NCBI GenBank assembly: GCA_029233985.1 | Contig: JARGOK010000001.1 | Coordinates: 151,740-215,739, forward strand | Source: Candidatus Altimarinota bacterium | Lineage (GTDB): Bacteria > Patescibacteriota > Gracilibacteria > JAUYGZ01 | Reading direction: 5' to 3' | DNA length: 64,000 nt | Part shown: positions 1 to 64,000 of the stretch, in pieces | How the letters are laid out: each line of letters begins with the position of its first letter | How positions within the stretch are numbered: the first letter of the stretch is position 1 | The notes under the pieces: generated by a model | What the model was told of the DNA's origin: nothing | What the model saw: the letters and a program-made list of their open reading frames with translations, nothing else | The model's database searches: none | Program-made: the position numbers and the translations under genes

Positions 1-345
1 CAAAGTACTGGAGTTTTTCTTCCCATCCGGCGTTCACCACGATCTGGGAGAGGTGGTACCCATTAAATCCTGCTTCCTTCAGATTCCTCAGCTTCTCTTC
101 ATCCTCAAAGTACTGGAGTTTTTCTTCCCATCCGGCGTTCACCACGATCTGGGAGAGGTGACTCGCTTCAAATCCTGCTTCCTTCAGCTTCCTCAGCTTC
201 TCTTCATCCTCAAAGTACTGGAGTTTTTCTTCCCATCCGGCGTTCACCACGATCTGGGAGAGGTGGTACCCATTAAATCCTGCTTCCTTCAGATTCCTCA
301 GCTTCTCTTCATCCTCAAAGTACTGGAGTTTTTCTTCCCATCCGG
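1..345 (-). repeat. 105-bp tandem repeats within the helical-repeat gene
   Basis: The same sequence recurs with a period of exactly 105 bp; marker CAAAGTACTGG begins at 1, 106, 211 and 316. The period equals 35 codons, so copy-number change keeps the frame. Copies are nearly identical. The main difference is at repeat residues 3-5 (NGY versus EAS) plus one N/K change. The array continues past the left edge. Confidence 0.95.
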
Positions 346-958
346 AGCTTCTCAAAACATTTACCAACTGCTTAGCCTGAAAGAATACTGAACAGTGCTC
401 ATTTTCTGAGAAAAATATCAGGAGTCTTTTGAGTTTTTGTTGTCCTTTCGAGAGTTTGATGATTTTAAGTACCGTCTTCCAGTCACCACAGACGATCTGG
501 AGTCTGTCCTGATTATCCCACAAGTATTTCAGCAGATCCATTCCTCCTACTTCACTGAGTATTTTTGCCAGGTCTTTGCGTGCGAAACCAATGTTTTCTA
601 ACCATTCTCCACTCCTTTCATCTGGCGCTCTCGATGTCACCATTTGACTAATCTGCCAGCGGACATCGGCTATGGAATCGATTATTTCTAATTCAGTACA
701 TTCTTCTTCTCGGAGGATATCGAGTATTAATCTGAGATATATCTCCATTTTTTCAGAAAAGGCCTTCTTCAAAATCTTAAAGTTGTTGTTGTAGGTATCA
801 TTGAGGATTATTTTGAGGATCTGCTGATGCTCTTTTTTCCATTTCTTTACTCTTTCGTCTATCTCAAAAGAACCCTTTCTTTTTTTGGGTGTGCTATATT
901 TTTCTACCAGACTTTGGCAGCTCTTCATTTGCTCGAAGTATCCCTTTTTCTCTTTCAT
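1..958 (-). CDS. TALE/mTERF-like helical repeat protein, C-terminus cut by window edge
   Basis: No stop codon interrupts this minus-strand frame from 958 to the window edge, giving 319 visible residues. Residues 1-118 are charged and helical with no family I recognise. From residue 124 the chain falls into 35-residue units. The first is degenerate (GFARKDLAKILSEVGG, 124-139), two more are weaker (about 156-190 and 192-226), and then near-identical units start at 227, 262 and 297 (GFNGYHLSQIVVNAGWEEKL type). The pattern GF-x4-hydrophobic-x2-I-x4-G-x4-L, with GG in the first unit, matches the short-helix/loop/long-helix layout of TAL-effector and Bat/MOrTL repeats. mTERF motifs share part of it. 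Such arrays wrap nucleic acid, so DNA or RNA binding is inferred. The gene starts 40 nt after ligA on the same strand and may be cotranscribed. ATG at 958 is the first Met after the upstream in-frame stop near 1016; Met at 928 is an alternative. Confidence 0.8.
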   Translation of the reverse strand, partial: MKEKKGYFEQMKSCQSLVEKYSTPKKRKGSFEIDERVKKWKKEHQQILKIILNDTYNNNFKILKKAFSEKMEIYLRLILDILREEECTELEIIDSIADVRWQISQMVTSRAPDERSGEWLENIGFARKDLAKILSEVGGMDLLKYLWDNQDRLQIVCGDWKTVLKIIKLSKGQQKLKRLLIFFSENEHCSVFFQAKQLVNVLRSSGWEEKLQYFEDEEKLRNLKEAGFNGYHLSQIVVNAGWEEKLQYFEDEEKLRKLKEAGFEASHLSQIVVNAGWEEKLQYFEDEEKLRNLKEAGFNGYHLSQIVVNAGWEEKLQYF

Positions 959-998
959 ATGAAGAGTTACATTTGGAACACACTGTACACCAGTAGAG

Positions 999-3158
<2,160 letters not shown>

Positions 3159-3263
3159 TTATTGGCTTTACATCCAGTTTAGCAAAATTCATAGCTCGTA
3201 GGAACGAAGAAACATTCCTTTGGAACTCCTACTCGCTATAACCTAATACCTAATACCAAGAAC

Positions 3264-3416
3264 ATGAGTAATAAAGGTGGAAGCTCGGCTCAGCATTGTC
3301 TCGTTGGAAATATCCGACCAAAATCAAAGCTCTCAAAACGTGAAAACAAAGCAAAAGCTAGAGCTCGAAAGGCTGAAGCGATGCATGCATTTCAACAATT
3401 GACAGTCGGTGTGTAG
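3264..3416 (+). CDS. 50-residue basic peptide, hypothetical
   Basis: An ATG frame of 50 codons ends at TAG and lies between the divergent ligA and the downstream recF. The product begins MSNKGGSSAQHC and has a strongly basic, alanine-rich middle (KRENKAKARARKAEA) that could form a helix binding nucleic acid. No Shine-Dalgarno is present, but few genes here have one. A terminator-like hairpin follows at 3467-3494, which supports a short transcription unit. I do not recognise a family. Confidence 0.45.
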   Translation: MSNKGGSSAQHCLVGNIRPKSKLSKRENKAKARARKAEAMHAFQQLTVGV

Positions 3417-3466
3417 TATCTATAGATACTATTTGTCTTTTGATTTCATAAAGAACACGTTAGGGT

Positions 3467-3494
3467 AGGCGAGGATCTTCTCGCCTGCTTTTTT
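3467..3494 (+). terminator. intrinsic terminator before recF
   Basis: AGGCGAG (3467-3473) pairs with CTCGCCT (3480-3486) around a six-base loop, followed by a run of six T. It would end the transcript of the 50-residue peptide, seven bases before the recF start. It could also act as an attenuator for recF. Confidence 0.65.
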
Positions 3495-3500
3495 GATTTT

Positions 3501-4640
3501 ATGAGAATCACCTCTCTTCAGCTCGAAAACTTTAAAAACTATGAGAAGCTCTCATTTTCTTTTGGTGATACCAATCCAACGGTACTGATTGGTAATAATG
3601 GCCAGGGAAAGACAAATTTTCTTGAAGCTATTGTGGTTCTGGCTCTTTCGAAGAGTTTTCAACCCCTTGCACTAAAAGAAATGGTGAACTGGTATTTGAG
3701 CGAAGCAGAAACAGGTCTTCCAGAGTTTTTTCGTATTACTGGTACTGTAGAGGCCAAAGGTGGCGAATCACAACTGGAAGTCTTTTGTGGAAAGACGAGG
3801 AAGTATCCCAAGACACTAAAGGTCAATGACCTCAAAGTGAAACCCAAAGACTATATTGGAACACTGAGGATCGTTCTTTTTACACCTCAAGACCTAAATA
3901 TCATTATGCTCTCGCCAACACTGAGACGCCGGTATGTAGATCTGATGATAAGCCAAGTGGATAAAGTATATCTCGAGCATTTATCGAAATATCAGCTGGT
4001 AGTGAAGCATCGGAACAAGCTATTGGGAGCAATACAAGAAAAGACATCCTCTGCAGATGAGCTCGGGTATTGGGACGAACAGCTTGTTGAGCATGGGTCG
4101 TATTTATTGTGGAAGAGGCGGGAAGTGTTTGGAGTTTTGAACCAAAGACTAGCAGAACAATACCAAAAAATTAGTGGAGAAAAAGTGGAATTGGAGGTGG
4201 TTTGGAAGAAGGAATGGGGGAGAGGTGAGAACTTTGAGAACCATATGGACCTTGGGGACCTTGTGAGTGAATTTAATGAATATATTTCAGAGAAGCGATT
4301 TCGAGATATTGCTACAGGGTCGACTTGCGGAGGTCCACACCGAGAAGATTTCTTCTTTCAAATGAATGAACGTAATCTGGCTAATTTTGGATCGAGAGGC
4401 GAGTGTCGATCGACTATTCTTGCTTTGAAGCTCGCAGAACTGTCTTTTATCACCGAGACAACAGGGGAAAGTCCGGTTTTGCTCTTCGATGACGTCTTGT
4501 CTGAGCTCGACCCTGACCGCCAACAAAACCTCTTGGAACTCTTTGATACCGATCAGGTGATCATTACAAGCACTCATCTGGATGGAGAAAAATCAGAAGG
4601 GGTTTGGGAAGTAAAAGGGAGTGAGTTGACTGCCTTGTAG
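3501..4640 (+). CDS. recF: DNA replication and repair protein RecF
   Basis: SMC/ABC-type ATPase that helps load RecA at single-strand gaps. The protein begins MRITSLQLENFKNY, typical of RecF. Walker A is GNNGQGKT (31-38), the signature lies near SRGECRST, and the Walker B/D-loop is LLFDDVLSELD (about 325-335). Length 379 is slightly above the usual 360-370. No Shine-Dalgarno is seen; the ATG follows the terminator hairpin by six bases. It lies about 2.4 kb upstream of dnaA, with one unrelated gene between. Confidence 0.95.
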   Translation: MRITSLQLENFKNYEKLSFSFGDTNPTVLIGNNGQGKTNFLEAIVVLALSKSFQPLALKEMVNWYLSEAETGLPEFFRITGTVEAKGGESQLEVFCGKTRKYPKTLKVNDLKVKPKDYIGTLRIVLFTPQDLNIIMLSPTLRRRYVDLMISQVDKVYLEHLSKYQLVVKHRNKLLGAIQEKTSSADELGYWDEQLVEHGSYLLWKRREVFGVLNQRLAEQYQKISGEKVELEVVWKKEWGRGENFENHMDLGDLVSEFNEYISEKRFRDIATGSTCGGPHREDFFFQMNERNLANFGSRGECRSTILALKLAELSFITETTGESPVLLFDDVLSELDPDRQQNLLELFDTDQVIITSTHLDGEKSEGVWEVKGSELTAL

Positions 4641-4674
4641 GGATTTAAACTCTCAATTCTCAATGTTCTTTTTT

Positions 4675-4790
4675 TGTCATTTCGATTGGAGCAATAGCGG
4701 AACAAAGGAATCCTTTACTTGGATTCCCATAGTTGTTTCAGGTTTTTTGGTATGTCTCCCTTGTAAAGGGACGGAGGTCAGGGAGGAGCT
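4675..4790. repeat. dispersed repeats (families C and A) between recF and the FecR gene
   Basis: The left part (from GTCATTTCGATTGGAGC at 4676) matches the start of family C elements at 29866 and 58303. The right part (4754-4790, GTCTCCCTTGTAAAGGGA then GGTCAGGG) is a reverse-oriented family A palindrome. No gene is seen here. Confidence 0.6.
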
Positions 4791-4798
4791 CTGCACTT

Positions 4799-6547
4799 TT
4801 ACTCTGAATCCTCAATATACAAAACTTTTAATATAGCGGTCTTACTCTTTTCCCCTTGGCTATCTCCAGCCTGGATTTTGATAATGCTTTCTCCTGTATC
4901 GAGAGTGAGCTTTATAGCAAATGATGTCGATCCTGCAGTGTAATCCGCCTTTTTTCCGTCGACATAGAGCGCTTCAGTGTCGGATGAAACGGTTCCTGTG
5001 ATATGCAAGATACTCTTACTTGTTTCGAAGACCTTATCAGGACTTGGATCACTAATAACAGGCTTTGAAAGCTCCACTTTCTCAACTGCTTCTGTTTCTT
5101 CTTCGACTGATGTGGTTTCATCTGTAGGACTTGGAGTGTTGTCAATTTTTTCTATTGGTTTTGCGATACCCTTAAAAAAATAGACCGTTTTTTCAGTAAC
5201 ATTATCAAAAGCGTCATAAGCCTGGATGACGTACTTGTTTTTTCCTTCGACGACATTGCCATACTTCACCGCTCCGAGGTATTTGTATTCTCCGTCACCA
5301 GCTGCAAATTGCTTGAGACAATAAGGTGAACCATCGTTGTGGGAAACGCAGACTCTGAGAGCATCAGTTGATATTTCACCCATCAGCTCTATAGCATCTG
5401 TTGTGAGCTCTCCATTACCATTTTCATCTACTACAGGCTTGATAATTTTGCCAAGGACTGGACCTCTGATATCGACCTCAACAGAATATGATTTGACTAA
5501 GTACTCTTGCGTATCGTCTTTTTTAAAGGCTGATACCGTAATAGTCCGCTTTGACTCACTCAAAGTAATAATCTGCTCCCATTGATCGCTAATCCCGAGA
5601 GTGGCTTCTTGATTATTCACCATAATTTTTTCAATTGTTTCGTTGTCATAGCTTCCAGAAACTGCAAGCTTTGAGGTTACGGACTCTCCTTCTTCTGGTC
5701 CGACGATCGTAACCAAACCATCATCTAAATCTACGAGGTCTTTTTGGATGTCTTTTCCTTCGACAACAGACTCAACAATGAGCCCGAGTTTTTCTTCTTT
5801 TTCATTATTCCAGAGATACCATTCAGACTCAAAGAAGCTGGATTCTATTCCACCAACTAATTCTTCTTCGTTTAATTCTAGTTGATCGAAGACTGATGTT
5901 GCCAGAGCAAGCTGTTCTCCTGCCTCAAGAGTGACTTGACCAAGTGGCTTTCGACTACCATTTATTTTTGACCCGATATTAATCGTGGCAGACCCTCCCA
6001 GTACTCGAGTAACTTCTGGATCGAGATTGATGTCTAAGAGCGTAGCATCGCTAAGCTGAATCACCTGATGAAGAGAATCAATAATGAAATCTGCATCGGG
6101 TGTATTCCCATCTTGAATTCGTCCCCAAACATGTCCTTCTTCTATCTCTATCGCCAGATGATTCCCATCGACATCGTCTTCATCCATTCGAACCAGCTTG
6201 ATCTTTGTCCCTCCTGCGAGACGAATCTCGCTTTTATCAAAAAACCTCATGACGACTGTCCCATCTTCTCCAGTTTTGAGTGTGTCTCCTACTTGGAGAA
6301 CCATATCTGGACTCAGGTCGTCCCAAGTATTTTGACGCCAAGGAAGAACGGTGTTGTTTCCATTTTGGAAAACGACCTCTACTTTTTCGTCTTTGGCGAC
6401 TTGAGGAGGACTGAAGAACTCTTGAATATCAGTAATATTTACTCGGTTTTTGATCACGTAAAAAGCAGAAGCAATCAGCGCAAATATTAATAAAAAAGGG
6501 AGGATATACGATCCGAAGCTTTTTTTTGGGTATTTTTTTGGAGCCAT
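4799..6547 (-). CDS. membrane-anchored FecR-domain protein with Ig-like repeats
   Basis: The N-terminus is basic followed by one transmembrane segment (about residues 14-32), so the bulk lies outside the membrane. Residues about 70-200 resemble a FecR domain (QVGDTLKTGEDGTVVMRFFD, then EIRLAGGTKIKL). The rest, about 270-580, looks like three Ig/bacterial-adhesion-type beta domains with phrases such as VSGSYDNETIEKIMVNNQEA and HITGTVSSDTEALYVDGKKA, separated by a Ser/Thr/Glu-rich linker near 480-500. Such proteins are common surface proteins in this group; no sigma/anti-sigma partner is adjacent. Function is unknown beyond a likely surface role. Confidence 0.75.
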   Translation of the reverse strand: MAPKKYPKKSFGSYILPFLLIFALIASAFYVIKNRVNITDIQEFFSPPQVAKDEKVEVVFQNGNNTVLPWRQNTWDDLSPDMVLQVGDTLKTGEDGTVVMRFFDKSEIRLAGGTKIKLVRMDEDDVDGNHLAIEIEEGHVWGRIQDGNTPDADFIIDSLHQVIQLSDATLLDINLDPEVTRVLGGSATINIGSKINGSRKPLGQVTLEAGEQLALATSVFDQLELNEEELVGGIESSFFESEWYLWNNEKEEKLGLIVESVVEGKDIQKDLVDLDDGLVTIVGPEEGESVTSKLAVSGSYDNETIEKIMVNNQEATLGISDQWEQIITLSESKRTITVSAFKKDDTQEYLVKSYSVEVDIRGPVLGKIIKPVVDENGNGELTTDAIELMGEISTDALRVCVSHNDGSPYCLKQFAAGDGEYKYLGAVKYGNVVEGKNKYVIQAYDAFDNVTEKTVYFFKGIAKPIEKIDNTPSPTDETTSVEEETEAVEKVELSKPVISDPSPDKVFETSKSILHITGTVSSDTEALYVDGKKADYTAGSTSFAIKLTLDTGESIIKIQAGDSQGEKSKTAILKVLYIEDSE

Positions 6548-6608
6548 GGAGTATTGCGGTTAAGGCAGATGAGAAATATTGAGGTCGTGTGAAAAGGAAA
6601 ATAGCACT

Positions 6609-6758
6609 GTCATTGCGAGTGAAAGCGACTGAGAGAAGTTGTCACGTCGCATTCCCGTGATGTTCAGTAATTAGAAACTATTCGAGTTTGTGTTGATCCC
6701 CAAGGGATTGCGACGCTTGCCTTCGAGAGCACTCTCCACCCGCTTGCAAAGACAACAC
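6609..6758. repeat. dispersed repeat family B (GTCATTGCGAG type)
   Basis: Begins GTCATTGCGAGTGAAAGCGA and includes TTCAGTAATTAGAAA and later GGGATTGCGACGCTTGCC. A diverged copy lies at about 60208-60325 (CCATTGAGAGCGGA, then TTCAGCAATTAGAAA). Similar GTCATTGCGAG repeats are widespread in bacterial genomes. It is noncoding and fills part of the gap before dnaA. Confidence 0.65.
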
Positions 6759-6763
6759 TAATT

Positions 6764-6920
6764 TTATCCCTTCCTCGTTATTATACATGAGTTCTGCCTT
6801 CTGTAAGGCAGGTTCTCCTTCGATGCATGGAAGATTTATTATTTTATTGCCTGGTCTTCTTTTTTTATTCCTTCATTATCCATTTTACATTGACCACATT
6901 TCGTCAAGGAGTTTTGCACA
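6764..6920. other. possible replication origin region upstream of dnaA
   Basis: The AT-rich stretch before dnaA holds degenerate DnaA-box-like 9-mers: TTATCCATT at 6876 and TTTTGCACA at 6912, with TTATCCC at 6764. None is a perfect TTATCCACA and there are few, so the case rests mainly on adjacency to dnaA and proximity to recF. dnaN is not in the window. Confidence 0.3.
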
Positions 6921-7042
6921 TTTTTCTAATGATTCAGATTGCGGAGCGATTTAAAAATCGGCACTATGGAGTCCCTCTAGTGATGTGATTGACGGGAAGG
7001 TCAGTTTTCTGGTGGAGGAACTTCTGTATTTCGTTTTTTTTG

Positions 7043-8479
7043 ATGTCTATGGCTTATGACTACAAAGACCTTTGGGAGAATATGCTGAGCAGACTAAAGA
7101 CCACCATACCACATTCTCAATTCATTACCTGGTTCAAGCAGTCCGCCATTATTGAAATCGACAAAGACCTCATTGTGATAGGAGTCACTCTTCCAATGGC
7201 AATGAAATGGATCAATGAGCATTTTAGAGATGACCTTTTGAAGACTATACAAGAATTTGTCCCATCTGTGACCAGTCTTAATATCCAAGTAGACGCAAAC
7301 CTAGTGAATCTTGACGATCCTCGACATATCAATCAAGATATTTTTCATGGAAACGACCCGAATAAAGGACGAAAGAAGCCTCGTGAGGGACAAGTCTTGC
7401 TCGGAGAAGGACTAACAACAAAAGTTTTTGATAATTCTTACACCCTCGCCAGCTATATCGTCGGAAGCGAAAACCGCTTGGCTCATGCAGCGTGTTCTGC
7501 CGTGGCTAGTGCTCCAGGCCAAAACTACAACCCACTCTTTATCTTTGGAAGTACCGGACTTGGAAAAACCCACCTCCTCCAAGGAACAGGAAATGAAATC
7601 CTCAAACGACACCCAAACAAACTCGTCGTTTATACCACTTCAGAAGCCTTTGGGAATGATTACATTGCAGCACTAGGAAAAAGAAAAATGGATCAATTTA
7701 ATAATCGATATCGAAAAGTGGACGTACTCATTATCGATGATATTCAGTTTTTGAGTGGAAAAAACAAAACAGAAGAAGTCTTTTTTCATACCTTCAATGC
7801 TCTCTACGATGCTGGGAAACAAATAATTATCGCATCTGATCGTCCACCAAAAGAGCTGAATGAGCTCGACAAACGCCTCACGGGGAGATTTGAAATGGGA
7901 ATGGTGTGTGATGTTTCTCAACCAGAATACGAAACCAAAATGCTGATTCTTCAAGAGAAGGTTCGCAAGCATAAGGTTATTATTGATCCGAAAGTATTGG
8001 AATTTATCGCAATGAATGTTCACCATTCTGTAAGAGAACTCGAAGGGATTTTGATGCAAGCGATTGCCGAATCTGAACTGGAAAAAAGTACTCCCACTGT
8101 TCGTTCTGTTGAAAAAATCCTCAAAAAGCTCAATAAACACGGAGATATTGTAGGTGGATCAGAGATTGAAGATGAAACCCCAAAGAAGTTAACTGGAGAA
8201 GATCAGCTGATCGATACGGTTTCACAGTACTTCAATGTTGATTCGGAAAAGGTAGTCGGTCCCTCACGAAAGCAGGAGATTGCCTTCACTCGTCAGGTAG
8301 CTATGTATATTATGAAGCGAGAGTTGAATTTTTCTCTGGAACGAATTGGAAAGATCTTTGGGGGAAGAAATCACACCACAGCTATGCACTCAATCAACAA
8401 CATTAAGTCTCGTATTACTACAGATGTGGGACTACAAAAGGATATCAATGCCCTGAAAAAGGAAATGGGAATGGTTTAG
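7043..8479 (+). CDS. dnaA: chromosomal replication initiator DnaA
   Basis: AAA+ protein that opens the origin. From ATG at 7043 the 478 residues run through domain I (LWENMLSRLKTTI, then QFITWFKQ), a short linker, the AAA+ domain with Walker A FGSTGLGKT and Walker B VLIIDDIQFL, and the C-terminal domain IV with the DnaA signature around GGRNHTTAMHSINNI. The frame is open back to 6989, but those 18 residues (MTGRSVFWWRN...) do not resemble DnaA N-termini, so I chose 7043 (7049 is also possible). No Shine-Dalgarno is near. Confidence 0.96.
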   Translation: MSMAYDYKDLWENMLSRLKTTIPHSQFITWFKQSAIIEIDKDLIVIGVTLPMAMKWINEHFRDDLLKTIQEFVPSVTSLNIQVDANLVNLDDPRHINQDIFHGNDPNKGRKKPREGQVLLGEGLTTKVFDNSYTLASYIVGSENRLAHAACSAVASAPGQNYNPLFIFGSTGLGKTHLLQGTGNEILKRHPNKLVVYTTSEAFGNDYIAALGKRKMDQFNNRYRKVDVLIIDDIQFLSGKNKTEEVFFHTFNALYDAGKQIIIASDRPPKELNELDKRLTGRFEMGMVCDVSQPEYETKMLILQEKVRKHKVIIDPKVLEFIAMNVHHSVRELEGILMQAIAESELEKSTPTVRSVEKILKKLNKHGDIVGGSEIEDETPKKLTGEDQLIDTVSQYFNVDSEKVVGPSRKQEIAFTRQVAMYIMKRELNFSLERIGKIFGGRNHTTAMHSINNIKSRITTDVGLQKDINALKKEMGMV

Positions 8480-8610
8480 AAGGAAGAGTTAGGATTTAGG
8501 AGCTTAGCTTTTCTGATATTTTTGCTTATTTCTCATTCCTAAGTCCTCATGCTATTTTCTTCTTTTAGATAGACTTTTTTTCGTTACAATAGACATATCT
8601 GACGAATATT

Positions 8611-10230
8611 ATGGAATTTATACTTTTTCTGCTGTGGGGAATACGAACTGGTGTGTCTCTCTTGTCAGCGACTTACTATTGGCAACTCAAAGAATATCGT
8701 TGGGATAGAATGAGAGAGTTTCTCTCAACCCAGCAAACTGCTTCTGTGTTTTTTTCAACACAACAACTTCTCATGTTGTTCTTTTTAGGAGGATATTTAT
8801 CCCTCGAGTTCCTCATGGTTATAAACCCCTTGAAGAATGCTCTCGTTCCACTGTTGGGAACTCTTTTTTTAGCTGAAATCCTCCAGTTTCTACATCAGGT
8901 ATGGCAACGGAAAGCAAAACGGCCCAGATTTACTACCAAAGCACTTTTGATCTTGGGGCTCAGTTTCATCTTAGAGTGTGTTCTTTTGATGTTTATTTAT
9001 TTCATAGGTGAAGTTGGCTTTAGCCTGCATGATTTGGCGCTTTATTTAGGAATTCTTGCACTGATTGACCATGATATTCATGCTGTAGTTATCCTCGGAG
9101 TCTTGAACCCAGTGAGCATGTTTTTTAAGAAACGAATGTTTCATCAGGCAGCTGACAAGCGCAAAAAATTCTCTCAACTTAAAGTTGTGGGTATCACTGG
9201 GAGCTTTGGAAAAACCAGCGTAAAAGAGTACCTCAGCCATGTTTTGGAGGGACAATTTAATGTCTTGAAGACAGAAAAAAATACGAATACAGAAATTGGT
9301 ATTACCCAAACTATTCTGAAAAATTTACAACCACATCATGAAGTTTTTGTGTGTGAAATGGGAGCATATAAAAAGGGTGAAATAGCTCTCTGCAGTCAAA
9401 TTGCCCGACCTGATATCGCTGTGTTTACTGGTCTCAACCATCAGCATGTCGCTTTATTTGGATCATTAGACAAAACTTTTGCTGCGAAATGGGAACTCGT
9501 ATCATCTCTGAATGAACAAGGCGTGGCGGTCTTTAATGGGGACTGTGATGCTTTGAGTGACCGACTGAAGTCTTTTCGTGGAAAGACTATTCTTTGTAAG
9601 ACTAAGGCTGAAAACTCAAAAATTTCGCACATCAGTGTTCAATCCGACGGTCTTTCTTTTGAGTATAAAGAGACTCACTTTGAGTCCGTTTTGATTGGTG
9701 AATTTCAGATCGTAAATCTTGTGATGGTAATAGAAGTGGCGGAACAACTGGGTATGAGCTTGGAAAAAATTTCTCAACGAATACGGACCATAAAAGCTCC
9801 TGAACAAACCATGCAAATGAGGAATTTTTCGAAGGGAGTGATTATCGATGACAGCTACAATGTAAACTCTGATGGTCTTACGGCTGCATTAAAGCACCTG
9901 GAAACCTTTGAGAACTACCAAAAAATCGTCTTTTTTCCTGGTGTACTTGAGTTAGGAGAGAAGTCTCAGATGATGCATATGGAAATGGGGTCAGAACTAG
10001 GAAAATATGTCGATTATGCTTTTTTGACTGATAAAAGCTTTTCAGAAATGATCTCGCGAGGTGCTCTACAAAGTGGTCTGACCCGTGCACATATTTTTGA
10101 AATGAGTGATACAGATGAGATAATTAAACAGCTTGATGAGCTCTTTGAAGAAGAAAAAGATGCCAAATGGGTCCTCTTGTTTGAAAGTCGAGGATCTCAG
10201 AAAGTAATGGATTCATTGATGAAACACTAA
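8611..10230 (+). CDS. MurF-like Mur ligase with N-terminal membrane domain
   Basis: The C-terminal two-thirds is a Mur ligase: ATP-binding loop GITGSFGKTS (about residues 194-203), a central domain with GLNHQHVALFG, and a C-terminal domain with IDDSYNVNSDG. It most resembles UDP-MurNAc-tripeptide--D-Ala-D-Ala ligases. Residues 1-175 hold several hydrophobic segments, predicted as four or five membrane helices, which classical MurF lacks. A membrane-tethered peptidoglycan precursor ligase is inferred; the exact substrate is not certain. It follows dnaA by 131 bp on the same strand. Confidence 0.85.
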   Translation: MEFILFLLWGIRTGVSLLSATYYWQLKEYRWDRMREFLSTQQTASVFFSTQQLLMLFFLGGYLSLEFLMVINPLKNALVPLLGTLFLAEILQFLHQVWQRKAKRPRFTTKALLILGLSFILECVLLMFIYFIGEVGFSLHDLALYLGILALIDHDIHAVVILGVLNPVSMFFKKRMFHQAADKRKKFSQLKVVGITGSFGKTSVKEYLSHVLEGQFNVLKTEKNTNTEIGITQTILKNLQPHHEVFVCEMGAYKKGEIALCSQIARPDIAVFTGLNHQHVALFGSLDKTFAAKWELVSSLNEQGVAVFNGDCDALSDRLKSFRGKTILCKTKAENSKISHISVQSDGLSFEYKETHFESVLIGEFQIVNLVMVIEVAEQLGMSLEKISQRIRTIKAPEQTMQMRNFSKGVIIDDSYNVNSDGLTAALKHLETFENYQKIVFFPGVLELGEKSQMMHMEMGSELGKYVDYAFLTDKSFSEMISRGALQSGLTRAHIFEMSDTDEIIKQLDELFEEEKDAKWVLLFESRGSQKVMDSLMKH

Positions 10231-10330
10231 AAGAATCCCTATTGTCATTTTGACAGTATGAAATAGAAAAATATTGATTATTGACTTCAATAAGATACAT
10301 ACTTTAATACTGGCTTAAATCTTCTTTTTT

Positions 10331-10339
10331 TGGTATAAT
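10331..10339 (+). promoter_or_regulatory. extended -10 promoter for virB4
   Basis: TGGTATAAT is a perfect extended -10 (TGn plus TATAAT at 10334-10339). The -35 region is poor, as expected for this class. It lies 20 bp before the virB4 ATG, so the leader would be very short. Confidence 0.6.
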
Positions 10340-10359
10340 AATATGAATAACTCATAAAA

Positions 10360-12684
10360 ATGACTCCAAAAATACAGAAAGACAACCCGATTACTGAAGC
10401 AAAAGCTGACCTAGAACAGCGAGTTGATCGTGCCAAGGATGCCTACAAAGAGTCTGAAAAAGTAGGCTTTATTGGAAAAATAAAAGACTGGTGGAAAGCG
10501 CATGTAGACAAGAACAAGAAGAAGTATGAAGAGGAGAAAGGAGCAGGGACAGATAGCAAAGATACTAATGATTCTAAAGATGAGACAGATGAAGGAATGA
10601 AAAAGAGAGTGGTAAATGTGGAAGGATCGAAGATTGATGAAATTGAGGGTGAAATAGATGTTATGACATTAGCAGACAAGAAAATTAGTGATCTGACAGC
10701 TGCAGAAAAAAAAATCTTGATGGAGGACCAGAAAAAATTTGAAGAAGGGACATCCACTATTAAAGATCTTATTGCTCCTCCCTCAATGGAGGTTTCGACA
10801 TCGAAGATAAAAGTAGGGGAGGTCTATGCTAAGTCGTTTTATGTGTTTTCTTATCCGCGATTTTTGGAAACCAACTGGCTTGCTCCAATAGTGAATTTTG
10901 ATGTAACGATGGATATTTCAATGTTTGTATATCCTTACGAATCAGCCTCAATCATGAAAACATTGAGAAGGAAAGTGGCACAATTCCGGTCCAGTATTCG
11001 GATGGATCGAGAAAGAGGAGTGGTAGAAGATCCAGCCTTGGAGACAGCGCTAGAAGATGCTGAAACACTTCGAAGAGACCTCCAACGAGGAACTGAACGA
11101 TTTTTTCAGTTCTGTCTCTATTTCACCCTGTACTCTGAAGACGAAAAGAAACTTGATCAAGCAGCAAAACAGCTGGAAAGTCTCCTTGGCGGAAAACTTG
11201 TACTGACAAAACCGGCAAATATGCAGATGGATCATGCCTTTACCTCAAGTTTGCCATATTGTCTCGATGAACTTGAGATGATGAACAATATGAATACTTC
11301 TCCTTTATCTTCTACCTTTCCATTTACCAGTAGCGAACTGACTTCGAATACAGGGATCTTGTACGGACTCAATCGTCACAATGATTCACTCGTAATTTTT
11401 GATCGTTTTGAACTCGAAAATGCCAATTCTGTTGTCTTTGCGAAGTCTGGAGCTGGGAAATCTTATGCGGTAAAGCTTGAAATACTACGGTCTCTTATGA
11501 TGGGTACTGATGTAATGATCATTGATCCTGAAAATGAATACAAGGCACTCTGTGAGTCTGTTGGAGGGACCTATGTAAATGTTTCTTTGAGTTCAAACGA
11601 ACGTATTAATCCGTTTGACCTGCCACTAAAAGTAGAGGACCAAATTGAAAAAACTGGAGACCGACTCCGTGAACATATTATCAACCTAACAGGTCTGGTG
11701 AAGCTTATGTTGGGAAACATTACGGATGAAGAAAGTGGACTTTTGGATAATGCCTTGATCGAAACCTACGCATCGAAGGGTATTACTATGGATACCAAAG
11801 ATCCCGAGAAAATGATCCCGCCATTGATGGGAGACCTCGTACAAGTCATGGAAGGAACCCAAGGAGCTGAAAATATGGCACGCAGACTCAGTAAATTTGT
11901 CGAAGGAACCTATAGTGGAATCTTCAACCAACCAACGAATGTCGACCTGGGGTCTGGAATGATTGTCTTTTCAATACGTGATCTGGAAGATGAGCTCCGT
12001 CCATTGGCCTCCTATGTTGTCTTGAACTACATCTGGAACAAAGTCCGAAGTCAGCTCAAGCGAAGACTTTTGATCATCGATGAGGCGTGGATATTGATGC
12101 AACACGAAGATTCTGCGAAATTTCTTTATGGACTCGCAAAACGCGCCCGAAAGTACTATCTAGGAGTAACGACCATTACTCAAGATGTTGAAGATTTTGT
12201 TGCTTCACCGTATGGGAAGCCAATTATCACGAATTCTTCGATCCAACTGCTCTTGAAACAGTCTCCGGCAGCAATCGAGTATTTGCAAAAGATTTTCAAC
12301 CTGACGGATGGGGAAAAGTACTTGCTCCTGAACTCTGGGGTAGGACAAGGACTCTTTTTTGCTGGGAACAAGCATGTTGCGATCCAAGTAATTGCTTCGT
12401 ATGGGGAAGACAAGATTGTGACGACCAAACCTCAGGATGTGCTCGACCAAGGCGTTGAGGATGCTCAAGAGGCACAAAAGGCGCAGGTGAAACATGATGC
12501 TGAGGATGCAGATGATACCCAGGATGCAAAAGATTTAACTGGTGGGGGATTGAATATTCCAAACCGAAAGAATCAGGCTTCTGAAACTGAGGAGGAATCT
12601 AAAAAGGATTCAGAGAATGAAGCTCAAAACACAGAAGATCCTGAAGAGCTTGAAGAACCAAAGAAGGCTCCTGAAATTCTTTAG
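10360..12684 (+). CDS. VirB4/TrbE-family type IV secretion ATPase
   Basis: A 774-residue ATPase that would power export or assembly of a type IV-like pilus at the membrane. The N-terminal 100 residues are charged and coiled-coil-like. A VirB4 N-terminal region follows, then Walker A AKSGAGKSYAVK (about 361-372) and Walker B RLLIIDEAWILM (about 568-579), with the VirB4 motif LAKRARKYYLG just after. The C-terminal about 90 residues are a low-complexity acidic tail rich in Glu, Asp and Ala. Two small pilin-like genes lie 4 kb downstream. Lone VirB4 genes with such pilins are typical of Patescibacteria. Confidence 0.92.
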   Translation: MTPKIQKDNPITEAKADLEQRVDRAKDAYKESEKVGFIGKIKDWWKAHVDKNKKKYEEEKGAGTDSKDTNDSKDETDEGMKKRVVNVEGSKIDEIEGEIDVMTLADKKISDLTAAEKKILMEDQKKFEEGTSTIKDLIAPPSMEVSTSKIKVGEVYAKSFYVFSYPRFLETNWLAPIVNFDVTMDISMFVYPYESASIMKTLRRKVAQFRSSIRMDRERGVVEDPALETALEDAETLRRDLQRGTERFFQFCLYFTLYSEDEKKLDQAAKQLESLLGGKLVLTKPANMQMDHAFTSSLPYCLDELEMMNNMNTSPLSSTFPFTSSELTSNTGILYGLNRHNDSLVIFDRFELENANSVVFAKSGAGKSYAVKLEILRSLMMGTDVMIIDPENEYKALCESVGGTYVNVSLSSNERINPFDLPLKVEDQIEKTGDRLREHIINLTGLVKLMLGNITDEESGLLDNALIETYASKGITMDTKDPEKMIPPLMGDLVQVMEGTQGAENMARRLSKFVEGTYSGIFNQPTNVDLGSGMIVFSIRDLEDELRPLASYVVLNYIWNKVRSQLKRRLLIIDEAWILMQHEDSAKFLYGLAKRARKYYLGVTTITQDVEDFVASPYGKPIITNSSIQLLLKQSPAAIEYLQKIFNLTDGEKYLLLNSGVGQGLFFAGNKHVAIQVIASYGEDKIVTTKPQDVLDQGVEDAQEAQKAQVKHDAEDADDTQDAKDLTGGGLNIPNRKNQASETEEESKKDSENEAQNTEDPEELEEPKKAPEIL

Positions 12685-13706
12685 ACTGCTGGATACGATT
12701 TAGTATCTCCCAACATTTGAGTCCACATGGCCCAGCCATGTTCCTCATCGTTTTCTTTGATACTTCCGTATAGATGAAGCTGTACCGTTGCGGTGTTTTG
12801 GAACATCACGAGTCGCGACAATACATAGGTCATCCAAGCATAGGAAAGTTCTTCATCGCAAACAGTATCATTGTTTGAGTCTTGAAATACCGACAGTCTG
12901 TCATCGTATACTACTGGAGATATTTTTTGTTTGTACTTTTCTTCAGAAAGGCACATCTCCCAGGTATTCATTCTCATGGTTGCTCTTCTGAAGTCAGGAT
13001 TATTAAAGCTTTTGAAGGCTTTTTTGAGGCGTTCAGAGACATAATAAAAATCACCATCTTCATCTGGGAGAGGAAAACCGTGTTCACGATACGATTTTTC
13101 TGCATATGTAGCTAAATAATAAGCTGAACTCGGTGAAATCAATATCATCTCTGGACAAATAATATATGGACTCAAGTTGTGCTCAAGAGCCATAATAAGT
13201 GCTGAAAGTGCCGTGAGTGAAAACCCGATGGGAATGATTGCAGGAGGTTTTTCGAAAAGATGCTCGAGAGGATTCCCAACAAACTGTAAAAAAACTTTTT
13301 GGATGAGTTCACGGTGCATGAGAATCAGTCGGTCATTTTCATTTGTCCCTGGGATGTTTTCTACACAGCGTTGTCCAGGGTCTCCATTTTGGATCATGAG
13401 GACATGAGCTCCTTTTTGTTGAAAATGCCCAACCACATCGAAACCTTGCGTATCATAAGTCCCAGAACGAGCTTCACCACCATCTAACACTATATACATG
13501 ACTTCTCTTTGATTTTGTTGGAGCTCTGAAACTGGCTCATGCCGGTAATACCACTCTGCATGTCGAGAAGTTAGTACTCTTTTGGGATCATCAATTTGAA
13601 TAAAGGCTCCAGGTTTTTCGAAGAGATCTCGGTCGTGATGAATCTTTATCTGAAAACTATCGAGAAGCTCGAACTTTTCTTGATGAATGGGGGAATCATT
13701 CTTCAT
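12681..13706 (-). CDS. hypothetical protein, possible alpha/beta-hydrolase fold
   Basis: 341 residues with no transmembrane segment. The region IPIGFSLTALSALIMALEH has the look of a nucleophile elbow (G-F-S-L-T), and MYIVLDGGEA plus HVLMIQNGDPG could be earlier beta strands of an alpha/beta hydrolase, but I cannot place the acid and histidine. No named family is recognised. It starts 8 bp after the sugar-phosphate mutase gene and is probably cotranscribed. Its end overlaps the virB4 stop by 4 bp in convergent orientation. Confidence 0.7.
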   Translation of the reverse strand: MKNDSPIHQEKFELLDSFQIKIHHDRDLFEKPGAFIQIDDPKRVLTSRHAEWYYRHEPVSELQQNQREVMYIVLDGGEARSGTYDTQGFDVVGHFQQKGAHVLMIQNGDPGQRCVENIPGTNENDRLILMHRELIQKVFLQFVGNPLEHLFEKPPAIIPIGFSLTALSALIMALEHNLSPYIICPEMILISPSSAYYLATYAEKSYREHGFPLPDEDGDFYYVSERLKKAFKSFNNPDFRRATMRMNTWEMCLSEEKYKQKISPVVYDDRLSVFQDSNNDTVCDEELSYAWMTYVLSRLVMFQNTATVQLHLYGSIKENDEEHGWAMWTQMLGDTKSYPAV

Positions 13707-13714
13707 ATGGCATG

Positions 13715-15127
13715 CTACATAGTGAGGCCAACTCCAGAGAGAAGTTGTTTGGCCACAGTATACACATCTTTTAGCTTTTCTTCAGTCAAAGCCTCAATTA
13801 TTACGGAAACCTTTGGCGAGGTATTACTGGCTCGTATACCGAGCCAAGCTGCATCTCCCATATCAGCACGGACCCCATCCATGGTTTCACAATCATATTT
13901 TGAAGAAAGCTGTTCCGTCAGTTTTTGGACGATTTCAAATTTTTGATCGTCAGGACAGGGGATTCTGAATTCTGGGTAGTCGTAGGTTTTGGGGATATCT
14001 GAATAAGAGTCTGAAACACCCTCACTCGAAGGCGAGGTTTGATTACCTCGCCTTTGGGAAAATATTTGGCATAATCGTGCTGCAGCAAAACAGGCATCGT
14101 CGAAAGGGAAGTATCCTTCTTCGATGAAAAAATGTCCGCTTTGTTCCCCTCCCACCAATGCTTTGTGGTCAGTCATGGCGTGCTCTACATGAGAATGCCC
14201 TACAGGAACCATCACGGGCTTTCCACCGGCCTTTTTGGTTTCTTCGGGAACGATCAGCGAGCTCGATACTGTATACACAACTGGCGTTCCAGGATGTCGA
14301 CTGAGGACATCCCGAGCCAGGAGAACCAATGATTGGTTGGCGTCGTGATAGACTCCCTGCTCGTCGACAATGGCACATCGGTCTCCGTCTCCATCAAAAC
14401 TGATCCCGACATCTGCTCCTGATTCAAAGACCTTTTTCTTTAAGTCTTGAGTATTGGCTTCGACGACTGGGTCGGGTTGGTGATTTGGAAATGATCCGTC
14501 TTGCTCGCAGAAGAGCTCGATGACTTCGCAGCCAAGTGCCCGGAAGACGTCGGGGTAATACTTCCCAGCGATTCCGTTTCCGGCATCGACGACGATCTTG
14601 AGAGGGCGTTCGAGGGTGATGATCTGAGAGAGATGGGATTTGTAATCTGTGAAGATGTCCTTTTGGACACGGCGAGGAAGAGAATCCTCACCTTCGTTTG
14701 TGGATAATTCGAAATCTTTCTCGTGAACCATTCGTTTTATTTTTTGAATATCGTCTCCAGCAATAGAATGAGCGCCTCGTCCTACAAGTTTGATCCCATT
14801 GTATTCCGGTCCATTGTGCGAAGCGGTGACGTTACATCCTCCGTCATAATCTCCTCTGCAGACGGCGTGATAGATCATTGGAGAGCAAGAGTCTTCTACT
14901 ATATCCACCTGAGCACCATGCTCTAATGCCCCTGAAATAAAGGCTTCTTGGAGACCTTCTCCATGTGTTCGATTGTCTCTGCCCACGACGATTCGTGGAG
15001 ACTCGATCGAGTATTGCCGTCGAAGAAAGCTCGCAAAGGCTTTTCCAATCTGCTTGGCAGCTTGCTCGTCGATTTCGGAAGGGTAGAGACCGCGGATATC
15101 GTAGGCGCGGAAGATGTTGTCTTTCAT
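13715..15127 (-). CDS. phosphomannomutase/phosphoglucomutase
   Basis: Interconverts hexose 1- and 6-phosphates for envelope sugar synthesis. The alpha-D-phosphohexomutase layout is clear: FRAYDIRGLYP at the N-terminus, phosphoserine loop TASHNGPEYNG (Ser103), metal loop DGDGDR, and sugar-binding GGEQSGH. The usual TASHNP reads TASHNG here, an oddity at a conserved proline. Around residues 355-372 the segment RRGNQTSPSSEG is encoded by a palindromic repeat (14016-14060), inserted in frame ahead of the C-terminal domain. Length is 470. Mannose versus glucose preference cannot be told. Confidence 0.92.
   Translation of the reverse strand: MKDNIFRAYDIRGLYPSEIDEQAAKQIGKAFASFLRRQYSIESPRIVVGRDNRTHGEGLQEAFISGALEHGAQVDIVEDSCSPMIYHAVCRGDYDGGCNVTASHNGPEYNGIKLVGRGAHSIAGDDIQKIKRMVHEKDFELSTNEGEDSLPRRVQKDIFTDYKSHLSQIITLERPLKIVVDAGNGIAGKYYPDVFRALGCEVIELFCEQDGSFPNHQPDPVVEANTQDLKKKVFESGADVGISFDGDGDRCAIVDEQGVYHDANQSLVLLARDVLSRHPGTPVVYTVSSSLIVPEETKKAGGKPVMVPVGHSHVEHAMTDHKALVGGEQSGHFFIEEGYFPFDDACFAAARLCQIFSQRRGNQTSPSSEGVSDSYSDIPKTYDYPEFRIPCPDDQKFEIVQKLTEQLSSKYDCETMDGVRADMGDAAWLGIRASNTSPKVSVIIEALTEEKLKDVYTVAKQLLSGVGLTM
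14016..14060. repeat. palindromic element inside the phosphohexomutase gene
   Basis: GGCGAGGT (14031-14038) and ACCTCGCC (14045-14052) form a perfect 8-bp stem with a six-base loop. CACCCTCACTCGAA flanks it on the left. It encodes a Ser/Gly-rich stretch foreign to the enzyme family. The arm sequence differs from family A elements, so this is a related or separate palindrome type. Confidence 0.65.
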
Positions 15128-15268
15128 AGGGCTAGGATGTAGATGCTAGGAATTAGGTTGTCGGAGAGGGAGAGGTTGGCTCCATGTAGAGATATCGATT
15201 TATCGCGCTAAAGCATAATCTAATCCTTTCACCAACGATACTGAATTCTTCATGAGAAAAAATATAAA

Positions 15269-16570
<1,302 letters not shown>

Positions 16571-16585
16571 TCAGTTATGGGAGGG

Positions 16586-16665
16586 GTAGAGACGTTCATT
16601 TATGGCGTCTTTGGGTTGGGTATGGAGCGTGCGGTGATTGAGCCGCGATGAATCGATGTCTCTAC
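16586..16665. repeat. 80-bp inverted-end repeat (GTAGAGAC type)
   Basis: Ends are inverted: GTAGAGAC at 16586-16593 and GTCTCTAC at 16658-16665, with TTCAT and ATGAAT just inside. An inner GCGG/CCGC stem is also present. The rest of the 374-bp gap 16403-16776 holds a direct repeat of ATCTGTGCCATC / ATCTGTGTCATC (about 16684-16715) and no gene. Confidence 0.6.
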
Positions 16666-16744
16666 GTGGGCTGTTGTGTGGAAAATCTGTGCCATCAGTT
16701 TAATCTGTGTCATCTGAGTTCCTAGCCTCCCTGATTATTACTTA

Positions 16745-16753
16745 TGATATACT
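16745..16753 (+). promoter_or_regulatory. extended -10 promoter for the pilin-like genes
   Basis: TGATATACT fits TGn plus TATACT (16748-16753). It lies 23 bp ahead of the first pilin-like ATG, with no clear -35. Confidence 0.5.
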
Positions 16754-16776
16754 CTTCACTGAACTGACCCCACCCT

Positions 16777-17199
16777 ATGCCTTTCAAAAATTTTGCATTC
16801 TTGGCTTTTCTTTCCGTCATTGGTATTGTCATTGCCAGTCTTTTTGCTGGAAATGTGTATATGACGAATGTTTTGACGCCTTTTAGCACTCTAAACAACA
16901 CGACTGAAGCTCCTACAGAAGTGACCCAAATTGATGTGCAAGATACTGATAATGCGATTCAATTTGTAGATGCTGATATTCTCGAGGGATGGATCCCGTG
17001 GGTCATTAAACAAGTTTCTATCCTGGTGGGAGGGCTTTCTTTGGTTGTTTTCTTTTATGCTGGTGTGAGTCTGATTATTTTTGGGGATAATGAGGAAGAG
17101 CTGGCGAAGTCGAGTAAAATGATTGTTTTTGGGATTGTGGGGATTGCTCTGGCAGCGCTCTCGTACTCTATTGTGGCAAATCTACTGGTTATCTTTTAG
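16777..17199 (+). CDS. TrbC/VirB2-like pilin protein 1
   Basis: 140 residues with an N-terminal hydrophobic signal/anchor (about 6-27), a Thr-rich spacer, then two membrane helices (about 73-100 and 112-139) separated by a short charged loop (GDNEEELAKSS). This is the layout of VirB2/TrbC-type and Mbov_0395-type pilins. It is two bases ahead of a second, similar gene, and the two are surely one operon. With the VirB4 ATPase at 10.4 kb it suggests a reduced type IV secretion or pilus system. Confidence 0.75.
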   Translation: MPFKNFAFLAFLSVIGIVIASLFAGNVYMTNVLTPFSTLNNTTEAPTEVTQIDVQDTDNAIQFVDADILEGWIPWVIKQVSILVGGLSLVVFFYAGVSLIIFGDNEEELAKSSKMIVFGIVGIALAALSYSIVANLLVIF

Positions 17200-17201
17200 A
17201 T

Positions 17202-17630
17202 ATGAATATGCTTAAGCGAATTATTGCACTCTCTCTCCTGGTTTTTAGCCTGAGTTTTTCAACTGGGATATTTTCTACTGCTTCAGCTCAACCGACTGGA
17301 ACAAGTCTTGAAGAGACACTGGATAATTCTGGGATTGAAGTTCCAAGCAACTTGCCAACCTTAGGTTTGGAAGGAGTAAATGACCCCGTAGAAGCAACTG
17401 AAGGTATTCTCCTCAACTTTGTGATCAACCCTATTTTCTTTATCTCTGGAGGAGTGGCGGTCATCATTATTATGTATTCTGCCTTTCGAGTGGTGACCTC
17501 TCGTGGAGAAGAAGAAGGGCTCGAAGCTGCAAAAAAAAGCCTGACCTGGGCTTTCATCGGACTTGGCTTGATCATGCTATCCTATACCATCGTAAGAAAC
17601 GTAACAGGGATCATCCTTCAATTATTCTAA
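17202..17630 (+). CDS. TrbC/VirB2-like pilin protein 2
   Basis: 142 residues. A cleavable signal peptide is likely (about 1-29, ending STASAQ). Two membrane helices follow (about 70-90 and 112-140) around the loop SRGEEEGLEAAKKS. That loop, with GLEAAKKSLTWAFIGL, is characteristic of Mbov_0395-type pilin-like conjugal proteins. It follows the first pilin-like gene by two bases; the pair may form a heteromeric filament. The 3' end overlaps the convergent rnc gene by 9 bp. Confidence 0.8.
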   Translation: MNMLKRIIALSLLVFSLSFSTGIFSTASAQPTGTSLEETLDNSGIEVPSNLPTLGLEGVNDPVEATEGILLNFVINPIFFISGGVAVIIIMYSAFRVVTSRGEEEGLEAAKKSLTWAFIGLGLIMLSYTIVRNVTGIILQLF

Positions 17631-18332
17631 AGGTCCTTCTTTAATCCAGCCCTTATTGATGAGAGCGTCTCGTGCAGCGCTTTGTTCTGCAGCTTGCTTA
17701 CTGGCTCCTTTTCCTTGTCCAATGAGGTCTTTTTCGAGATAGACCCCCATAGTAAAGGTTTTTTGGTGATCTGGACCGTGATGGTCTATCACATCATATG
17801 TTGGAGTGATACCAAGCTTTTCTTGTGAGGTTTCTTGGAAGAATGATTTGGAATCGATATGGAGCTTTTTTTCGAGGATCTCTTGGAGCTTCACAAGAAT
17901 AAACCGGTGAATGAAGAGCTGAGACTTTGCATAGCCTCCTTGAAGATAAATAAATCCAATGAGCGCTTCGACGGTATTGGCGAGCAAGTATTCCTTCTCT
18001 CTCCCACCACTTTTTTCCTCTCCACGTGAAAGCTTGAGGTATTGCCCCAAATTAAGCTCGAGAGCAATAGTTGCAAGCGTTGTTCCTTTGACGAGTGCGG
18101 ATCGCCAGTTGGTGAGATCTCCTTCAGGATTATCAAAGTTTTTATATAAATATTCCGTAGTGACCAATTCCAAGACAGCGTCTCCGAGAAACTCGAGGCG
18201 TTCATTGCTTTCTAACTTTTCTTTCCGGTGTTCGTTGACGTAAGAACGATGGATGAAAACGCGTTCGAAAAGGTCTTTTTCCACTTCTGATTCAGTGAAG
18301 CCAATTATTTTGAAGAGGTCGTCGTAAGACAT
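17622..18332 (-). CDS. rnc: ribonuclease III
   Basis: Cleaves double-stranded RNA in rRNA maturation and decay. The 236-residue protein has the endonuclease signature NERLEFLGDAVLEL (43-56), the second acidic site near ANTVEALIGFIYLQGG, and a C-terminal dsRNA-binding domain (about 160-230) ending in GKGASKQAAEQSAARDAL. Length is typical. It lies 41 bp downstream of nusB on the same strand, so rRNA processing and antitermination genes are probably cotranscribed. Confidence 0.96.
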   Translation of the reverse strand: MSYDDLFKIIGFTESEVEKDLFERVFIHRSYVNEHRKEKLESNERLEFLGDAVLELVTTEYLYKNFDNPEGDLTNWRSALVKGTTLATIALELNLGQYLKLSRGEEKSGGREKEYLLANTVEALIGFIYLQGGYAKSQLFIHRFILVKLQEILEKKLHIDSKSFFQETSQEKLGITPTYDVIDHHGPDHQKTFTMGVYLEKDLIGQGKGASKQAAEQSAARDALINKGWIKEGPLE

Positions 18333-18373
18333 AGAGAAAAGAACTGTTAAGACTATTTAGAGTTTTAGAACTG

Positions 18374-18859
18374 TTAGGAGGCCTCTTTTTTTGTTTTCTT
18401 TTTTTCTTTCTTCGCGGTTTTCTTTTCTTGATCCTTATTCGCAGTGCTCAGGACACCATTTACAAACTTTGAACTTCGTTCACCACCAAATTCTTTTGCA
18501 AGCTCGACAGCTTCATTGATAACTACAGCCGGTGGGACGTCGGTATGTAGCAGCTCAAAAAGACCCAAGTAAAGAACCGCTCGATCTGCTGTTGCGATCT
18601 TGTCGAGTGGCCAGTCTGGAGCAAAGAGAATGAGAAATTTTCGGATCTTCTTGATATTATCAATCATTCCAAAAAAACGATCTCGGTCAAATTCTGAGAT
18701 GGTTTCGTCGTATGGCGCAGAGCTAAAATCTTCCCAAGTGTACTTCAAGAGGGCTTCAGCTGCTTTTTCGTCCAATTTTTTATCCCTCCCTTGCTGGTGT
18801 TCCCAAAGGTAGATGGCTTGAACCAAGTAAATTCTGCGTTGGTGTCGTGAAACGTCCAT
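18374..18859 (-). CDS. nusB: transcription antitermination factor NusB
   Basis: An all-helical RNA-binding protein acting with NusE in rRNA antitermination. At 161 residues it shows the NusB pattern: RRIYLVQAIYLWEHQQ near the start, then ATADRAVLYLGLFELLH, VPPAVVINEAVELAKEFGG, and SSKFVNGVLSTA. The last 20 residues are a lysine-rich tail (KKTAKKEKKKTKKEA) beyond the normal end. The 274-bp gap upstream to mutM holds an inverted repeat near 18879-18902 (CTCAGA/TCTGAG) and no gene. Confidence 0.93.
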   Translation of the reverse strand: MDVSRHQRRIYLVQAIYLWEHQQGRDKKLDEKAAEALLKYTWEDFSSAPYDETISEFDRDRFFGMIDNIKKIRKFLILFAPDWPLDKIATADRAVLYLGLFELLHTDVPPAVVINEAVELAKEFGGERSSKFVNGVLSTANKDQEKKTAKKEKKKTKKEAS

Positions 18860-19133
18860 ATTTCAAGGTTGTAATTACTCAGATCCTAAAGGAATTCTGA
18901 GTATTGATCAACATCATCGTCTTTAACAGAGATATTTTTTTTTTTACATTCGTCAAAGATACAACTTGATCAGTACTCATAAAACAGATCTCTCTCTGTA
19001 TAAACCTTGATGACTTCTATTCAACCCTAATAATCACCTTGCAGGCTTACTGATATTAGAAATAAATGAGTTTTCTGTAAATGATGAAGAAGTCAGAGCA
19101 TTTCTACTGGTGAATCACATAGTAGGTCTTCTG

Positions 19134-20102
19134 CTATTTTTGACAATTGCTACAATAATGAGTCCCTCTTTGATTGTGGACTATTTTTTTTATGATGCCT
19201 TTTGAACACCTCAGACAAGGACTGCCCTGACGACTGTAGACCTGAAGCTCAAAAGCAAAGTTTCCTGCTGAACCATCTGATCGAGCAAAGTCTCTCATGG
19301 TCGTTCCACCTTTATTAATAGCATTATTGAGAATATCTTTTGATGCCTCGTACATGGCCTGTTTGTCTTTTTTCCTCAGTCGAAGAGAGGACTTGGTGGG
19401 TCGAATCCCTGTACGATGGCAAATCTCATCAGCATAGATATTTCCGATCCCGGCGATAAGAGACTGGTCCATGAGGACCCCTTTTACAGATTTTTTTCGA
19501 TTTTTGAAGGCCTGTTGGAAGTTTTCCAAGCTGTAGTTTTCGTGTAGAGGATCAGGACCATATTTTGCGTTCACCTCATCGAGGTCTTTCTGATGTATCA
19601 AGGTGAGATAACCAAACTTGCGCACGTCGCGGTAGGCGAGCATGGACCCGTCGATGAAGTGGAAGATGAGGTGGGTGTGTTTATCGAAGGGAGAGTCCTG
19701 GGCACCATCCCTGACCCCCGGCACCTTAAAAGGGGAGACACTCCCGATTTGCTGGAGCTGATTCTCGCGAAAATTCCCAGCGGATTTTTTTCCACCGGGA
19801 GTGGAGGCGTAGAGGAGGGGGAAGATGCCGGCGTGGACTTCGCCTTGTTCGATGTAGAGGAACTGGCCTGTCATTTTGAGGTGGGCGAGGATGACGTGTT
19901 TGCCGTCGGCGAGGAAGAACTGGAGGAGTTTTCCAATGCGTTTGATCGAGCTGAATTGATTTTCATAGGCGATGGTTTCGAGATCGAGGTGAGAGTGACG
20001 GAGAATCATCGCTTCACGAATCTCAACCGATTGGATTGGTTTGTTGAGGATTTTTGATTCGAGTTCTCTGCGGACGGTTTCTACTTCAGGGAGTTCTGGC
20101 AT
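19134..20102 (-). CDS. mutM: formamidopyrimidine-DNA glycosylase MutM/Fpg
   Basis: Excises oxidised purines and nicks the strand. The catalytic N-terminus PELPEVETVRREL, the H2TH region around GIGNIYADEICHRTG, and the C-terminal zinc finger CLRCSKG...YCSNCQ are all present. Length is 322, about 50 above the usual 270. The extra residues lie at about 92-138, between LYIEQGE and KHTHLIFHF. This part is encoded partly by a family A palindrome (19710-19746, giving GSVSPFKVPGVRDG). The frame is intact and all catalytic parts are present, so the enzyme is probably active with a surface insertion. Confidence 0.95.
   Translation of the reverse strand: MPELPEVETVRRELESKILNKPIQSVEIREAMILRHSHLDLETIAYENQFSSIKRIGKLLQFFLADGKHVILAHLKMTGQFLYIEQGEVHAGIFPLLYASTPGGKKSAGNFRENQLQQIGSVSPFKVPGVRDGAQDSPFDKHTHLIFHFIDGSMLAYRDVRKFGYLTLIHQKDLDEVNAKYGPDPLHENYSLENFQQAFKNRKKSVKGVLMDQSLIAGIGNIYADEICHRTGIRPTKSSLRLRKKDKQAMYEASKDILNNAINKGGTTMRDFARSDGSAGNFAFELQVYSRQGSPCLRCSKGIIKKIVHNQRGTHYCSNCQK
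19710..19746. repeat. palindromic element (family A) inside mutM
   Basis: The plus strand reads CTGACCCCCGGCACCTTA then AAAGGGGAGACACTCCC, nearly identical to the intergenic copies at 25917 and 48424. It is translated in frame and lies in the extra loop of the glycosylase. Confidence 0.85.
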
Positions 20103-20273
20103 GGGGATAAATTGTTGAGCTGACTAGGATACTAATAATAACAGAAATATTTCTCTCTTTTTGAGGAATTCTGCGATTCAGACAACACTACAGCTGTCCT
20201 GTTTGACAACTCTAGCTCGTCGACTTCTTCAACATTCACCTCCTATACTGAGCCATATTCTTAACTTTTCATT

Positions 20274-20528
20274 ATGGAAACACAAAAACTCAGTGTCTTT
20301 GGCCTCGGGATTTCTTGCGGCATCGTGTGGGCCTTTGCTGTGCTCTTTCTTGGACTTGTACAGATGATGTGGGGACCTTGGCCTGGGATTACGAACCTCA
20401 TCGCAGAAGGGTATATGGGATTCGCTCCGACGGTAGGAGGAAGTCTCATCGGTGCCCTCTGGGGATTTGTCGATGCATTTATTGGCGGAGCTCTTGTGGC
20501 TTGGCTTTACAATATGTTTGCGAAGTAG
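20274..20528 (+). CDS. small holin-like membrane protein
   Basis: 84 residues with two hydrophobic helices (about 10-30 and 55-80) joined by a loop holding MWGPWPG and GFAPTVGG. The end, LIGALWGFVDAFIGGALVAWLYN, resembles small proteins often labelled bacteriophage holin in Patescibacteria, but no phage gene is nearby, so lytic function is not implied. A possible promoter (TCGACT, 18 bp, TATACT at 20244-20249) precedes it. Its end is 3 bp from the convergent next gene. Confidence 0.7.
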   Translation: METQKLSVFGLGISCGIVWAFAVLFLGLVQMMWGPWPGITNLIAEGYMGFAPTVGGSLIGALWGFVDAFIGGALVAWLYNMFAK

Positions 20529-20531
20529 GAA

Positions 20532-21047
20532 CTAAACAAACAAACCCATGTAATCTGTGCGGTATTTTTGAGCAATCTGAAAGAGGAGATTTTTTTGGAA
20601 GTGTTCGATTTGTTCTTGAACAATGCTCTGACCGCTCAGTTCATCAAATGCCATTTCTCTCCAAGTATTCCGAAGCAGTAATGGCATTTTTTTGTCTGGA
20701 ATACGGCGAACAAGAACCTCAAGAACATTCCTCCTGATTGTGATAAAATGTCCTTTTGGGCGGTTTTCTATACTGTAGCTGATGAGATGGAGTCCTGGGC
20801 TGGTGATGTAATGATTCTCCTCAGGAAAGAACTCTTTGGACCCCATGAAGTAATGATTTGCACGCTCTTGATCGGAGAGATACTTGAGACGAAGTGAGAC
20901 AAAGGGCCTGACAAGAGCGATCCCAGATTTTATCAATTGGTCAGACGGATAGATTTTTGGATCAGAAAGTTTTTTGCTTCTAACGACAGCCTCTGTGAGG
21001 ACGTGGTCCTCGCTGAAGAGGTCTTGAACTGAAAGAGGGTCGCTCAT
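20532..21047 (-). CDS. hypothetical protein, 171 residues
   Basis: A soluble mixed alpha/beta protein with no transmembrane segment or known motif. It begins MSDPLSVQDLFSEDHV, with a mid-region VLEVLVRRIPDKKMPLLL and a C-terminal helix EQIEHFQKNLLFQIAQ. It faces the holin-like gene in convergent orientation. I do not recognise a family. Codon use resembles its neighbours, so it looks like a real chromosomal gene. Confidence 0.65.
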   Translation of the reverse strand: MSDPLSVQDLFSEDHVLTEAVVRSKKLSDPKIYPSDQLIKSGIALVRPFVSLRLKYLSDQERANHYFMGSKEFFPEENHYITSPGLHLISYSIENRPKGHFITIRRNVLEVLVRRIPDKKMPLLLRNTWREMAFDELSGQSIVQEQIEHFQKNLLFQIAQKYRTDYMGLFV

Positions 21048-21096
21048 AGAGACATAAAAGGAGGCTCATGGTATCGCTTTTCCTGTTTTTATTCAA

Positions 21097-21124
21097 TCAA
21101 AAAGCCCCGTCTTAGCGGGGCTTT
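21097..21124 (-). terminator. intrinsic terminator after the 1420-residue protein gene
   Basis: AAAGCCCCG (21101-21109) and CGGGGCTTT (21116-21124) form a perfect 9-bp stem with loop TCTTAG. On the minus strand the hairpin is followed by a short T run, 23 bp past the stop of the large gene. Confidence 0.85.
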
Positions 21125-21147
21125 GATGTCTTGAGTGAAGTGAATGC

Positions 21148-24100
21148 CTATGATACTTTGCGTGAAGCCTTCTTCTTTTTCTTTTGAACGCTCTTATTCT
21201 CCGAATTCACATTCTTTTCTTTTACTGGTGTAGGTTTCAAGCGGTCAAAAGCCTCTGAGGTCCAAAGTGCAAACTGTTGCATATCTCCTTCTGGTTTGAG
21301 AATAACTTCATCTTTAGCAGGGGATTTAAAGACTCTCACCTCTACCTCCTTCTGGTCGCTCTTCCTTACATAGGTAGCGAGTTGACCATCAGTGAACTCA
21401 TAGCTCTTGTTATTTTTTCTTAAACTAAACCGTTCACCAGTTTTCATCCTTTCTTTACCATCCCAATCTTGAATATATTCTCTATCCTTGATATTCAAGG
21501 GAAGTTCTTGGAGCTTTTCCATGTCTACATTCCCAATAAGTCTCACTTTTGAAAGCAACTTTGACACCTTCTCAAACTGCTTCGGAGTATAAGCTTGGTA
21601 TTTATTGATTCCTGGCACTGACCCCTCAATGAACTTGATGTTTCCATCAGGAGTTTTTGCAATCTTTACCTGACCATATTGTTCGGTATTGAGGATAAGA
21701 GTATTTTTCTCCTTTAAAATTTGGAAGTATCTCAGAGCAGCATTCAGTGTGAGAGGTTCTCCTTCCAAAGGTTTGTTTTTCATTAGGGCCTCTTTTGTTT
21801 CTTGTTCTGTGAGGATCTCACGATCAGAAGCAGTCAATCCTTCTGCGTCTTCCTTGGTATATTTCTTGTCAATCTGACGCACTGTTTGAGGAGCTTCTGC
21901 TGCCGTTACTTCTTCTTTGAGGCGTTTCTCTCGAGCCTCGCTCACCTTTTTCATGTCATCAGCAGAAGGTACTGAACGTGTAAGCTGTGCTTCCATCATG
22001 GGCTCTTCGACTGCATTCATGGGAACCTTAGAAAGTTGTTTCTGAGCACTTTTGAGATTGAGTCGGTGCACTTCTCCAGACTTCTGTTCGGTAACCACGA
22101 CCAGTTTCTTTTTCGTTTCATGTGGTTTTACCGTCGCGAGGACTCTATTTGTTCTCTTATTTGGTTGGAACTCAACAGTTTCACCAGCTTCGAATCCAAG
22201 TTCTTCGAAAATTGAAGTCGTTCGTTGTTCCACTTTCTTTTTCTTTGGTGCAGCATTAGCTTTCGATTGAACTGCCTCTTTTTTTACCCAACCTTCTTTT
22301 CTTAATCGTAGGTAAAGCTTCTTTCCTTCCACATCCATATTCATAAATTGTCCGATTTCAGATTTTTTGTGCTTTCGTTCGTATTTTTTTGACATTTCCA
22401 TCACACGATAAACGAGAGATTCTGGGAAATCCTTCCCCATAGATACTTTTGATTGTGAGAGTTGAGTAGAAATAACATCAGGAGTCAGACTCCTCAGTTT
22501 TTTATTAAATTTCATATTCTCATTTGTCTTTGAAACTCTTTCATTTCGAGTCATAGACCTTCCAAGAGTCCAAGCGAGACTGATCACATCTTTGATTTTA
22601 GTGTTCAGTTGGTAGGGTTGTTCAGGCTTGGTAATGGATTTTTCAGGAGAAATAGTGAAATGCAGTTCTTCTTTTCTTTTTTCTGCCTTTTCAGCCTTTC
22701 GTTGTTTTCTTGCTTTGTGAATATTCGATATAACATTTGGATCCGTCAATTCTTCTTTATTTTCAAAGGTGACTTCAGATTCACCAACTCCTGTGAGTCG
22801 TTTGCAGGTGACTTCTCCGGTTTTATTATCAATGCTTGTAACTTCTAGAACTCCTTTTGCATTCTTCAGGACGATCCGATCCCCGGCAAAGAGCACCTTC
22901 ACTTTTTGAGTGAGGTAACTTGATTTGTCGATAGATGATTTTTCAATAGCAGCAATCTTTCGAATGGAGCTGCTTACCGGGCTTTTTTCGTCCAATCCAG
23001 CGAAAAGGAACCCACCATTATCTTTATCTCTTTTTGTTTTCAAGAACTCAATTTTGAATGATTTCCCTGCTTCAAGATTAATTTTTGCTCCTACCTTCGT
23101 GAGTGCGAGGAGTTCTGGTTCGTTGAATTCTTGGGATTGAGAAGACTTGAGTGAAACAGAGTAAAACTTCACTTGTTTCGGATATGTTTCTCCTACTTCT
23201 TGATCTCGTGCTTGAATACAATCAATGCGATAGATAGACCCGTTATCCATTTTGAGATCAATTCTTTCATTGATCCTGAGCTTCTTGAGATCAATGCTTT
23301 CTATTGTTTCTGAAACGGCCTCAGACTGTTCTTGTGCTGCTTTGACTGCTTCCTCATTTCTCTTCCTTTCTGTATTTTGAAGATCCTCTGATTTTCCTCC
23401 ATGATCCATCGTCTTAAGTGCATCATCAAGATTTCTCCTGACATCTTTCCGAATTAAATCCAGCTGTTCTGGAGAAATACCTTCGTATAGCTCTTGCTGT
23501 GCTCCTTTTCTTTTCGCGATTTCCATAGGATCTTGTCCCTCTTCTTCGAGCTCATCAACTGCTCTCTTCGCTCCTATTAATCCTTCTCTTAAGTCTATCA
23601 ATTGTTCTTCTGAGAGATCTCTTACTTTTGGATTTACCACGGCTTGATTTTCCACCCCAAGAGCTTTCACTGCCTTCCCTTGGTCGTCTTTTGCCTCAAT
23701 ATAATTCTTTTTTGGGCGTACTGTTGCAGTTGTATTGGTGAACTCAACTGACACCTTCATTTTTTTGATAGGACTTGTCTGCCCTCCAAGATCCAAGTGT
23801 AGTTTTTTTTCTGGACCGATGACTTTACTCACCAAAGCTCGTTCATCTAGCTCCCTGAAAAATTTTCTCTGTGTCTTCTTGTTTCCAGGTCTTACAAATG
23901 TTTTATTTTTTTCATCTTTGTACACTACGAAGGCATAGTTAGATCCACTGGTAGTCGTCATATCTATTCGATCTCCTTCAATCAGATTTTCAACTCGAAT
24001 TGATACTTCTTCATTTGTGTATTCTTTTCCGTACTCAATTTTATTTTCTACTGCTTTAGTGTTTTCCTTTATATCCATCCCAAGAACTTTCACTTTCTTC

Positions 24101-25410
24101 TCTTGTTTAGATTTATCCTCAGGAACCACGAGAGGTGAAACCTCTCCACTTGATTTTTCATCTCGGCTCCCTTCTTCTATGGGCTCTATTGTGATTCCTG
24201 ACTTTCTTTTCTTTGGCTTGTTTGGAGGTGTTTCTTGAAGGGGTAGAGGAGCCCCTCCTTTCTCCTTTATTTCTAGCTCAGTTACAATAAGATTGAGAAC
24301 AAGGTTGAGAATATGATTGCTTGTTTGCTTGTACTTTGTATTCAAGATGCGAACAATAATCAAACAAGCCTTCCCCTCAAGGTCTGCCTTTTTGGAACGT
24401 TTTTTCATTTGTTCTATCGATGTTTCCCCATCAAAAAAGTCTTGGATAATCGTCAGCAGTTTGGCTTTTATCTCTCTTGCATCAAGCTTATTTGGATAAT
24501 CCTCCTCGATCTGTTTAATGATTGCTGTTGCTGATTCTGGAGCAGTAGGCGTTTTTTCTTGTTTTTCCTCACCCCATACAAAATTCTTCACCCCTTTCCA
24601 GGCATTTCCAAACCACGAAGTTTTTACATCTGGATTTTTGGTTGAAACTCCAAATGGTTCTCGAGTTTTTTGAGGTTGTGGAGCTGCGGTCATTTGTGGC
24701 TTCACTGCTTGCGTGGGTTTGACCAGCACCTTTCTTTTGCGCGAAGTCGGAGCTGATTTTGGTTTATTATTCTCTTCAGTTATGAGAATTGATTGCCTTG
24801 CCCTTATATTCATCAGATCCCAAACAGCTTTTTTGAGCCCTTTTTTTCGGGAAAGACGATAGAGAATTGCATCAACTTTTTGAACATCTTGAAAGCTCGT
24901 ACCTGGATCCTGGTGTGCCCCTCCTTTGTCAAATTCTTGTGAGAGCTCGTAGTATAATTCGTCTTTCACTCCCTGGTTTTCCACTACTTGTTGAAGGATA
25001 GACTTGGCATTACTCATGAGAGAATCACTCGGTGCACTTTTTGATGTTCTTTTTGATTCCTCCAATAAGGCTTTTACCTTCTTATTTGTCTCACCTCGAA
25101 TAGCATCTACGTTCTTTTTAATATCATTTTGAAGCTCATTCCAGAGGATCTTGTGAACCTCCTTTTTAAGAATACCTTCATCGTCTAAACCTAATTTTTT
25201 TACTAAAGACCTAATTTTTTCATCAGCAAAACGAGAATATTCTTGCTTATTTTGACCCTTAATCTTTGCCTGTCCTTCCTCTCTATATTTTCCATGAAGT
25301 CCCTTCAGAAGTTTCTTCCTTTCTTTTTGCCTGTACTTCATTACGAGTTTTTTGACATTTTTTTCGTCGAGAGAATTTTTTGGTTGTTCTAAAACTGCAG
25401 AAGTTGTCAT
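21148..25410 (-). CDS. 1420-residue basic protein with repeated beta modules, function unknown
   Basis: A single open frame of 1420 codons; no signal peptide or membrane helix. The first 200 residues are lysine-rich helices (QKERKKLLKGLHGKYREEGQ). The rest alternates coiled, charged stretches with short beta modules of a common style: GDRIDMTTTSGSNYAFVVY, RIDLKMDNGSIYRIDCIQ, GDRIVLKNAKGVLEVTSID, AGETVEFQPNKRTNRVLAT and TGERFSLRKNNKSYEFTD. These look like SH3/KOW-like small barrels repeated at least five times, which is inference. The C-terminus is very basic (KKKKKASRKVS). It has its own near-consensus promoter and a strong terminator. No family recognised; a cytoplasmic structural or nucleic-acid-binding role is possible. 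Confidence 0.8.
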   Translation of the reverse strand: MTTSAVLEQPKNSLDEKNVKKLVMKYRQKERKKLLKGLHGKYREEGQAKIKGQNKQEYSRFADEKIRSLVKKLGLDDEGILKKEVHKILWNELQNDIKKNVDAIRGETNKKVKALLEESKRTSKSAPSDSLMSNAKSILQQVVENQGVKDELYYELSQEFDKGGAHQDPGTSFQDVQKVDAILYRLSRKKGLKKAVWDLMNIRARQSILITEENNKPKSAPTSRKRKVLVKPTQAVKPQMTAAPQPQKTREPFGVSTKNPDVKTSWFGNAWKGVKNFVWGEEKQEKTPTAPESATAIIKQIEEDYPNKLDAREIKAKLLTIIQDFFDGETSIEQMKKRSKKADLEGKACLIIVRILNTKYKQTSNHILNLVLNLIVTELEIKEKGGAPLPLQETPPNKPKKRKSGITIEPIEEGSRDEKSSGEVSPLVVPEDKSKQEKKVKVLGMDIKENTKAVENKIEYGKEYTNEEVSIRVENLIEGDRIDMTTTSGSNYAFVVYKDEKNKTFVRPGNKKTQRKFFRELDERALVSKVIGPEKKLHLDLGGQTSPIKKMKVSVEFTNTTATVRPKKNYIEAKDDQGKAVKALGVENQAVVNPKVRDLSEEQLIDLREGLIGAKRAVDELEEEGQDPMEIAKRKGAQQELYEGISPEQLDLIRKDVRRNLDDALKTMDHGGKSEDLQNTERKRNEEAVKAAQEQSEAVSETIESIDLKKLRINERIDLKMDNGSIYRIDCIQARDQEVGETYPKQVKFYSVSLKSSQSQEFNEPELLALTKVGAKINLEAGKSFKIEFLKTKRDKDNGGFLFAGLDEKSPVSSSIRKIAAIEKSSIDKSSYLTQKVKVLFAGDRIVLKNAKGVLEVTSIDNKTGEVTCKRLTGVGESEVTFENKEELTDPNVISNIHKARKQRKAEKAEKRKEELHFTISPEKSITKPEQPYQLNTKIKDVISLAWTLGRSMTRNERVSKTNENMKFNKKLRSLTPDVISTQLSQSKVSMGKDFPESLVYRVMEMSKKYERKHKKSEIGQFMNMDVEGKKLYLRLRKEGWVKKEAVQSKANAAPKKKKVEQRTTSIFEELGFEAGETVEFQPNKRTNRVLATVKPHETKKKLVVVTEQKSGEVHRLNLKSAQKQLSKVPMNAVEEPMMEAQLTRSVPSADDMKKVSEAREKRLKEEVTAAEAPQTVRQIDKKYTKEDAEGLTASDREILTEQETKEALMKNKPLEGEPLTLNAALRYFQILKEKNTLILNTEQYGQVKIAKTPDGNIKFIEGSVPGINKYQAYTPKQFEKVSKLLSKVRLIGNVDMEKLQELPLNIKDREYIQDWDGKERMKTGERFSLRKNNKSYEFTDGQLATYVRKSDQKEVEVRVFKSPAKDEVILKPEGDMQQFALWTSEAFDRLKPTPVKEKNVNSENKSVQKKKKKASRKVS

Positions 25411-25434
25411 AGGTTTTTATTTATATATCATACC

Positions 25435-25462
25435 ATTATACATTATTTGCAATATTTTGCAA
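25435..25462 (-). promoter_or_regulatory. promoter of the 1420-residue protein gene
   Basis: On the minus strand TTGCAA (25462-25457) and TATAAT (25440-25435) are spaced by 16 bp and lie 24 bp upstream of the ATG at 25410. A second TTGCAA palindrome sits at 25447-25452. Confidence 0.7.
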
Positions 25463-25556
25463 GTACAACAAGCTCCATCTTCGTCAATGATGGATATTCA
25501 AATCTCCAAATCTTCTGTTCTGTGTATAATAAGACCAAATCCTTAAATTTCACCCG

Positions 25557-25907
25557 ATGATCTCAGAAATCCTCAGAATTGCTGCCTTTTCCTTCTTAGC
25601 CTGGTGTTTTGCCTCGTTCAATATCAATTGGATTAAGGATTACAAAAAATCTCACCGGGTGGCGATTCATTACCTCGGGGAGGTGATTATTTTTGGATCA
25701 GTGTTTTACGTTTATTTTTCACTGTTTGAACCCACCTTTACGACGTTTTACACCATTATCACCTGTTTACTGAGCCTCTTCGTCTTCGAAATGGCTGCTT
25801 GGAAATGGTACTACAAACAAGTGCCCTGGTATTATGGGTATTTGCACTGGTGGCTACCGAGTTATTTGGTGAGTGGGGCTATTTATGGGGTGAGTCAGTT
25901 GTTTTAG
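25557..25907 (+). CDS. small integral membrane protein, hypothetical
   Basis: 116 residues with about three or four hydrophobic helices (roughly 5-20, 40-60, 65-85, 97-115) and many aromatic residues (WKWYYKQVPWYYGYLHWWLP). No family is recognised. TATAAT at 25525-25530 could be its -10 element. The gene is divergent from the 1420-residue protein gene, sharing a 146-bp intergenic region, and is followed by a family A repeat. Confidence 0.65.
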   Translation: MISEILRIAAFSFLAWCFASFNINWIKDYKKSHRVAIHYLGEVIIFGSVFYVYFSLFEPTFTTFYTIITCLLSLFVFEMAAWKWYYKQVPWYYGYLHWWLPSYLVSGAIYGVSQLF

Positions 25908-25916
25908 ACCCACTCC

Positions 25917-25951
25917 AGACCCTCGGCCCCTTGAAAGGGGAGACACTCCCG
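25917..25951. repeat. palindromic element (family A), intergenic
   Basis: CAGACCCTCGGCCCC then TTGAAAGGGGAGACACTCCC; the closest match to the consensus. The rest of 25908-26190 shows no gene; the small open frames there are low complexity. Confidence 0.8.
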
Positions 25952-26190
25952 AACACCCTTTCTTTTCAGACTCTCCATCGGTTCTGCCATTCTGAGGGAC
26001 CGAAGAATCTTGAGGTTGAATGAAGGACAAAGATGATGAAGTATCAGTCTTTTGAAGAAAACACGCTATTGAGAAGAACCTATAGGACCCATTAAATCCT
26101 GTCGGGAAAGATTCTTCGTTCACCTGAATGATAGGGATTGGGTGATTTGTTTTATTCTCCTTTTATGGGGGGCAGCCTTGAAGAATAGCC

Positions 26191-27447
26191 TCATCCGATT
26201 TGCTGTCTCAAGAACTCAACAACACGCTCAACTTTTGCTGGGGTCATTTGGATATGCGTCGGCAGGTTTAAGGTCTCCACTGCGGCCTGCTCTGCCCGTG
26301 GACAAGACCCCGGCTTGTATTGAAAATCTTTGAGCTGACAGTCCGCAGGAGCTAGGACGGTGGTATACCAATCGCCGAGGTAAAGACCCTGTTGCTTGGC
26401 AGCTTGCAAGATGCTCTGAGCGTTTGGGTGACGAAGAGGGAAGCGAAGATGGGCAGAATTTTCACCTTTCAAAGAGGCTAGAGGGTTATTCAATGGTAGC
26501 TCATAAGGCATATCCTTCAATTCCTCTCCATACCTCATCGCCAATTTCTTCCGATGCTGATGAAAGCGTCCGAGTTTTTTGAGTTGATTGAGTGCGAGGT
26601 GCGCAAGAGCGTTCGACATTTGCTGAGGGAAGAAATGAGGTTTTTGACCCATTTTTTCTATTCTAAAGATGACACGAGGGATGAGCTTGAGCTTTTGGGA
26701 GAGTACAAGGAGTCCTTTTCCGATTTTTGAACTGTACATGGGCTTTATGATGGCAAAAATAAGAGGGTGCATCAAAGCCTGGAAAACTTGGAAGAAAGAA
26801 GGGAAGGGGATTTGTTCATATGATTCTTCGATCTTCTTGGCGAGGAGATCGTTGTCAGTAGTGATCATCCCTCCCCAGGTACTGGAGATAATTTTATCGC
26901 GACCAAAACTCCAAATGGCAGCATGACCGAAGGTTCCTACCTTTTGTCCATTGACCTCAGCGCTGAGGGAGTGAGCACAGTCTTCGATGAGGAGAAGGGA
27001 ATTCTCCTGACAAATTTTTTGGATCTCTGCGATCTTCGCGGGGTTTCCGAAAGTGTGCTGAATAATCACGACTTTGGTCTTGGGAGTAATGGCGGCTTCG
27101 ATGAGGTCAGGATCGATATTGAAACCTTTCTTTTCGATATCGACATACACTGGTTTCGCGCCCGTGTATTGGATCGCATTTGGGACCACGATGCATGTAT
27201 AGGCTTGAAGGATTACCTCATCACCTTTCTCAATTCCCATCGCTTGGAGAAGAACATAGAGCGCATCACGGCCGCGTTGCATTGAAAAAGCATTCTTCAT
27301 TCCCAAATATTCTTGAAAAGACTGCTCCAATCCTATAGTCACTGGGCCTTTCCTCCAGCCGAACCAATTCCAAGGGAAAACCAGCTGCTTGAAGGCAATC
27401 CAGAGATCGTCGTTTTCGGTATTAGGCGAGAGAGAGGTGTGGATCAA
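26191..27447 (-). CDS. DegT/DnrJ/EryC1-type sugar aminotransferase
   Basis: PLP enzyme that adds an amino group to nucleotide-linked keto-sugars, or a close relative, probably for surface glycans. The 418 residues show the fold type I pattern: MQRGRDALYVLLQAMGIEKGDEV near the start, TKVVIIQHTFGNPAKI, LLIEDCAHSL, and the PLP lysine in WSFGRDKIISSTWGG. It is somewhat longer than typical members (about 370). The next gene on the same strand starts upstream at 28270 (97-bp gap), so the two may be cotranscribed. Confidence 0.88.
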   Translation of the reverse strand: MIHTSLSPNTENDDLWIAFKQLVFPWNWFGWRKGPVTIGLEQSFQEYLGMKNAFSMQRGRDALYVLLQAMGIEKGDEVILQAYTCIVVPNAIQYTGAKPVYVDIEKKGFNIDPDLIEAAITPKTKVVIIQHTFGNPAKIAEIQKICQENSLLLIEDCAHSLSAEVNGQKVGTFGHAAIWSFGRDKIISSTWGGMITTDNDLLAKKIEESYEQIPFPSFFQVFQALMHPLIFAIIKPMYSSKIGKGLLVLSQKLKLIPRVIFRIEKMGQKPHFFPQQMSNALAHLALNQLKKLGRFHQHRKKLAMRYGEELKDMPYELPLNNPLASLKGENSAHLRFPLRHPNAQSILQAAKQQGLYLGDWYTTVLAPADCQLKDFQYKPGSCPRAEQAAVETLNLPTHIQMTPAKVERVVEFLRQQIG

Positions 27448-27544
27448 GAGGAAAGAGGTGAAGGATGCAGAGAAGCCTAAGGGTACTAAGGGTTTAGGAT
27501 TGGAAGGATTGAGAAGGATGGGGTTGGGTTGGATCCGTGAAACA

Positions 27545-28270
27545 TCACAACAAGAATTGTTTTACTTCCCGCGCGAACTCATGTGGGCGCTTGTATGGGA
27601 GATTGTGTCCGACGCCGCTGAAAATCTTGAGGTAGGCATTAGGAATGATTTTGAGAAGTTTTTCGGCATCGCACACGAGAGTGAGCTGGTCACGGGATCC
27701 CCAAAGCAGGAGGGTTTGTTGATGGATACTTTTAGCAAAGGGGTCCAGCTTTTCTGTAATGACCTTAAGAAACGTTTCTTTCATGACGCCGTCTACCTTT
27801 CCAAAGTCTCGTTTTGCGTAAAACCTGTTGCGGATTTTTGCAATAAGAGGGATCCAAGAGAAGAGTCGGAGGATCTTTGCAGCCATCCAGTAGATGGTTC
27901 GTTTTAGTGAACGCTTCAGCTGGAAGGCTTCTACACCTGCGGCTCCAGTCAGTACCAAGGAGCTAATAAGATCTGGTGACTCTGCTGAGAGCTTTATGGC
28001 GATACGCCCTCCAAAGGAGTGTCCGATGAAAGCTGCTTCTGATATTTTGAGTTCTTTTAATTGTTTTTTTATAGCACGTGCGTAGCTCGATACATCAGCA
28101 GCTTTTCTTGGCGGGATTGATTTTCCAAATCCTGGTAGGTCTGGTACCACGACATAAAAGTGTTTTGCGAGGATTTTGGCAAGCTCGCTAAATTTCGTTC
28201 CGTCGATTCCCCAGCCATGTAATATGACGAGTTTTGGAGATTTTTTCGATCCGTAGGTTTGGATATGCAT
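27545..28270 (-). CDS. alpha/beta hydrolase
   Basis: 241 residues with a complete hydrolase triad: nucleophile elbow GHSFGG, acid in LLWGSRDQLT, and histidine in GVGHNLPYKRP near the C-terminus. HGWGIDGTKF supplies the oxyanion hole and VVPDLPGFGKS the following strand. Substrate unknown; it resembles the MhpC/BioH-like group. The start MHIQTYGSKKSPKLVILHGWG is typical. Paired family A repeats lie just upstream. Confidence 0.9.
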   Translation of the reverse strand: MHIQTYGSKKSPKLVILHGWGIDGTKFSELAKILAKHFYVVVPDLPGFGKSIPPRKAADVSSYARAIKKQLKELKISEAAFIGHSFGGRIAIKLSAESPDLISSLVLTGAAGVEAFQLKRSLKRTIYWMAAKILRLFSWIPLIAKIRNRFYAKRDFGKVDGVMKETFLKVITEKLDPFAKSIHQQTLLLWGSRDQLTLVCDAEKLLKIIPNAYLKIFSGVGHNLPYKRPHEFAREVKQFLL

Positions 28271-28293
28271 AGCTGGAGATTATTTCTCAGCCT

Positions 28294-28380
28294 AAACCCC
28301 TAGCCCCTCAAAAGGGGAACTAAGCAGTGTGAGAGGAGGATTTCTGGGGAGTGCCTCCCTATTTAAGGGGTCCGGGGCTT
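28294..28380. repeat. two family A palindromes facing each other
   Basis: 28294-28322 reads AAACCCCTAGCCCC then TCAAAAGGGGAAC; 28346-28380 reads GGGGAGTGCCTCCC then TATTTAAGGGGTCCGGGG, the reverse orientation. The two inverted copies enclose about 25 bp, like paired bacterial interspersed mosaic elements. Confidence 0.7.
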
Positions 28381-28462
28381 GAGCGGTTATCTTTCCTCTA
28401 TTGTACTGAATTCTGAGATGTTTTGCTATACCTACACTTCTGCTGATCGGCAAGATATTTTG

Positions 28463-28471
28463 TGTTACATT
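28463..28471 (+). promoter_or_regulatory. extended -10 promoter for htrA
   Basis: TGTTACATT fits TGn plus TACATT (28466-28471), 53 bp before the chosen htrA ATG. No clear -35. Confidence 0.4.
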
Positions 28472-28524
28472 TTCCCCACAAGTGCGTAGTAAAAAAGTAC
28501 TCGTATTTTTTAACCCTAGAACTT

Positions 28525-29796
28525 ATGAATACGCAAAAGAAATCAACTGCACTCCTGGTAGTGCTCTCACTCATTTCTGGTTTTGCTGGAGGTGCTTTAT
28601 CAAACCGGCTTATCTCTGCACCTGTTCAGTATTCTGATGGAGGGAAGACCATTGTCCAGCCCGTCCAGATGAAATTGGTCAACCAAGAATCACAAACCAT
28701 CGACACCATACAAGCTGTCACTCCATCTGTGGTGAGCATCGTCCTCACACAAGAACTCCAGCTCGTAAAAAACCAACAACAAAGTCCATTTGACTTGTTT
28801 TTTAACAACGACCCACTGTTCAATCAGTTCTTTGGACAAACCCCTCAACAACCTGCACCTCAGACAACACCAGAAGAAACTGATCCTCTGAATTCGATCA
28901 GGCAACAAGTCGGAGGAGGGTCTGGGTTTATTCTTTCTGAAGAAGGACTCATCCTCACAAATCGTCATGTGGTCTCAAGAGACGATGTGGAGTATACCGT
29001 CATCCTGAATAATGGCGATGAATTTAAGGCTGAAGTGGTGAGTCGTGACCTTTTTAATGATATTGCCGTGATCAAGATCCTTGCTGAAGACGGAGCTGAA
29101 TTACCAAAACTGAACCCGATCCGATTAGGGAATTCTTCTGAGCTAAAAATAGGACAGTCTGTGATAGCCATTGGTAATGCCTTAGCGGAATTTGAAAACT
29201 CTGCGACAACAGGAATTATTTCTGCTAAAGGAAGAGAAATCGTTGCTTCGGATGGTCAAGGAAGAGGTGAAAACCTCTCGGGTCTCATCCAAACCGATGC
29301 CGCTATAAACCCAGGAAACTCTGGAGGGCCACTGATTAATCTCGCAGGGGAAGTAGTAGGAGTAAATACTGCCATCGCAGCTGGAGCAAACGGTATTGGG
29401 TTTGCCATCCCAATTGATGATGTAAAGGCTGCCATAGAAAGCATCAAGACCACTGGCCGCATTGTACGTCCTATCCTCGGAGTGATGTTTACTATGCTGA
29501 CCCCGGAACTCGCGAAAGAACTCGAGCTCGAAGCAAAAGAAGGTGCTGTTCTTCGTGGTGATGGGAAAAACTTTGCAGTGCTACCAGGAAAACCAGCTGA
29601 CAAGGCTGGCCTTCTAGAAAGAGATATCATCATCGAAGTCAATGGAGTAAAAATAAATATAGATACGCCACTCCAAAAAGAAATCTCAAAGTACTTGCCA
29701 GGTGATGTCTTGAAAGTGAAGTATATTCGAAAAGGGGAGGAGCGTACAACTGAAATCACGCTGGAAGAGGCGAATTATGAGGAATTGAAGCAATAG
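28525..29796 (+). CDS. HtrA/DegP-like serine protease with PDZ domain
   Basis: Envelope protease for misfolded proteins. From ATG at 28525 (423 residues) there is an N-terminal signal anchor (LLVVLSLISGFAGGAL), a Gln/Pro-rich linker, then a trypsin-like domain with His in LILTNRHVVS, Asp in FNDIAVIKI and Ser in INPGNSGGPL. One PDZ domain follows (about 320-410, GLLERDIIIEVNGVKI). The frame opens at 28462, but that start would put 21 residues before the signal anchor and overlap the promoter, so I prefer 28525. A strong terminator follows. Confidence 0.94.
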   Translation: MNTQKKSTALLVVLSLISGFAGGALSNRLISAPVQYSDGGKTIVQPVQMKLVNQESQTIDTIQAVTPSVVSIVLTQELQLVKNQQQSPFDLFFNNDPLFNQFFGQTPQQPAPQTTPEETDPLNSIRQQVGGGSGFILSEEGLILTNRHVVSRDDVEYTVILNNGDEFKAEVVSRDLFNDIAVIKILAEDGAELPKLNPIRLGNSSELKIGQSVIAIGNALAEFENSATTGIISAKGREIVASDGQGRGENLSGLIQTDAAINPGNSGGPLINLAGEVVGVNTAIAAGANGIGFAIPIDDVKAAIESIKTTGRIVRPILGVMFTMLTPELAKELELEAKEGAVLRGDGKNFAVLPGKPADKAGLLERDIIIEVNGVKINIDTPLQKEISKYLPGDVLKVKYIRKGEERTTEITLEEANYEELKQ

Positions 29797-29838
29797 AGAG
29801 AGGATGTCTGAATCGCAGATGTTTCTGAACCATTACAA

Positions 29839-29867
29839 AAGCTCCTGAAAATATCGGGAGCTTTTTT
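29839..29867 (+). terminator. intrinsic terminator after htrA
   Basis: AAGCTCC and GGAGCTT pair around an 11-base loop (TGAAAATATCG) and are followed by six T, 43 bp after the htrA stop. Confidence 0.85.
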
Positions 29868-30022
29868 GGCATTCCGGTTGGAGTGGCAGGGGTATGGTGA
29901 GAACGGAAAAGAGGAATCCCTTTTTTGATACTCTAGGTATCGTTGGAGATGCTCTAAGCGAAAGGAGCTCTCTGTTTCGCCCTCTTCCAGAACCCCCTCG
30001 GTTCCAGTCGAAATGTCAAAAC
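29866..30022. repeat. MITE-like element, family C
   Basis: About 155 bp with imperfect inverted ends: TGGCATTCCGGTTGGAG on the left and the reverse complement of TGACATTTCGACTGGAA on the right. Related copies are at 58303-58436 (both ends) and 4675 (left part). No protein is encoded, so any movement would need a transposase elsewhere. Confidence 0.55.
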
Positions 30023-30135
30023 TAGTGAAAGTATGAAATCCCATTGCATAGCCCTCGTATTTACCTATAATGCTATAGCTCTGTACACGATTGAAGAACT
30101 TCCTCATTTCTTCACAATGATCGTTGAGTATCCAA

Positions 30136-30224
30136 GCGCAGGTGGCGGAATGGTAGACGCGCTAGCTTGAGGGGCTAGTGGGCAATATATGCCCGTGGAG
30201 GTTCAAGTCCTCTCCTGCGCACCA
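30136..30224 (+). tRNA. tRNA-Leu (anticodon GAG)
   Basis: Acceptor GCGCAGG pairs with CCTGCGC. The anticodon stem CTAGC/GCTAG holds loop TTGAGGG, so the anticodon is GAG (leucine CUC/CUU). A long variable arm (GGGCAATATATGCCC) marks a class II tRNA. The T-arm is GGAGG-TTCAAGT-CCTCT, and the CCA is encoded. Its 3' end is the integration site of the adjacent mobile element. Confidence 0.97.
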
Positions 30225-31882
30225 CTTAGCTTTGCTTTTGAGTTCAATGTCTTGTTTTGCTCTTGTTTAAGGGCTCTTTGGGTTCTAACCCTATTAGTGG
30301 CTTCGCTAAACTTCTTGGGGTTGAACCGAAAGAAGATTTCTGAGCTCACCTTCCAGTGTTTTCCGTCTCTCACCCGAAACATTTCTACACGCTCTACAAA
30401 AAGACTGCACAACATCTTCTTTTGCTTAGGAGTGAGCTTGTCCATTTTGTATTTCACTTGGGCTGATGCTTCTTTGAGCTTTTGAACTTCCACATCAACT
30501 GAACTCAGGAAATGGAGCTGATCCTCTATTGTCTGAATTTCTTCTTCTATCTTTGCCATGGAGTCATTTTTATCAGCTATCTTCTCGCTCATCTTATCTT
30601 CGCTGTAGACACCATTTTCATAGGCTTCTTCAATACGTGCCATAGAGAGTTCCATATTGGCATGTTGTTCTCGAAATTCAATGAGCTGTTCTTCTAGTGA
30701 CTCGACTCGTTTGGGATCTGAGTATTCATTGGCGAGGTAATGCTCGATGAAGAGTTCGGGGTCCTGCATGGCTTCAGTAACTTTTTTCCATACGTATTCA
30801 TCAATGGGCTTACACGGTATTTCAAAAACGGGTACATGTGTTCCATCTTTCATCTTGAATTGCTTCCTTCTGTAGCTATATCCACCTTTGTATCGTGGTG
30901 CTCCAACGAAGGACTTTGGCTTATCAAGAGTCATATCTTTGAGTTTCCCGCTCAACAAGTATCGAGTACTAGGAGCAATACTCTTTCTCGTCTTCCGAAT
31001 CTCCTGTGCTTGCTGAAAGGTGAATTCAGAAATACAGGCTGGGATCTTTACAATAGTCCACTGAGATTCAGGTAATAGAATGCCTGAGTCATCCTTTTTG
31101 TTAGCCACAAACTCGCCTCTATAGACAGATGCTGTAAGGACTTTTCGAACGACAGGTTCACTCCACGGAGCCTTCTTGTCTTTTTTGAGTCGAGTGTACT
31201 GCCCTCTAGGAACCTTTAAATCATTGAGCTTTTTGGCGATTTGCAGATGACCAAGACCTTCATAGATATACCATTCATAAATTTTCTCTATCCATTTTTT
31301 CTCTTTCAGAATAAGGGATAGCTTTTTACCTTTTCCACTTTCATTCATTACTGGCCTATATCCAAATGGAATCGAGTGGCCCGTGTAGTTACCAAGCTCT
31401 GCTGAGGCAATCTTCCCCATGCGAGTACGCCCTTTGATAAGTTCACGTTCAAATTGAGCAATGGCTCCAAAGATTTGAAAGATCAGTTTTCCAATTGGAC
31501 CTCTAAAGTCAATGTTCTCTTGTATGGAAACAAAGCTGACTTGATGGGCTTCAAAGACCTCAAAGGTAGAAAGAAGATGCTTTAAAGATCTACTTAATCG
31601 ATCAATTTTCCAGACGAGGACAGTATCAAAGGATTTTTCCCGAACAGCCTCCATCATTTTTTTGTATCCGTTTCGATTGAGATCACTACCAGTACCGACA
31701 TCTTCAAATATCCATTCCTTCTTGTTCTCAAAGTTGGCACTTTTGTTGTTCGTCACGTATTCCAAGAGCTTCTTTTTTTGTGCGTCAAAACTGTATCCAT
31801 CAATTTTCTGCTCTGCTGTTGAGACTCGAATGTAGATGGCTACTCTCCTTTTTTCTTGAGATTCTCCAATGAGATTATTCAT
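30203..31882 (-). CDS. large serine recombinase (integrase) of the tRNA-Leu element
   Basis: 559 residues. The N-terminal resolvase domain has the nucleophile in YIRVSTAEQ (Ser21) and DTVLVWKIDRLSRS. A recombinase domain follows (SIPFGYRPV onward). A coiled-coil lies at about 400-470. The zinc-ribbon region after YLLSGKLK lacks the usual CxxC pairs. The 3' end runs into the tRNA-Leu gene on the opposite strand: the last codons (SGAQERT, stop at 30203) are made of tRNA sequence. Since the attachment core encodes SGAQ in the same frame at both ends, excision would replace the terminal ERT by 36 residues encoded at 39774-39884. It probably catalyses integration and, with a partner, excision. Confidence 0.93.
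   Translation of the reverse strand: MNNLIGESQEKRRVAIYIRVSTAEQKIDGYSFDAQKKKLLEYVTNNKSANFENKKEWIFEDVGTGSDLNRNGYKKMMEAVREKSFDTVLVWKIDRLSRSLKHLLSTFEVFEAHQVSFVSIQENIDFRGPIGKLIFQIFGAIAQFERELIKGRTRMGKIASAELGNYTGHSIPFGYRPVMNESGKGKKLSLILKEKKWIEKIYEWYIYEGLGHLQIAKKLNDLKVPRGQYTRLKKDKKAPWSEPVVRKVLTASVYRGEFVANKKDDSGILLPESQWTIVKIPACISEFTFQQAQEIRKTRKSIAPSTRYLLSGKLKDMTLDKPKSFVGAPRYKGGYSYRRKQFKMKDGTHVPVFEIPCKPIDEYVWKKVTEAMQDPELFIEHYLANEYSDPKRVESLEEQLIEFREQHANMELSMARIEEAYENGVYSEDKMSEKIADKNDSMAKIEEEIQTIEDQLHFLSSVDVEVQKLKEASAQVKYKMDKLTPKQKKMLCSLFVERVEMFRVRDGKHWKVSSEIFFRFNPKKFSEATNRVRTQRALKQEQNKTLNSKAKLSGAQERT
30214..30228. other. left attachment site core
   Basis: CCTGCGCACCACTTA covers the acceptor strand, encoded CCA and five flanking bases of tRNA-Leu. 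Crossover here keeps the tRNA intact. Confidence 0.85.
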
Positions 31883-32084
31883 GGGTTCATTACAACTTCA
31901 CAAATAACATACCTTATATTTATATAAATATTAATGGTATATTTTCTGCTTTAATAGATTTACATATGCTTAAAACCTGAGAATATCATTTTTTCAATTC
32001 ATAAATGTAACTATAAAAGTTAAAAAGTGTTAGGTTGAACTTATGAATATATATTATATTTTGATATCAATAACACATAATAAT

Positions 32085-34244
32085 ATGAAAAAAATATTTG
32101 TATTTGCAGCACTATTTCTTGCCATTTCACTACAACCCATTGCTCATGCATCATTCATACAAATATTACCTGGAAATGAATTTTCAGTTGGGGATGAAGT
32201 CAAGATTCGAGGATATGACTTTGGAGATGGTGATTCAGAATATACATTTTTATGTTTTAATAGTGGAAATTATTGTTTTGCTCCAGATGCTGACTTTATT
32301 GATTTGTGGGATGACACCAAAATTGACTTCACGGCTCCAATTCTTGATGAGGAACTTGTTAACTTTTCAGGCTCAATTCATATATTTGGGAAGGCATTAG
32401 TAAAAGATTGTGAATCATGTACTCCAAAATGGATAAGTAAGTCAATTGACAGCGTCTTGTACAAAATACTACCGACTGTTTCACATATTACTGATCAAAA
32501 TGGAAATATACTGAATGGGGCTTTTCCAGGATCTGTGATTGACATCAACGGGTTTTTCTTCGGTGAAAATAAATACAGGATCATGTTTTCAGGTGAAAAA
32601 GCGGAAATTCTATCATGGTCAGAAAGAACAATCAGGGTGAAGGTTCCATTGTTACCAAAGGAAGCCGCTCTTCAAAACACTATTGTTATAGAAAGAAATA
32701 AAACAACTAAATCTAAAGAATTTAATATGGAGGTATATTCTCCAATTGACAATACAAATGATGAACTATCTGGAGTTCAGGACTATTTATTAAATGCAAA
32801 AATTGATAAAATGTGGCAAATAATTAAACCAAAATCAAATGTTGTTGTAGCGATTATTGATGATGGTGTGTACTTAAATCATAGTGACCTCAAAGATGCC
32901 TTTTGGACAAACAGCAATGAAATAATAGGAAATGGCATAGATGATGATAACAATGGATACCTTGATGATAAATATGGATGGAACTTCATTGATGACTCTA
33001 AAAATGTAGATGTTTTGACCTCTCACGGTACATTTACAGCTGGAATAATAGCGGCTAATAAAAACAATAATATAGGTATTGCTGGAATTGCTGCTGGGAA
33101 AGCAAAGATCATGCCACTCATTGCGTGTAATAAATATGGATGTATTGATGAAAATGTCATTGATGCAATTTATTACGCTACAAATAATGGTGCTAGGGTA
33201 ATCAACCTAAGCCTAGGAGGAACAAATATGACTTCATATAATGCCTCATACAATGAGGCATTAAAGTATGCCTCTGATCGAGGTGTGGTAATTGTAATTG
33301 CAGCTGGAAACGGAGATACCAATACAAAAGGCATTAATACTACTGAATTTAAAATATCTCCAGTATGTAACGAATCAAATGACAGACAAATAATTGGAGT
33401 TGGGGCAAGTACTTCAGATAATAAATATTTAACTTCATGGACTAACTATGGTGACTGTGTTGATATATATGCTCAAGGTGAAAACATTGTAAGTACATCT
33501 GTATTAGGTTATGAATATGATTATGATGATGGCACATCTTTTTCTGCTCCAATTATCACTGGAATAGCAGCATATGTTTTAAGTGCATATCCAGAAATGA
33601 GCAATACTGCATTTCACATCTATCTGACAAACAACTCGGATACTCAAATTGTGAATGCTGAAAAAATGGCAAAATCAATACTTGAAAAGTACTCTGCCAA
33701 TAGTGATATTGGAGCAAAGTGGAGTGATAGAGATGAGGTGGTTCAAAATGACCTTTTTCCTGATATAAATAGTACTCCATTCAGGCAGTCAATAAACTCT
33801 TTATCCAAAAGAGGAATTATTTCAGGATATCCTGATGGTTCTTTCAGGCCTCAAGAAAACATCAATCGAGCTGAATTCGTCAAAATTATTGTTGGTGCAG
33901 TTCAGATGGATACAAATGGATCAAATTGTTTTTCAGATGTCAAAAACCAGTGGTTTTCTAGTTATGTTTGTTCCGCAAAATCAATAAACATAATAGGAGG
34001 ATATCCCGATGGATCTTTTGGTCCCTCGAAGAGTATGAATGTTGCTGAAGCACTAAAAATAACCCTAAATGCATTTAAAGTATGGACTAGGGATGAAAAA
34101 AGCAATGAACAATGGTATCAACCATTTGTGGAGAGGGCAAAAGAAATTGATATCTATCTCGATAGCTTTTCAAGCACATCCAAAAATATCAATAGAGGTG
34201 AAATGGCTGAGATAATTAATAAGCTATTAATCCAACAAAAATGA
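32085..34244 (+). CDS. secreted subtilisin-like protease with IPT/TIG and SLH domains
   Basis: From ATG at 32085 (719 residues) there is a signal peptide (KIFVFAALFLAISLQPIAHA), two IPT/TIG-like beta domains (about 25-110 and 125-215), and an S8 peptidase domain with Asp in VAIIDDGVYLNHSD (near 258), His in TSHGTFTAG (near 314), Asn in VIAAGNGD and Ser in GTSFSAPI (near 485). Three C-terminal S-layer-homology motifs follow (about 558-605, 618-665, 675-715), each with a GYPDGSF or NRGE type signature. It should sit on the S-layer or wall and cut external proteins or peptides. The earlier start at 32043 adds residues before the signal peptide and is unlikely. Confidence 0.9.
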   Translation: MKKIFVFAALFLAISLQPIAHASFIQILPGNEFSVGDEVKIRGYDFGDGDSEYTFLCFNSGNYCFAPDADFIDLWDDTKIDFTAPILDEELVNFSGSIHIFGKALVKDCESCTPKWISKSIDSVLYKILPTVSHITDQNGNILNGAFPGSVIDINGFFFGENKYRIMFSGEKAEILSWSERTIRVKVPLLPKEAALQNTIVIERNKTTKSKEFNMEVYSPIDNTNDELSGVQDYLLNAKIDKMWQIIKPKSNVVVAIIDDGVYLNHSDLKDAFWTNSNEIIGNGIDDDNNGYLDDKYGWNFIDDSKNVDVLTSHGTFTAGIIAANKNNNIGIAGIAAGKAKIMPLIACNKYGCIDENVIDAIYYATNNGARVINLSLGGTNMTSYNASYNEALKYASDRGVVIVIAAGNGDTNTKGINTTEFKISPVCNESNDRQIIGVGASTSDNKYLTSWTNYGDCVDIYAQGENIVSTSVLGYEYDYDDGTSFSAPIITGIAAYVLSAYPEMSNTAFHIYLTNNSDTQIVNAEKMAKSILEKYSANSDIGAKWSDRDEVVQNDLFPDINSTPFRQSINSLSKRGIISGYPDGSFRPQENINRAEFVKIIVGAVQMDTNGSNCFSDVKNQWFSSYVCSAKSINIIGGYPDGSFGPSKSMNVAEALKITLNAFKVWTRDEKSNEQWYQPFVERAKEIDIYLDSFSSTSKNINRGEMAEIINKLLIQQK

Positions 34245-34849
34245 ATGTTGTTGAACATATGAATTCTTCATCTAACGCACCAGAACAAGTAAAGGATTAT
34301 TTAAGGAAAAACATTAGTTATGTCAGTGATCCAAAGGTTGTTTTGATCAATACTGCGGACGCTCTCAATGCTATGAAGACAGAAGGGGACTCAATATCTG
34401 AAGAAAAACTTCAAGAATATTCAGAGAAGCTGAGGAAATTTTCGTTAATGGATTCAATCAAATCAAAATCACTTCTAATAGAGTCTATCTCCGTTGATCA
34501 CCGCTCATTTGCACTTGAAATGTGTCGTGAGCTTGAAGAAGAGTATTCAGCGAGTAGTCCATCAGTAATAACCTGCATACAAAACATCGTGTTAAATTAT
34601 ATCAGGGTGATGAATATTACTCATAAGCTCAATAATGAATTAGATAAGACGAGCTACAGTGATCTTTCCTGTAAGTATTCAGATACACTAAGTCGCGAAT
34701 TGGATAGAGCACAGCGTCACTACCAAAGCTCTTTGCAACTCCTGAAGCAGCTCAAGGCTCCAGAAATGAATATCCAGATCAATGCGCAAAATGCTATAGT
34801 TGGACATAACCAACAGCTAAATTCAAACTGTGAAAAAGTTACCCCTTAA
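34241..34849 (+). CDS. hypothetical helical protein of the mobile element
   Basis: 202 residues, soluble, mostly helical, with no recognised motif; the start overlaps the protease stop by four bases (ATGA), so translation may be coupled. The C-terminal part (MNIQINAQNAIVGHNQQ) resembles the ends of some phage and plasmid DNA-packaging or regulatory proteins, but this is weak. Its 3' end overlaps the next gene by 20 bp, showing a compact mobile-element operon. Confidence 0.65.
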   Translation: MNVVEHMNSSSNAPEQVKDYLRKNISYVSDPKVVLINTADALNAMKTEGDSISEEKLQEYSEKLRKFSLMDSIKSKSLLIESISVDHRSFALEMCRELEEEYSASSPSVITCIQNIVLNYIRVMNITHKLNNELDKTSYSDLSCKYSDTLSRELDRAQRHYQSSLQLLKQLKAPEMNIQINAQNAIVGHNQQLNSNCEKVTP

Positions 34850-35153
34850 TGATTCAGGAATATTAGTGGATTCATGCGAAAGCATAGACATCAATGAATA
34901 CATTAAAAAAGCCTCAATACTTCTCAAAAAACACTTCATCAAGTCCATGATTGAAATGGATGGAATTTCTGTTACCCTTACGACCTCAAATATGGCCCAT
35001 GGAGGGCTTAGATATTGGTTTGAGTGCCCTAGTTGTAAAACAAGGTCAGGAAAGCTCTACAGACATCCTATGAGTTCTGAGGTGGCATGTAGGGGGTGCA
35101 ATGGTCTGCAATATAGGAGCCGAAGGTATAAAGGGATGGTAGAATCGGAGTGA
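34830..35153 (+). CDS. zinc-ribbon protein of the mobile element
   Basis: 107 residues ending in a four-cysteine zinc ribbon: FECPSCKTRSG then EVACRGCNGLQYRSRRYKG. Basic residues around the second pair suggest nucleic-acid binding. It overlaps the preceding gene by 20 bp. Similar small zinc-ribbon proteins occur on many plasmids and phages. Function unknown. Confidence 0.7.
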   Translation: MKKLPLNDSGILVDSCESIDINEYIKKASILLKKHFIKSMIEMDGISVTLTTSNMAHGGLRYWFECPSCKTRSGKLYRHPMSSEVACRGCNGLQYRSRRYKGMVESE

Positions 35154-35184
35154 TTAAAATTGTAAATTAGGTAATGAAGTTGTA

Positions 35185-36000
35185 ATGAATCCTCTCTACG
35201 AGAAACTGAATAAGTACTATTCAGCTTTAAACATAGCCACCACAGAAAATGATACTACTCGGGCTATGAAGGCGATTTGGAGATACACATCAGTTGTTAA
35301 AGCTAATGATGAAACTGAGAAAATTTGGGACCTTTGTTTTTGCGTAGATGATACATCAATTTATGCAGAGGAATTCGAGGAGTTAAACAGGGTTGTTGCA
35401 GAAAATATCATCTCAAAGGCAAGTGCATTTTGTGTGGATAATAATTTTCCAGACCGTGAAGATAGAATTTTAAGTATACTCAACTCAATACACCCAATTA
35501 CTGCCTCAACAAAGAGGGCGTCAAACTTACCACCAGATTTACGCACAAAACAATGGCAATCTTTAATGGACCCCATTTTAATTGTAATGCCGTGGATTGA
35601 GAGGGCTCAATTATGTTTTTCTGATAATTCCCTAAACAATGATGTCTATTTTGAAAATATCACGAAGCCAATCGCCATTCCTGAATATACTCCAAGTTTT
35701 TCATGGGGCGGATATGAGATAAATGAATACGAAGGGAATACTGAAAACCTAAAAATTGGCGGTAAATATCTGAAGACCTCTAATAATGGTGTCAGAGCTA
35801 GAGATAAGATAGCAGCTTCATTATTAATAAAAGCTAAAGGCAACATAGTGTTTCATGGAGATATTCTCATAGAGATTGGCCTTTCAGATAGTAAAGAAAA
35901 TTTTACTGAGGTCAGGAGGACTATTTCGAGATTGAGAAAAGAGGGAATGAAAATTGAGAATGTGCCAAGAATTGGATATAAGTGTCGCCCCATTATTTAA
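35185..36000 (+). CDS. hypothetical protein with winged-helix-like C-terminus
   Basis: 271 residues. The first 170 have no recognised motif. The last 60 (DKIAASLLIKAKGNIVFHGD then TEVRRTISRLRKEG and NVPRIGYKCRP) follow the pattern of the OmpR-type winged helix, where a recognition helix precedes a GY-containing hairpin. It could be a regulator of the element. Its end coincides with a perfect 10-bp stem-loop (36001-36024). Confidence 0.65.
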   Translation: MNPLYEKLNKYYSALNIATTENDTTRAMKAIWRYTSVVKANDETEKIWDLCFCVDDTSIYAEEFEELNRVVAENIISKASAFCVDNNFPDREDRILSILNSIHPITASTKRASNLPPDLRTKQWQSLMDPILIVMPWIERAQLCFSDNSLNNDVYFENITKPIAIPEYTPSFSWGGYEINEYEGNTENLKIGGKYLKTSNNGVRARDKIAASLLIKAKGNIVFHGDILIEIGLSDSKENFTEVRRTISRLRKEGMKIENVPRIGYKCRPII

Positions 36001-36024
36001 AGTGTCGCGCCCGAGCGCGACACT
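36001..36024 (+). terminator. perfect stem-loop after the winged-helix gene
   Basis: AGTGTCGCGC pairs with GCGCGACACT around loop CCGA, immediately after the stop codon. No T run follows, so it may act as an RNA-stability or processing hairpin or a protein-binding site rather than an intrinsic terminator. Confidence 0.5.
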
Positions 36025-36085
36025 TGCATAAGTGAAAAATATCGCTTCCAAACAACTACTACCTTGATAATAGGCTATTTATGAT

Positions 36086-36194
36086 GTCGCAATTCTCTGC
36101 GAGAGAAACGCGACCTATGGGAGGTAAAGTCATGTCATTAATTACTAATATTCGACATGAAAATTTCCGAAATCGCCGTAGTACCAATTCGTGA
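36086..36194 (+). promoter_or_regulatory. hairpin and short upstream ORF before the SpoVG-like gene
   Basis: GTCGC/GCGAC and TTCTC/GAGAA form a compact hairpin at 36086-36114. GGGAGG at 36119-36124 is a near-perfect Shine-Dalgarno with 7-base spacing to ATG at 36132. That ATG opens a 20-codon frame ending at 36194 that overlaps the SpoVG-like start (36157) in another frame. A good Shine-Dalgarno is exceptional in this window. It may be a translated leader that controls the next gene. Confidence 0.4.
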
Positions 36195-36423
36195 AAAAAT
36201 AGACGGGCACTGTGCGATGGTCAGCTTCCTTCTCGACAAGACTTTCTTTATGGGAAGCATCGCTTTGTACAGAAGACCTGATGGCTCCTTTAGGCTTGTC
36301 TTTCCTACAAAAAAAATCGGGAACACACATCTAAATATCTATCACCCCATCACCAAGCAAGCTACTCAAAAAATTGAAGCTGCTGTTTTTCCTTATGCTG
36401 AAAAGCTTCTTAACAAGAATTAA
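36157..36423 (+). CDS. SpoVG-like DNA-binding protein
   Basis: 88 residues matching the SpoVG pattern: a beta-rich start with KISEIAVVPI, then MVSFLLDKTFFMGSIAL, the signature VFPTKK, and NIYHPITKQATQKIEAAVF. SpoVG proteins are small nucleic-acid-binding regulators, and copies occur on plasmids and phages. It lies in the mobile element ahead of the helicase-like gene. A short overlapping ORF with a good Shine-Dalgarno starts upstream. Confidence 0.7.
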   Translation: MKISEIAVVPIREKIDGHCAMVSFLLDKTFFMGSIALYRRPDGSFRLVFPTKKIGNTHLNIYHPITKQATQKIEAAVFPYAEKLLNKN

Positions 36424-36515
36424 TGATTTTTATATACAAGCCTCCTTAACGAACCCAAAGCACCCCCGTAAGCTTTCGCCAACGAGAGCACCTTTTATAC
36501 ACTCATATTTTAGAC

Positions 36516-36647
36516 ATGAAAACTCACAAAGCAATCAATAAAAAGTTCCTGAAGTATCTGAAAGAATACGTCAGGTGGTCTGGTGGTTATCTGCCTCCAG
36601 ATTTTTACTACTCCTCTCGAGGTCAAGAATATCTTGGCCGAGACTAA
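36516..36647 (+). CDS. 43-residue basic peptide of the mobile element
   Basis: An ATG frame of 43 codons, beginning MKTHKAINKKFLKYLKEYV and ending in GQEYLGRD. It is basic and aromatic, and lies between the SpoVG-like and helicase-like genes, 27 bp before the latter. No family known. Amino acid make-up looks protein-like. Confidence 0.5.
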   Translation: MKTHKAINKKFLKYLKEYVRWSGGYLPPDFYYSSRGQEYLGRD

Positions 36648-36674
36648 TAATCCTTAACCTCTAACGTTGTAACC

Positions 36675-38210
36675 ATGTTGAAACAACTCCTTCAAATCGG
36701 CTCCAGCATCAAGCACATCCCCCTCACGGGGGTGCTTGGTGGCCGACTGTATCACACCGTCTTTGTCACAAACGGAAATAAATACACACCCTTCCTCATC
36801 TTTGGCGATGGAGAACACCACGAAATAAAACACGCCAAGAAAGACCCATATAGCTTTGTTTTTATTGACGAGAAGAAACTGATCTTCAATACGGGAGAGA
36901 AACTCTGGTACAACGGTGGCCTCGTGTGCGGTGTGAGTCACGAAGGTGTCAGGCTGGTGCTGGATCAAGAACAGGTGGATCCACAGAAGCTACTTGAAGA
37001 TCTCAAATCGATACTCAGCGGATACTATGATTTCTACTCTGAAGAAGAGCTCTTTATTGTTTGTGCTCACATTCTCCATTCGTACTTATTGGGCCTTCTG
37101 GGGAAGACCTTTTATTTACTCTTAGATGGAATAAAAGGAACTGGAAAGTCCTCATTGCAGAATTTGATGGCCATGCTCCAAATGAATGGAACATTCTGTG
37201 GGAAATCTAGTGTCGCCTCAATTGTCAGGAAAGTGAATTCTTTGATGGCAAATATCAATTTGGATGAACTGGATAAAATTGATCCGAAAGATATTCACGT
37301 ATTGGTAGGTGTGATGAATTCGGGCCTTTACCGTAATGGGACCTATGAAATAACAGACATGAACAGTAAGCAGTCAGAAGGTCAAATTAAGGTCTACCAC
37401 ACCTTTTCTACCAAGACCTTCTCGACTAACAAAGCACTCTTCCACGACTCATTCATGAGCCGCTGTGTAGTGATTCATACCATCAAGAACCGAAAGCCAA
37501 TCGAAGATATTCATAGTCGAAGTGAGGAAGTTGATGAGAAATTCCAGAATATAAGAGATAGGATTTTTGCCTGCTGCCTGATGAACGCTGAAAAATTTTC
37601 AAAGGCAATAAAAGAGAGACAGCAGGCCCTCTCAAAGTCAGGTCTCTTTGGTAGACGATCAGATATTTTTTCAATCATAGGTGGTGTATTGGATGTTATG
37701 GGGGCTGATACTGAAAGTGTTCTGTCTTACCTTGCTGAGAAAGATGAAATGCAAACTGAAGACAATGAGGAAAAGGACCGTCTTTATCATCTGTTGAAAT
37801 ATTTTACTGAGCAGATAGAGCAGGGGGTGGAGTTGATATCCGTGACCAATCAACAACTCACTGAGTATCTGAGAGAATCGCTCGGATTGGATGAGTATGA
37901 CAAATATGCTCCCACGAGTTCTTCTGTCGGTTCTTTACTGACGAGAAGCAAGATCATCAGCTCGAAGAAGGAAAAGAAGAGAGATTCTACTGGAAATAAT
38001 GGTGGAAAAGGTCGGTATTACTATGAGATCAAAACAGAAAAGATTAAAGATATTATCAGGAGGAATGAGTATGCCGATCTCAAAGAACGGATATCCTCTA
38101 ATGACATCACCACTTCACCAGATACGGCTGGATTGACTATGGAAAGCGTCAGTGAAGTCTTTAGTGAACCCTCTACAAAAGATCAAAAGCCCTTCACTGA
38201 CAAGCAGTAA
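36675..38210 (+). CDS. helicase-like P-loop ATPase (probable replication protein of the element)
   Basis: 511 residues. A P-loop GIKGTGKSS (about 152-160) is followed by NINLDELDKID, a likely Walker B, and a sensor-like stretch KTFSTNKALF, as in phage/plasmid primase-helicases of the superfamily 3/DUF927-like type. The N-terminal 120 residues resemble no primase I can name. The C-terminal 90 residues are basic and look like a winged-helix domain. It is the best candidate for replication initiation or unwinding of the excised element. No Shine-Dalgarno is seen. Confidence 0.75.
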   Translation: MLKQLLQIGSSIKHIPLTGVLGGRLYHTVFVTNGNKYTPFLIFGDGEHHEIKHAKKDPYSFVFIDEKKLIFNTGEKLWYNGGLVCGVSHEGVRLVLDQEQVDPQKLLEDLKSILSGYYDFYSEEELFIVCAHILHSYLLGLLGKTFYLLLDGIKGTGKSSLQNLMAMLQMNGTFCGKSSVASIVRKVNSLMANINLDELDKIDPKDIHVLVGVMNSGLYRNGTYEITDMNSKQSEGQIKVYHTFSTKTFSTNKALFHDSFMSRCVVIHTIKNRKPIEDIHSRSEEVDEKFQNIRDRIFACCLMNAEKFSKAIKERQQALSKSGLFGRRSDIFSIIGGVLDVMGADTESVLSYLAEKDEMQTEDNEEKDRLYHLLKYFTEQIEQGVELISVTNQQLTEYLRESLGLDEYDKYAPTSSSVGSLLTRSKIISSKKEKKRDSTGNNGGKGRYYYEIKTEKIKDIIRRNEYADLKERISSNDITTSPDTAGLTMESVSEVFSEPSTKDQKPFTDKQ

Positions 38211-38237
38211 GCCATTTTATCACTCCCTAGTGAAGGA

Positions 38238-38423
38238 GTGAGCTATTATTTACCTTATCGATACACCCTGAAAAAGAAGTACATAAAATCCGAAACTACA
38301 ATCGTAAAAGGCACCTTTACGGATTTTGAGTTTACTTGTCATTATCCAGAAGAGAATCCAGAGGGGGCAGTGGAGGATATTACGAGGATGATGAATTATT
38401 TGGGGCTGTTTGATACTCTGTAA
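38238..38423 (+). CDS. 61-residue hypothetical protein
   Basis: A short frame starting at GTG, 27 bp after the helicase-like gene. It begins MSYYLPYRYTLKKKYIK and has an acidic C-terminal half (YPEENPEGAVEDITRMM). No family known. It converges with the minus-strand small membrane protein genes, 2 bp apart. Confidence 0.45.
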   Translation: MSYYLPYRYTLKKKYIKSETTIVKGTFTDFEFTCHYPEENPEGAVEDITRMMNYLGLFDTL

Positions 38424-38425
38424 TA

Positions 38426-38692
38426 CTAGAAACGATCCCATATTCCTAAATCTTCAAATGTGTCGCTATTATTATTAAGTAAGTTTCGTACATGCGATAG
38501 TTTTCCCTCGAGATCATCTACCCGCGTCTCAAGGTATCTTATTTCATCTTCCCAAGAATCTTCAACGGCATATTCTACATCTTGGATGGAATATCTAACC
38601 TCGTCTCTAAGATCTTTCAAAGAGGACCATATAAATATTAGAAAGAACGCTATAATAACCCAGGGCGCCCATTTCTTTAATATTGATCTCAT
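38426..38692 (-). CDS. small membrane-anchored coiled-coil protein
   Basis: 88 residues: basic start, one transmembrane helix (about 9-23, PWVIIAFFLIFIWSS), then an acidic coiled coil (about 25-72) with heptad leucine/isoleucine pattern such as YLETRVDDLEGKLSHVRNLL. First of four adjacent minus-strand genes for small membrane or exported proteins at the right end of the element. Confidence 0.6.
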   Translation of the reverse strand: MRSILKKWAPWVIIAFFLIFIWSSLKDLRDEVRYSIQDVEYAVEDSWEDEIRYLETRVDDLEGKLSHVRNLLNNNSDTFEDLGIWDRF

Positions 38693-38790
38693 ATATATAA
38701 TTTTAATTAACTACGGAGAGTTTAAATCAGTTCGACTTTCGAGTTACCACGACAATTCTTTTCATCAAAAAAACTAAATATTAAAATTTA

Positions 38791-39033
38791 TTAATTTGTC
38801 CATGAGTAACCAAATTCTCCACAGTTTCTATCAATTGATTCGATGGAATCTTCAGCTGAAAAATCTCCTGAATGGAAATTGTCTATGTTTTCTTTGATAA
38901 TGGCACGACAATTCTTTGGGAAACCAGTGCTTCCATACTTTAACCTGGTGTTAGTGTTCGAATTACTAGAAAGAGTGGCCCCTATTAAAATTCCAATAAT
39001 CAGAATACCCAGACCTGATACAAGTTTTTTCAT
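38791..39033 (-). CDS. small exported or membrane-anchored protein
   Basis: 80 residues with an N-terminal signal anchor (LVSGLGILIIGILIGATLS) and a soluble domain with two cysteines (FPKNCRAII and DRNCGEFGYSW) that might form a disulfide outside the cell. No family known. It belongs to the minus-strand cluster at the element end. Confidence 0.55.
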   Translation of the reverse strand: MKKLVSGLGILIIGILIGATLSSNSNTNTRLKYGSTGFPKNCRAIIKENIDNFHSGDFSAEDSIESIDRNCGEFGYSWTN

Positions 39034-39068
39034 AATAAATTCTGAGGAGTAATTGGAGTAATTATGGA

Positions 39069-39230
39069 TTACTTTCTTCTCTTCTCATCAGTTAGAGTTG
39101 AGGCAAAATTAGCTAGTTCCTTCCTAACTGCATATCTAACTAATTCTACTAAGCCTCCAATAACCCAAAAGAGAAAGAATAGTAGTAAGAAAGTCTGTCC
39201 AAGCCAGTTGTCTGTGATCGAATCAATCAT
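39069..39230 (-). CDS. 53-residue single-pass membrane protein
   Basis: An ATG frame of 53 codons on the minus strand. It begins MIDSITDNWLGQ, has one hydrophobic helix (TFLLLFFLFWVIGGLVELV) and a basic tail ending in TLTDEKRRK. The plus-strand frame overlapping it has poorer composition. It lies between two other small membrane genes on the same strand, which supports it. Confidence 0.55.
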   Translation of the reverse strand: MIDSITDNWLGQTFLLLFFLFWVIGGLVELVRYAVRKELANFASTLTDEKRRK

Positions 39231-39261
39231 AAGAAATATGAAGTTAATTTACAATATTTGC

Positions 39262-39705
39262 TTATCTAAAAAACACCATTATGTATGCCCATTTTGTAAC
39301 TGCCCAAATCACCAAAATTACAACTGCAATAAAAAGTAATGTAAAAACCCAAGATAATAGGTTTCCAAGTATGGAAGTAGATAGGTTTTCATTTATGGAA
39401 GTAGATTGAGTTACCACATCCTTCTTGCTATCAGACTTTGGGTTTTGTTTATAGTAAAGATTTAGTTTTCTCATATCATCTCTAGTAAATATGCAGTAAG
39501 AAAACTTCCAAATAGCAAAAAGCGCGATCGCAATAGTAATAGCGACGGATAGTGACGATTCGGTTTCCTGATCAAGATATGCCCCAAACAGAGCTCCTAA
39601 GATACCTCTATTGATAAAATAAATAAATATTGAACTGCAAAGAATCATTATTATATTTCGATGAAACTTCCAGTGTCTATTTTTTAATTCTTCAATTTTA
39701 TTCAT
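39262..39705 (-). CDS. multi-pass membrane protein, hypothetical
   Basis: 147 residues with about four membrane helices (roughly 16-33, 50-68, 110-130, 130-145). A charged central loop (FTRDDMRKLNLYYKQNP then KSDSKKDVV) lies between pairs. First gene of the four-gene minus-strand cluster, near the right attachment site. No family recognised. Confidence 0.6.
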   Translation of the reverse strand: MNKIEELKNRHWKFHRNIIMILCSSIFIYFINRGILGALFGAYLDQETESSLSVAITIAIALFAIWKFSYCIFTRDDMRKLNLYYKQNPKSDSKKDVVTQSTSINENLSTSILGNLLSWVFTLLFIAVVILVIWAVTKWAYIMVFFR

Positions 39706-39773
39706 TATATTCTTTAACTATTATACTGACATAATAGCTTAAAATTATTACGAATTATTATTAATTACTTGCT

Positions 39774-39884
39774 TTACGTTACATACACCTCCTCAATAAA
39801 CTTCATAACGCCATTATACGGTCTCAATGAACGCTTTTTCTTGAACCTCACACGGAATTTGAAGACCGTGTAACCACCCCGACC
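39774..39884 (-). other. alternative C-terminal tail for the recombinase
   Basis: On the minus strand the frame entering from the right attachment core (SGAQ) continues for 36 codons, GRGGYTVFKFRVRF then KKKRSLRPYNGV and onward, to TAA at 39774. When the element circularises, the core joins the recombinase gene to this segment in the same frame, so the circle-encoded recombinase would end with this basic tail instead of ERT. A 84-codon frame spanning the site in the integrated state is probably incidental. Confidence 0.65.
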
Positions 39885-39898
39885 CTGCGCACCACTTA
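39884..39898. other. right attachment site core
   Basis: CCTGCGCACCACTTA, identical to 30214-30228. It marks the right boundary of the element. Confidence 0.85.
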
Positions 39899-39973
39899 TC
39901 ACTCTCTTTGCTTTGGTGAATCGACCGCCATTGGTTGACCATGCTATCAATTTATAAAACTCGACATAAAATA

Positions 39974-40002
39974 TTGACATTTTTATAGTATTATTATATT
40001 GT
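39974..40002 (+). promoter_or_regulatory. promoter for the leucine-rich-repeat gene
   Basis: TTGACA at 39974-39979 with TATATT at 39995 (15-bp spacing) or TATTGT at 39997 (17-bp spacing), 25 bp before the ATG at 40027. Confidence 0.5.
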
Positions 40003-40026
40003 GCGAAAAAAAAATAATCTTTCTCC

Positions 40027-41712
40027 ATGATTGGTGATTTTGATCAATATCGTCCTTTGCATGCTGATAGTGAAGACCCGTTTATAAAAAAAAGCGAACT
40101 TATTCACTCGCTTCGGATTGAAAACAACATGGAAATTCGTCATCAGATAGAACAAACCTTGATGAATCTGCCTCAACTAAGAAAGACTCATATCGATTTT
40201 ACAGATTTCATAGATATGACTCCCAGGAGTCTTGATGCTCTAGCGATATCCTCAGAGCTCACTGTAGAGATCAAGAGATCTCAGCTTTTTGATGAAAACT
40301 TTTTGGAGAAGATGAATTCTTGTGATGAGAAGATGGGAGTATATGTGAATTTTTATAGAGAGTCTCAAGATACTCTTGATCACTCGGTGAATGCACCACA
40401 AGCGTTCCCACAAGGAGAAAATATTACGCGACTTATTCTTTCCATATTTGACTACACCAGTGTTGATGAGTGCCTAGAAACCATTGGACTGTTTGAAAAC
40501 TTACAGTCTCTCTCTATATGCGAATTAGATAATCGAACGAATTATAATGTTTTGAGAAATTTACCAGAGATGCCTCAGTTGCAAGAATTAGCAGTTAGCG
40601 GTCGGCATGGAAACCTTACTGATATTGTGTGGATTAGCAAATTCACATCTCTGACAAAACTGGAAATCTCTGGGAGATCTATGACGGCAGAGGAATTACG
40701 TCTCATTGCTGACCATATTCCAACTTTAAAGGAACTACGTATACCTTACTCAGCGCTCTCTAATACTGCTGTAGAGGCACTTGGCATCTTTACAAATCTG
40801 GAGGTACTTGATTGTAGTTTTGGAGAATTCCTTAGTGATCAAGCGATTTCAGCTATTGGAAACATGATTGGACTAAAGCAACTAGAGATACGAGCGACAA
40901 ATACGGGTATTTCATCCAAACTTTTGAAGGAATGTAAAACCTTACCCCTTTTGGAGGAGCTGAAAGTAAGAGGACGGATTGTACCTGAAAAAAAGAAGGC
41001 CCTCGTGCAACATGTTTTGGAAGTCGTGAGGATGAAGATGAGAATGTCGAACAAAAATATTTGCAATGACTTCCCCTCACTTAAAAAGCTCGATGTTCAC
41101 CATTGGAGCAATGAATTTGATGCTTTAGAGAATTGTACTTCATTGACGGAAGTGCTTGTCTACAGAGCTCCATATAGGAATGATTTTTTCCAAATTTTGG
41201 GGAAAATGACATCAGTACAATCACTTTTGATAGAAGAATGTGTATTTGACAATCCCTCGAAACTCCAATCGATTAGCCAAATGACCTCTTTGAGAGAACT
41301 CAGATTGAATCGAAAAACTTTGGATGAAGAGGGTTGGGAACACCTCTCTCAACTTCCAAATCTGAGAACATTACGAATTGAAGGAGGGCAGTATATACGT
41401 GCTTTTAAAGTTGCTCAGCTCCAGAGTCTTACAACATTAGATGTTCGGTTATTTGGAGAAGACCTCAGAGGTTTGCTTTCTATGAAAAACCTTAACGTTC
41501 TGAGATTACAGGGGTCTGTGGGCCTTACTGATGAAAATCTCCAAATACTGTCTCAACTCGATTCACTTGAAAAGCTCACAATATCCAACACTCCAAAAAT
41601 AACAGAGACAGGAGTAAAAAACCTTCAGCTCAAAAAACCTCATCTCAAAATTCAATTAGATAATTGTCTGAGAGTTCAGTGTAAAAAACTTAAAAACACA
41701 AGAGTACTGTGA
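40027..41712 (+). CDS. leucine-rich-repeat protein
   Basis: 561 residues. From about residue 135 to the end there are about fifteen leucine-rich repeats of the LxxLxLxxxxxxD type, such as LPQLQEL-like MPQLQELAVSG, FTSLTKLEISG, IPTLKELRIPYS, FTNLEVLDCSFG, LPNLRTLRIEGG and LDSLEKLTISN. The first 130 residues look like an N-terminal cap. There is no signal peptide, so it is probably cytoplasmic. LRR arcs bind proteins; the partner is unknown. It lies just outside the right attachment site of the tRNA-Leu element, with its own TTGACA promoter. Confidence 0.85.
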   Translation: MIGDFDQYRPLHADSEDPFIKKSELIHSLRIENNMEIRHQIEQTLMNLPQLRKTHIDFTDFIDMTPRSLDALAISSELTVEIKRSQLFDENFLEKMNSCDEKMGVYVNFYRESQDTLDHSVNAPQAFPQGENITRLILSIFDYTSVDECLETIGLFENLQSLSICELDNRTNYNVLRNLPEMPQLQELAVSGRHGNLTDIVWISKFTSLTKLEISGRSMTAEELRLIADHIPTLKELRIPYSALSNTAVEALGIFTNLEVLDCSFGEFLSDQAISAIGNMIGLKQLEIRATNTGISSKLLKECKTLPLLEELKVRGRIVPEKKKALVQHVLEVVRMKMRMSNKNICNDFPSLKKLDVHHWSNEFDALENCTSLTEVLVYRAPYRNDFFQILGKMTSVQSLLIEECVFDNPSKLQSISQMTSLRELRLNRKTLDEEGWEHLSQLPNLRTLRIEGGQYIRAFKVAQLQSLTTLDVRLFGEDLRGLLSMKNLNVLRLQGSVGLTDENLQILSQLDSLEKLTISNTPKITETGVKNLQLKKPHLKIQLDNCLRVQCKKLKNTRVL

Positions 41713-41804
41713 AATGGAAGCATTATGAAGAAACAATGATTGTTGTACAGACTTCCTTCTCTTTGATACACTCTTTCTCTAGAAGGTTCATAATTTTGAC
41801 TCTC

Positions 41805-42221
41805 ATGACAAATCTCCAAAAACTTGCTGCGACATATGCTCTCTTGTTTTTTACATCTGTGATCCTTGGTCATCTTCCAGGTATCGCAGATGAAAACGGA
41901 CTTCTTTTTGGTCTTTTTGACCTTGATATAAAAGACGATATCCTTCATGGGGCTTCAGCTATCTGGGCAGCATCTGCTGCTTTGTATTCATTTTATGCAG
42001 CTCGCTTTTATTTTCGACTCTTTGGGTTTTTCTATTTTTTAGACTCCATTATCGGCTTACTCTTTGGAGCAGGGATTTTAGATTTTGGTATTTTTATCTC
42101 TGGTCCCACAACATATCCTTTTATGGATAAAGTCTTTCATAACCTTCCTCATGCTCTCTTGGGTGGCTTTGCCCTCATGGTAGGATTTTTATTTGATCAA
42201 AGACTTCATCATCAAAAATAA
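41805..42221 (+). CDS. DUF4383-like membrane protein
   Basis: Four hydrophobic helices in 138 residues from ATG at 41805. The segment DIKDDILHGASAIWAASAAL followed by FRLFGFFYFLDSIIGLLFG resembles DUF4383, though I cannot verify it. The frame opens at 41709, but that start would overlap the LRR gene's stop and add a non-hydrophobic lead; 41805 fits better. It overlaps the next gene by 29 bp, making a three-gene operon with the oxidase. Confidence 0.6.
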   Translation: MTNLQKLAATYALLFFTSVILGHLPGIADENGLLFGLFDLDIKDDILHGASAIWAASAALYSFYAARFYFRLFGFFYFLDSIIGLLFGAGILDFGIFISGPTTYPFMDKVFHNLPHALLGGFALMVGFLFDQRLHHQK

Positions 42222-43347
42222 AAGATCCACCACGTTTAGAATTCTCTTGGCAATAGGTCTTTTGATTCTTTTATTGATGCTGGAATTTGGGGTATTCTTT
42301 GCCTCTTGTACATTCTTTTCTGAGTCACCTGAGCTAGACTCGGAAATTCGCTCGGGCATTGAGCAATCTTCAAAAATAATATTATTATCAGGTGAGGAAA
42401 AATATCAACGTTCAGAAGAGAGCACATTCTTGACCCTTCCTGAGTGGTTCATTGTTTATAGCGCACGAGAATATGCAGATTTTGTTGAACAAAAGAACAG
42501 CCCGAGTGGTTTTCCGTATTTTCGTTCGATAACACAGTATTGGGAGAATTATTGCTCAGTAACTGCTCTTACTCATAAAGAATATGGATTTAATATGGGG
42601 AACCATGTAATGCTCTTTGTAATAGGGAACAGTTTCACAGCTGAATATGCCATGAAAGGGTTGTACGAGAACACTTTTGGGCGGGTAACCGAATGGATCA
42701 GTACTTCTGCCTTCACGGAAGAAGATGCCTACGCATCACAAGTTTCTCGTGAATACGCTTTATTTTTGGATCATACTCCATTCTACTCGTTTCCTTATGC
42801 GAAAAAACTTCAAGGACTCTGGACTGAGACATCATTTTTTGGAGATGAGTTTTTGAGAAAATGGGAACGCCGCTTTTCACTCACCTTGGAATACGGAATA
42901 AAATCTCTTTATAGTTCTTTCATTCGTTCTGCAACTGGTGCTGCCTATGCTCCCACAGATGATGAGATACTATTAATCACCTCTCCATTACTACCTGCAC
43001 TACAACATTCTTCTGATCGAATTGCTGTTGTGAACTCATACAAAGAAGAGTTACAACTGGTAAGAATACCCAGATACCAAGCGTTTACAGATACCATCTT
43101 GGATCTCAAGGATCAGGACATTGTCATTTATGAAATAGCAGGAAATGACCGTATTGCACTCACTGCTTTAGCTCCATTTGATTGGAGTCAGGAGTTGGAG
43201 AAAGGTATTGTCCATTATAGCCTTCCCGTCTTAACACGTCCTGATGTTCAGCGGGTTTTTATTGAAGTGTCCGTCACTCAGCTTCTGTTTCTTTTAAGAG
43301 AATTACATCATCAGGATATTATTATCGAACACCTTTACGATTATTAA
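42193..43347 (+). CDS. membrane-anchored hypothetical protein linked to a flavin oxidase
   Basis: 384 residues. One N-terminal transmembrane helix (FRILLAIGLLILLLMLEFGVFF, about 15-36) then a large soluble domain. Distinct motifs include LTLPEWFIVYSAREYADFV, NHVMLFVIGNSFTAEYAMKG and RSATGAAYAPTDDEILL. I do not recognise a named family. It is one base from the FAD oxidase gene and overlaps the upstream membrane gene, so a shared pathway is likely, perhaps as electron acceptor or membrane partner. Confidence 0.7.
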   Translation: MIKDFIIKNKRSTTFRILLAIGLLILLLMLEFGVFFASCTFFSESPELDSEIRSGIEQSSKIILLSGEEKYQRSEESTFLTLPEWFIVYSAREYADFVEQKNSPSGFPYFRSITQYWENYCSVTALTHKEYGFNMGNHVMLFVIGNSFTAEYAMKGLYENTFGRVTEWISTSAFTEEDAYASQVSREYALFLDHTPFYSFPYAKKLQGLWTETSFFGDEFLRKWERRFSLTLEYGIKSLYSSFIRSATGAAYAPTDDEILLITSPLLPALQHSSDRIAVVNSYKEELQLVRIPRYQAFTDTILDLKDQDIVIYEIAGNDRIALTALAPFDWSQELEKGIVHYSLPVLTRPDVQRVFIEVSVTQLLFLLRELHHQDIIIEHLYDY

Positions 43348-43348
43348 T

Positions 43349-44947
43349 ATGAATCGATTCATTTCTACATTACGACGTCCTCTCACCACCATTGTTATCA
43401 TTCTGACACTTTTTCTCATGGTGATTTCAAAAAAAATTGCCGTCCTTTCTGCAGATCCCAAAGGTGAGAAAAATTGCCCGCCATTATTTCCTCAGTACAT
43501 GGATGAAAACGGAAAAAATATGCAGATTTTTATGGAAGAGCCACAGCATCAGATTGAATGGAAACAAGTAGGAGGAATGATCAATGATGCCAGTTGCCTA
43601 AACGCTACGTCTGTGTACGGAATTGCGCATATTCAGTCTGAAAAAGATATCCACGAAGCGCTCACTTATGCTCGAAATAATGATCTCAAGGTCACGATGT
43701 CAGGTGCAAAACATAGCATGGGAGGACATGCCTTTTATAAAGGAGCTGTAGTGCTTGATATGCTGGGCTATAATAAAATTTTACTAAATGAATCTGAGCG
43801 TACGGTTACTGTCCAAAGTGGAGCCACCTGGCATGATATTCAAAATCTTTTACACCCGAAATATGCGGTAAAAGCGATGCAATCGACTGATATTTTTACA
43901 GTGGGAGGGTCTATATCAGTCAACGCCCATGGTATGGATCACCAAGTGGGAGCTCTTTCTCGGACTATTCGTTCTCTCAACCTGATGCTGCCTGATGGAA
44001 CGGTAAAAAAGGTGAGCCGAACAGAGAATTCTGAACTTTTTCGCCTGGTTGTAGGTGGATATGGAATGTTTGGGGTTATTTTGGATGTCGAATTGGAGAT
44101 TACAGACAATGAAATTTATACCTCAAAACGACTTATTACGGATTACAAAGAGTTTCCACAACTTTTTGAACAAGATATATCAAAAAATACTGATATTGGT
44201 CTGATGTATATGCATCTCTCAACCTCTCCAAGCTCATTTTTGGAAGAAATGATCGTTTATAGCTATGAAAAAATTCATGAATCTGATCTCAGCATTCCGC
44301 CCTTAGGTGAAGTAGGAAGTGTGAAATTGAGAAGGTTTGCCATAAATATAGCAAAATATGGATCCGTCTTTAAAAGATTTAAATGGTGGTCTGAAAAATA
44401 CCTTGAACCAAAAATGGAATCCTGCTCCATTACTCGAAATCAAGCCATGAAGGATGGTGAAGCATGCCTTGTGAGCAGAAATGAGCCGATGCATGATTCT
44501 GTAAAATACACAAAAAATCGTATTCCAAATGACACTGACATTCTTCACGAATACTTTGTCCCTCGAGATCAGTTTATTTCTTTTGTAGATGGAATGAGAA
44601 CTCTCTTTCAAGAGCAAAAAACAAACGTGTTGAATGCTTCTGTGAGGGTAGTTCACGCTGAAGAAAACTTTCTTAGCTATGCTCCTCAAGATTCGTTTTC
44701 AATTGTCTTGTATATAAATCAATCTACTGATGACACTGGAAACGAGAAAATGAAGAAAATCACTCAAGACCTTATTGATCTCACTCTGGAGCATAAAGGA
44801 AGATTTTTTCTCCCTTATCAACTTCATTTCACCCCTGAACAGCTCGAGGCTGCTTATCCAGAACTACAAGAATTTACACTGCTCAAAAAACAATATGACC
44901 CCGAAGAAATTCTCACGAGTACTTTTTATGAGAAGTATTTTCGATAA
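43349..44947 (+). CDS. FAD-binding oxidoreductase (lactone-oxidase-like)
   Basis: 532 residues with an N-terminal membrane anchor (about 10-30) and a PCMH-type FAD domain (about 90-260). Markers are KVTMSGAKHSMGGHAF (a candidate covalent-FAD histidine in GxxHS), VQSGATWHDIQ and TVGGSISVNAHGMDHQVGA. The C-terminal half has the layout of aldonolactone or xylitol oxidases, with a final helix pair. It would oxidise a sugar-derived substrate at the membrane. It is one base after the preceding gene, so cotranscription is near certain. Confidence 0.85.
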   Translation: MNRFISTLRRPLTTIVIILTLFLMVISKKIAVLSADPKGEKNCPPLFPQYMDENGKNMQIFMEEPQHQIEWKQVGGMINDASCLNATSVYGIAHIQSEKDIHEALTYARNNDLKVTMSGAKHSMGGHAFYKGAVVLDMLGYNKILLNESERTVTVQSGATWHDIQNLLHPKYAVKAMQSTDIFTVGGSISVNAHGMDHQVGALSRTIRSLNLMLPDGTVKKVSRTENSELFRLVVGGYGMFGVILDVELEITDNEIYTSKRLITDYKEFPQLFEQDISKNTDIGLMYMHLSTSPSSFLEEMIVYSYEKIHESDLSIPPLGEVGSVKLRRFAINIAKYGSVFKRFKWWSEKYLEPKMESCSITRNQAMKDGEACLVSRNEPMHDSVKYTKNRIPNDTDILHEYFVPRDQFISFVDGMRTLFQEQKTNVLNASVRVVHAEENFLSYAPQDSFSIVLYINQSTDDTGNEKMKKITQDLIDLTLEHKGRFFLPYQLHFTPEQLEAAYPELQEFTLLKKQYDPEEILTSTFYEKYFR

Positions 44948-45090
44948 AACACATTTTCTATCACCAGCGTGATATTGGCTTCTTGTGGATATCTTATGAC
45001 CTTACAGAGCTCTTTTTATTTATAGGTCAATATTTTTTTCCAGCAGCTCCTCATACATTTTATTTCTTTTCCATATTTTGTCACTTTTTT

Positions 45091-45118
45091 TGGACATTTT
45101 AAATATATATCGTATAAT
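45091..45118 (+). promoter_or_regulatory. promoter for the 373-residue unknown protein
   Basis: TGGACA (45091-45096), 16 bp, TATAAT (45113-45118), 25 bp before the ATG at 45144. Confidence 0.65.
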
Positions 45119-45143
45119 CAGGCAAAATTAACCCCGATGATAT

Positions 45144-46265
45144 ATGTCAGATAAAATACCACACTTTGAAACTCAAGAAATCAGTTCTATTGACGGTATT
45201 ACGCTAAGACTACCCACTCCTGAACATTTTACGTACTTGTCTGAAGAATGTCGTGAACAACTTCTCAATTGCTTGCGGAATGCTTATAAAGTCATGACTG
45301 GACATTCAGTCCCAAAAAAACAGCTTTCGGCATCCTACTCTCTTGGAAGTCTTCGAATCCCTTCGCCTGTGCGATTTCAGAGTGTTTTGTCAAAACCTAC
45401 AAATACCCCTGATACCCTCATATTGTTTCGTGAAAGACTGGAGGAAGTGTTGATTTGCCTTGAGAATATCGAAGGAGTGGATATCGAACTAGGTGAAGAT
45501 TCAGCTCTTTCTGCTGAACACATCGAACAAATTGTGAAAGAGAAAGCTTCTGATATAAATTCTAAACGAGCACCACTAGAGATTCCTTTTGTAACTGCAG
45601 AAGAACGTGAGCTTTTGAAAAATGGTCAGATGGTGCCTGTTGTCCCAGATTGGTATAATAAAACGACAGAATCTCTTAAAAAAAAGAGTGCTATGCAATC
45701 CTTAGTCCCTCCTACAGATGATGCGGAAGCATCTTTTCTTCCGATTATTAAAAAATTCAAAGGGGAGCACCCTTCAAAGTATGGAAATATGATTGCCCTA
45801 CTAGAGGACGAAATAAAAGAATGGAAACTCGCAAAAGATGGTCTTGCAGGAAGCCATACTCAACAAGTTCTGAGGATTTTGGAAGCAAAAAAGACCGAAT
45901 GGAATGATATAAAGAATGCTCTGGAAGAAGAACAGCGAGACAAGGTTCAGAGAAGGAGAAAACAACAAGTGCCTGTTCGCAAAGGAGCATCACTCAATTC
46001 ATCAGGACTTTTTAATGCTCTGCAAACAAATCAAGAGATTGCTACTGGTATTATCCAAACGATACTCTCTTATCAACATCCAAAAGGTTCTTCAAAAAAC
46101 GAAATTATCCTAAATCAGATCACAAGCTTGGATATGAAAATTACTACATTTCAGCGTCATCTCAAGTGTGATGAGAATGAAAAGATGAAAAAGCGACTGA
46201 AGGATATTATTGAAATACTTCAGAACCGAGTGAAGCTCTGGAGACATAATACCCAAGGAATGTAG
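45144..46265 (+). CDS. hypothetical protein, lineage-specific
   Basis: 373 residues, soluble, mainly helical. The N-terminal 90 residues carry LRLPTPEHFTYLSEECREQL, the middle is charged, and two related helical segments occur near 195-265 and 310-370 (EEIKEWKLAKDG and LKDIIEILQNRVKLW): each repeats a pattern of a long helix with E/K pairs. This looks like an internal duplication of about 95 residues, not verified. No family recognised. It has its own near-consensus promoter, like other unknown proteins in this window. Confidence 0.65.
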   Translation: MSDKIPHFETQEISSIDGITLRLPTPEHFTYLSEECREQLLNCLRNAYKVMTGHSVPKKQLSASYSLGSLRIPSPVRFQSVLSKPTNTPDTLILFRERLEEVLICLENIEGVDIELGEDSALSAEHIEQIVKEKASDINSKRAPLEIPFVTAEERELLKNGQMVPVVPDWYNKTTESLKKKSAMQSLVPPTDDAEASFLPIIKKFKGEHPSKYGNMIALLEDEIKEWKLAKDGLAGSHTQQVLRILEAKKTEWNDIKNALEEEQRDKVQRRRKQQVPVRKGASLNSSGLFNALQTNQEIATGIIQTILSYQHPKGSSKNEIILNQITSLDMKITTFQRHLKCDENEKMKKRLKDIIEILQNRVKLWRHNTQGM

Positions 46266-46301
46266 CACGTTGATTGGAGAGGGCTATGGTTATTCTTGAA
46301 A

Positions 46302-46310
46302 TGATGTAAT
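46302..46310 (+). promoter_or_regulatory. possible extended -10 promoter of the aromatic operon
   Basis: TGATGTAAT resembles TGn plus TATAAT with one key mismatch. It lies just upstream of the leader hairpin and leader peptide, where a promoter is expected. Confidence 0.3.
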
Positions 46311-46322
46311 TCTGATATTGAA

Positions 46323-46378
46323 GGAGTATTTATTTTAGGATATGATGAGATTGAAATATACTCATCTATGAATACTCC
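46323..46378 (+). promoter_or_regulatory. stem-loop around the leader-peptide start
   Basis: GGAGTATT (46323-46330) pairs with AATACTCC (46371-46378), and inside GATGAG (46344-46349) pairs with CTCATC (46361-46366). The structure would bury the start codon of the leader peptide and may tune its translation. Confidence 0.5.
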
Positions 46379-46418
46379 TCTCTACAGTTTTGGAACCTTT
46401 TTTTACTTCTCTTTCTGA
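46368..46418 (+). CDS. pheL: phenylalanine leader peptide, 16 residues
   Basis: The frame reads MNTPLYSFGTFFYFSF and stops at TGA (46416-46418): five Phe and two Tyr in sixteen residues. It lies 172 bp upstream of pheA and directly before an attenuator hairpin set, the position and make-up of enteric PheL. Ribosomes stalled at the Phe codons when charged tRNA-Phe is scarce would change folding of the RNA that follows. The gene has no Shine-Dalgarno, in keeping with the genome. Confidence 0.75.
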   Translation: MNTPLYSFGTFFYFSF

Positions 46419-46485
46419 GAAGGATTCCTTGCTGTGTGAATATTCATACCTATAGAATTCTTCTCAATTACTGAGAGGTTTTTTT
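46406..46485 (+). terminator. phenylalanine attenuator (1:2, 2:3 and 3:4 hairpins)
   Basis: Segment 1 CTTCTC (46406-46411) pairs with segment 2 GAGAAG (46417-46422). Segment 2 as GAGAAGGATTC (46417-46427) can instead pair with segment 3 GAATTCTTCTC (46455-46465) over eleven positions with one G-U. Segment 3 as CTTCTCA (46460-46466) can pair with segment 4 TGAGAGG (46472-46478), followed by seven T. The 2:3 and 3:4 structures exclude each other, the logic of amino acid attenuation. Stalling on the last Phe/Tyr codons would cover segment 1 and free segment 2 for the antiterminator. Confidence 0.75.
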
Positions 46486-46589
46486 GTCGCTACGCTCGAT
46501 CGATGCAAACATTCGAATTCCACGCGAATCTACAAATACTCAAATTAAAAGCTCATCAGATAATGTCCTACTACCTAAAACCTTGCTTT

Positions 46590-47489
46590 ATGTCAGACAA
46601 TTTAAAAATAGAACGTGACCAGATTGATAAGGTCGATCAGCATGTTTTGGAACTCCTCGCTGAGCGACAAACCCATGTGAAAAAGATTGGAGAGATCAAA
46701 CAGGAGGAGGGGTTGAATGTGTATGATCCGAAACGAGAACTCAATGCTCGAACAAAACGCAAGCACTCAGCCAAAAGCCTGGGGCTTGATCCGCTGCGAA
46801 CAGAAGTGATATTCGAGCAAATTGTTCTTCTCGCACGTGATACCCAAAGTCGCGAGGAAGGGAGTAATAGTTCTCTTTTTAAGGGATTAGGGGTCCAGGG
46901 GCGTGACCTCCGAGTCGGCGTTATGGGAGGGATTGGGAGCTTTTCAGAAGCAGCTGCACTGCAGCACTTGGGATCTCAGGAAATTCACAATTATGAACTT
47001 CAATATCCTATTTCTTCTGAGAATGTGTTGAAGGATTTGAATGCCGGTAAAATTGACTTGGGGATTTTCCCAATTGAAAACTCAACAGCTGGAATGGTCA
47101 CGGAGAGTATTCGAGCAGCGAGTCAGTATACCTTTGATATCATTGATATTTTTGATTTTGATGTGGAGCATTGCTTGATAGTACTACCTGGTGTGAAGAA
47201 AAAAAATATCACTAAGGTGATGTCTCACCCTCAAGCCTTGAAACAATGCAAAGGCTACCTGAAACAAGACTTGCCGAATGCGGAACTCATCGAAGGAACT
47301 GATACTGCAGAAGGTGCAAGGATCTTGGAACAGACTCCAGAAGAAACAGGATTGGCGGTCATTGCGTCGAAAAGATGTGCAGAGCTGTATCACTTGGAAG
47401 TCCTGGAAGAAGGGATTCAGGATCTCGAGGTGAATTATACGCGGTTTATTGCTGCTACGAATGGAGATCTGAATGCCATCTCCAAGTAG
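46590..47489 (+). CDS. pheA: bifunctional chorismate mutase / prephenate dehydratase
   Basis: Converts chorismate to phenylpyruvate for phenylalanine. The N-terminal AroQ-type mutase (about 1-88) has ERDQIDKVDQHVLELLAER and VYDPKRE. The prephenate dehydratase domain follows (LRVGVMGGIGSFSEAAAL, then IFPIENSTAGMVTES, and VMSHPQALKQC) through about 292. The C-terminus is short: there is no clear ACT domain, so feedback control by Phe may be absent here and replaced by the attenuator. The two domains are joined by an in-frame family A repeat (46860-46901). The frame is open from 46503; the 29 extra residues do not match the family, so I chose 46590. Confidence 0.93.
   Translation: MSDNLKIERDQIDKVDQHVLELLAERQTHVKKIGEIKQEEGLNVYDPKRELNARTKRKHSAKSLGLDPLRTEVIFEQIVLLARDTQSREEGSNSSLFKGLGVQGRDLRVGVMGGIGSFSEAAALQHLGSQEIHNYELQYPISSENVLKDLNAGKIDLGIFPIENSTAGMVTESIRAASQYTFDIIDIFDFDVEHCLIVLPGVKKKNITKVMSHPQALKQCKGYLKQDLPNAELIEGTDTAEGARILEQTPEETGLAVIASKRCAELYHLEVLEEGIQDLEVNYTRFIAATNGDLNAISK
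46860..46901. repeat. palindromic element (family A) forming the PheA domain linker
   Basis: GGGAGTAATAGTTCTC then TTTTTAAGGGATTAGGGGTC is a reverse-oriented family A copy. It is translated as about 14 linker residues (EGSNSSLFKGLGVQG) between the mutase and dehydratase domains, a site where insertion would be tolerated. Confidence 0.75.
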
Positions 47490-47506
47490 CACCTCACATC
47501 CGAATG

Positions 47507-47530
47507 ACACGAATATGTGGACATTCGTGT
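47507..47530 (+). promoter_or_regulatory. hairpin between pheA and tyrA
   Basis: ACACGAAT (47507-47514) and ATTCGTGT (47523-47530) form a perfect 8-bp stem with an 8-base loop in the 75-bp gap. No T run follows. It may separate pheA and tyrA expression, or protect a processed end. Confidence 0.4.
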
Positions 47531-47564
47531 GATTCGAATCGATATTTGTTTCTAACCTAAACAT

Positions 47565-48410
47565 ATGAACACACCAACTATATCCATCATCGGAGGCGAA
47601 GGAAAAATGGGAAAAGCCTTTGCAGACTTGTTTGAAGCCCGAGGTATTGATGTCCTCGTGGCTGACTTGAACACAAAACTCACCCCCGAGCAGGCAGCTA
47701 AAAAAGGCGATATCGTTATTTTTTCTGTACCCATCTCAAAAACTGTGGCGGTGATCAAAGAACTTGCCCCATCGGTAAAGAAGAGTAGTTTGGTTGCTGA
47801 TATTACTTCTATAAAATGCCCAGCGATTGAAGCGATGATTCAGCACGCCCCTGAGAGCTGTGAGGTGCATGGCTTTCATCCCATGTCGGGACCTGGGGGA
47901 ATCACCGACTTGAAGAAGACTGTGGTAGTGTCATGCCCTGTACGATCTGGGAAGTGGAGCGAATGGATGCTAAAATTTTTCACAGAAGAAGAAGCCATCA
48001 TAAAGGAAACAACTGCTGAAGAACATGACAAGATGATGAGTATTGTCCAAGGAATAACACATATTTCTTCCATTGCTACTGCTATGGCTCTCAAAGAACT
48101 GGGGATCAATGTCGAAGACACCTTGGAGTTTTCTAGTCCAGTGTACAAGCTCCGCTTGGATATGATTGGGCGTGTCCTCAGCCAGAGTCCACAGCTCTAT
48201 GCTGAAATCGCCGTAGAAAATCCGCTCAACAAGAAAACAATCACTGCGTATCATGATGCTCTGAAGAAATTATTAAAATGTATTCAGAAAAAAGATGAGT
48301 CGTCGTTTATACAGTCTTTTGAGCAGGCTGCAGATCACCTCGGTGATTTCAAAGAAGAAGCCTATCAAAAGACGAGTGAGTTGATTCAACGGAGCAAGGA
48401 CCTCTTGTAA
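47565..48410 (+). CDS. tyrA: prephenate dehydrogenase
   Basis: Converts prephenate to hydroxyphenylpyruvate for tyrosine. The N-terminal NAD(P) domain has SIIGGEGKMGKAFADLF and VADLNTK. The catalytic part has GFHPMSGPGG and a helical dimer domain with VQGITHISSIATAMALKELG. Length 281 matches stand-alone TyrA; there is no fused mutase or ACT domain. It lies 75 bp after pheA and 97 bp before aroF, and the three probably form one transcript controlled by the Phe attenuator. Confidence 0.92.
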   Translation: MNTPTISIIGGEGKMGKAFADLFEARGIDVLVADLNTKLTPEQAAKKGDIVIFSVPISKTVAVIKELAPSVKKSSLVADITSIKCPAIEAMIQHAPESCEVHGFHPMSGPGGITDLKKTVVVSCPVRSGKWSEWMLKFFTEEEAIIKETTAEEHDKMMSIVQGITHISSIATAMALKELGINVEDTLEFSSPVYKLRLDMIGRVLSQSPQLYAEIAVENPLNKKTITAYHDALKKLLKCIQKKDESSFIQSFEQAADHLGDFKEEAYQKTSELIQRSKDLL

Positions 48411-48423
48411 CTCTCACCCTTCC

Positions 48424-48460
48424 AGACCCCCGGCCCCTTAAAAGGGGAGACACACCCCTC
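48424..48460. repeat. palindromic element (family A), tyrA-aroF gap
   Basis: AGACCCCCGGCCCC then TTAAAAGGGGAGACACACCCC; a near-consensus intergenic copy containing the full palindrome CCCCTTAAAAGGGG. Confidence 0.8.
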
Positions 48461-48507
48461 AATATCATCCATATCCTTCATATTTTACATATCTTAACTA
48501 AACTCCC

Positions 48508-49521
48508 ATGATTATCTGTATGAAACAAGGCGCTCCAAGAACGCAGGCAGACCACGTTATTAAAGCCGTCGAAGACGCTGGACTAGAACCTGCACCGCTC
48601 TTTGGAACCGAGCGAACTGTTATAGCCGTGCTCGGTGATGAACGGGAACTCGATATGAAAAAATTTAAGGCAATGGAAGGAGTTGAAAATGTGATGCCTG
48701 TTCTTCGCCCATATCAGCTCGTCTCTCGTGAATCTCACCAAGGCGATACCATCGTTGATTTTGGAAATGGAGTAAAAATTGGAGGGAAGGAGGATATAGC
48801 TATTATGGCGGGCCCTTGCTCTGTTGAAACTGAAGAGCTGATCATGGATGTGGCTGAACATGTGAAGCAAAAAGGAGCTCAGTTTCTCCGTGGAGGAGCC
48901 TTCAAACCTCGCACTGGCCCGTATTCCTTTCAAGGACATGGTGAAGAAGCCCTAAAGTGGATGAAGAAAGCAGGAGAAAAGACGGGATTGAAAGTGGTGA
49001 CTGAAGTGCTCGATACTCAGCATGTGGATATGATGTATGACTACATCGATATGTATCAGGTAGGAGCCCGAAATATGCAAAATTTTGAGCTCTTGAAAGC
49101 TCTAGGGAGAAAAGACAAGCCCGTTCTGTTGAAAAGGGGAATGAGCGCAAAGTTTAATGAGTTTCTTCTCGCTGCAGAATACATTGCCAAGGAAGGGAAC
49201 TCGAAGATTGTTTTGTGTGAAAGAGGGATTCGAACTTTTTGTGGGTACTCTCGAAACACGATCGATATCAATGTGATTCCTTGGGTAAAAAAGATGTCTC
49301 ATCTGCCAATTATTCTAGACCCGAGCCATGGAACAGGATCATACGAAATGGTCCAACCTATCGCTATGGCAGGAGTAGCAGCAGGTGCTGATGGGATCAT
49401 GATGGAAGTCCATCCACGACCTGAGCAGGCTTGGTCTGATGGTGATCAGTCGATCAAATACGATACGCTGGACACCGTGCTAGATGGGATACATAAGATC
49501 GCTGAGGTGGTGCGGAAATAG
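48508..49521 (+). CDS. aroF: DAHP synthase (type I-beta)
   Basis: Condenses phosphoenolpyruvate with erythrose 4-phosphate, the first step of the shikimate pathway. The N-terminal about 75 residues form a ferredoxin-like regulatory domain ([20 protein letters not shown]), as in Thermotoga-type enzymes. The barrel then shows [40 protein letters not shown] and [10 protein letters not shown]. Length 337 fits. The regulatory domain usually senses Tyr or Phe, so flow may be controlled here as well as by attenuation of the operon. Other shikimate genes are not in the window. Confidence 0.95.
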
Positions 49522-49810
49522 AATAATATAGAAAAAGGGAACCATTGGTAGCTCCATGTCTCTGACTGGAGCCGGAAGGTGGTGTGCTCGAGCCAGAGAC
49601 GCAGGGCTAGCACTCAGGCACTCCCAAGCTAAATTTACGTCCTGTTGAAAAATATTCTTCGCCTCTCTGAATAATAAGTGTTGAGAAGCTAGGGTTCTCT
49701 CCCAACAAGATCCATATCCCGCTATCCTAGCTATTTCTCATTTAAAATACTGCATGATAACCTGGTGACGTTCTCATTCCTGAGAACTCACTAGGTTTAT
49801 TGGATTTATT
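49522..49810 (+). other. structured intergenic region with three stem-loops
   Basis: No open frame. A first imperfect palindrome has GTCTCTG/CAGAGAC arms (about 49559-49603). A second pairs AGCTAGG with CCTAGCT (about 49688-49730). The third (49759-49797) pairs AACCTGGTGA with TCACTAGGTT and GTTCTCA with TGAGAAC around loop TTCC, a 17-bp stem with one bulge, ending 13 bases before the next ATG. The first two may be repeat remnants; the third is strong enough to act as a translational or transcriptional control hairpin. Confidence 0.5.
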
Positions 49811-51379
49811 ATGAAATCGATCAAGACAAAGGTCATCTGGATGCTCGCACTGCTTGTTTCAATAGCGTTGCTGATTGTTGGAGCGTTATTGATATGGATT
49901 AATACCGCTGATATGCAGCAAGAGATTTATCTCGATGGACTGACCTATGCAGAGCTAACAAACGATACTATCGTGACTTCCTATGAACAGTTTTACGAGA
50001 CACGAAATTTTTTGCAATACCGAAAAGACGTAAATCCAATCCTGACTCAGAATATTGATGTAGAAGCTCTAGAAGTGGTCGGGAAATCAGGTGACCTATT
50101 GTATGACTCTCGCCTAGAGCAAGATGTCCAATACGAAGGTGAACTTCGAAAAAACACCTATGGTCTCGAGAGAGTTCGGAGTCTCAAGCCTTCCTTGGTG
50201 TTTTCAAATGGTCGTGTCGTCTTTGCCAGAAAAGATGCCGAAAATCAATGGCGTGCGGTAACGGATGATGATGAGCTCATTGTATTCCCAAATGGACAGG
50301 TCAAAAATATCATTTTTCCTCATAACAACTTTCGTCACAATGTGGTCTATTCTCTGACATATGATGCGCTTTGGGATCGGATTACGATGATGATTGTTAC
50401 CATTATTGCTTCGATTTTGGGAAGCATTATTTTAGCGACTCTCATCGGATATTATTTCGCTGGAAAACTTGTGCGACCGGTTCAACAGCTGGAAAGAGGG
50501 GTCGAGAAGATTGCGAAGGGGGCTTTTGGTTCTCAGATCCCAGTAACGACTGAGGATGAAATTGGAGCATTAACGGTGAATTTCAATAATATGAGCAAAA
50601 CTCTCAAGAAAAATACTAAAGAGCTTTTGATCAAGGAAAAACTGACTCAAGAACTCGAATTTGCCAAAGATATTCAGCAAAATATGCTTCCTGACAAGGC
50701 TCCAAAAATTAAAGGGCTCGATGTGGCTGGATCCCTGACTCCTGCAACTCAAATTGGAGGTGATATTTATGATTTTTTGGAAACGAAGTCTGGCGACCCG
50801 ATGATGTTTATCGCGGATGTTACTGGGCACGGAGTCCCAGCTGGTTTAGTGGCTTCGATAACGCATTCTAGTCTCTATAGTTTTAGTGAGATTTATGAAA
50901 GCACTGCGGATATTTTTAAGGCGATGAATAAGGTCGTCCACACAAAAACAAATACCAATATGTTTGCTACGGCTCTCCTAGCAAAATGGGACCGGAAGAC
51001 ACAGAGCCTCAAGTACAGCAATGCAGGACATGAAGAGATGCTCTACTACAATGCCCAATCTCAGAATCTTTCACTGGTAGAACGCGGAGGAATGGCATTG
51101 GGGATGACCCCTAATATCGATAAATTGATTGAAGAAAAAGAACAGCAGCTCTCCTCCGGAGATGTGATCATCATGTATACAGATGGAATCCCAGAAGCCT
51201 GGAGGACGAAGAAAGAAAACCTTGGAATGGACGCCTTTATGAAAATGGCACAAGATGCCATTGCAAAAAATAAGCATTCAGAAGGAATTCGAAAAGGAAT
51301 TATTAAACGCCTTACTCGCTACCGGGAAAAGTACCCTCAGCAGGATGATATTACGATTGTGGTGATAATGAAGAAGTAG
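49811..51379 (+). CDS. RsbU/SpoIIE-like membrane protein phosphatase with HAMP domain
   Basis: 522 residues. A helix at about 8-30 and another at about 185-212 flank an extracellular sensor domain of about 155 residues. HAMP follows (LVRPVQQLERGVEKIAKG, to about 260), then a coiled linker and a PP2C/SpoIIE domain with EFAKDIQQNMLPD, GGDIYDFLE, MFIADVTGHGVPAGLVA, NAGHEEMLYY and MYTDGIPEA; the metal-binding aspartates are in place. It probably dephosphorylates an anti-sigma antagonist-type partner in reply to an external signal. A strong hairpin lies just before the ATG. Confidence 0.92.
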   Translation: MKSIKTKVIWMLALLVSIALLIVGALLIWINTADMQQEIYLDGLTYAELTNDTIVTSYEQFYETRNFLQYRKDVNPILTQNIDVEALEVVGKSGDLLYDSRLEQDVQYEGELRKNTYGLERVRSLKPSLVFSNGRVVFARKDAENQWRAVTDDDELIVFPNGQVKNIIFPHNNFRHNVVYSLTYDALWDRITMMIVTIIASILGSIILATLIGYYFAGKLVRPVQQLERGVEKIAKGAFGSQIPVTTEDEIGALTVNFNNMSKTLKKNTKELLIKEKLTQELEFAKDIQQNMLPDKAPKIKGLDVAGSLTPATQIGGDIYDFLETKSGDPMMFIADVTGHGVPAGLVASITHSSLYSFSEIYESTADIFKAMNKVVHTKTNTNMFATALLAKWDRKTQSLKYSNAGHEEMLYYNAQSQNLSLVERGGMALGMTPNIDKLIEEKEQQLSSGDVIIMYTDGIPEAWRTKKENLGMDAFMKMAQDAIAKNKHSEGIRKGIIKRLTRYREKYPQQDDITIVVIMKK

Positions 51380-51483
51380 ATGAAGGAGAGAAATAGGATT
51401 CCAAGAGTTTTAATAAAAAAGAGCTCTTTCTAAAGAAGGAACCATACACAAAAGTAAGATTAAAATTTTCGAGAGATTTTTCA

Positions 51484-52107
51484 TTATTGAATGGGGTTTA
51501 CTCCTTCAAGAATAGTTCTCAATGGTATACATTCACCCTCTTTAAATGCAGATGAAATTGAATAAATATAGTTATTCAACTCAAAAAGTATGGATTTTTC
51601 TAGGCCAAACTGAACGGTTTCCATCTGAAATGTATAGGCAGTAAAGCTCTCAAACTCATTAATTTTTTCAACTTGAAACTTCTTCAAATCAGCTCCGAAA
51701 GACTCCGTTTCATACTCTTTTTCAATTTTTTCCCATTCTACAATTGTCATCCCCTCCGTATCATCCTTTCTGTTCACCACCACTCTACAATCATCTTTGT
51801 AAATCAATATTCTCCCTTTTTCTACCTCTCTCGTCACAACCCTGAGTTCTGGATCTAGCTCAAGTTTGTATCCTTCTTCCTTTACTTCCACTACCTGTTT
51901 CCCCGATTGTTGGTCGGCGGTGACTTCTACTTGATCTTCTGGGAGTGATTTCATTCGAAATGGAGGCTCATCACCTAAAACAAGGTACTCTTCCTCAGCA
52001 ATTTCCGGTTCTATTGGTTCGAGAGAGTTATTTTGAAAATATTCATAGGAAATAAAACTAGCAAATACTATGATTAGCACCCCACTAATAACGATGATCT
52101 TCTTCAT
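51484..52107 (-). CDS. membrane-anchored hypothetical protein
   Basis: 207 residues with one N-terminal membrane helix (IIVISGVLIIVFASFISYEYF) then an exported, glutamate-rich domain (IEPEIAEEEYLVLGDEPPF) and two cysteines (Cys near DDCRVVV and EGECIPL). No family recognised. It converges with the phosphatase gene and is divergent from the Nudix gene. Confidence 0.65.
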   Translation of the reverse strand: MKKIIVISGVLIIVFASFISYEYFQNNSLEPIEPEIAEEEYLVLGDEPPFRMKSLPEDQVEVTADQQSGKQVVEVKEEGYKLELDPELRVVTREVEKGRILIYKDDCRVVVNRKDDTEGMTIVEWEKIEKEYETESFGADLKKFQVEKINEFESFTAYTFQMETVQFGLEKSILFELNNYIYSISSAFKEGECIPLRTILEGVNPIQ

Positions 52108-52240
52108 ACATAATTTTATAAGGGTTGTAAAATGTAATGCTTCCAGCTTATCACTTTGAGAGTTTCATAGACAGCTTCCTTTCCCTTGCAAACCCTAGCA
52201 CTGGTCTTTATGCTGACTCTGCTCTTTAAAGAAACCTGCC

Positions 52241-52711
52241 ATGCGTTACCGACCGAATGTCTCTATGATTGTCTTTCGAAAGTCAGATGACAAGTTTTTG
52301 TTGGTCCACAAACCGCGCAAGAATCATGCTTGGCAGTTTCCACAGGGTGGTGTGGACCCCGGTGAAGATAATGAGGAAGCGGCACGACGAGAGCTTCAAG
52401 AAGAATTAGGAAATACGAAGTTTCGCATACTGGGAAAGAGCAACCATGTGTATTTTTATGAGTTCCCGATCGGCTACTCTCGAGATGGCATCTACAAAGG
52501 TCACAAACAAACCTATTTTGTCGTAGAATTTACGGGAGAAGAACATGAAATCACCCTCCACGAAGATGAACTAGATGACTATCGTTGGGTGCATGAAGCT
52601 GAAATCCCAGAATATATCGAATCTGATGAATATCTCGCAAAGCTCAAACTTGTTCTCCATGAATTTTTTAAAGGAAAAGTCCCTTCTCAATCTCTCTCTG
52701 AATCATCTTAA
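52241..52711 (+). CDS. Nudix hydrolase (RppH/Ap4A hydrolase-like)
   Basis: 156 residues. The Nudix box is complete, GX5EX7REUXEEXGU in GGVDPGEDNEEAARRELQEELG-like form (about residues 35-57). The lead MRYRPNVSMIVFRK and the QFPQGGVDPGE stretch resemble RppH, which removes pyrophosphate from mRNA 5' ends, and diadenosine polyphosphate hydrolases; which applies is not certain. The ftsA-like gene starts 6 bp downstream, so they are cotranscribed. Confidence 0.88.
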   Translation: MRYRPNVSMIVFRKSDDKFLLVHKPRKNHAWQFPQGGVDPGEDNEEAARRELQEELGNTKFRILGKSNHVYFYEFPIGYSRDGIYKGHKQTYFVVEFTGEEHEITLHEDELDDYRWVHEAEIPEYIESDEYLAKLKLVLHEFFKGKVPSQSLSESS

Positions 52712-52717
52712 ACGTCT

Positions 52718-53947
52718 ATGTTTCAAAGCGCTGAAAAAACAAATGTCCTCTGCCTAGATATTGGGACATCACGGATTACTGCTTGTATCTTTCAAGAAGT
52801 CAACCATGAGCTCCAACTGAAAGGAGTGAGTGTCGTACCACAAGCCCATGGAAGCCTCCACAATGGAGCTATTGTGAATATTTCTGAGACTATTGCTGCA
52901 GTACAAGAAGCGGTAAAACAGGCAGAAAATAAAGCAAAAATTTCTGCAAAAGATATGGTCATTGGACTTTCTGGTGAGCTTGCTAAAGGGATGACTGTAA
53001 AACTGACTTCTGTTCGTACAGAACCCGAACAAGAGATCAATCAACAAGAAATAAAATCACTCCTCCATGAACTCCAGTGGCAGGCTTTTGATACCATTCG
53101 AAGTAATATTTCTGAAGAATTAAGTATATCCGAGATTGAATTGAAGCTCGTGAATGCATCTGTAGTGAGTATCCAAGTCGATGGTGAACGGGTGACTGAT
53201 CCAATTGGCATGAAAGGAAAACAGATTCAGCTGGATATTTTCAACTGCTTTGCCCCAGTGCAGCACTTTGGGCAAATCCAAAATATTGCCGTAGAACTTC
53301 CTCTCCACGACCTCAAAGGCGTCTTTGTTCAAGGCTTTGCTGTTTGTCATTCACTTGCACTCAATGACGCCTTTGCTAATGCAGTCGTCATCGATATTGG
53401 AGCAGGAACAACAGATATTTGTATTATTTCTGAAGGAAAAATTCTGGGAAACCGCTCCTTCGCCCTAGCTGGAAACTCTATTACAAAAAGAATCGCCTAC
53501 GCGCTCTCCACGTCTTTTGGAGAGGCTGAACAAGTGAAGCTCAGCTATAGTAATGAAACCCTCGAAAGACGATCATCAATGATTATCCGTGAAGCGATTC
53601 ACGATGATATCGATATTTGGCTCTCCAGCTTGGAATTTAGCCTAAAAGAGCTTCCTCTTAAAAACCTTCCACACAACTTCCTCGTCTCTGGGAACGGAGC
53701 GAAGCTTCCGGAATTCAAAGCAGCACTGAAAGACCATCCTTGGGTTAATATGTTTCCGATGACGGGCTCTGTAGAGGTGAGAGACCTGGACTATAGTGAC
53801 CTGATCACAGGAGACTTCAATCCAGATCAATTTGACCCAGACTTTATCCCTTCTGTGGCTGTTGCAACGACAGCAAGCGATCTGCTCTACAACCATTCAA
53901 CACTGGATTCGATGCTGAGCACAATTATTGCGGACAAAGGAGTGTAG
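52718..53947 (+). CDS. FtsA-like cell division ATPase
   Basis: Actin-fold protein that would link FtsZ filaments to the membrane. The 409 residues show the phosphate-1 motif NVLCLDIGTSRITACIF, the 1C subdomain (about 90-180), phosphate-2 VVIDIGAGTTDICII, and the adenosine motif NFLVSGNGAKLPEF. A C-terminal amphipathic helix is not obvious. ftsZ is not in the window. PilM is the main alternative, but the family resemblance is closer to FtsA. Six bases after the Nudix gene. Confidence 0.83.
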   Translation: MFQSAEKTNVLCLDIGTSRITACIFQEVNHELQLKGVSVVPQAHGSLHNGAIVNISETIAAVQEAVKQAENKAKISAKDMVIGLSGELAKGMTVKLTSVRTEPEQEINQQEIKSLLHELQWQAFDTIRSNISEELSISEIELKLVNASVVSIQVDGERVTDPIGMKGKQIQLDIFNCFAPVQHFGQIQNIAVELPLHDLKGVFVQGFAVCHSLALNDAFANAVVIDIGAGTTDICIISEGKILGNRSFALAGNSITKRIAYALSTSFGEAEQVKLSYSNETLERRSSMIIREAIHDDIDIWLSSLEFSLKELPLKNLPHNFLVSGNGAKLPEFKAALKDHPWVNMFPMTGSVEVRDLDYSDLITGDFNPDQFDPDFIPSVAVATTASDLLYNHSTLDSMLSTIIADKGV

Positions 53948-53992
53948 ATAAGCAATGCGACCTAAACCGTAGACAAACACTGTTGTCAATAC

Positions 53993-54020
53993 TTGACAAA
54001 CATTATTTATTGTGTATAAT
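53993..54020 (+). promoter_or_regulatory. consensus promoter of the 363-residue unknown protein
   Basis: TTGACA (53993-53998), 16 bp, TATAAT (54015-54020): both boxes are perfect. The start codon follows 30 bp later. Confidence 0.8.
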
Positions 54021-54050
54021 TCAATAAATATACTATTTGTCAATACCCCT

Positions 54051-55142
54051 ATGACAACTCCACTCAAGACTTTCAAACAACAGATTAAACTCCTCAGAAC
54101 AACTGATAAAAGAGGATCTCTAAACCCAAATAATTCACATGGGTTTTCAAAAATGTGCTCTTTGCTGGACTCCAAAGAAGTCCGCATAACAGACTTGAAA
54201 GAAAAAATACGAGCTGATGTCATGAGTATGATCTTGAGAAGAATTGCTCTTCTCAACCCAGATGTCCTTAGTGACGCTCAAAAAAATGTCCTTCAGAATG
54301 CTCAAGGGTTTACAGATTATGAAGGAGAGGACATTGTTTTCGAAAATTTTCCAAACCTTGAGAGGAAATTCCTGCTTTTCCTGAGTACCTACCTCAATCA
54401 AAAGCTTTTTCTCAACTCTGAATTGCTCAGTATTCGATCTCCTGAAAACGGTGTTAGATTCGAGAGTACTGGGCTCGGGCTTACAAAACAAGGAAAGAAA
54501 ACCTTTCGCCTCTCATGGACAAATCTTGATGGAGAAAGGAAGAATGTGAACATAACTGCTGACACCAAAGACGGCAGCGTCACCTTTAGTGAAAGTGGAT
54601 CTGAACTGACGGCGGAAGAAAGACTCTTTCTCATAAGACTCATTGGGCGGACCAATAAACCTCATCCAGATGCATTCACAGATATCGATACAAAGGCTGT
54701 AAAGATCGCTAAACAGAAGATTTTGTATACTTTTAAAGGAAAACCTCAATCTGTGGACATGACGGGCCTCAATCTTTCAGATGAAATTCAAGGACAGGTC
54801 GATACGTTTCTTAAAAAAGAGATCATCAGTCCTGAACTCTCGCTCGCATATATGGGAGACTCAGATGTTGTGAATTTTAAAGACTCAGAGAATCAAGCGC
54901 TCGTTACAATACACAATGGGTTTGAATGTATTCTCTCTAAAAATGATGAAGGATGTCATCTTGGTTTTAGACCTGTAAACACAGATACGAAGCCCCGATA
55001 TGTCCGTCTTTCTGAGAATGATCAAGCAGAAGCTGAAGATCTCCTCAGAATAAAAAATGTCCGTTTTGTGAGTAAAAATCGGACAGATATGGATCTTGAT
55101 CGGTTTAGTGAAGAGGGCGAGTATTTCCCTAAAGTAGGGTAA
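54051..55142 (+). CDS. hypothetical protein, lineage-specific
   Basis: 363 residues from ATG at 54051; the longer frame from 54012 would start inside the -10 box and can be excluded. No membrane helix. N-terminal helices (TTPLKTFKQQIKLLRTTDK) precede a beta-rich core with FRLSWTNLDGERKNVNITAD and VTFSESGSELTAEE, and a second similar part near the C-terminus (ECILSKNDEGCHLGFRPV). No family recognised. The best promoter in the window drives it, so it may be abundant. Confidence 0.7.
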   Translation: MTTPLKTFKQQIKLLRTTDKRGSLNPNNSHGFSKMCSLLDSKEVRITDLKEKIRADVMSMILRRIALLNPDVLSDAQKNVLQNAQGFTDYEGEDIVFENFPNLERKFLLFLSTYLNQKLFLNSELLSIRSPENGVRFESTGLGLTKQGKKTFRLSWTNLDGERKNVNITADTKDGSVTFSESGSELTAEERLFLIRLIGRTNKPHPDAFTDIDTKAVKIAKQKILYTFKGKPQSVDMTGLNLSDEIQGQVDTFLKKEIISPELSLAYMGDSDVVNFKDSENQALVTIHNGFECILSKNDEGCHLGFRPVNTDTKPRYVRLSENDQAEAEDLLRIKNVRFVSKNRTDMDLDRFSEEGEYFPKVG

Positions 55143-55274
55143 GCAACATATCAATCTTTTGGAAATCATTTCAATGCTGAAGTTTTTGGGACTTCTGAAA
55201 AGAACGAGTTTGCCACCCTATGAATCTCTCAAGGTGTCTCTATCCGCAATGTCGGTGTTATTTCTCTTTTTTTG

Positions 55275-55283
55275 TGATAAAAT
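55275..55283 (+). promoter_or_regulatory. extended -10 promoter for mnmA
   Basis: TGATAAAAT fits TGn plus TAAAAT (55278-55283), 18 bp before the mnmA ATG. Confidence 0.45.
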
Positions 55284-55300
55284 GGAAGCTCATCTATACT

Positions 55301-56422
55301 ATGAAATACCTCGTCGGAATGTCGGGCGGAATAGACTCTTCGGTCGCCGCAGTAAAGCTCAAGAAAGAAGGCCATGATGTGATCGGAGTACATATGATCC
55401 TCTGGGCGGAAGACCAGCACAAGAACAAATGCTGTAATACAGCTGATATGATGTGGGCCCGCCAGGTCTGCAACCGTTTTGATATTCCTTTTTATACCTT
55501 GAATTTTAAGGAGTACTTCAAGGAGAAGATTGTGGATAAAGCATATTTAGAAATTCATGAAGAAGGGAAGACCCCGAATCCTTGTGTGAGCTGCAATCGA
55601 AATATTCGTTTTGGGGCGATGCTAAAGAAAGGATTGGAACTGGGAGTAGACAAAGTCTGCACCGGACACTATGCCAAGGTGGAGGAAGTGGCTCCAGTCA
55701 GAGACATGGAGCCAGCGGAATTAGCGCCCGTTTTTAAGCTGAAAAGGGGAGTGGACGACACGAAAGACCAGAGCTACTTCCTCCATCGAGTGACACAAGA
55801 AAAGCTGGCGAAGATGCACTTTCCACTAGGAGATATGAAGAAAGATGACGTGAAAAAACTGGCAGAAGAGTGGGAACTAGTGAATACGAATCGGGTAAAG
55901 CTGGAAAGCCAAGATCTCTGCTTTTTACCTGAAAAAACTCCAGAGCCTTTTTTGAAGCGACATATGGATGAGAAGCACTTTGAAGCTGGGGATATTGTGA
56001 CGGAAGATGGAAAGAAAGTAGGGAACCATAGAGGTATGACCAACTATACGATGGGTCAACGAAAGGGATTGGATATTGGAGGACTGGACGAACCATTGTA
56101 CGTGATTGGGAAGGATTCTGAAAAGAACCACGTGGTGGTGGGGACAGCGGACAAGGGATTTAAAACTGAAGTGAAGCTGAGGAACTTGAACCTGATTGAT
56201 CCGAACTTCGATGAAAAAAAAGTCTACGACTTGAAATTGAGATATAGAGGTAAAGGAGTCCAAGGAACGGTGAAACGTGTCGGAAAACCTTATTCAGATG
56301 ACTCTGGTGAGCTCTGGGATGCTTTGGTGGTACTGAAAGAACCGCAGAGAATGGTGACTCCGGGACAGTTTGTGGTGATGTATGATGGAGATGAGTGTTT
56401 GGGGGGTGGAGAGATAGTGTAA
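55301..56422 (+). CDS. mnmA: tRNA-specific 2-thiouridylase MnmA
   Basis: Adds sulfur to the wobble uridine of Lys, Glu and Gln tRNAs. From ATG at 55301 (373 residues) the PP-loop SGGIDSS is at 8-14; the catalytic cysteine is in NPCVSCNRNIRF and its partner in ESQDLCFLP; GHYAKV and the C-terminal beta-barrel (YVIGKDSEKNHVVVG) are in place. The frame runs back to 55220, but the enzyme starts at MKYLVGMSGG, immediately after a promoter-like -10. Confidence 0.96.
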   Translation: MKYLVGMSGGIDSSVAAVKLKKEGHDVIGVHMILWAEDQHKNKCCNTADMMWARQVCNRFDIPFYTLNFKEYFKEKIVDKAYLEIHEEGKTPNPCVSCNRNIRFGAMLKKGLELGVDKVCTGHYAKVEEVAPVRDMEPAELAPVFKLKRGVDDTKDQSYFLHRVTQEKLAKMHFPLGDMKKDDVKKLAEEWELVNTNRVKLESQDLCFLPEKTPEPFLKRHMDEKHFEAGDIVTEDGKKVGNHRGMTNYTMGQRKGLDIGGLDEPLYVIGKDSEKNHVVVGTADKGFKTEVKLRNLNLIDPNFDEKKVYDLKLRYRGKGVQGTVKRVGKPYSDDSGELWDALVVLKEPQRMVTPGQFVVMYDGDECLGGGEIV

Positions 56423-56501
56423 TTGAAGGAGAAGGAGTAAGATGAAGGAGGTAAGGCAAAACCTTATTCCTTTTTCTTACTTTTCCTCATTTTTCTTTCA
56501 T

Positions 56502-57050
56502 ATGTCCAAAAAAAATCTTTCGTTAATTGTAATAGGAATCCTCATCGCACAAGCCCTTATCCTCCACTTTATGGGGCGCCTCTGGGTCTGCGATTGTGAT
56601 TCGATCAAGTTGTGGTATCCCGATGCCAATGGCTCAGAAAATTCTCAACATTTTTTTGATCCCTATTTCTTTAGTCATATCGTCCACGGACTGCTGTTTT
56701 TCGTGATCTTATTGATGTTTGATATGCCGCTCTGGAAAAAGCTCTTGATTGCTCTTGGGATTGAGGTTGCTTGGGAAATCGTGGAAAACACTCCAATGAC
56801 CATTGAGAGATACCGAGCTGCAACGATCTCACTCGGGTATACAGGAGATACGATACTAAATTCTGTGATGGATACGGTGGCAATGATAGCAGGATTTTGG
56901 TTTGCAGCTAAGAATCGTCTTTGGACAACCGTCTCCTTGATTATCCTCATTGAGATTGTCATGGCCTGGTGGATAAAAGATAACCTTCTCCTCAATGTGA
57001 TTATGCTTTTATACCCGCTCGAGTGGATTAGAGAGTGGCAAGCAGCTTAA
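56502..57050 (+). CDS. DUF2585/UPF0314-family membrane protein
   Basis: From ATG at 56502 (182 residues) there are about five hydrophobic helices. The family motif is clear: GRLWVCDCDSIKLWYPD, ENSQHFFDPYFFSHIVHG and WEIVENTPMTIERYR. DUF2585 proteins are of unknown function and I associate them mainly with Proteobacteria; presence here is unexpected and may reflect transfer. The gene lies between mnmA and a flavin monooxygenase, 26 bp before the latter. Confidence 0.85.
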   Translation: MSKKNLSLIVIGILIAQALILHFMGRLWVCDCDSIKLWYPDANGSENSQHFFDPYFFSHIVHGLLFFVILLMFDMPLWKKLLIALGIEVAWEIVENTPMTIERYRAATISLGYTGDTILNSVMDTVAMIAGFWFAAKNRLWTTVSLIILIEIVMAWWIKDNLLLNVIMLLYPLEWIREWQAA

Positions 57051-57075
57051 AAAATATCTGTGATATGATAGTGGT

Positions 57076-58272
57076 ATGAAAACAATCAACACAGACGTAG
57101 TGGTAGTAGGTGCCGGACCAGCAGGTGTCATCTTAGCGTATCTATTGGCAAAGAAGGGGATTGAAGTGACCTTAGTTGAAGCTCAAAAGGACTTTGATCG
57201 GGAATTCCGTGGAGATACTCTACACCCGACGACCCTGGAAACGATGGAGAGCTTGGGTCTTATTGATGAATTGAAGAAATTGCCACATACCTTGCTCAAG
57301 GAGCCTATCTTGCATCTTCCACAGGGGATCGTGAGACCGGGAAGCTTGGACTGTGTCCGCTCAAAGTACCAGTACATTATGCTCATGCCCCAGCAAGATT
57401 TTCTGAACTTTATGGTCACTAAAGCGAAAGTCTTCCCTTCTTTTCAGATACTGATGAATACCAAGGCACAAAAACTCATCAAGAATAAGGAAACTGTTCT
57501 TGGAGTGGAGTGCTCTGCAAAAAATGAAGAGGTGATGATACATGCTGACGTAGTGATAGGAGCTGATGGAAGATTTTCTACGCTTCGAAAACTGCTCGAA
57601 AAGGAAGTAGAAAAAAGTGATGTGCCAGTTGATATTTTGTGGTTTAAGCTGCCAAAAGAGAAGCATGAACAAACAACAGGTATTGGTGCCTTTATCGAAA
57701 ATGGAAAGTTCCTGGTAGAACTCGAACGCCATGACCATTGGCAAATGGGACTCATGCTAGAAAAAGGCACATTTGCGGAGTTTAAAAAGAAAGGTATTGA
57801 AAATCTTCACGCAGAAGTCAGCTCGATGGATCCAACCCTTACTTCAAAGCTCAAAACCCTAACAGATTGGGACCAAGTTGGGTTTCTTCCTATTGAGTGT
57901 GGCCAGGTGAAGAAGTGGTACGAAGATGGCGTATTGCTTATCGGTGATGCTGCCCATGTGATGTCTCCTGTAGGTGGCGTGGGAATTAACTATGCAATAC
58001 AAGATGCGGTGGAAACCGCCAATGTAATCACAAAACCACTCCTTGAAAAGCGCCTGAAAACATCAGATTTAGCTCGTGTTCAGAGCAAGCGGAAATGGCC
58101 AACAAGAGTGATTCTCTGGTTTCAAAACTTTGCTCATCAGCGCATCATCAAAACCATCGTTGATAAGAATCAACCACCATCAGTGCCTTTCTTTATGAAA
58201 TGGCAATGGGTGAGGAACATAGTGATTCGATTTATTGCGATTGGGTTGTGGAGAGTGAAAGTGGAGGATTAG
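57076..58272 (+). CDS. FAD-dependent monooxygenase (PHBH/UbiH family)
   Basis: 398 residues. The dinucleotide-binding motif VVVVGAGPAGVILAYLLAKKG is at the start, DVVIGADGRFSTLRK marks the second FAD motif, and LLIGDAAHVMSPVGGVGIN the third; all are typical of FAD_binding_3 aromatic hydroxylases and related oxidases. Substrate unknown. It follows the DUF2585 gene by 26 bp and may be cotranscribed. Confidence 0.9.
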   Translation: MKTINTDVVVVGAGPAGVILAYLLAKKGIEVTLVEAQKDFDREFRGDTLHPTTLETMESLGLIDELKKLPHTLLKEPILHLPQGIVRPGSLDCVRSKYQYIMLMPQQDFLNFMVTKAKVFPSFQILMNTKAQKLIKNKETVLGVECSAKNEEVMIHADVVIGADGRFSTLRKLLEKEVEKSDVPVDILWFKLPKEKHEQTTGIGAFIENGKFLVELERHDHWQMGLMLEKGTFAEFKKKGIENLHAEVSSMDPTLTSKLKTLTDWDQVGFLPIECGQVKKWYEDGVLLIGDAAHVMSPVGGVGINYAIQDAVETANVITKPLLEKRLKTSDLARVQSKRKWPTRVILWFQNFAHQRIIKTIVDKNQPPSVPFFMKWQWVRNIVIRFIAIGLWRVKVED

Positions 58273-58302
58273 CTTACCCATTCAGCCTGATATTATATTC
58301 TT

Positions 58303-58536
58303 TGTTATTCTTATTGGAGTGTAGTGGAACAGAAGAATCCCTTTCTTAGAAAGGCTATTAAGAGTGATTAAAAAAAGGATCTCTACGTTTCTACCCTCCT
58401 CCAAAAAACCCTCGGCTCCAGTCGACATGATAAAAAGAGAAAACCCTCGGCTCCTTCAAAGAGGAGACACTTCCAGGAACTATCAAACACTCATATACTC
58501 ACTGTGTTATCCCCCTTTTAAGGGAGTAGAGGTCTC
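58303..58536. repeat. family C element followed by paired family A palindromes
   Basis: 58303-58436 has imperfect inverted ends (TATTGGAG at left, CTCCAGTCGACATGATAA at right) as in the 29866 element. Family A copies follow at 58442-58480 and, in reverse, at 58510-58536 (CCCCCTTTTAAGGGA). No gene is seen between 58273 and 58536. Confidence 0.6.
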
Positions 58537-60186
58537 TTACTTCCGATTCCTTGCAACCAATACATCCTTCTGAATCTGTTCCTTGAGCTCTTTTTTTGAA
58601 TCAAATTTCATTGGACCACGAACAAAAGAACCGATTTTGAAAGTTACCTTTTGTCCGTAGAGATCTTCATCAAAATCGAAAATTGTGATCTCGCAGACTT
58701 CATTTTCTGGGAGGCCTTGAGTCATACGAGGTCCGAAGTAAAGAAGGCCTTTTTTCTTGTGCTTTCCAACTCTGACATTGACTGTATAGACACCGTAATC
58801 GAGTTCTAAACCAAGGTCGAGTGACATGTTGGCTGTTGGGAATCCGAGCTCTTTTCCGATTTTTAGACCATGTTCTACACGCCCAGAGACGAGGTTGAAG
58901 TTTTGAGCGAGAGCGAGCAGAGCTCCGAAGAACCAGAAGCTGTAGGCGAGATCATTCTTCCAATACACGACTTCGATCAGCCCGTGAGCCATCAGGTAAA
59001 TGAACGGCGCCCAAAGAAGATACCTGAGGTCTTTTGGTGCTGGAATGCCCCATACTCCTAAGAGATAGAGAAAGCTTAGGAGACCGAAAAAACCCGTGCT
59101 TAACCAGAACATCAAAAAGGTATTGTGAGGGTGGAGAGCATGATTGATTTCTTTTCGTGACACCTCTCTGGATAAGGTAATAGGCGCCTTAACCTCATAT
59201 GATCTTTGGAATTGTCCAATTCCTACGCCAAAAATTGGCGAATCAACAAGAAGATCCCAACTGGTAGCCCAGATATTGCGTCTTTCTTCTCCAGAGCCAA
59301 TGGTTTGCTCACTCACTTCCTCTGTATTAGTAGCAAAGATAAATTTCTCTGAGTTTTTTTGATCGAAATAAAGGAGTCCCACAGCTAAAACTGTAAGCAG
59401 GGGAATAGTAACCCAACGTTTTCTACCCGTTGTTTGAAGGAATGAGAGTAGGGAACAGGTCCCAATAATGGCGATCCATGATCCATAAGATTTACTCAGA
59501 TAAATTGCGACTCCGAGAGCCAATACAATCAGGGTTCCGTAGCTTTTATCTACCCAACCCTTTTTTAATTTTGTATCAGAAAGAGGGGAGTAGACTAGGT
59601 TATTGAACCCCATACAAAAGAATGGAGCAAGAAAGAGAGCAGGGTAATTGCCACTGGCACCTAACCCTGTCCAAGGGTCGAGATATGGCCATACTAAACG
59701 AAGATCGTATGTTGAGGTAATATCTGAAAACCAACCAGTAAAGTACTGAAGAATTAAAACAGCTGCTGTCAAGCCAGCGATACCCAAGCTGACCTCAAAG
59801 AGTTGCCACCAGTCCTGTTTCTTTTTGAAAGTACTGATAAGCATTAGGTAATAGCAAGCTGGCGCAATAAACCAGCCTTTCCAGATCCCCAAAGGCACCA
59901 GCATATGCTGAGTTTCGAGCTGCGTCAAAGTCCAAGCCACTGCAATCGTTGAGGCCACTAAAAAAACTAATGGAGCTGACCACTGCCAGCGGTTGGCAAA
60001 CTGAGGCTTTGGAAATTTAAGCTTCCAGATGCCGTAGAGCCAGATGAGGAAAAAGATTCCAACAAGGACCTCAAGAAGGTTTGTAGGAATAGGCCCGAGA
60101 TTGAATCGGACGAGGTAGGTCAGAAAGAAGACTGGTGAAATGAGGAGGGAGTATTTGAAATACGTAAACATAGATTGTGTGAGCAT
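58537..60186 (-). CDS. fusion of O-antigen-ligase-like membrane protein and riboflavin kinase domain
   Basis: 549 residues in one frame. Residues 1-430 have about twelve membrane helices and a large extracytoplasmic loop with GEERRNIWATSWDLLVDSP, GVGIGQFQ and HALHPHNTFLMFW, the Wzy/WaaL ligase pattern. Residues about 438-549 match a flavokinase: EHGLKIGKELGFPTANMSL, DYGVYTVNVRV, LYFGPRMTQG, a catalytic glutamate in EVCEITIFDFDEDLYG, then QKVTFKIGSFVRG. The kinase half usually pairs with an FAD synthetase domain (RibF), missing here. The kinase domain would be at the cytoplasmic face if helix number is even. No stop or frameshift separates the halves. Confidence 0.85.
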   Translation of the reverse strand: MLTQSMFTYFKYSLLISPVFFLTYLVRFNLGPIPTNLLEVLVGIFFLIWLYGIWKLKFPKPQFANRWQWSAPLVFLVASTIAVAWTLTQLETQHMLVPLGIWKGWFIAPACYYLMLISTFKKKQDWWQLFEVSLGIAGLTAAVLILQYFTGWFSDITSTYDLRLVWPYLDPWTGLGASGNYPALFLAPFFCMGFNNLVYSPLSDTKLKKGWVDKSYGTLIVLALGVAIYLSKSYGSWIAIIGTCSLLSFLQTTGRKRWVTIPLLTVLAVGLLYFDQKNSEKFIFATNTEEVSEQTIGSGEERRNIWATSWDLLVDSPIFGVGIGQFQRSYEVKAPITLSREVSRKEINHALHPHNTFLMFWLSTGFFGLLSFLYLLGVWGIPAPKDLRYLLWAPFIYLMAHGLIEVVYWKNDLAYSFWFFGALLALAQNFNLVSGRVEHGLKIGKELGFPTANMSLDLGLELDYGVYTVNVRVGKHKKKGLLYFGPRMTQGLPENEVCEITIFDFDEDLYGQKVTFKIGSFVRGPMKFDSKKELKEQIQKDVLVARNRK

Positions 60187-60207
60187 TTATTAGAGAGAAA
60201 GATAGCG

Positions 60208-60325
60208 GTTGCCATTGAGAGCGGACTAAAAGGGAGAGTTGTAATCACGTGAATTTCAGCAATTAGAAATATATCAGTACCGTACTGATCACTACGGGAT
60301 TTCCACAGTTGGCCTCTCCAAAAAA
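60208..60325. repeat. dispersed repeat family B, diverged copy
   Basis: CCATTGAGAGCGGA, AGTTGTAATCACGTG, TTCAGCAATTAGAAA and CTACGGGATTTCCAC align in order with the copy at 6609-6758. It lies between the tpiA stop and the ligase/kinase fusion start. Confidence 0.5.
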
Positions 60326-60345
60326 GTGTGGAGTTCCTCCCTCGC

Positions 60346-61002
60346 TTACTTCCAAGCGCTAAGAAAGTCTCGTACCACAGCTCCTGGATCTTCGTTCTTT
60401 ACAACTCCCGAAGCAACGAGAACACCTATAGCACCCAGATCCAAGCTAATCTTGATGTCTTCGAGTGTTTTGACTCCAGCACCTACGAGGATCTGCTTTT
60501 CATGAGAAATATTGACGACTTTTTTGATAATTTCTGGCTGAGAAGTGGACACGGAAATATCCCCTCCAATAAGCTCAGGGGGTTCAAAGGCAATTTTGTG
60601 TGGATCCCACTTGCTTTCAATCTCCAAAGTTCGTTCGTAAGTAGGGGAACACACGATCGTATAATCTGGAAAATGTACTTGGGCCATATCAATTGTTTCT
60701 CCTAAAACTTCATCAGGAATATTTTTTTCCGAATGATTGATCAAGGTTCCAACAGACCCTCGAGACTTGACTTCTTCCGGCAAAATATGTCCAGTATGTG
60801 CTCCGTAACCATGAGCATCAACGTGTTGAGCAATGACCTTACAATTTTTTACCACACCAGCTACTTTCTCTAAGTCAAGTGCTTGAATTGCTAAGATTAC
60901 ATCGACTGGTGCATCCTTTGAAGCTTGGTCAATTGTTTGTGCTAATGCGAGTGCATTTTGCCCAGTTGATTCGTGGTAAGTCTTGAAATTGATGACGAGC
61001 AT
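60346..61002 (-). CDS. tpiA: triosephosphate isomerase, archaeal type
   Basis: Interconverts dihydroxyacetone phosphate and glyceraldehyde 3-phosphate in glycolysis. At 218 residues it is shorter than the usual bacterial enzyme (about 250) and carries archaeal-type motifs: VINFKTY (Asn5, Lys7), AIQALDL, AQHVDAHGYGAHTGHI, LINHSE (His90), and FEPPELIGG (Glu140). All catalytic residues are present. The closest known family is the short archaeal TIM, which also occurs in some CPR bacteria. Confidence 0.93.
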   Translation of the reverse strand: MLVINFKTYHESTGQNALALAQTIDQASKDAPVDVILAIQALDLEKVAGVVKNCKVIAQHVDAHGYGAHTGHILPEEVKSRGSVGTLINHSEKNIPDEVLGETIDMAQVHFPDYTIVCSPTYERTLEIESKWDPHKIAFEPPELIGGDISVSTSQPEIIKKVVNISHEKQILVGAGVKTLEDIKISLDLGAIGVLVASGVVKNEDPGAVVRDFLSAWK

Positions 61003-61605
61003 AATATATGAATAATATTGCAGATATAGTGAGAGTACGGATCTAGATCAGGAATAAAGGGGCTATTTAGTTCGTTTTAAGGCGTTCTTCTTAGAGAAGT
61101 GGTACCAGAGTACCTGAGGTCGAAATAAATAAAAAGAGTATCCCAATGCAAATGACCATTCTATAAAAAAATGCTGAATTGGAACTCACGTCAAACAATC
61201 ATCAAATAAACCAATACGAACAATGTTTTGTATTGGCAAAAAGAAATAGCACTTTAATAAAAATAATGACGAGTATATCAGACCACCTGGGAGAGACTGT
61301 GTAAAATGAACAAATATTCACCTACCAAGCTACCCTTCTCTTTTGGTATATTATTTCGTACAAGATATATTGTGCGAACTATAGTATGTACTATATCCAA
61401 CCCCTTTCCATTCATGAATCACTCACTTTTTTTCTCTATAGTACTGTTCTTTTCATTTTGTAAGTGTTTTTAATGCTGTATTTATTTAATGTACATCACT
61501 GTAGCTGCTGATTCCGTGATATAGATCATACTCCCCTGTTCCCCTCTCAGACTTTTTTTTATACACTTATTGTGGTATAATATATAGAACATTTTATCTA
61601 TATCT
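61003..61605. other. 603-bp AT-rich noncoding gap
   Basis: No frame of note. Two hairpins are visible: GGTAC/GTACC around CAGA (about 61102-61115) and CCAATAC/GTATTGG (about 61212-61236). AT-rich stretches with TATA-like boxes and inverted GTAC motifs run from 61340 to 61400. The last part holds the promoter of the next gene. A structured RNA is possible but nothing recognisable is seen. Confidence 0.4.
61573..61581 (+). promoter_or_regulatory. extended -10 promoter of the 594-residue protein
   Basis: TGGTATAAT (TATAAT at 61576-61581), identical to the virB4 promoter core, 24 bp before the ATG. Confidence 0.65.
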
Positions 61606-63390
61606 ATGAGAAAAGCAGAACGGGCAGAACGTATAGAATCCCTCAAAACACCCCGAAAAGGTGATGAAATGGGGAAAGGTTGGAGAGCTCTAAAAAAATG
61701 GTGGGAAGACCCTGGAGTTTTTCATAGAGGCGTTAGGCATGCTATGCAAGTTGCCACTGATGTACGCGCACAAATTGCTAAAAGATGCAGAATGGTCGAT
61801 GACTATACGTATACGCCCGTACGCCAAGCATATGTTGATTTCATGGGCTCTTCTCTGGAAGAGAAGGAAGATGAAACAACCAAGAGAAAAAATATCATGG
61901 AGGAATTGTACGCCCCCGACTCCGAACACGAAGAAGATGCCCGTGTACAACAAATGGAATCCCTCTTTAACAAGCTAAAGGATGTCACTCAAGAAGCTGA
62001 ACTGAGAGAAAAGAATGATCCTCTCAAAAATGAGGCTGATGCGTGGTTCAAAAAAAGACTCTCCACTGGCCTCAATAAAATAAGAAGCAAGTACGGACCT
62101 GGTAGAGATCTTACTCTTTATGAAGATAAAGAAGGACCCCTCGCTGACGAGCCTGCACGAGGTCAAAAACGAGTTCATCAGTACGCAAAAAATGTGGCCT
62201 TTGAGGCTCTACGACAAGAAAAAAGTAATCCTTCTGGGTTGCCTCCCCTGGAATATGCTTATATGCCTCCAGTGAAATCTTTGGATACCGATACGCCTGA
62301 GAGCTTTGAAACTCGAAATAAGGAATACTGGGAAAATCGAAAGAATTTTGGATTTGAACAGATTGTCTTTCAAGGAGCAAACTATGAATCACTGCTTTAT
62401 AATGCTGATCAATATTTGAGTAAACTTTTGGGCTCTGATTATAAAAAAATGAACAGAGATGGGATGCTGAATATTCATATTGCTACCGCTGAAAAGGGTG
62501 AAAAAAAATCAGTTTGTATTATCTTAACAGGAAATAACTCAGGTGAAACTCCAGAAGAAAACATTGTCGCGAACAATAGAGCATTGCAAGAAATGGCAAC
62601 CGAAACGACTCCCCCATCATCTGAAGGATTTTGGAAAAATCGATATGAAAGTGTTTCTCAACCATCGATTATCTCCAAGTATGTGTACAATAGACTCGAT
62701 AGTTATTATGCGGCTTGTGTTGTTGCTCAATTAGAGAAATCTATCAATGAGGAATACGTCGGGACAGAGATCGAAAAAGGTGATGTCTTAAAGAAGTATA
62801 TTGTACTGGGTTCGACTACAAAGACTGATGCCGTAGAGCTCAATATCAAGCTTTCGAGTGGGGCTCGGAAGTTTGTGATCACAAAAACTGGCCTCATCGT
62901 GACAAAACCTCAGAATGCAGGAAAAAAGAAATCTGATGCTGGATCGGAATGGGGGTCTGGGAGCGATTCTGTGATGTCCTGGAAAGAATTCTTCGATGAT
63001 CTCACTGCCAAAGACCAACCGAAAAGAGTCTATAGTCCAAAATCAAGCGAAGGATTGAGTAAATTTGGTCTTGAAAGCGGTAGTTTCGAAAGAAAGGATG
63101 GCAAGTTTGTTATGACTGAAAAAGCAGATTCTACAGACCCAAATGGATTCCCAATTCCATTTGGGAAGCAGGATGGAGTAAAACAAATTCTGATCTTTAA
63201 GGGTGGCGTGTCAGCCAAGCTCAAAATGGTCAGCGGAAGTGGAGAGAAGAAACATAAAGGAAAATATATTATTGAACAATCTGATATCTCTACCATTCTC
63301 TCCCCCGGTGAGAATAATGTGGTTCTCCAAGTACAGCTGAAAGGTGGTGAGTCCTTTAGTATTCCTGATATTGTCATTAATCGAAAATAA
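61606..63390 (+). CDS. hypothetical charged protein, lineage-specific
   Basis: 594 residues, soluble, rich in Lys, Glu and Asp. The N-terminus is basic (MRKAERAERIESLKTPRKG). A central domain shows GFEQIVFQGANYESLLYNAD and IHIATAEKGEKKSVCIILTG. The C-terminal third is beta-rich with KQILIFKGGVSAKLKMVSG and NNVVLQVQLKGGESFSIPD. No family is recognised. It shares general make-up with the 1420-residue protein but no repeated motif I can prove. The next gene starts three bases after its stop. Confidence 0.65.
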   Translation: MRKAERAERIESLKTPRKGDEMGKGWRALKKWWEDPGVFHRGVRHAMQVATDVRAQIAKRCRMVDDYTYTPVRQAYVDFMGSSLEEKEDETTKRKNIMEELYAPDSEHEEDARVQQMESLFNKLKDVTQEAELREKNDPLKNEADAWFKKRLSTGLNKIRSKYGPGRDLTLYEDKEGPLADEPARGQKRVHQYAKNVAFEALRQEKSNPSGLPPLEYAYMPPVKSLDTDTPESFETRNKEYWENRKNFGFEQIVFQGANYESLLYNADQYLSKLLGSDYKKMNRDGMLNIHIATAEKGEKKSVCIILTGNNSGETPEENIVANNRALQEMATETTPPSSEGFWKNRYESVSQPSIISKYVYNRLDSYYAACVVAQLEKSINEEYVGTEIEKGDVLKKYIVLGSTTKTDAVELNIKLSSGARKFVITKTGLIVTKPQNAGKKKSDAGSEWGSGSDSVMSWKEFFDDLTAKDQPKRVYSPKSSEGLSKFGLESGSFERKDGKFVMTEKADSTDPNGFPIPFGKQDGVKQILIFKGGVSAKLKMVSGSGEKKHKGKYIIEQSDISTILSPGENNVVLQVQLKGGESFSIPDIVINRK

Positions 63391-63393
63391 TCT

Positions 63394-64000
63394 ATGAAAA
63401 AACTTTTGAGCAGTCTCGATGAAAAACTCAATCCATGGAGCAAAATCAATCAAATTCGAGATCGTTTTGGCCCTACCACACTCAAGGCGAAAGCCATGGA
63501 TTGGATGAGAAAATTAGGGGTGCAGGCTTGGGATGGTGCAATGGAGATGATTGGCCTGACCTCACTTCAGCAGACGGAGAAAAAAATTGATCAGTATAAT
63601 CCAGATACAAAGGTCCCTGAAAAACAGTCAGAGGAGGATTTCCCAGTAGTTGATCTCGAGAACTCTGCACTCGCAAAGGAATTTATCACTGATGCCAAAA
63701 CGCATCTCATCAAGCTTTTTGGTTCATACCGAAGAACCCTTAAATCAACTCTTCCACAATTAGAGTACAGTGAAGACCTATGTACTTCTGCTCGAAAAGA
63801 ACTCAAAACAAATATTCAAAGTTCTACATGGAGGGCGCAACATAATCACTCGCAAAATATTCATGATGGGGAAATTGGAGAAATCACCACTTCAGGATTT
63901 GAAACCCTGGAACAAGCACTTGAAAATTTTCTCAAGTCTCCTCTTCATCGTTGGTTTCTCCAAAGAAATTTCACAAAAATGGGTTTTGCAGCACTTCAAG
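63394..64000 (+). CDS. hypothetical protein, truncated by window edge
   Basis: An open frame from ATG at 63394 to the window end (202 codons visible). It begins MKKLLSSLDEKLNPWSKIN, is helical and charged, and has phrases KAKAMDWMRKLGVQAWDG and LIKLFGSYRRTLKSTLPQ. It lies three bases after the 594-residue protein gene and is cotranscribed with it. No family known. Confidence 0.65.
   Translation, partial: MKKLLSSLDEKLNPWSKINQIRDRFGPTTLKAKAMDWMRKLGVQAWDGAMEMIGLTSLQQTEKKIDQYNPDTKVPEKQSEEDFPVVDLENSALAKEFITDAKTHLIKLFGSYRRTLKSTLPQLEYSEDLCTSARKELKTNIQSSTWRAQHNHSQNIHDGEIGEITTSGFETLEQALENFLKSPLHRWFLQRNFTKMGFAALQ

Follow-up and report, generated by a model that had tools for sequence, protein, structure and literature searches.

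Leader-peptide attenuation was first a matter of two phyla: in 2010 such systems were known in Proteobacteria and Actinobacteria only, and the His leaders of bacilli, in which a leader and attenuator precede hisS or hisZ, were then added (Naville and Gautheret 2010, PMC2965389). A first-pass annotation of the locus described here held that PheL-type attenuation is described mainly in Proteobacteria. It is indeed known there, but leader-peptide attenuation is also on record for Actinobacteria (PMC1262725) and for Firmicutes (PMC2965389). In C. glutamicum the aroR leader (Neshat et al. 2014) has Phe-Tyr-Phe codons, precedes an operon that includes aroF and acts by ribosome-mediated attenuation; Tyr availability had no effect on transcription there (PMC11802643). 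How Patescibacteria regulate their genes has been little explored. In a 2024 review the mechanisms of their differentiation are described as completely unknown, and weight is laid on translation and on their unusual ribosomes (PMC11665869). A literature search for leader peptides or attenuation together with Patescibacteria or the Candidate Phyla Radiation, which took in few subscription journals, returned no report; this is weak evidence that leader-peptide attenuation is new for the group.

The window, that is, the whole 64-kb stretch of DNA analysed here, belongs to genome G000; G001 and G002 are two relatives of the same family, each from another genus. Upstream of pheA the window carries an element (Table 1) that is very probably a classical ribosome-mediated transcription attenuator of the pheA-tyrA-aroF operon. 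It combines a leader ORF rich in codons for the operon's amino acid with a mutually exclusive antiterminator and terminator and a U-run, the features by which attenuators of this class are recognised; that a stall frees segment 2, while a ribosome at the stop codon blocks it, is a result of calculation. The first-pass annotation had described a 16-residue leader with a CTTCTC/GAGAAG hairpin, an antiterminator of eleven positions (46417-46427 with 46455-46465) and a mutually exclusive terminator (46460-46478) with seven T, all upstream of pheA-tyrA-aroF. Each of these parts was found again where it had been placed, and the gene order is borne out by the annotated domains. The terminator stem in G000 is short, with seven pairs of which three are G-C, and CTTCTC is common to segments 1 and 3, so that 1:4 pairing is possible as well. 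A promoter-like site, TTGACT-17-TAAACT, was also found by consensus scan 5' of the G002 leader; the same scan found none 5' of the G001 leader.

Table 1. Coordinates of the pheA element in the window (G000), of its operon and of related loci. Every leader peptide listed ends at a stop codon.
Feature	Location	Strand	Basis or remark
Candidate promoter TTGAAG-17-TATGAT	46318..46346	+	consensus scan; RNA start predicted about 10-15 nt 5' of the leader ATG
Helix P0, 5' arm AUGAAUA	46368..46374	+	takes in leader start codon; nascent-RNA folds; shuffles 2/300
Leader peptide ORF MNTPLYSFGTFFYFSF	46368..46418	+	ORF; homologous leaders in G001 and G002; ATG 46368-46370, stop TGA 46416-46418; 16 residues, 5 Phe and 2 Tyr
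Segment 1, CTTCTC	46406..46411	+	within last leader codons; 1:2 hairpin with GAGAAG 46417-46422
Segment 2, GAGAAGGATTC	46417..46427	+	begins within leader stop codon
Helix P0, 3' arm UAUUCAU	46441..46447	+	between segments 2 and 3; nascent-RNA folds; shuffles
Segment 3, GAATTCTTCTC	46455..46465	+	pairs with segment 2 (antiterminator; 11 continuous pairs, one G-U); also terminator 5' arm
Intrinsic terminator, 3:4 hairpin CTTCTCAATTACTGAGAGG and TTTTTTT	46460..46485	+	hairpin 46460-46478, seven T 46479-46485; terminator in 3/3 family genomes
pheA, chorismate mutase-prephenate dehydratase without ACT domain	46503..47489	+	Pfam; homologues
tyrA, prephenate dehydrogenase	47565..48410	+	Pfam; homologues
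aroF, DAHP synthase with N-terminal ferredoxin-like domain (PF18152)	48508..49521	+	Pfam; homologues
G001 leader MNASNNNWFYFYFFSA	L002 from 2485	-	homologous element before pheA-tyrA-aroF
G002 leader MSISKAFYSFYFWNFSA	L003 from 1355		homologous element before pheA-tyrA-aroF
His leader MIQKLSHHHSHFIHLI	L082:1994-2100 (G000:C3 about 355393-355500)		antiterminator and terminator directly before hisS
Thr leader MNTVSTTSTTTTTLLSPEVV, G000	L087 from 3144	-	before thrS, with terminator
Val leader MKSFQTVVVVQKKTLV, G000	L102 from 3034	-	before valS, with terminator
trpE-type gene leader	L137 from 3084	-	one of three family genomes
trpE-type gene leader	L135 from 3012	-	one of three family genomes
trpE-type gene leader	L136 from 612		one of three family genomes
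f66 Phe attenuator, leader MITKRFFSFFFFTSLT	L072 from 2166	-	calculated switch; shuffles 2/200
f66 Phe attenuator, leader MNKRFFNFLPARSFFAKSGFFFTSLA	L078 from 2435	-	calculated switch; shuffles 1/200
prfB with TATCTTTGAC	L144 about 1456-1530		frameshift site
prfB with TATCTTTGAC	L145	-	frameshift site

A homologous element precedes pheA-tyrA-aroF in all three family genomes, whose PheA proteins are 59-69% identical. Phe, Tyr and Trp make up 7/16, 7/16 and 7/17 residues of the three leaders. The sequences of the elements differ while their architecture is equal: CTTCTC, TGAGAAG, the second CTTCTC, GAG and the T-run are invariant in the alignment, and the aromatic codons and the stop hold the same place relative to segments 1 and 2. 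The extensions of these invariant blocks vary yet still pair (GATTC with GAATT in G000, TTGT with ACAA in G001, AG.TTGTT with AACAA..CT in G002), such that 2:3 and 3:4 pairing are both kept. The full elements have z-scores of -3.3, -3.1 and -3.2. For covariation, proposed at first pass as a check, three sequences give limited ground: their RNAalifold consensus has one doubly changed pair only, too few for a claim of covariation. Relatives lacking Phe-rich leader ORFs or alternative pairing upstream of pheA had been named as the finding that would speak against attenuation; all three genomes have both.

It is very unlikely that the hairpin merely serves the gene upstream (45144-46265) as its 3' terminator and that the Phe-rich ORF arose by chance. 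That gene does share the strand of the element and stops 195 nt short of the terminator, and an aromatic-rich short ORF is not in itself rare. Of 582 ORFs in the window that open with ATG and span 10-30 codons, MNTPLYSFGTFFYFSF is the sole one to pass a cut-off of at least seven aromatic residues and at least 35% aromatic content; a terminator follows it within 110 nt. Simulation of 20 sequences of 64 kb (second-order Markov) gave about one such ORF per sequence, which is the number expected by chance. None of the simulated ORFs, however, had a terminator, and a candidate promoter sits between the upstream gene and the leader. The upstream neighbours differ, with a tRNA gene in G001 and an unrelated ORF in G002, whereas leader, segments and terminator keep their order. 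This conservation in three of three family genomes is stronger evidence than the chance-ORF count.

The class to which the genome belongs includes families with in-frame TGA (recoded) beside families with the standard code, a mixture that suggests a class of Patescibacteria resembling the Gracilibacteria. Pairs of ORFs in the window overlap as ATGA at 34241 and 41709, pheA of the family relatives contains no in-frame TGA, and prfB of both G000 and G001 has the classic TATCTTTGAC (CTT-TGA-C) +1 programmed frameshift site. TGA is therefore a real stop here.

The effect of a ribosome on the leader was modelled by blocking nucleotides to 11 nt past the A-site codon, as a fixed footprint, and folding the remainder. 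In all three genomes a ribosome at Phe, Tyr or Trp codons up to codon 12 or 13 gives the antiterminator, with stalls at codons 8-12 leaving it in every genome, and a ribosome on the stop codon gives the terminator. For G000 the terminator has an ensemble probability of 0.00 with the ribosome at Y6 or F8, 0.14 at F11, 0.18 at F12 and 0.56 at Y13, against 1.0 at F16 or the stop codon. When the sequence 5' of the terminator was shuffled 300 times, with dinucleotides and terminator kept, a switch of the same size arose in 8 shuffles for G000 and in none for G001 or G002. The full G000 RNA without a ribosome is near balance: the terminator probability is 0.47, and the minimum free energy fold includes the antiterminator (-29.9 vs -28.5 kcal/mol). 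RNA folding, another check proposed at first pass, thus reproduces antiterminator and terminator as alternatives between which, in the calculation, ribosome position decides.

Each of the three genomes has Phe and Tyr codons in the zone where stalling is effective, and two have Trp codons there as well. 'Phenylalanine attenuator', as the element was first called, is correct in that Phe is read, but Tyr and, in two genomes, Trp are read too, and 'aromatic attenuator' therefore fits better. An operon holding pheA, tyrA and aroF would fit a sensor of several aromatic acids. Sensing of Tyr by the pheA leader is a prediction of the model; C. glutamicum aroR responds to Phe only, despite its Tyr codon.

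Control of upstream termination by T-box-type elements is frequent for amino acid genes in Firmicutes (PMC2494555), and a T-box or small-molecule riboswitch would sense tRNA-Phe or phenylalanine directly, without translation of the leader. No such family reached its gathering threshold in the window, however, and none appeared in a relaxed scan of the element. The element starts at most about 25 nt from the candidate -10 site, which leaves no room for a T-box stem I, and every genome keeps the aromatic codons and the stop at a constant place with respect to segments 1 and 2. This reading is more improbable still than a chance ORF beside a terminator. Just as improbable is an action of the leader ORF on pheA translation, by reinitiation or coupling, instead of on termination. 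Leader ORFs near genes can boost translation via reinitiation, but the same work places reinitiation at distances of about 10 nt and attenuation at longer ones (PMC4833913). Here 84 nt separate the leader stop from pheA as annotated, and about 170 nt separate it from the likely start at 46590; the terminator lies in this interval, and it is on the terminator that the computed switch bears.

In ribosome-mediated attenuation, the favoured reading, RNA polymerase would start just 5' of the leader ORF and a ribosome would translate the leader. With ample charged tRNA-Phe and tRNA-Tyr (tRNA-Trp in the relatives), the ribosome would arrive at the stop codon and cover segment 2; segment 3 would then pair with segment 4, and transcription would end at the U-run. 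When aromatic aminoacyl-tRNA is scarce, the ribosome would stall at codons 6-12 and leave segment 2 free, allowing the 2:3 antiterminator to form and the polymerase to enter the operon. Conservation in three of three family genomes and the modelled switch support the earlier suggestion that ribosome-mediated attenuation controls aromatic amino acid synthesis. Since attenuation requires transcription-translation coupling, the elements predict such coupling in this reduced lineage.

A further helix, P0, involves the start codon. In each of the three pheA leaders, folds of the nascent RNA before segment 3 is made pair the first 12 nt with the spacer that parts segment 2 from segment 3. The pairings are AUGAAUA/UAUUCAU, UGAA/UUCA plus CAAACAACA/UGUUGUUUG, and UGAGCAUCA/UGAUGCUCA, and P0-type pairing was reached in 2, 2 and 0 of 300 shuffles, respectively. 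Such a helix is also present in the thrS (2/300 shuffles), valS (0/300) and G001 trpE (10/300) leaders, and is absent from those of hisS (201/300) and G002 trpE (82/300). A value of 0.64 is reached by 5% of random window ATGs and by 4/168 ATGAA sites. Pairing of the start codon in six of eight leaders has a binomial probability of about 4e-7, a figure that is too optimistic as the three pheA leaders are kin. P0 crosses the antiterminator and therefore excludes it. With no ribosome on the leader, P0 and the 1:2 hairpin would, by the folding model, shut the start codon to new ribosomes and favour termination.

A Shine-Dalgarno-like site occurs at 1 of 22 gene starts of the window; the leader ATG in G000 has none upstream, like most window genes. 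With Shine-Dalgarno sites nearly absent, start codon accessibility may matter much. A TATAAT-like box lies about 20 nt before the start of several window genes, which suggests very short 5' leaders.

The true start of pheA is probably the ATG at 46590 (MSDNLKIERDQ), since nothing in the relatives corresponds to the first 29 residues of the longest ORF. The PDT domain of PheA ends at residue 317 of 328, 11 residues before the C-terminus. An evident ACT domain had been noted as missing at first pass, and Pfam agrees, finding none in PheA of G000, G001 or G002. That this domain is absent while the attenuator is kept suggests a shift to the RNA level in how Phe synthesis is controlled. In characterised relatives the ferredoxin-like domain of DAHP synthase takes part in end-product control; by analogy, it may be an end-product sensor here. 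Chorismate synthase and trpE-type genes are present, so the pathway is supplied with substrate.

The start-codon helix is one refinement beyond the first-pass annotation, and further attenuators in the genome are another. For the hisS, thrS and valS leaders of G000, the terminator probability changes by 0.98 to 1.0 between a stalled ribosome and one on the stop codon (2, 0 and 1 of 300 shuffles, respectively). No such leaders were seen before the G001 and G002 orthologues examined, a set without hisS of G002. The trpE-type gene has a strong modelled attenuator in two of the three family genomes: the G001 and G002 leaders, MISLLSTFHDSWWTHSF and MTVTDFKLTWWNNSLRR, contain tandem Trp codons (15/300 and 6/300 shuffles), and the G000 leader, which has just one Trp codon and switches weakly (37/300), follows a TrpR-like gene. 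Targeted scans and inspection by eye found no attenuator at pheS, serS, leuS, proS, glyS, metS, cysS, tyrS, trpS or aroC. Upstream of ileS in G000 (L101, minus strand) and G002 (L099, minus strand) lie a GGTGGTA motif and a terminator; the region is T-box-like, with no Rfam match. It is a tentative idea that attenuation is a main mode of amino acid control in the lineage and that, in a genome nearly devoid of Shine-Dalgarno sites, it has gained a shared helix between the start codon and the region before segment 3, which closes the leader to ribosomes and enforces termination when none has loaded; the idea draws on the Phe/Tyr, Trp, His, Thr and Val leaders of one genome or family.

A covariance model built from the three pheA elements was run on 353 genomes of the class. 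It matches G000, G001 and G002 at E < 1e-16, by construction, and its second match in G000 is the hisS leader (E 0.02); no further close copy of the pheA element was found among the 353 genomes. Within the class the Phe element is therefore a family-level trait: no recognised leader precedes the more distant pheA genes (L005-L007; family f32, 45-50% identity). A search of contigs for related loci gave no useful relative, and phages gave distant pheA only. Elsewhere in the phylum, Phe leaders precede the prephenate dehydratase genes of a distant family, f66 (Table 1); at a further f66 locus (L075, near 1320) a leader frame before prephenate dehydratase has no start codon. Weak matches to the model also occur in TGA-recoded genomes of the class. 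One of these recoded genomes, G054, has a Phe-rich leader MAHTNFSFYFFDLSVCEG (L083, about 2585-2690) and an Ile-rich leader MTPRHNIIIITSLHAEG (L084, minus strand, about 2730-2860). Their tails and terminators are similar; the short proteins encoded downstream match nothing in Pfam, and the modelled switch is weak at best.

The switch is thus probably of a known type in an unexpected lineage, an ultra-small bacterium of the Patescibacteria type. The elements are testable amino acid sensors and possible native inducible control elements, a tool named as missing for Patescibacteria (PMC11665869).

Among known systems the closest is E. coli pheL-pheA. Rfam Phe_leader (RF01859) is the best-scoring family for all three elements, with full-length matches in the correct orientation; their scores of 18.9, 24.8 and 19.4 bits (E 0.03 to 0.6) lie far below its gathering score of 55. 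By the model, the element would work like E. coli pheL, yet it stands outside Rfam membership. Shared with E. coli are a Phe-rich leader, the 1:2, 2:3 and 3:4 alternatives, a U-run and a chorismate mutase-prephenate dehydratase gene; unlike in E. coli, the leader reads Tyr and Trp too, tyrA and aroF follow pheA, and PheA has no ACT domain. RF01859 has an outer helix comparable to P0, but P0 covers the start codon, which is unpaired in the Rfam consensus. The hisS attenuator is comparable in design with the His leader of bacilli, which belong to a different phylum. The aroR leader of C. glutamicum likewise joins a mixed Phe/Tyr leader to a DAHP synthase operon, but that operon is a different one and is found in Actinobacteria.
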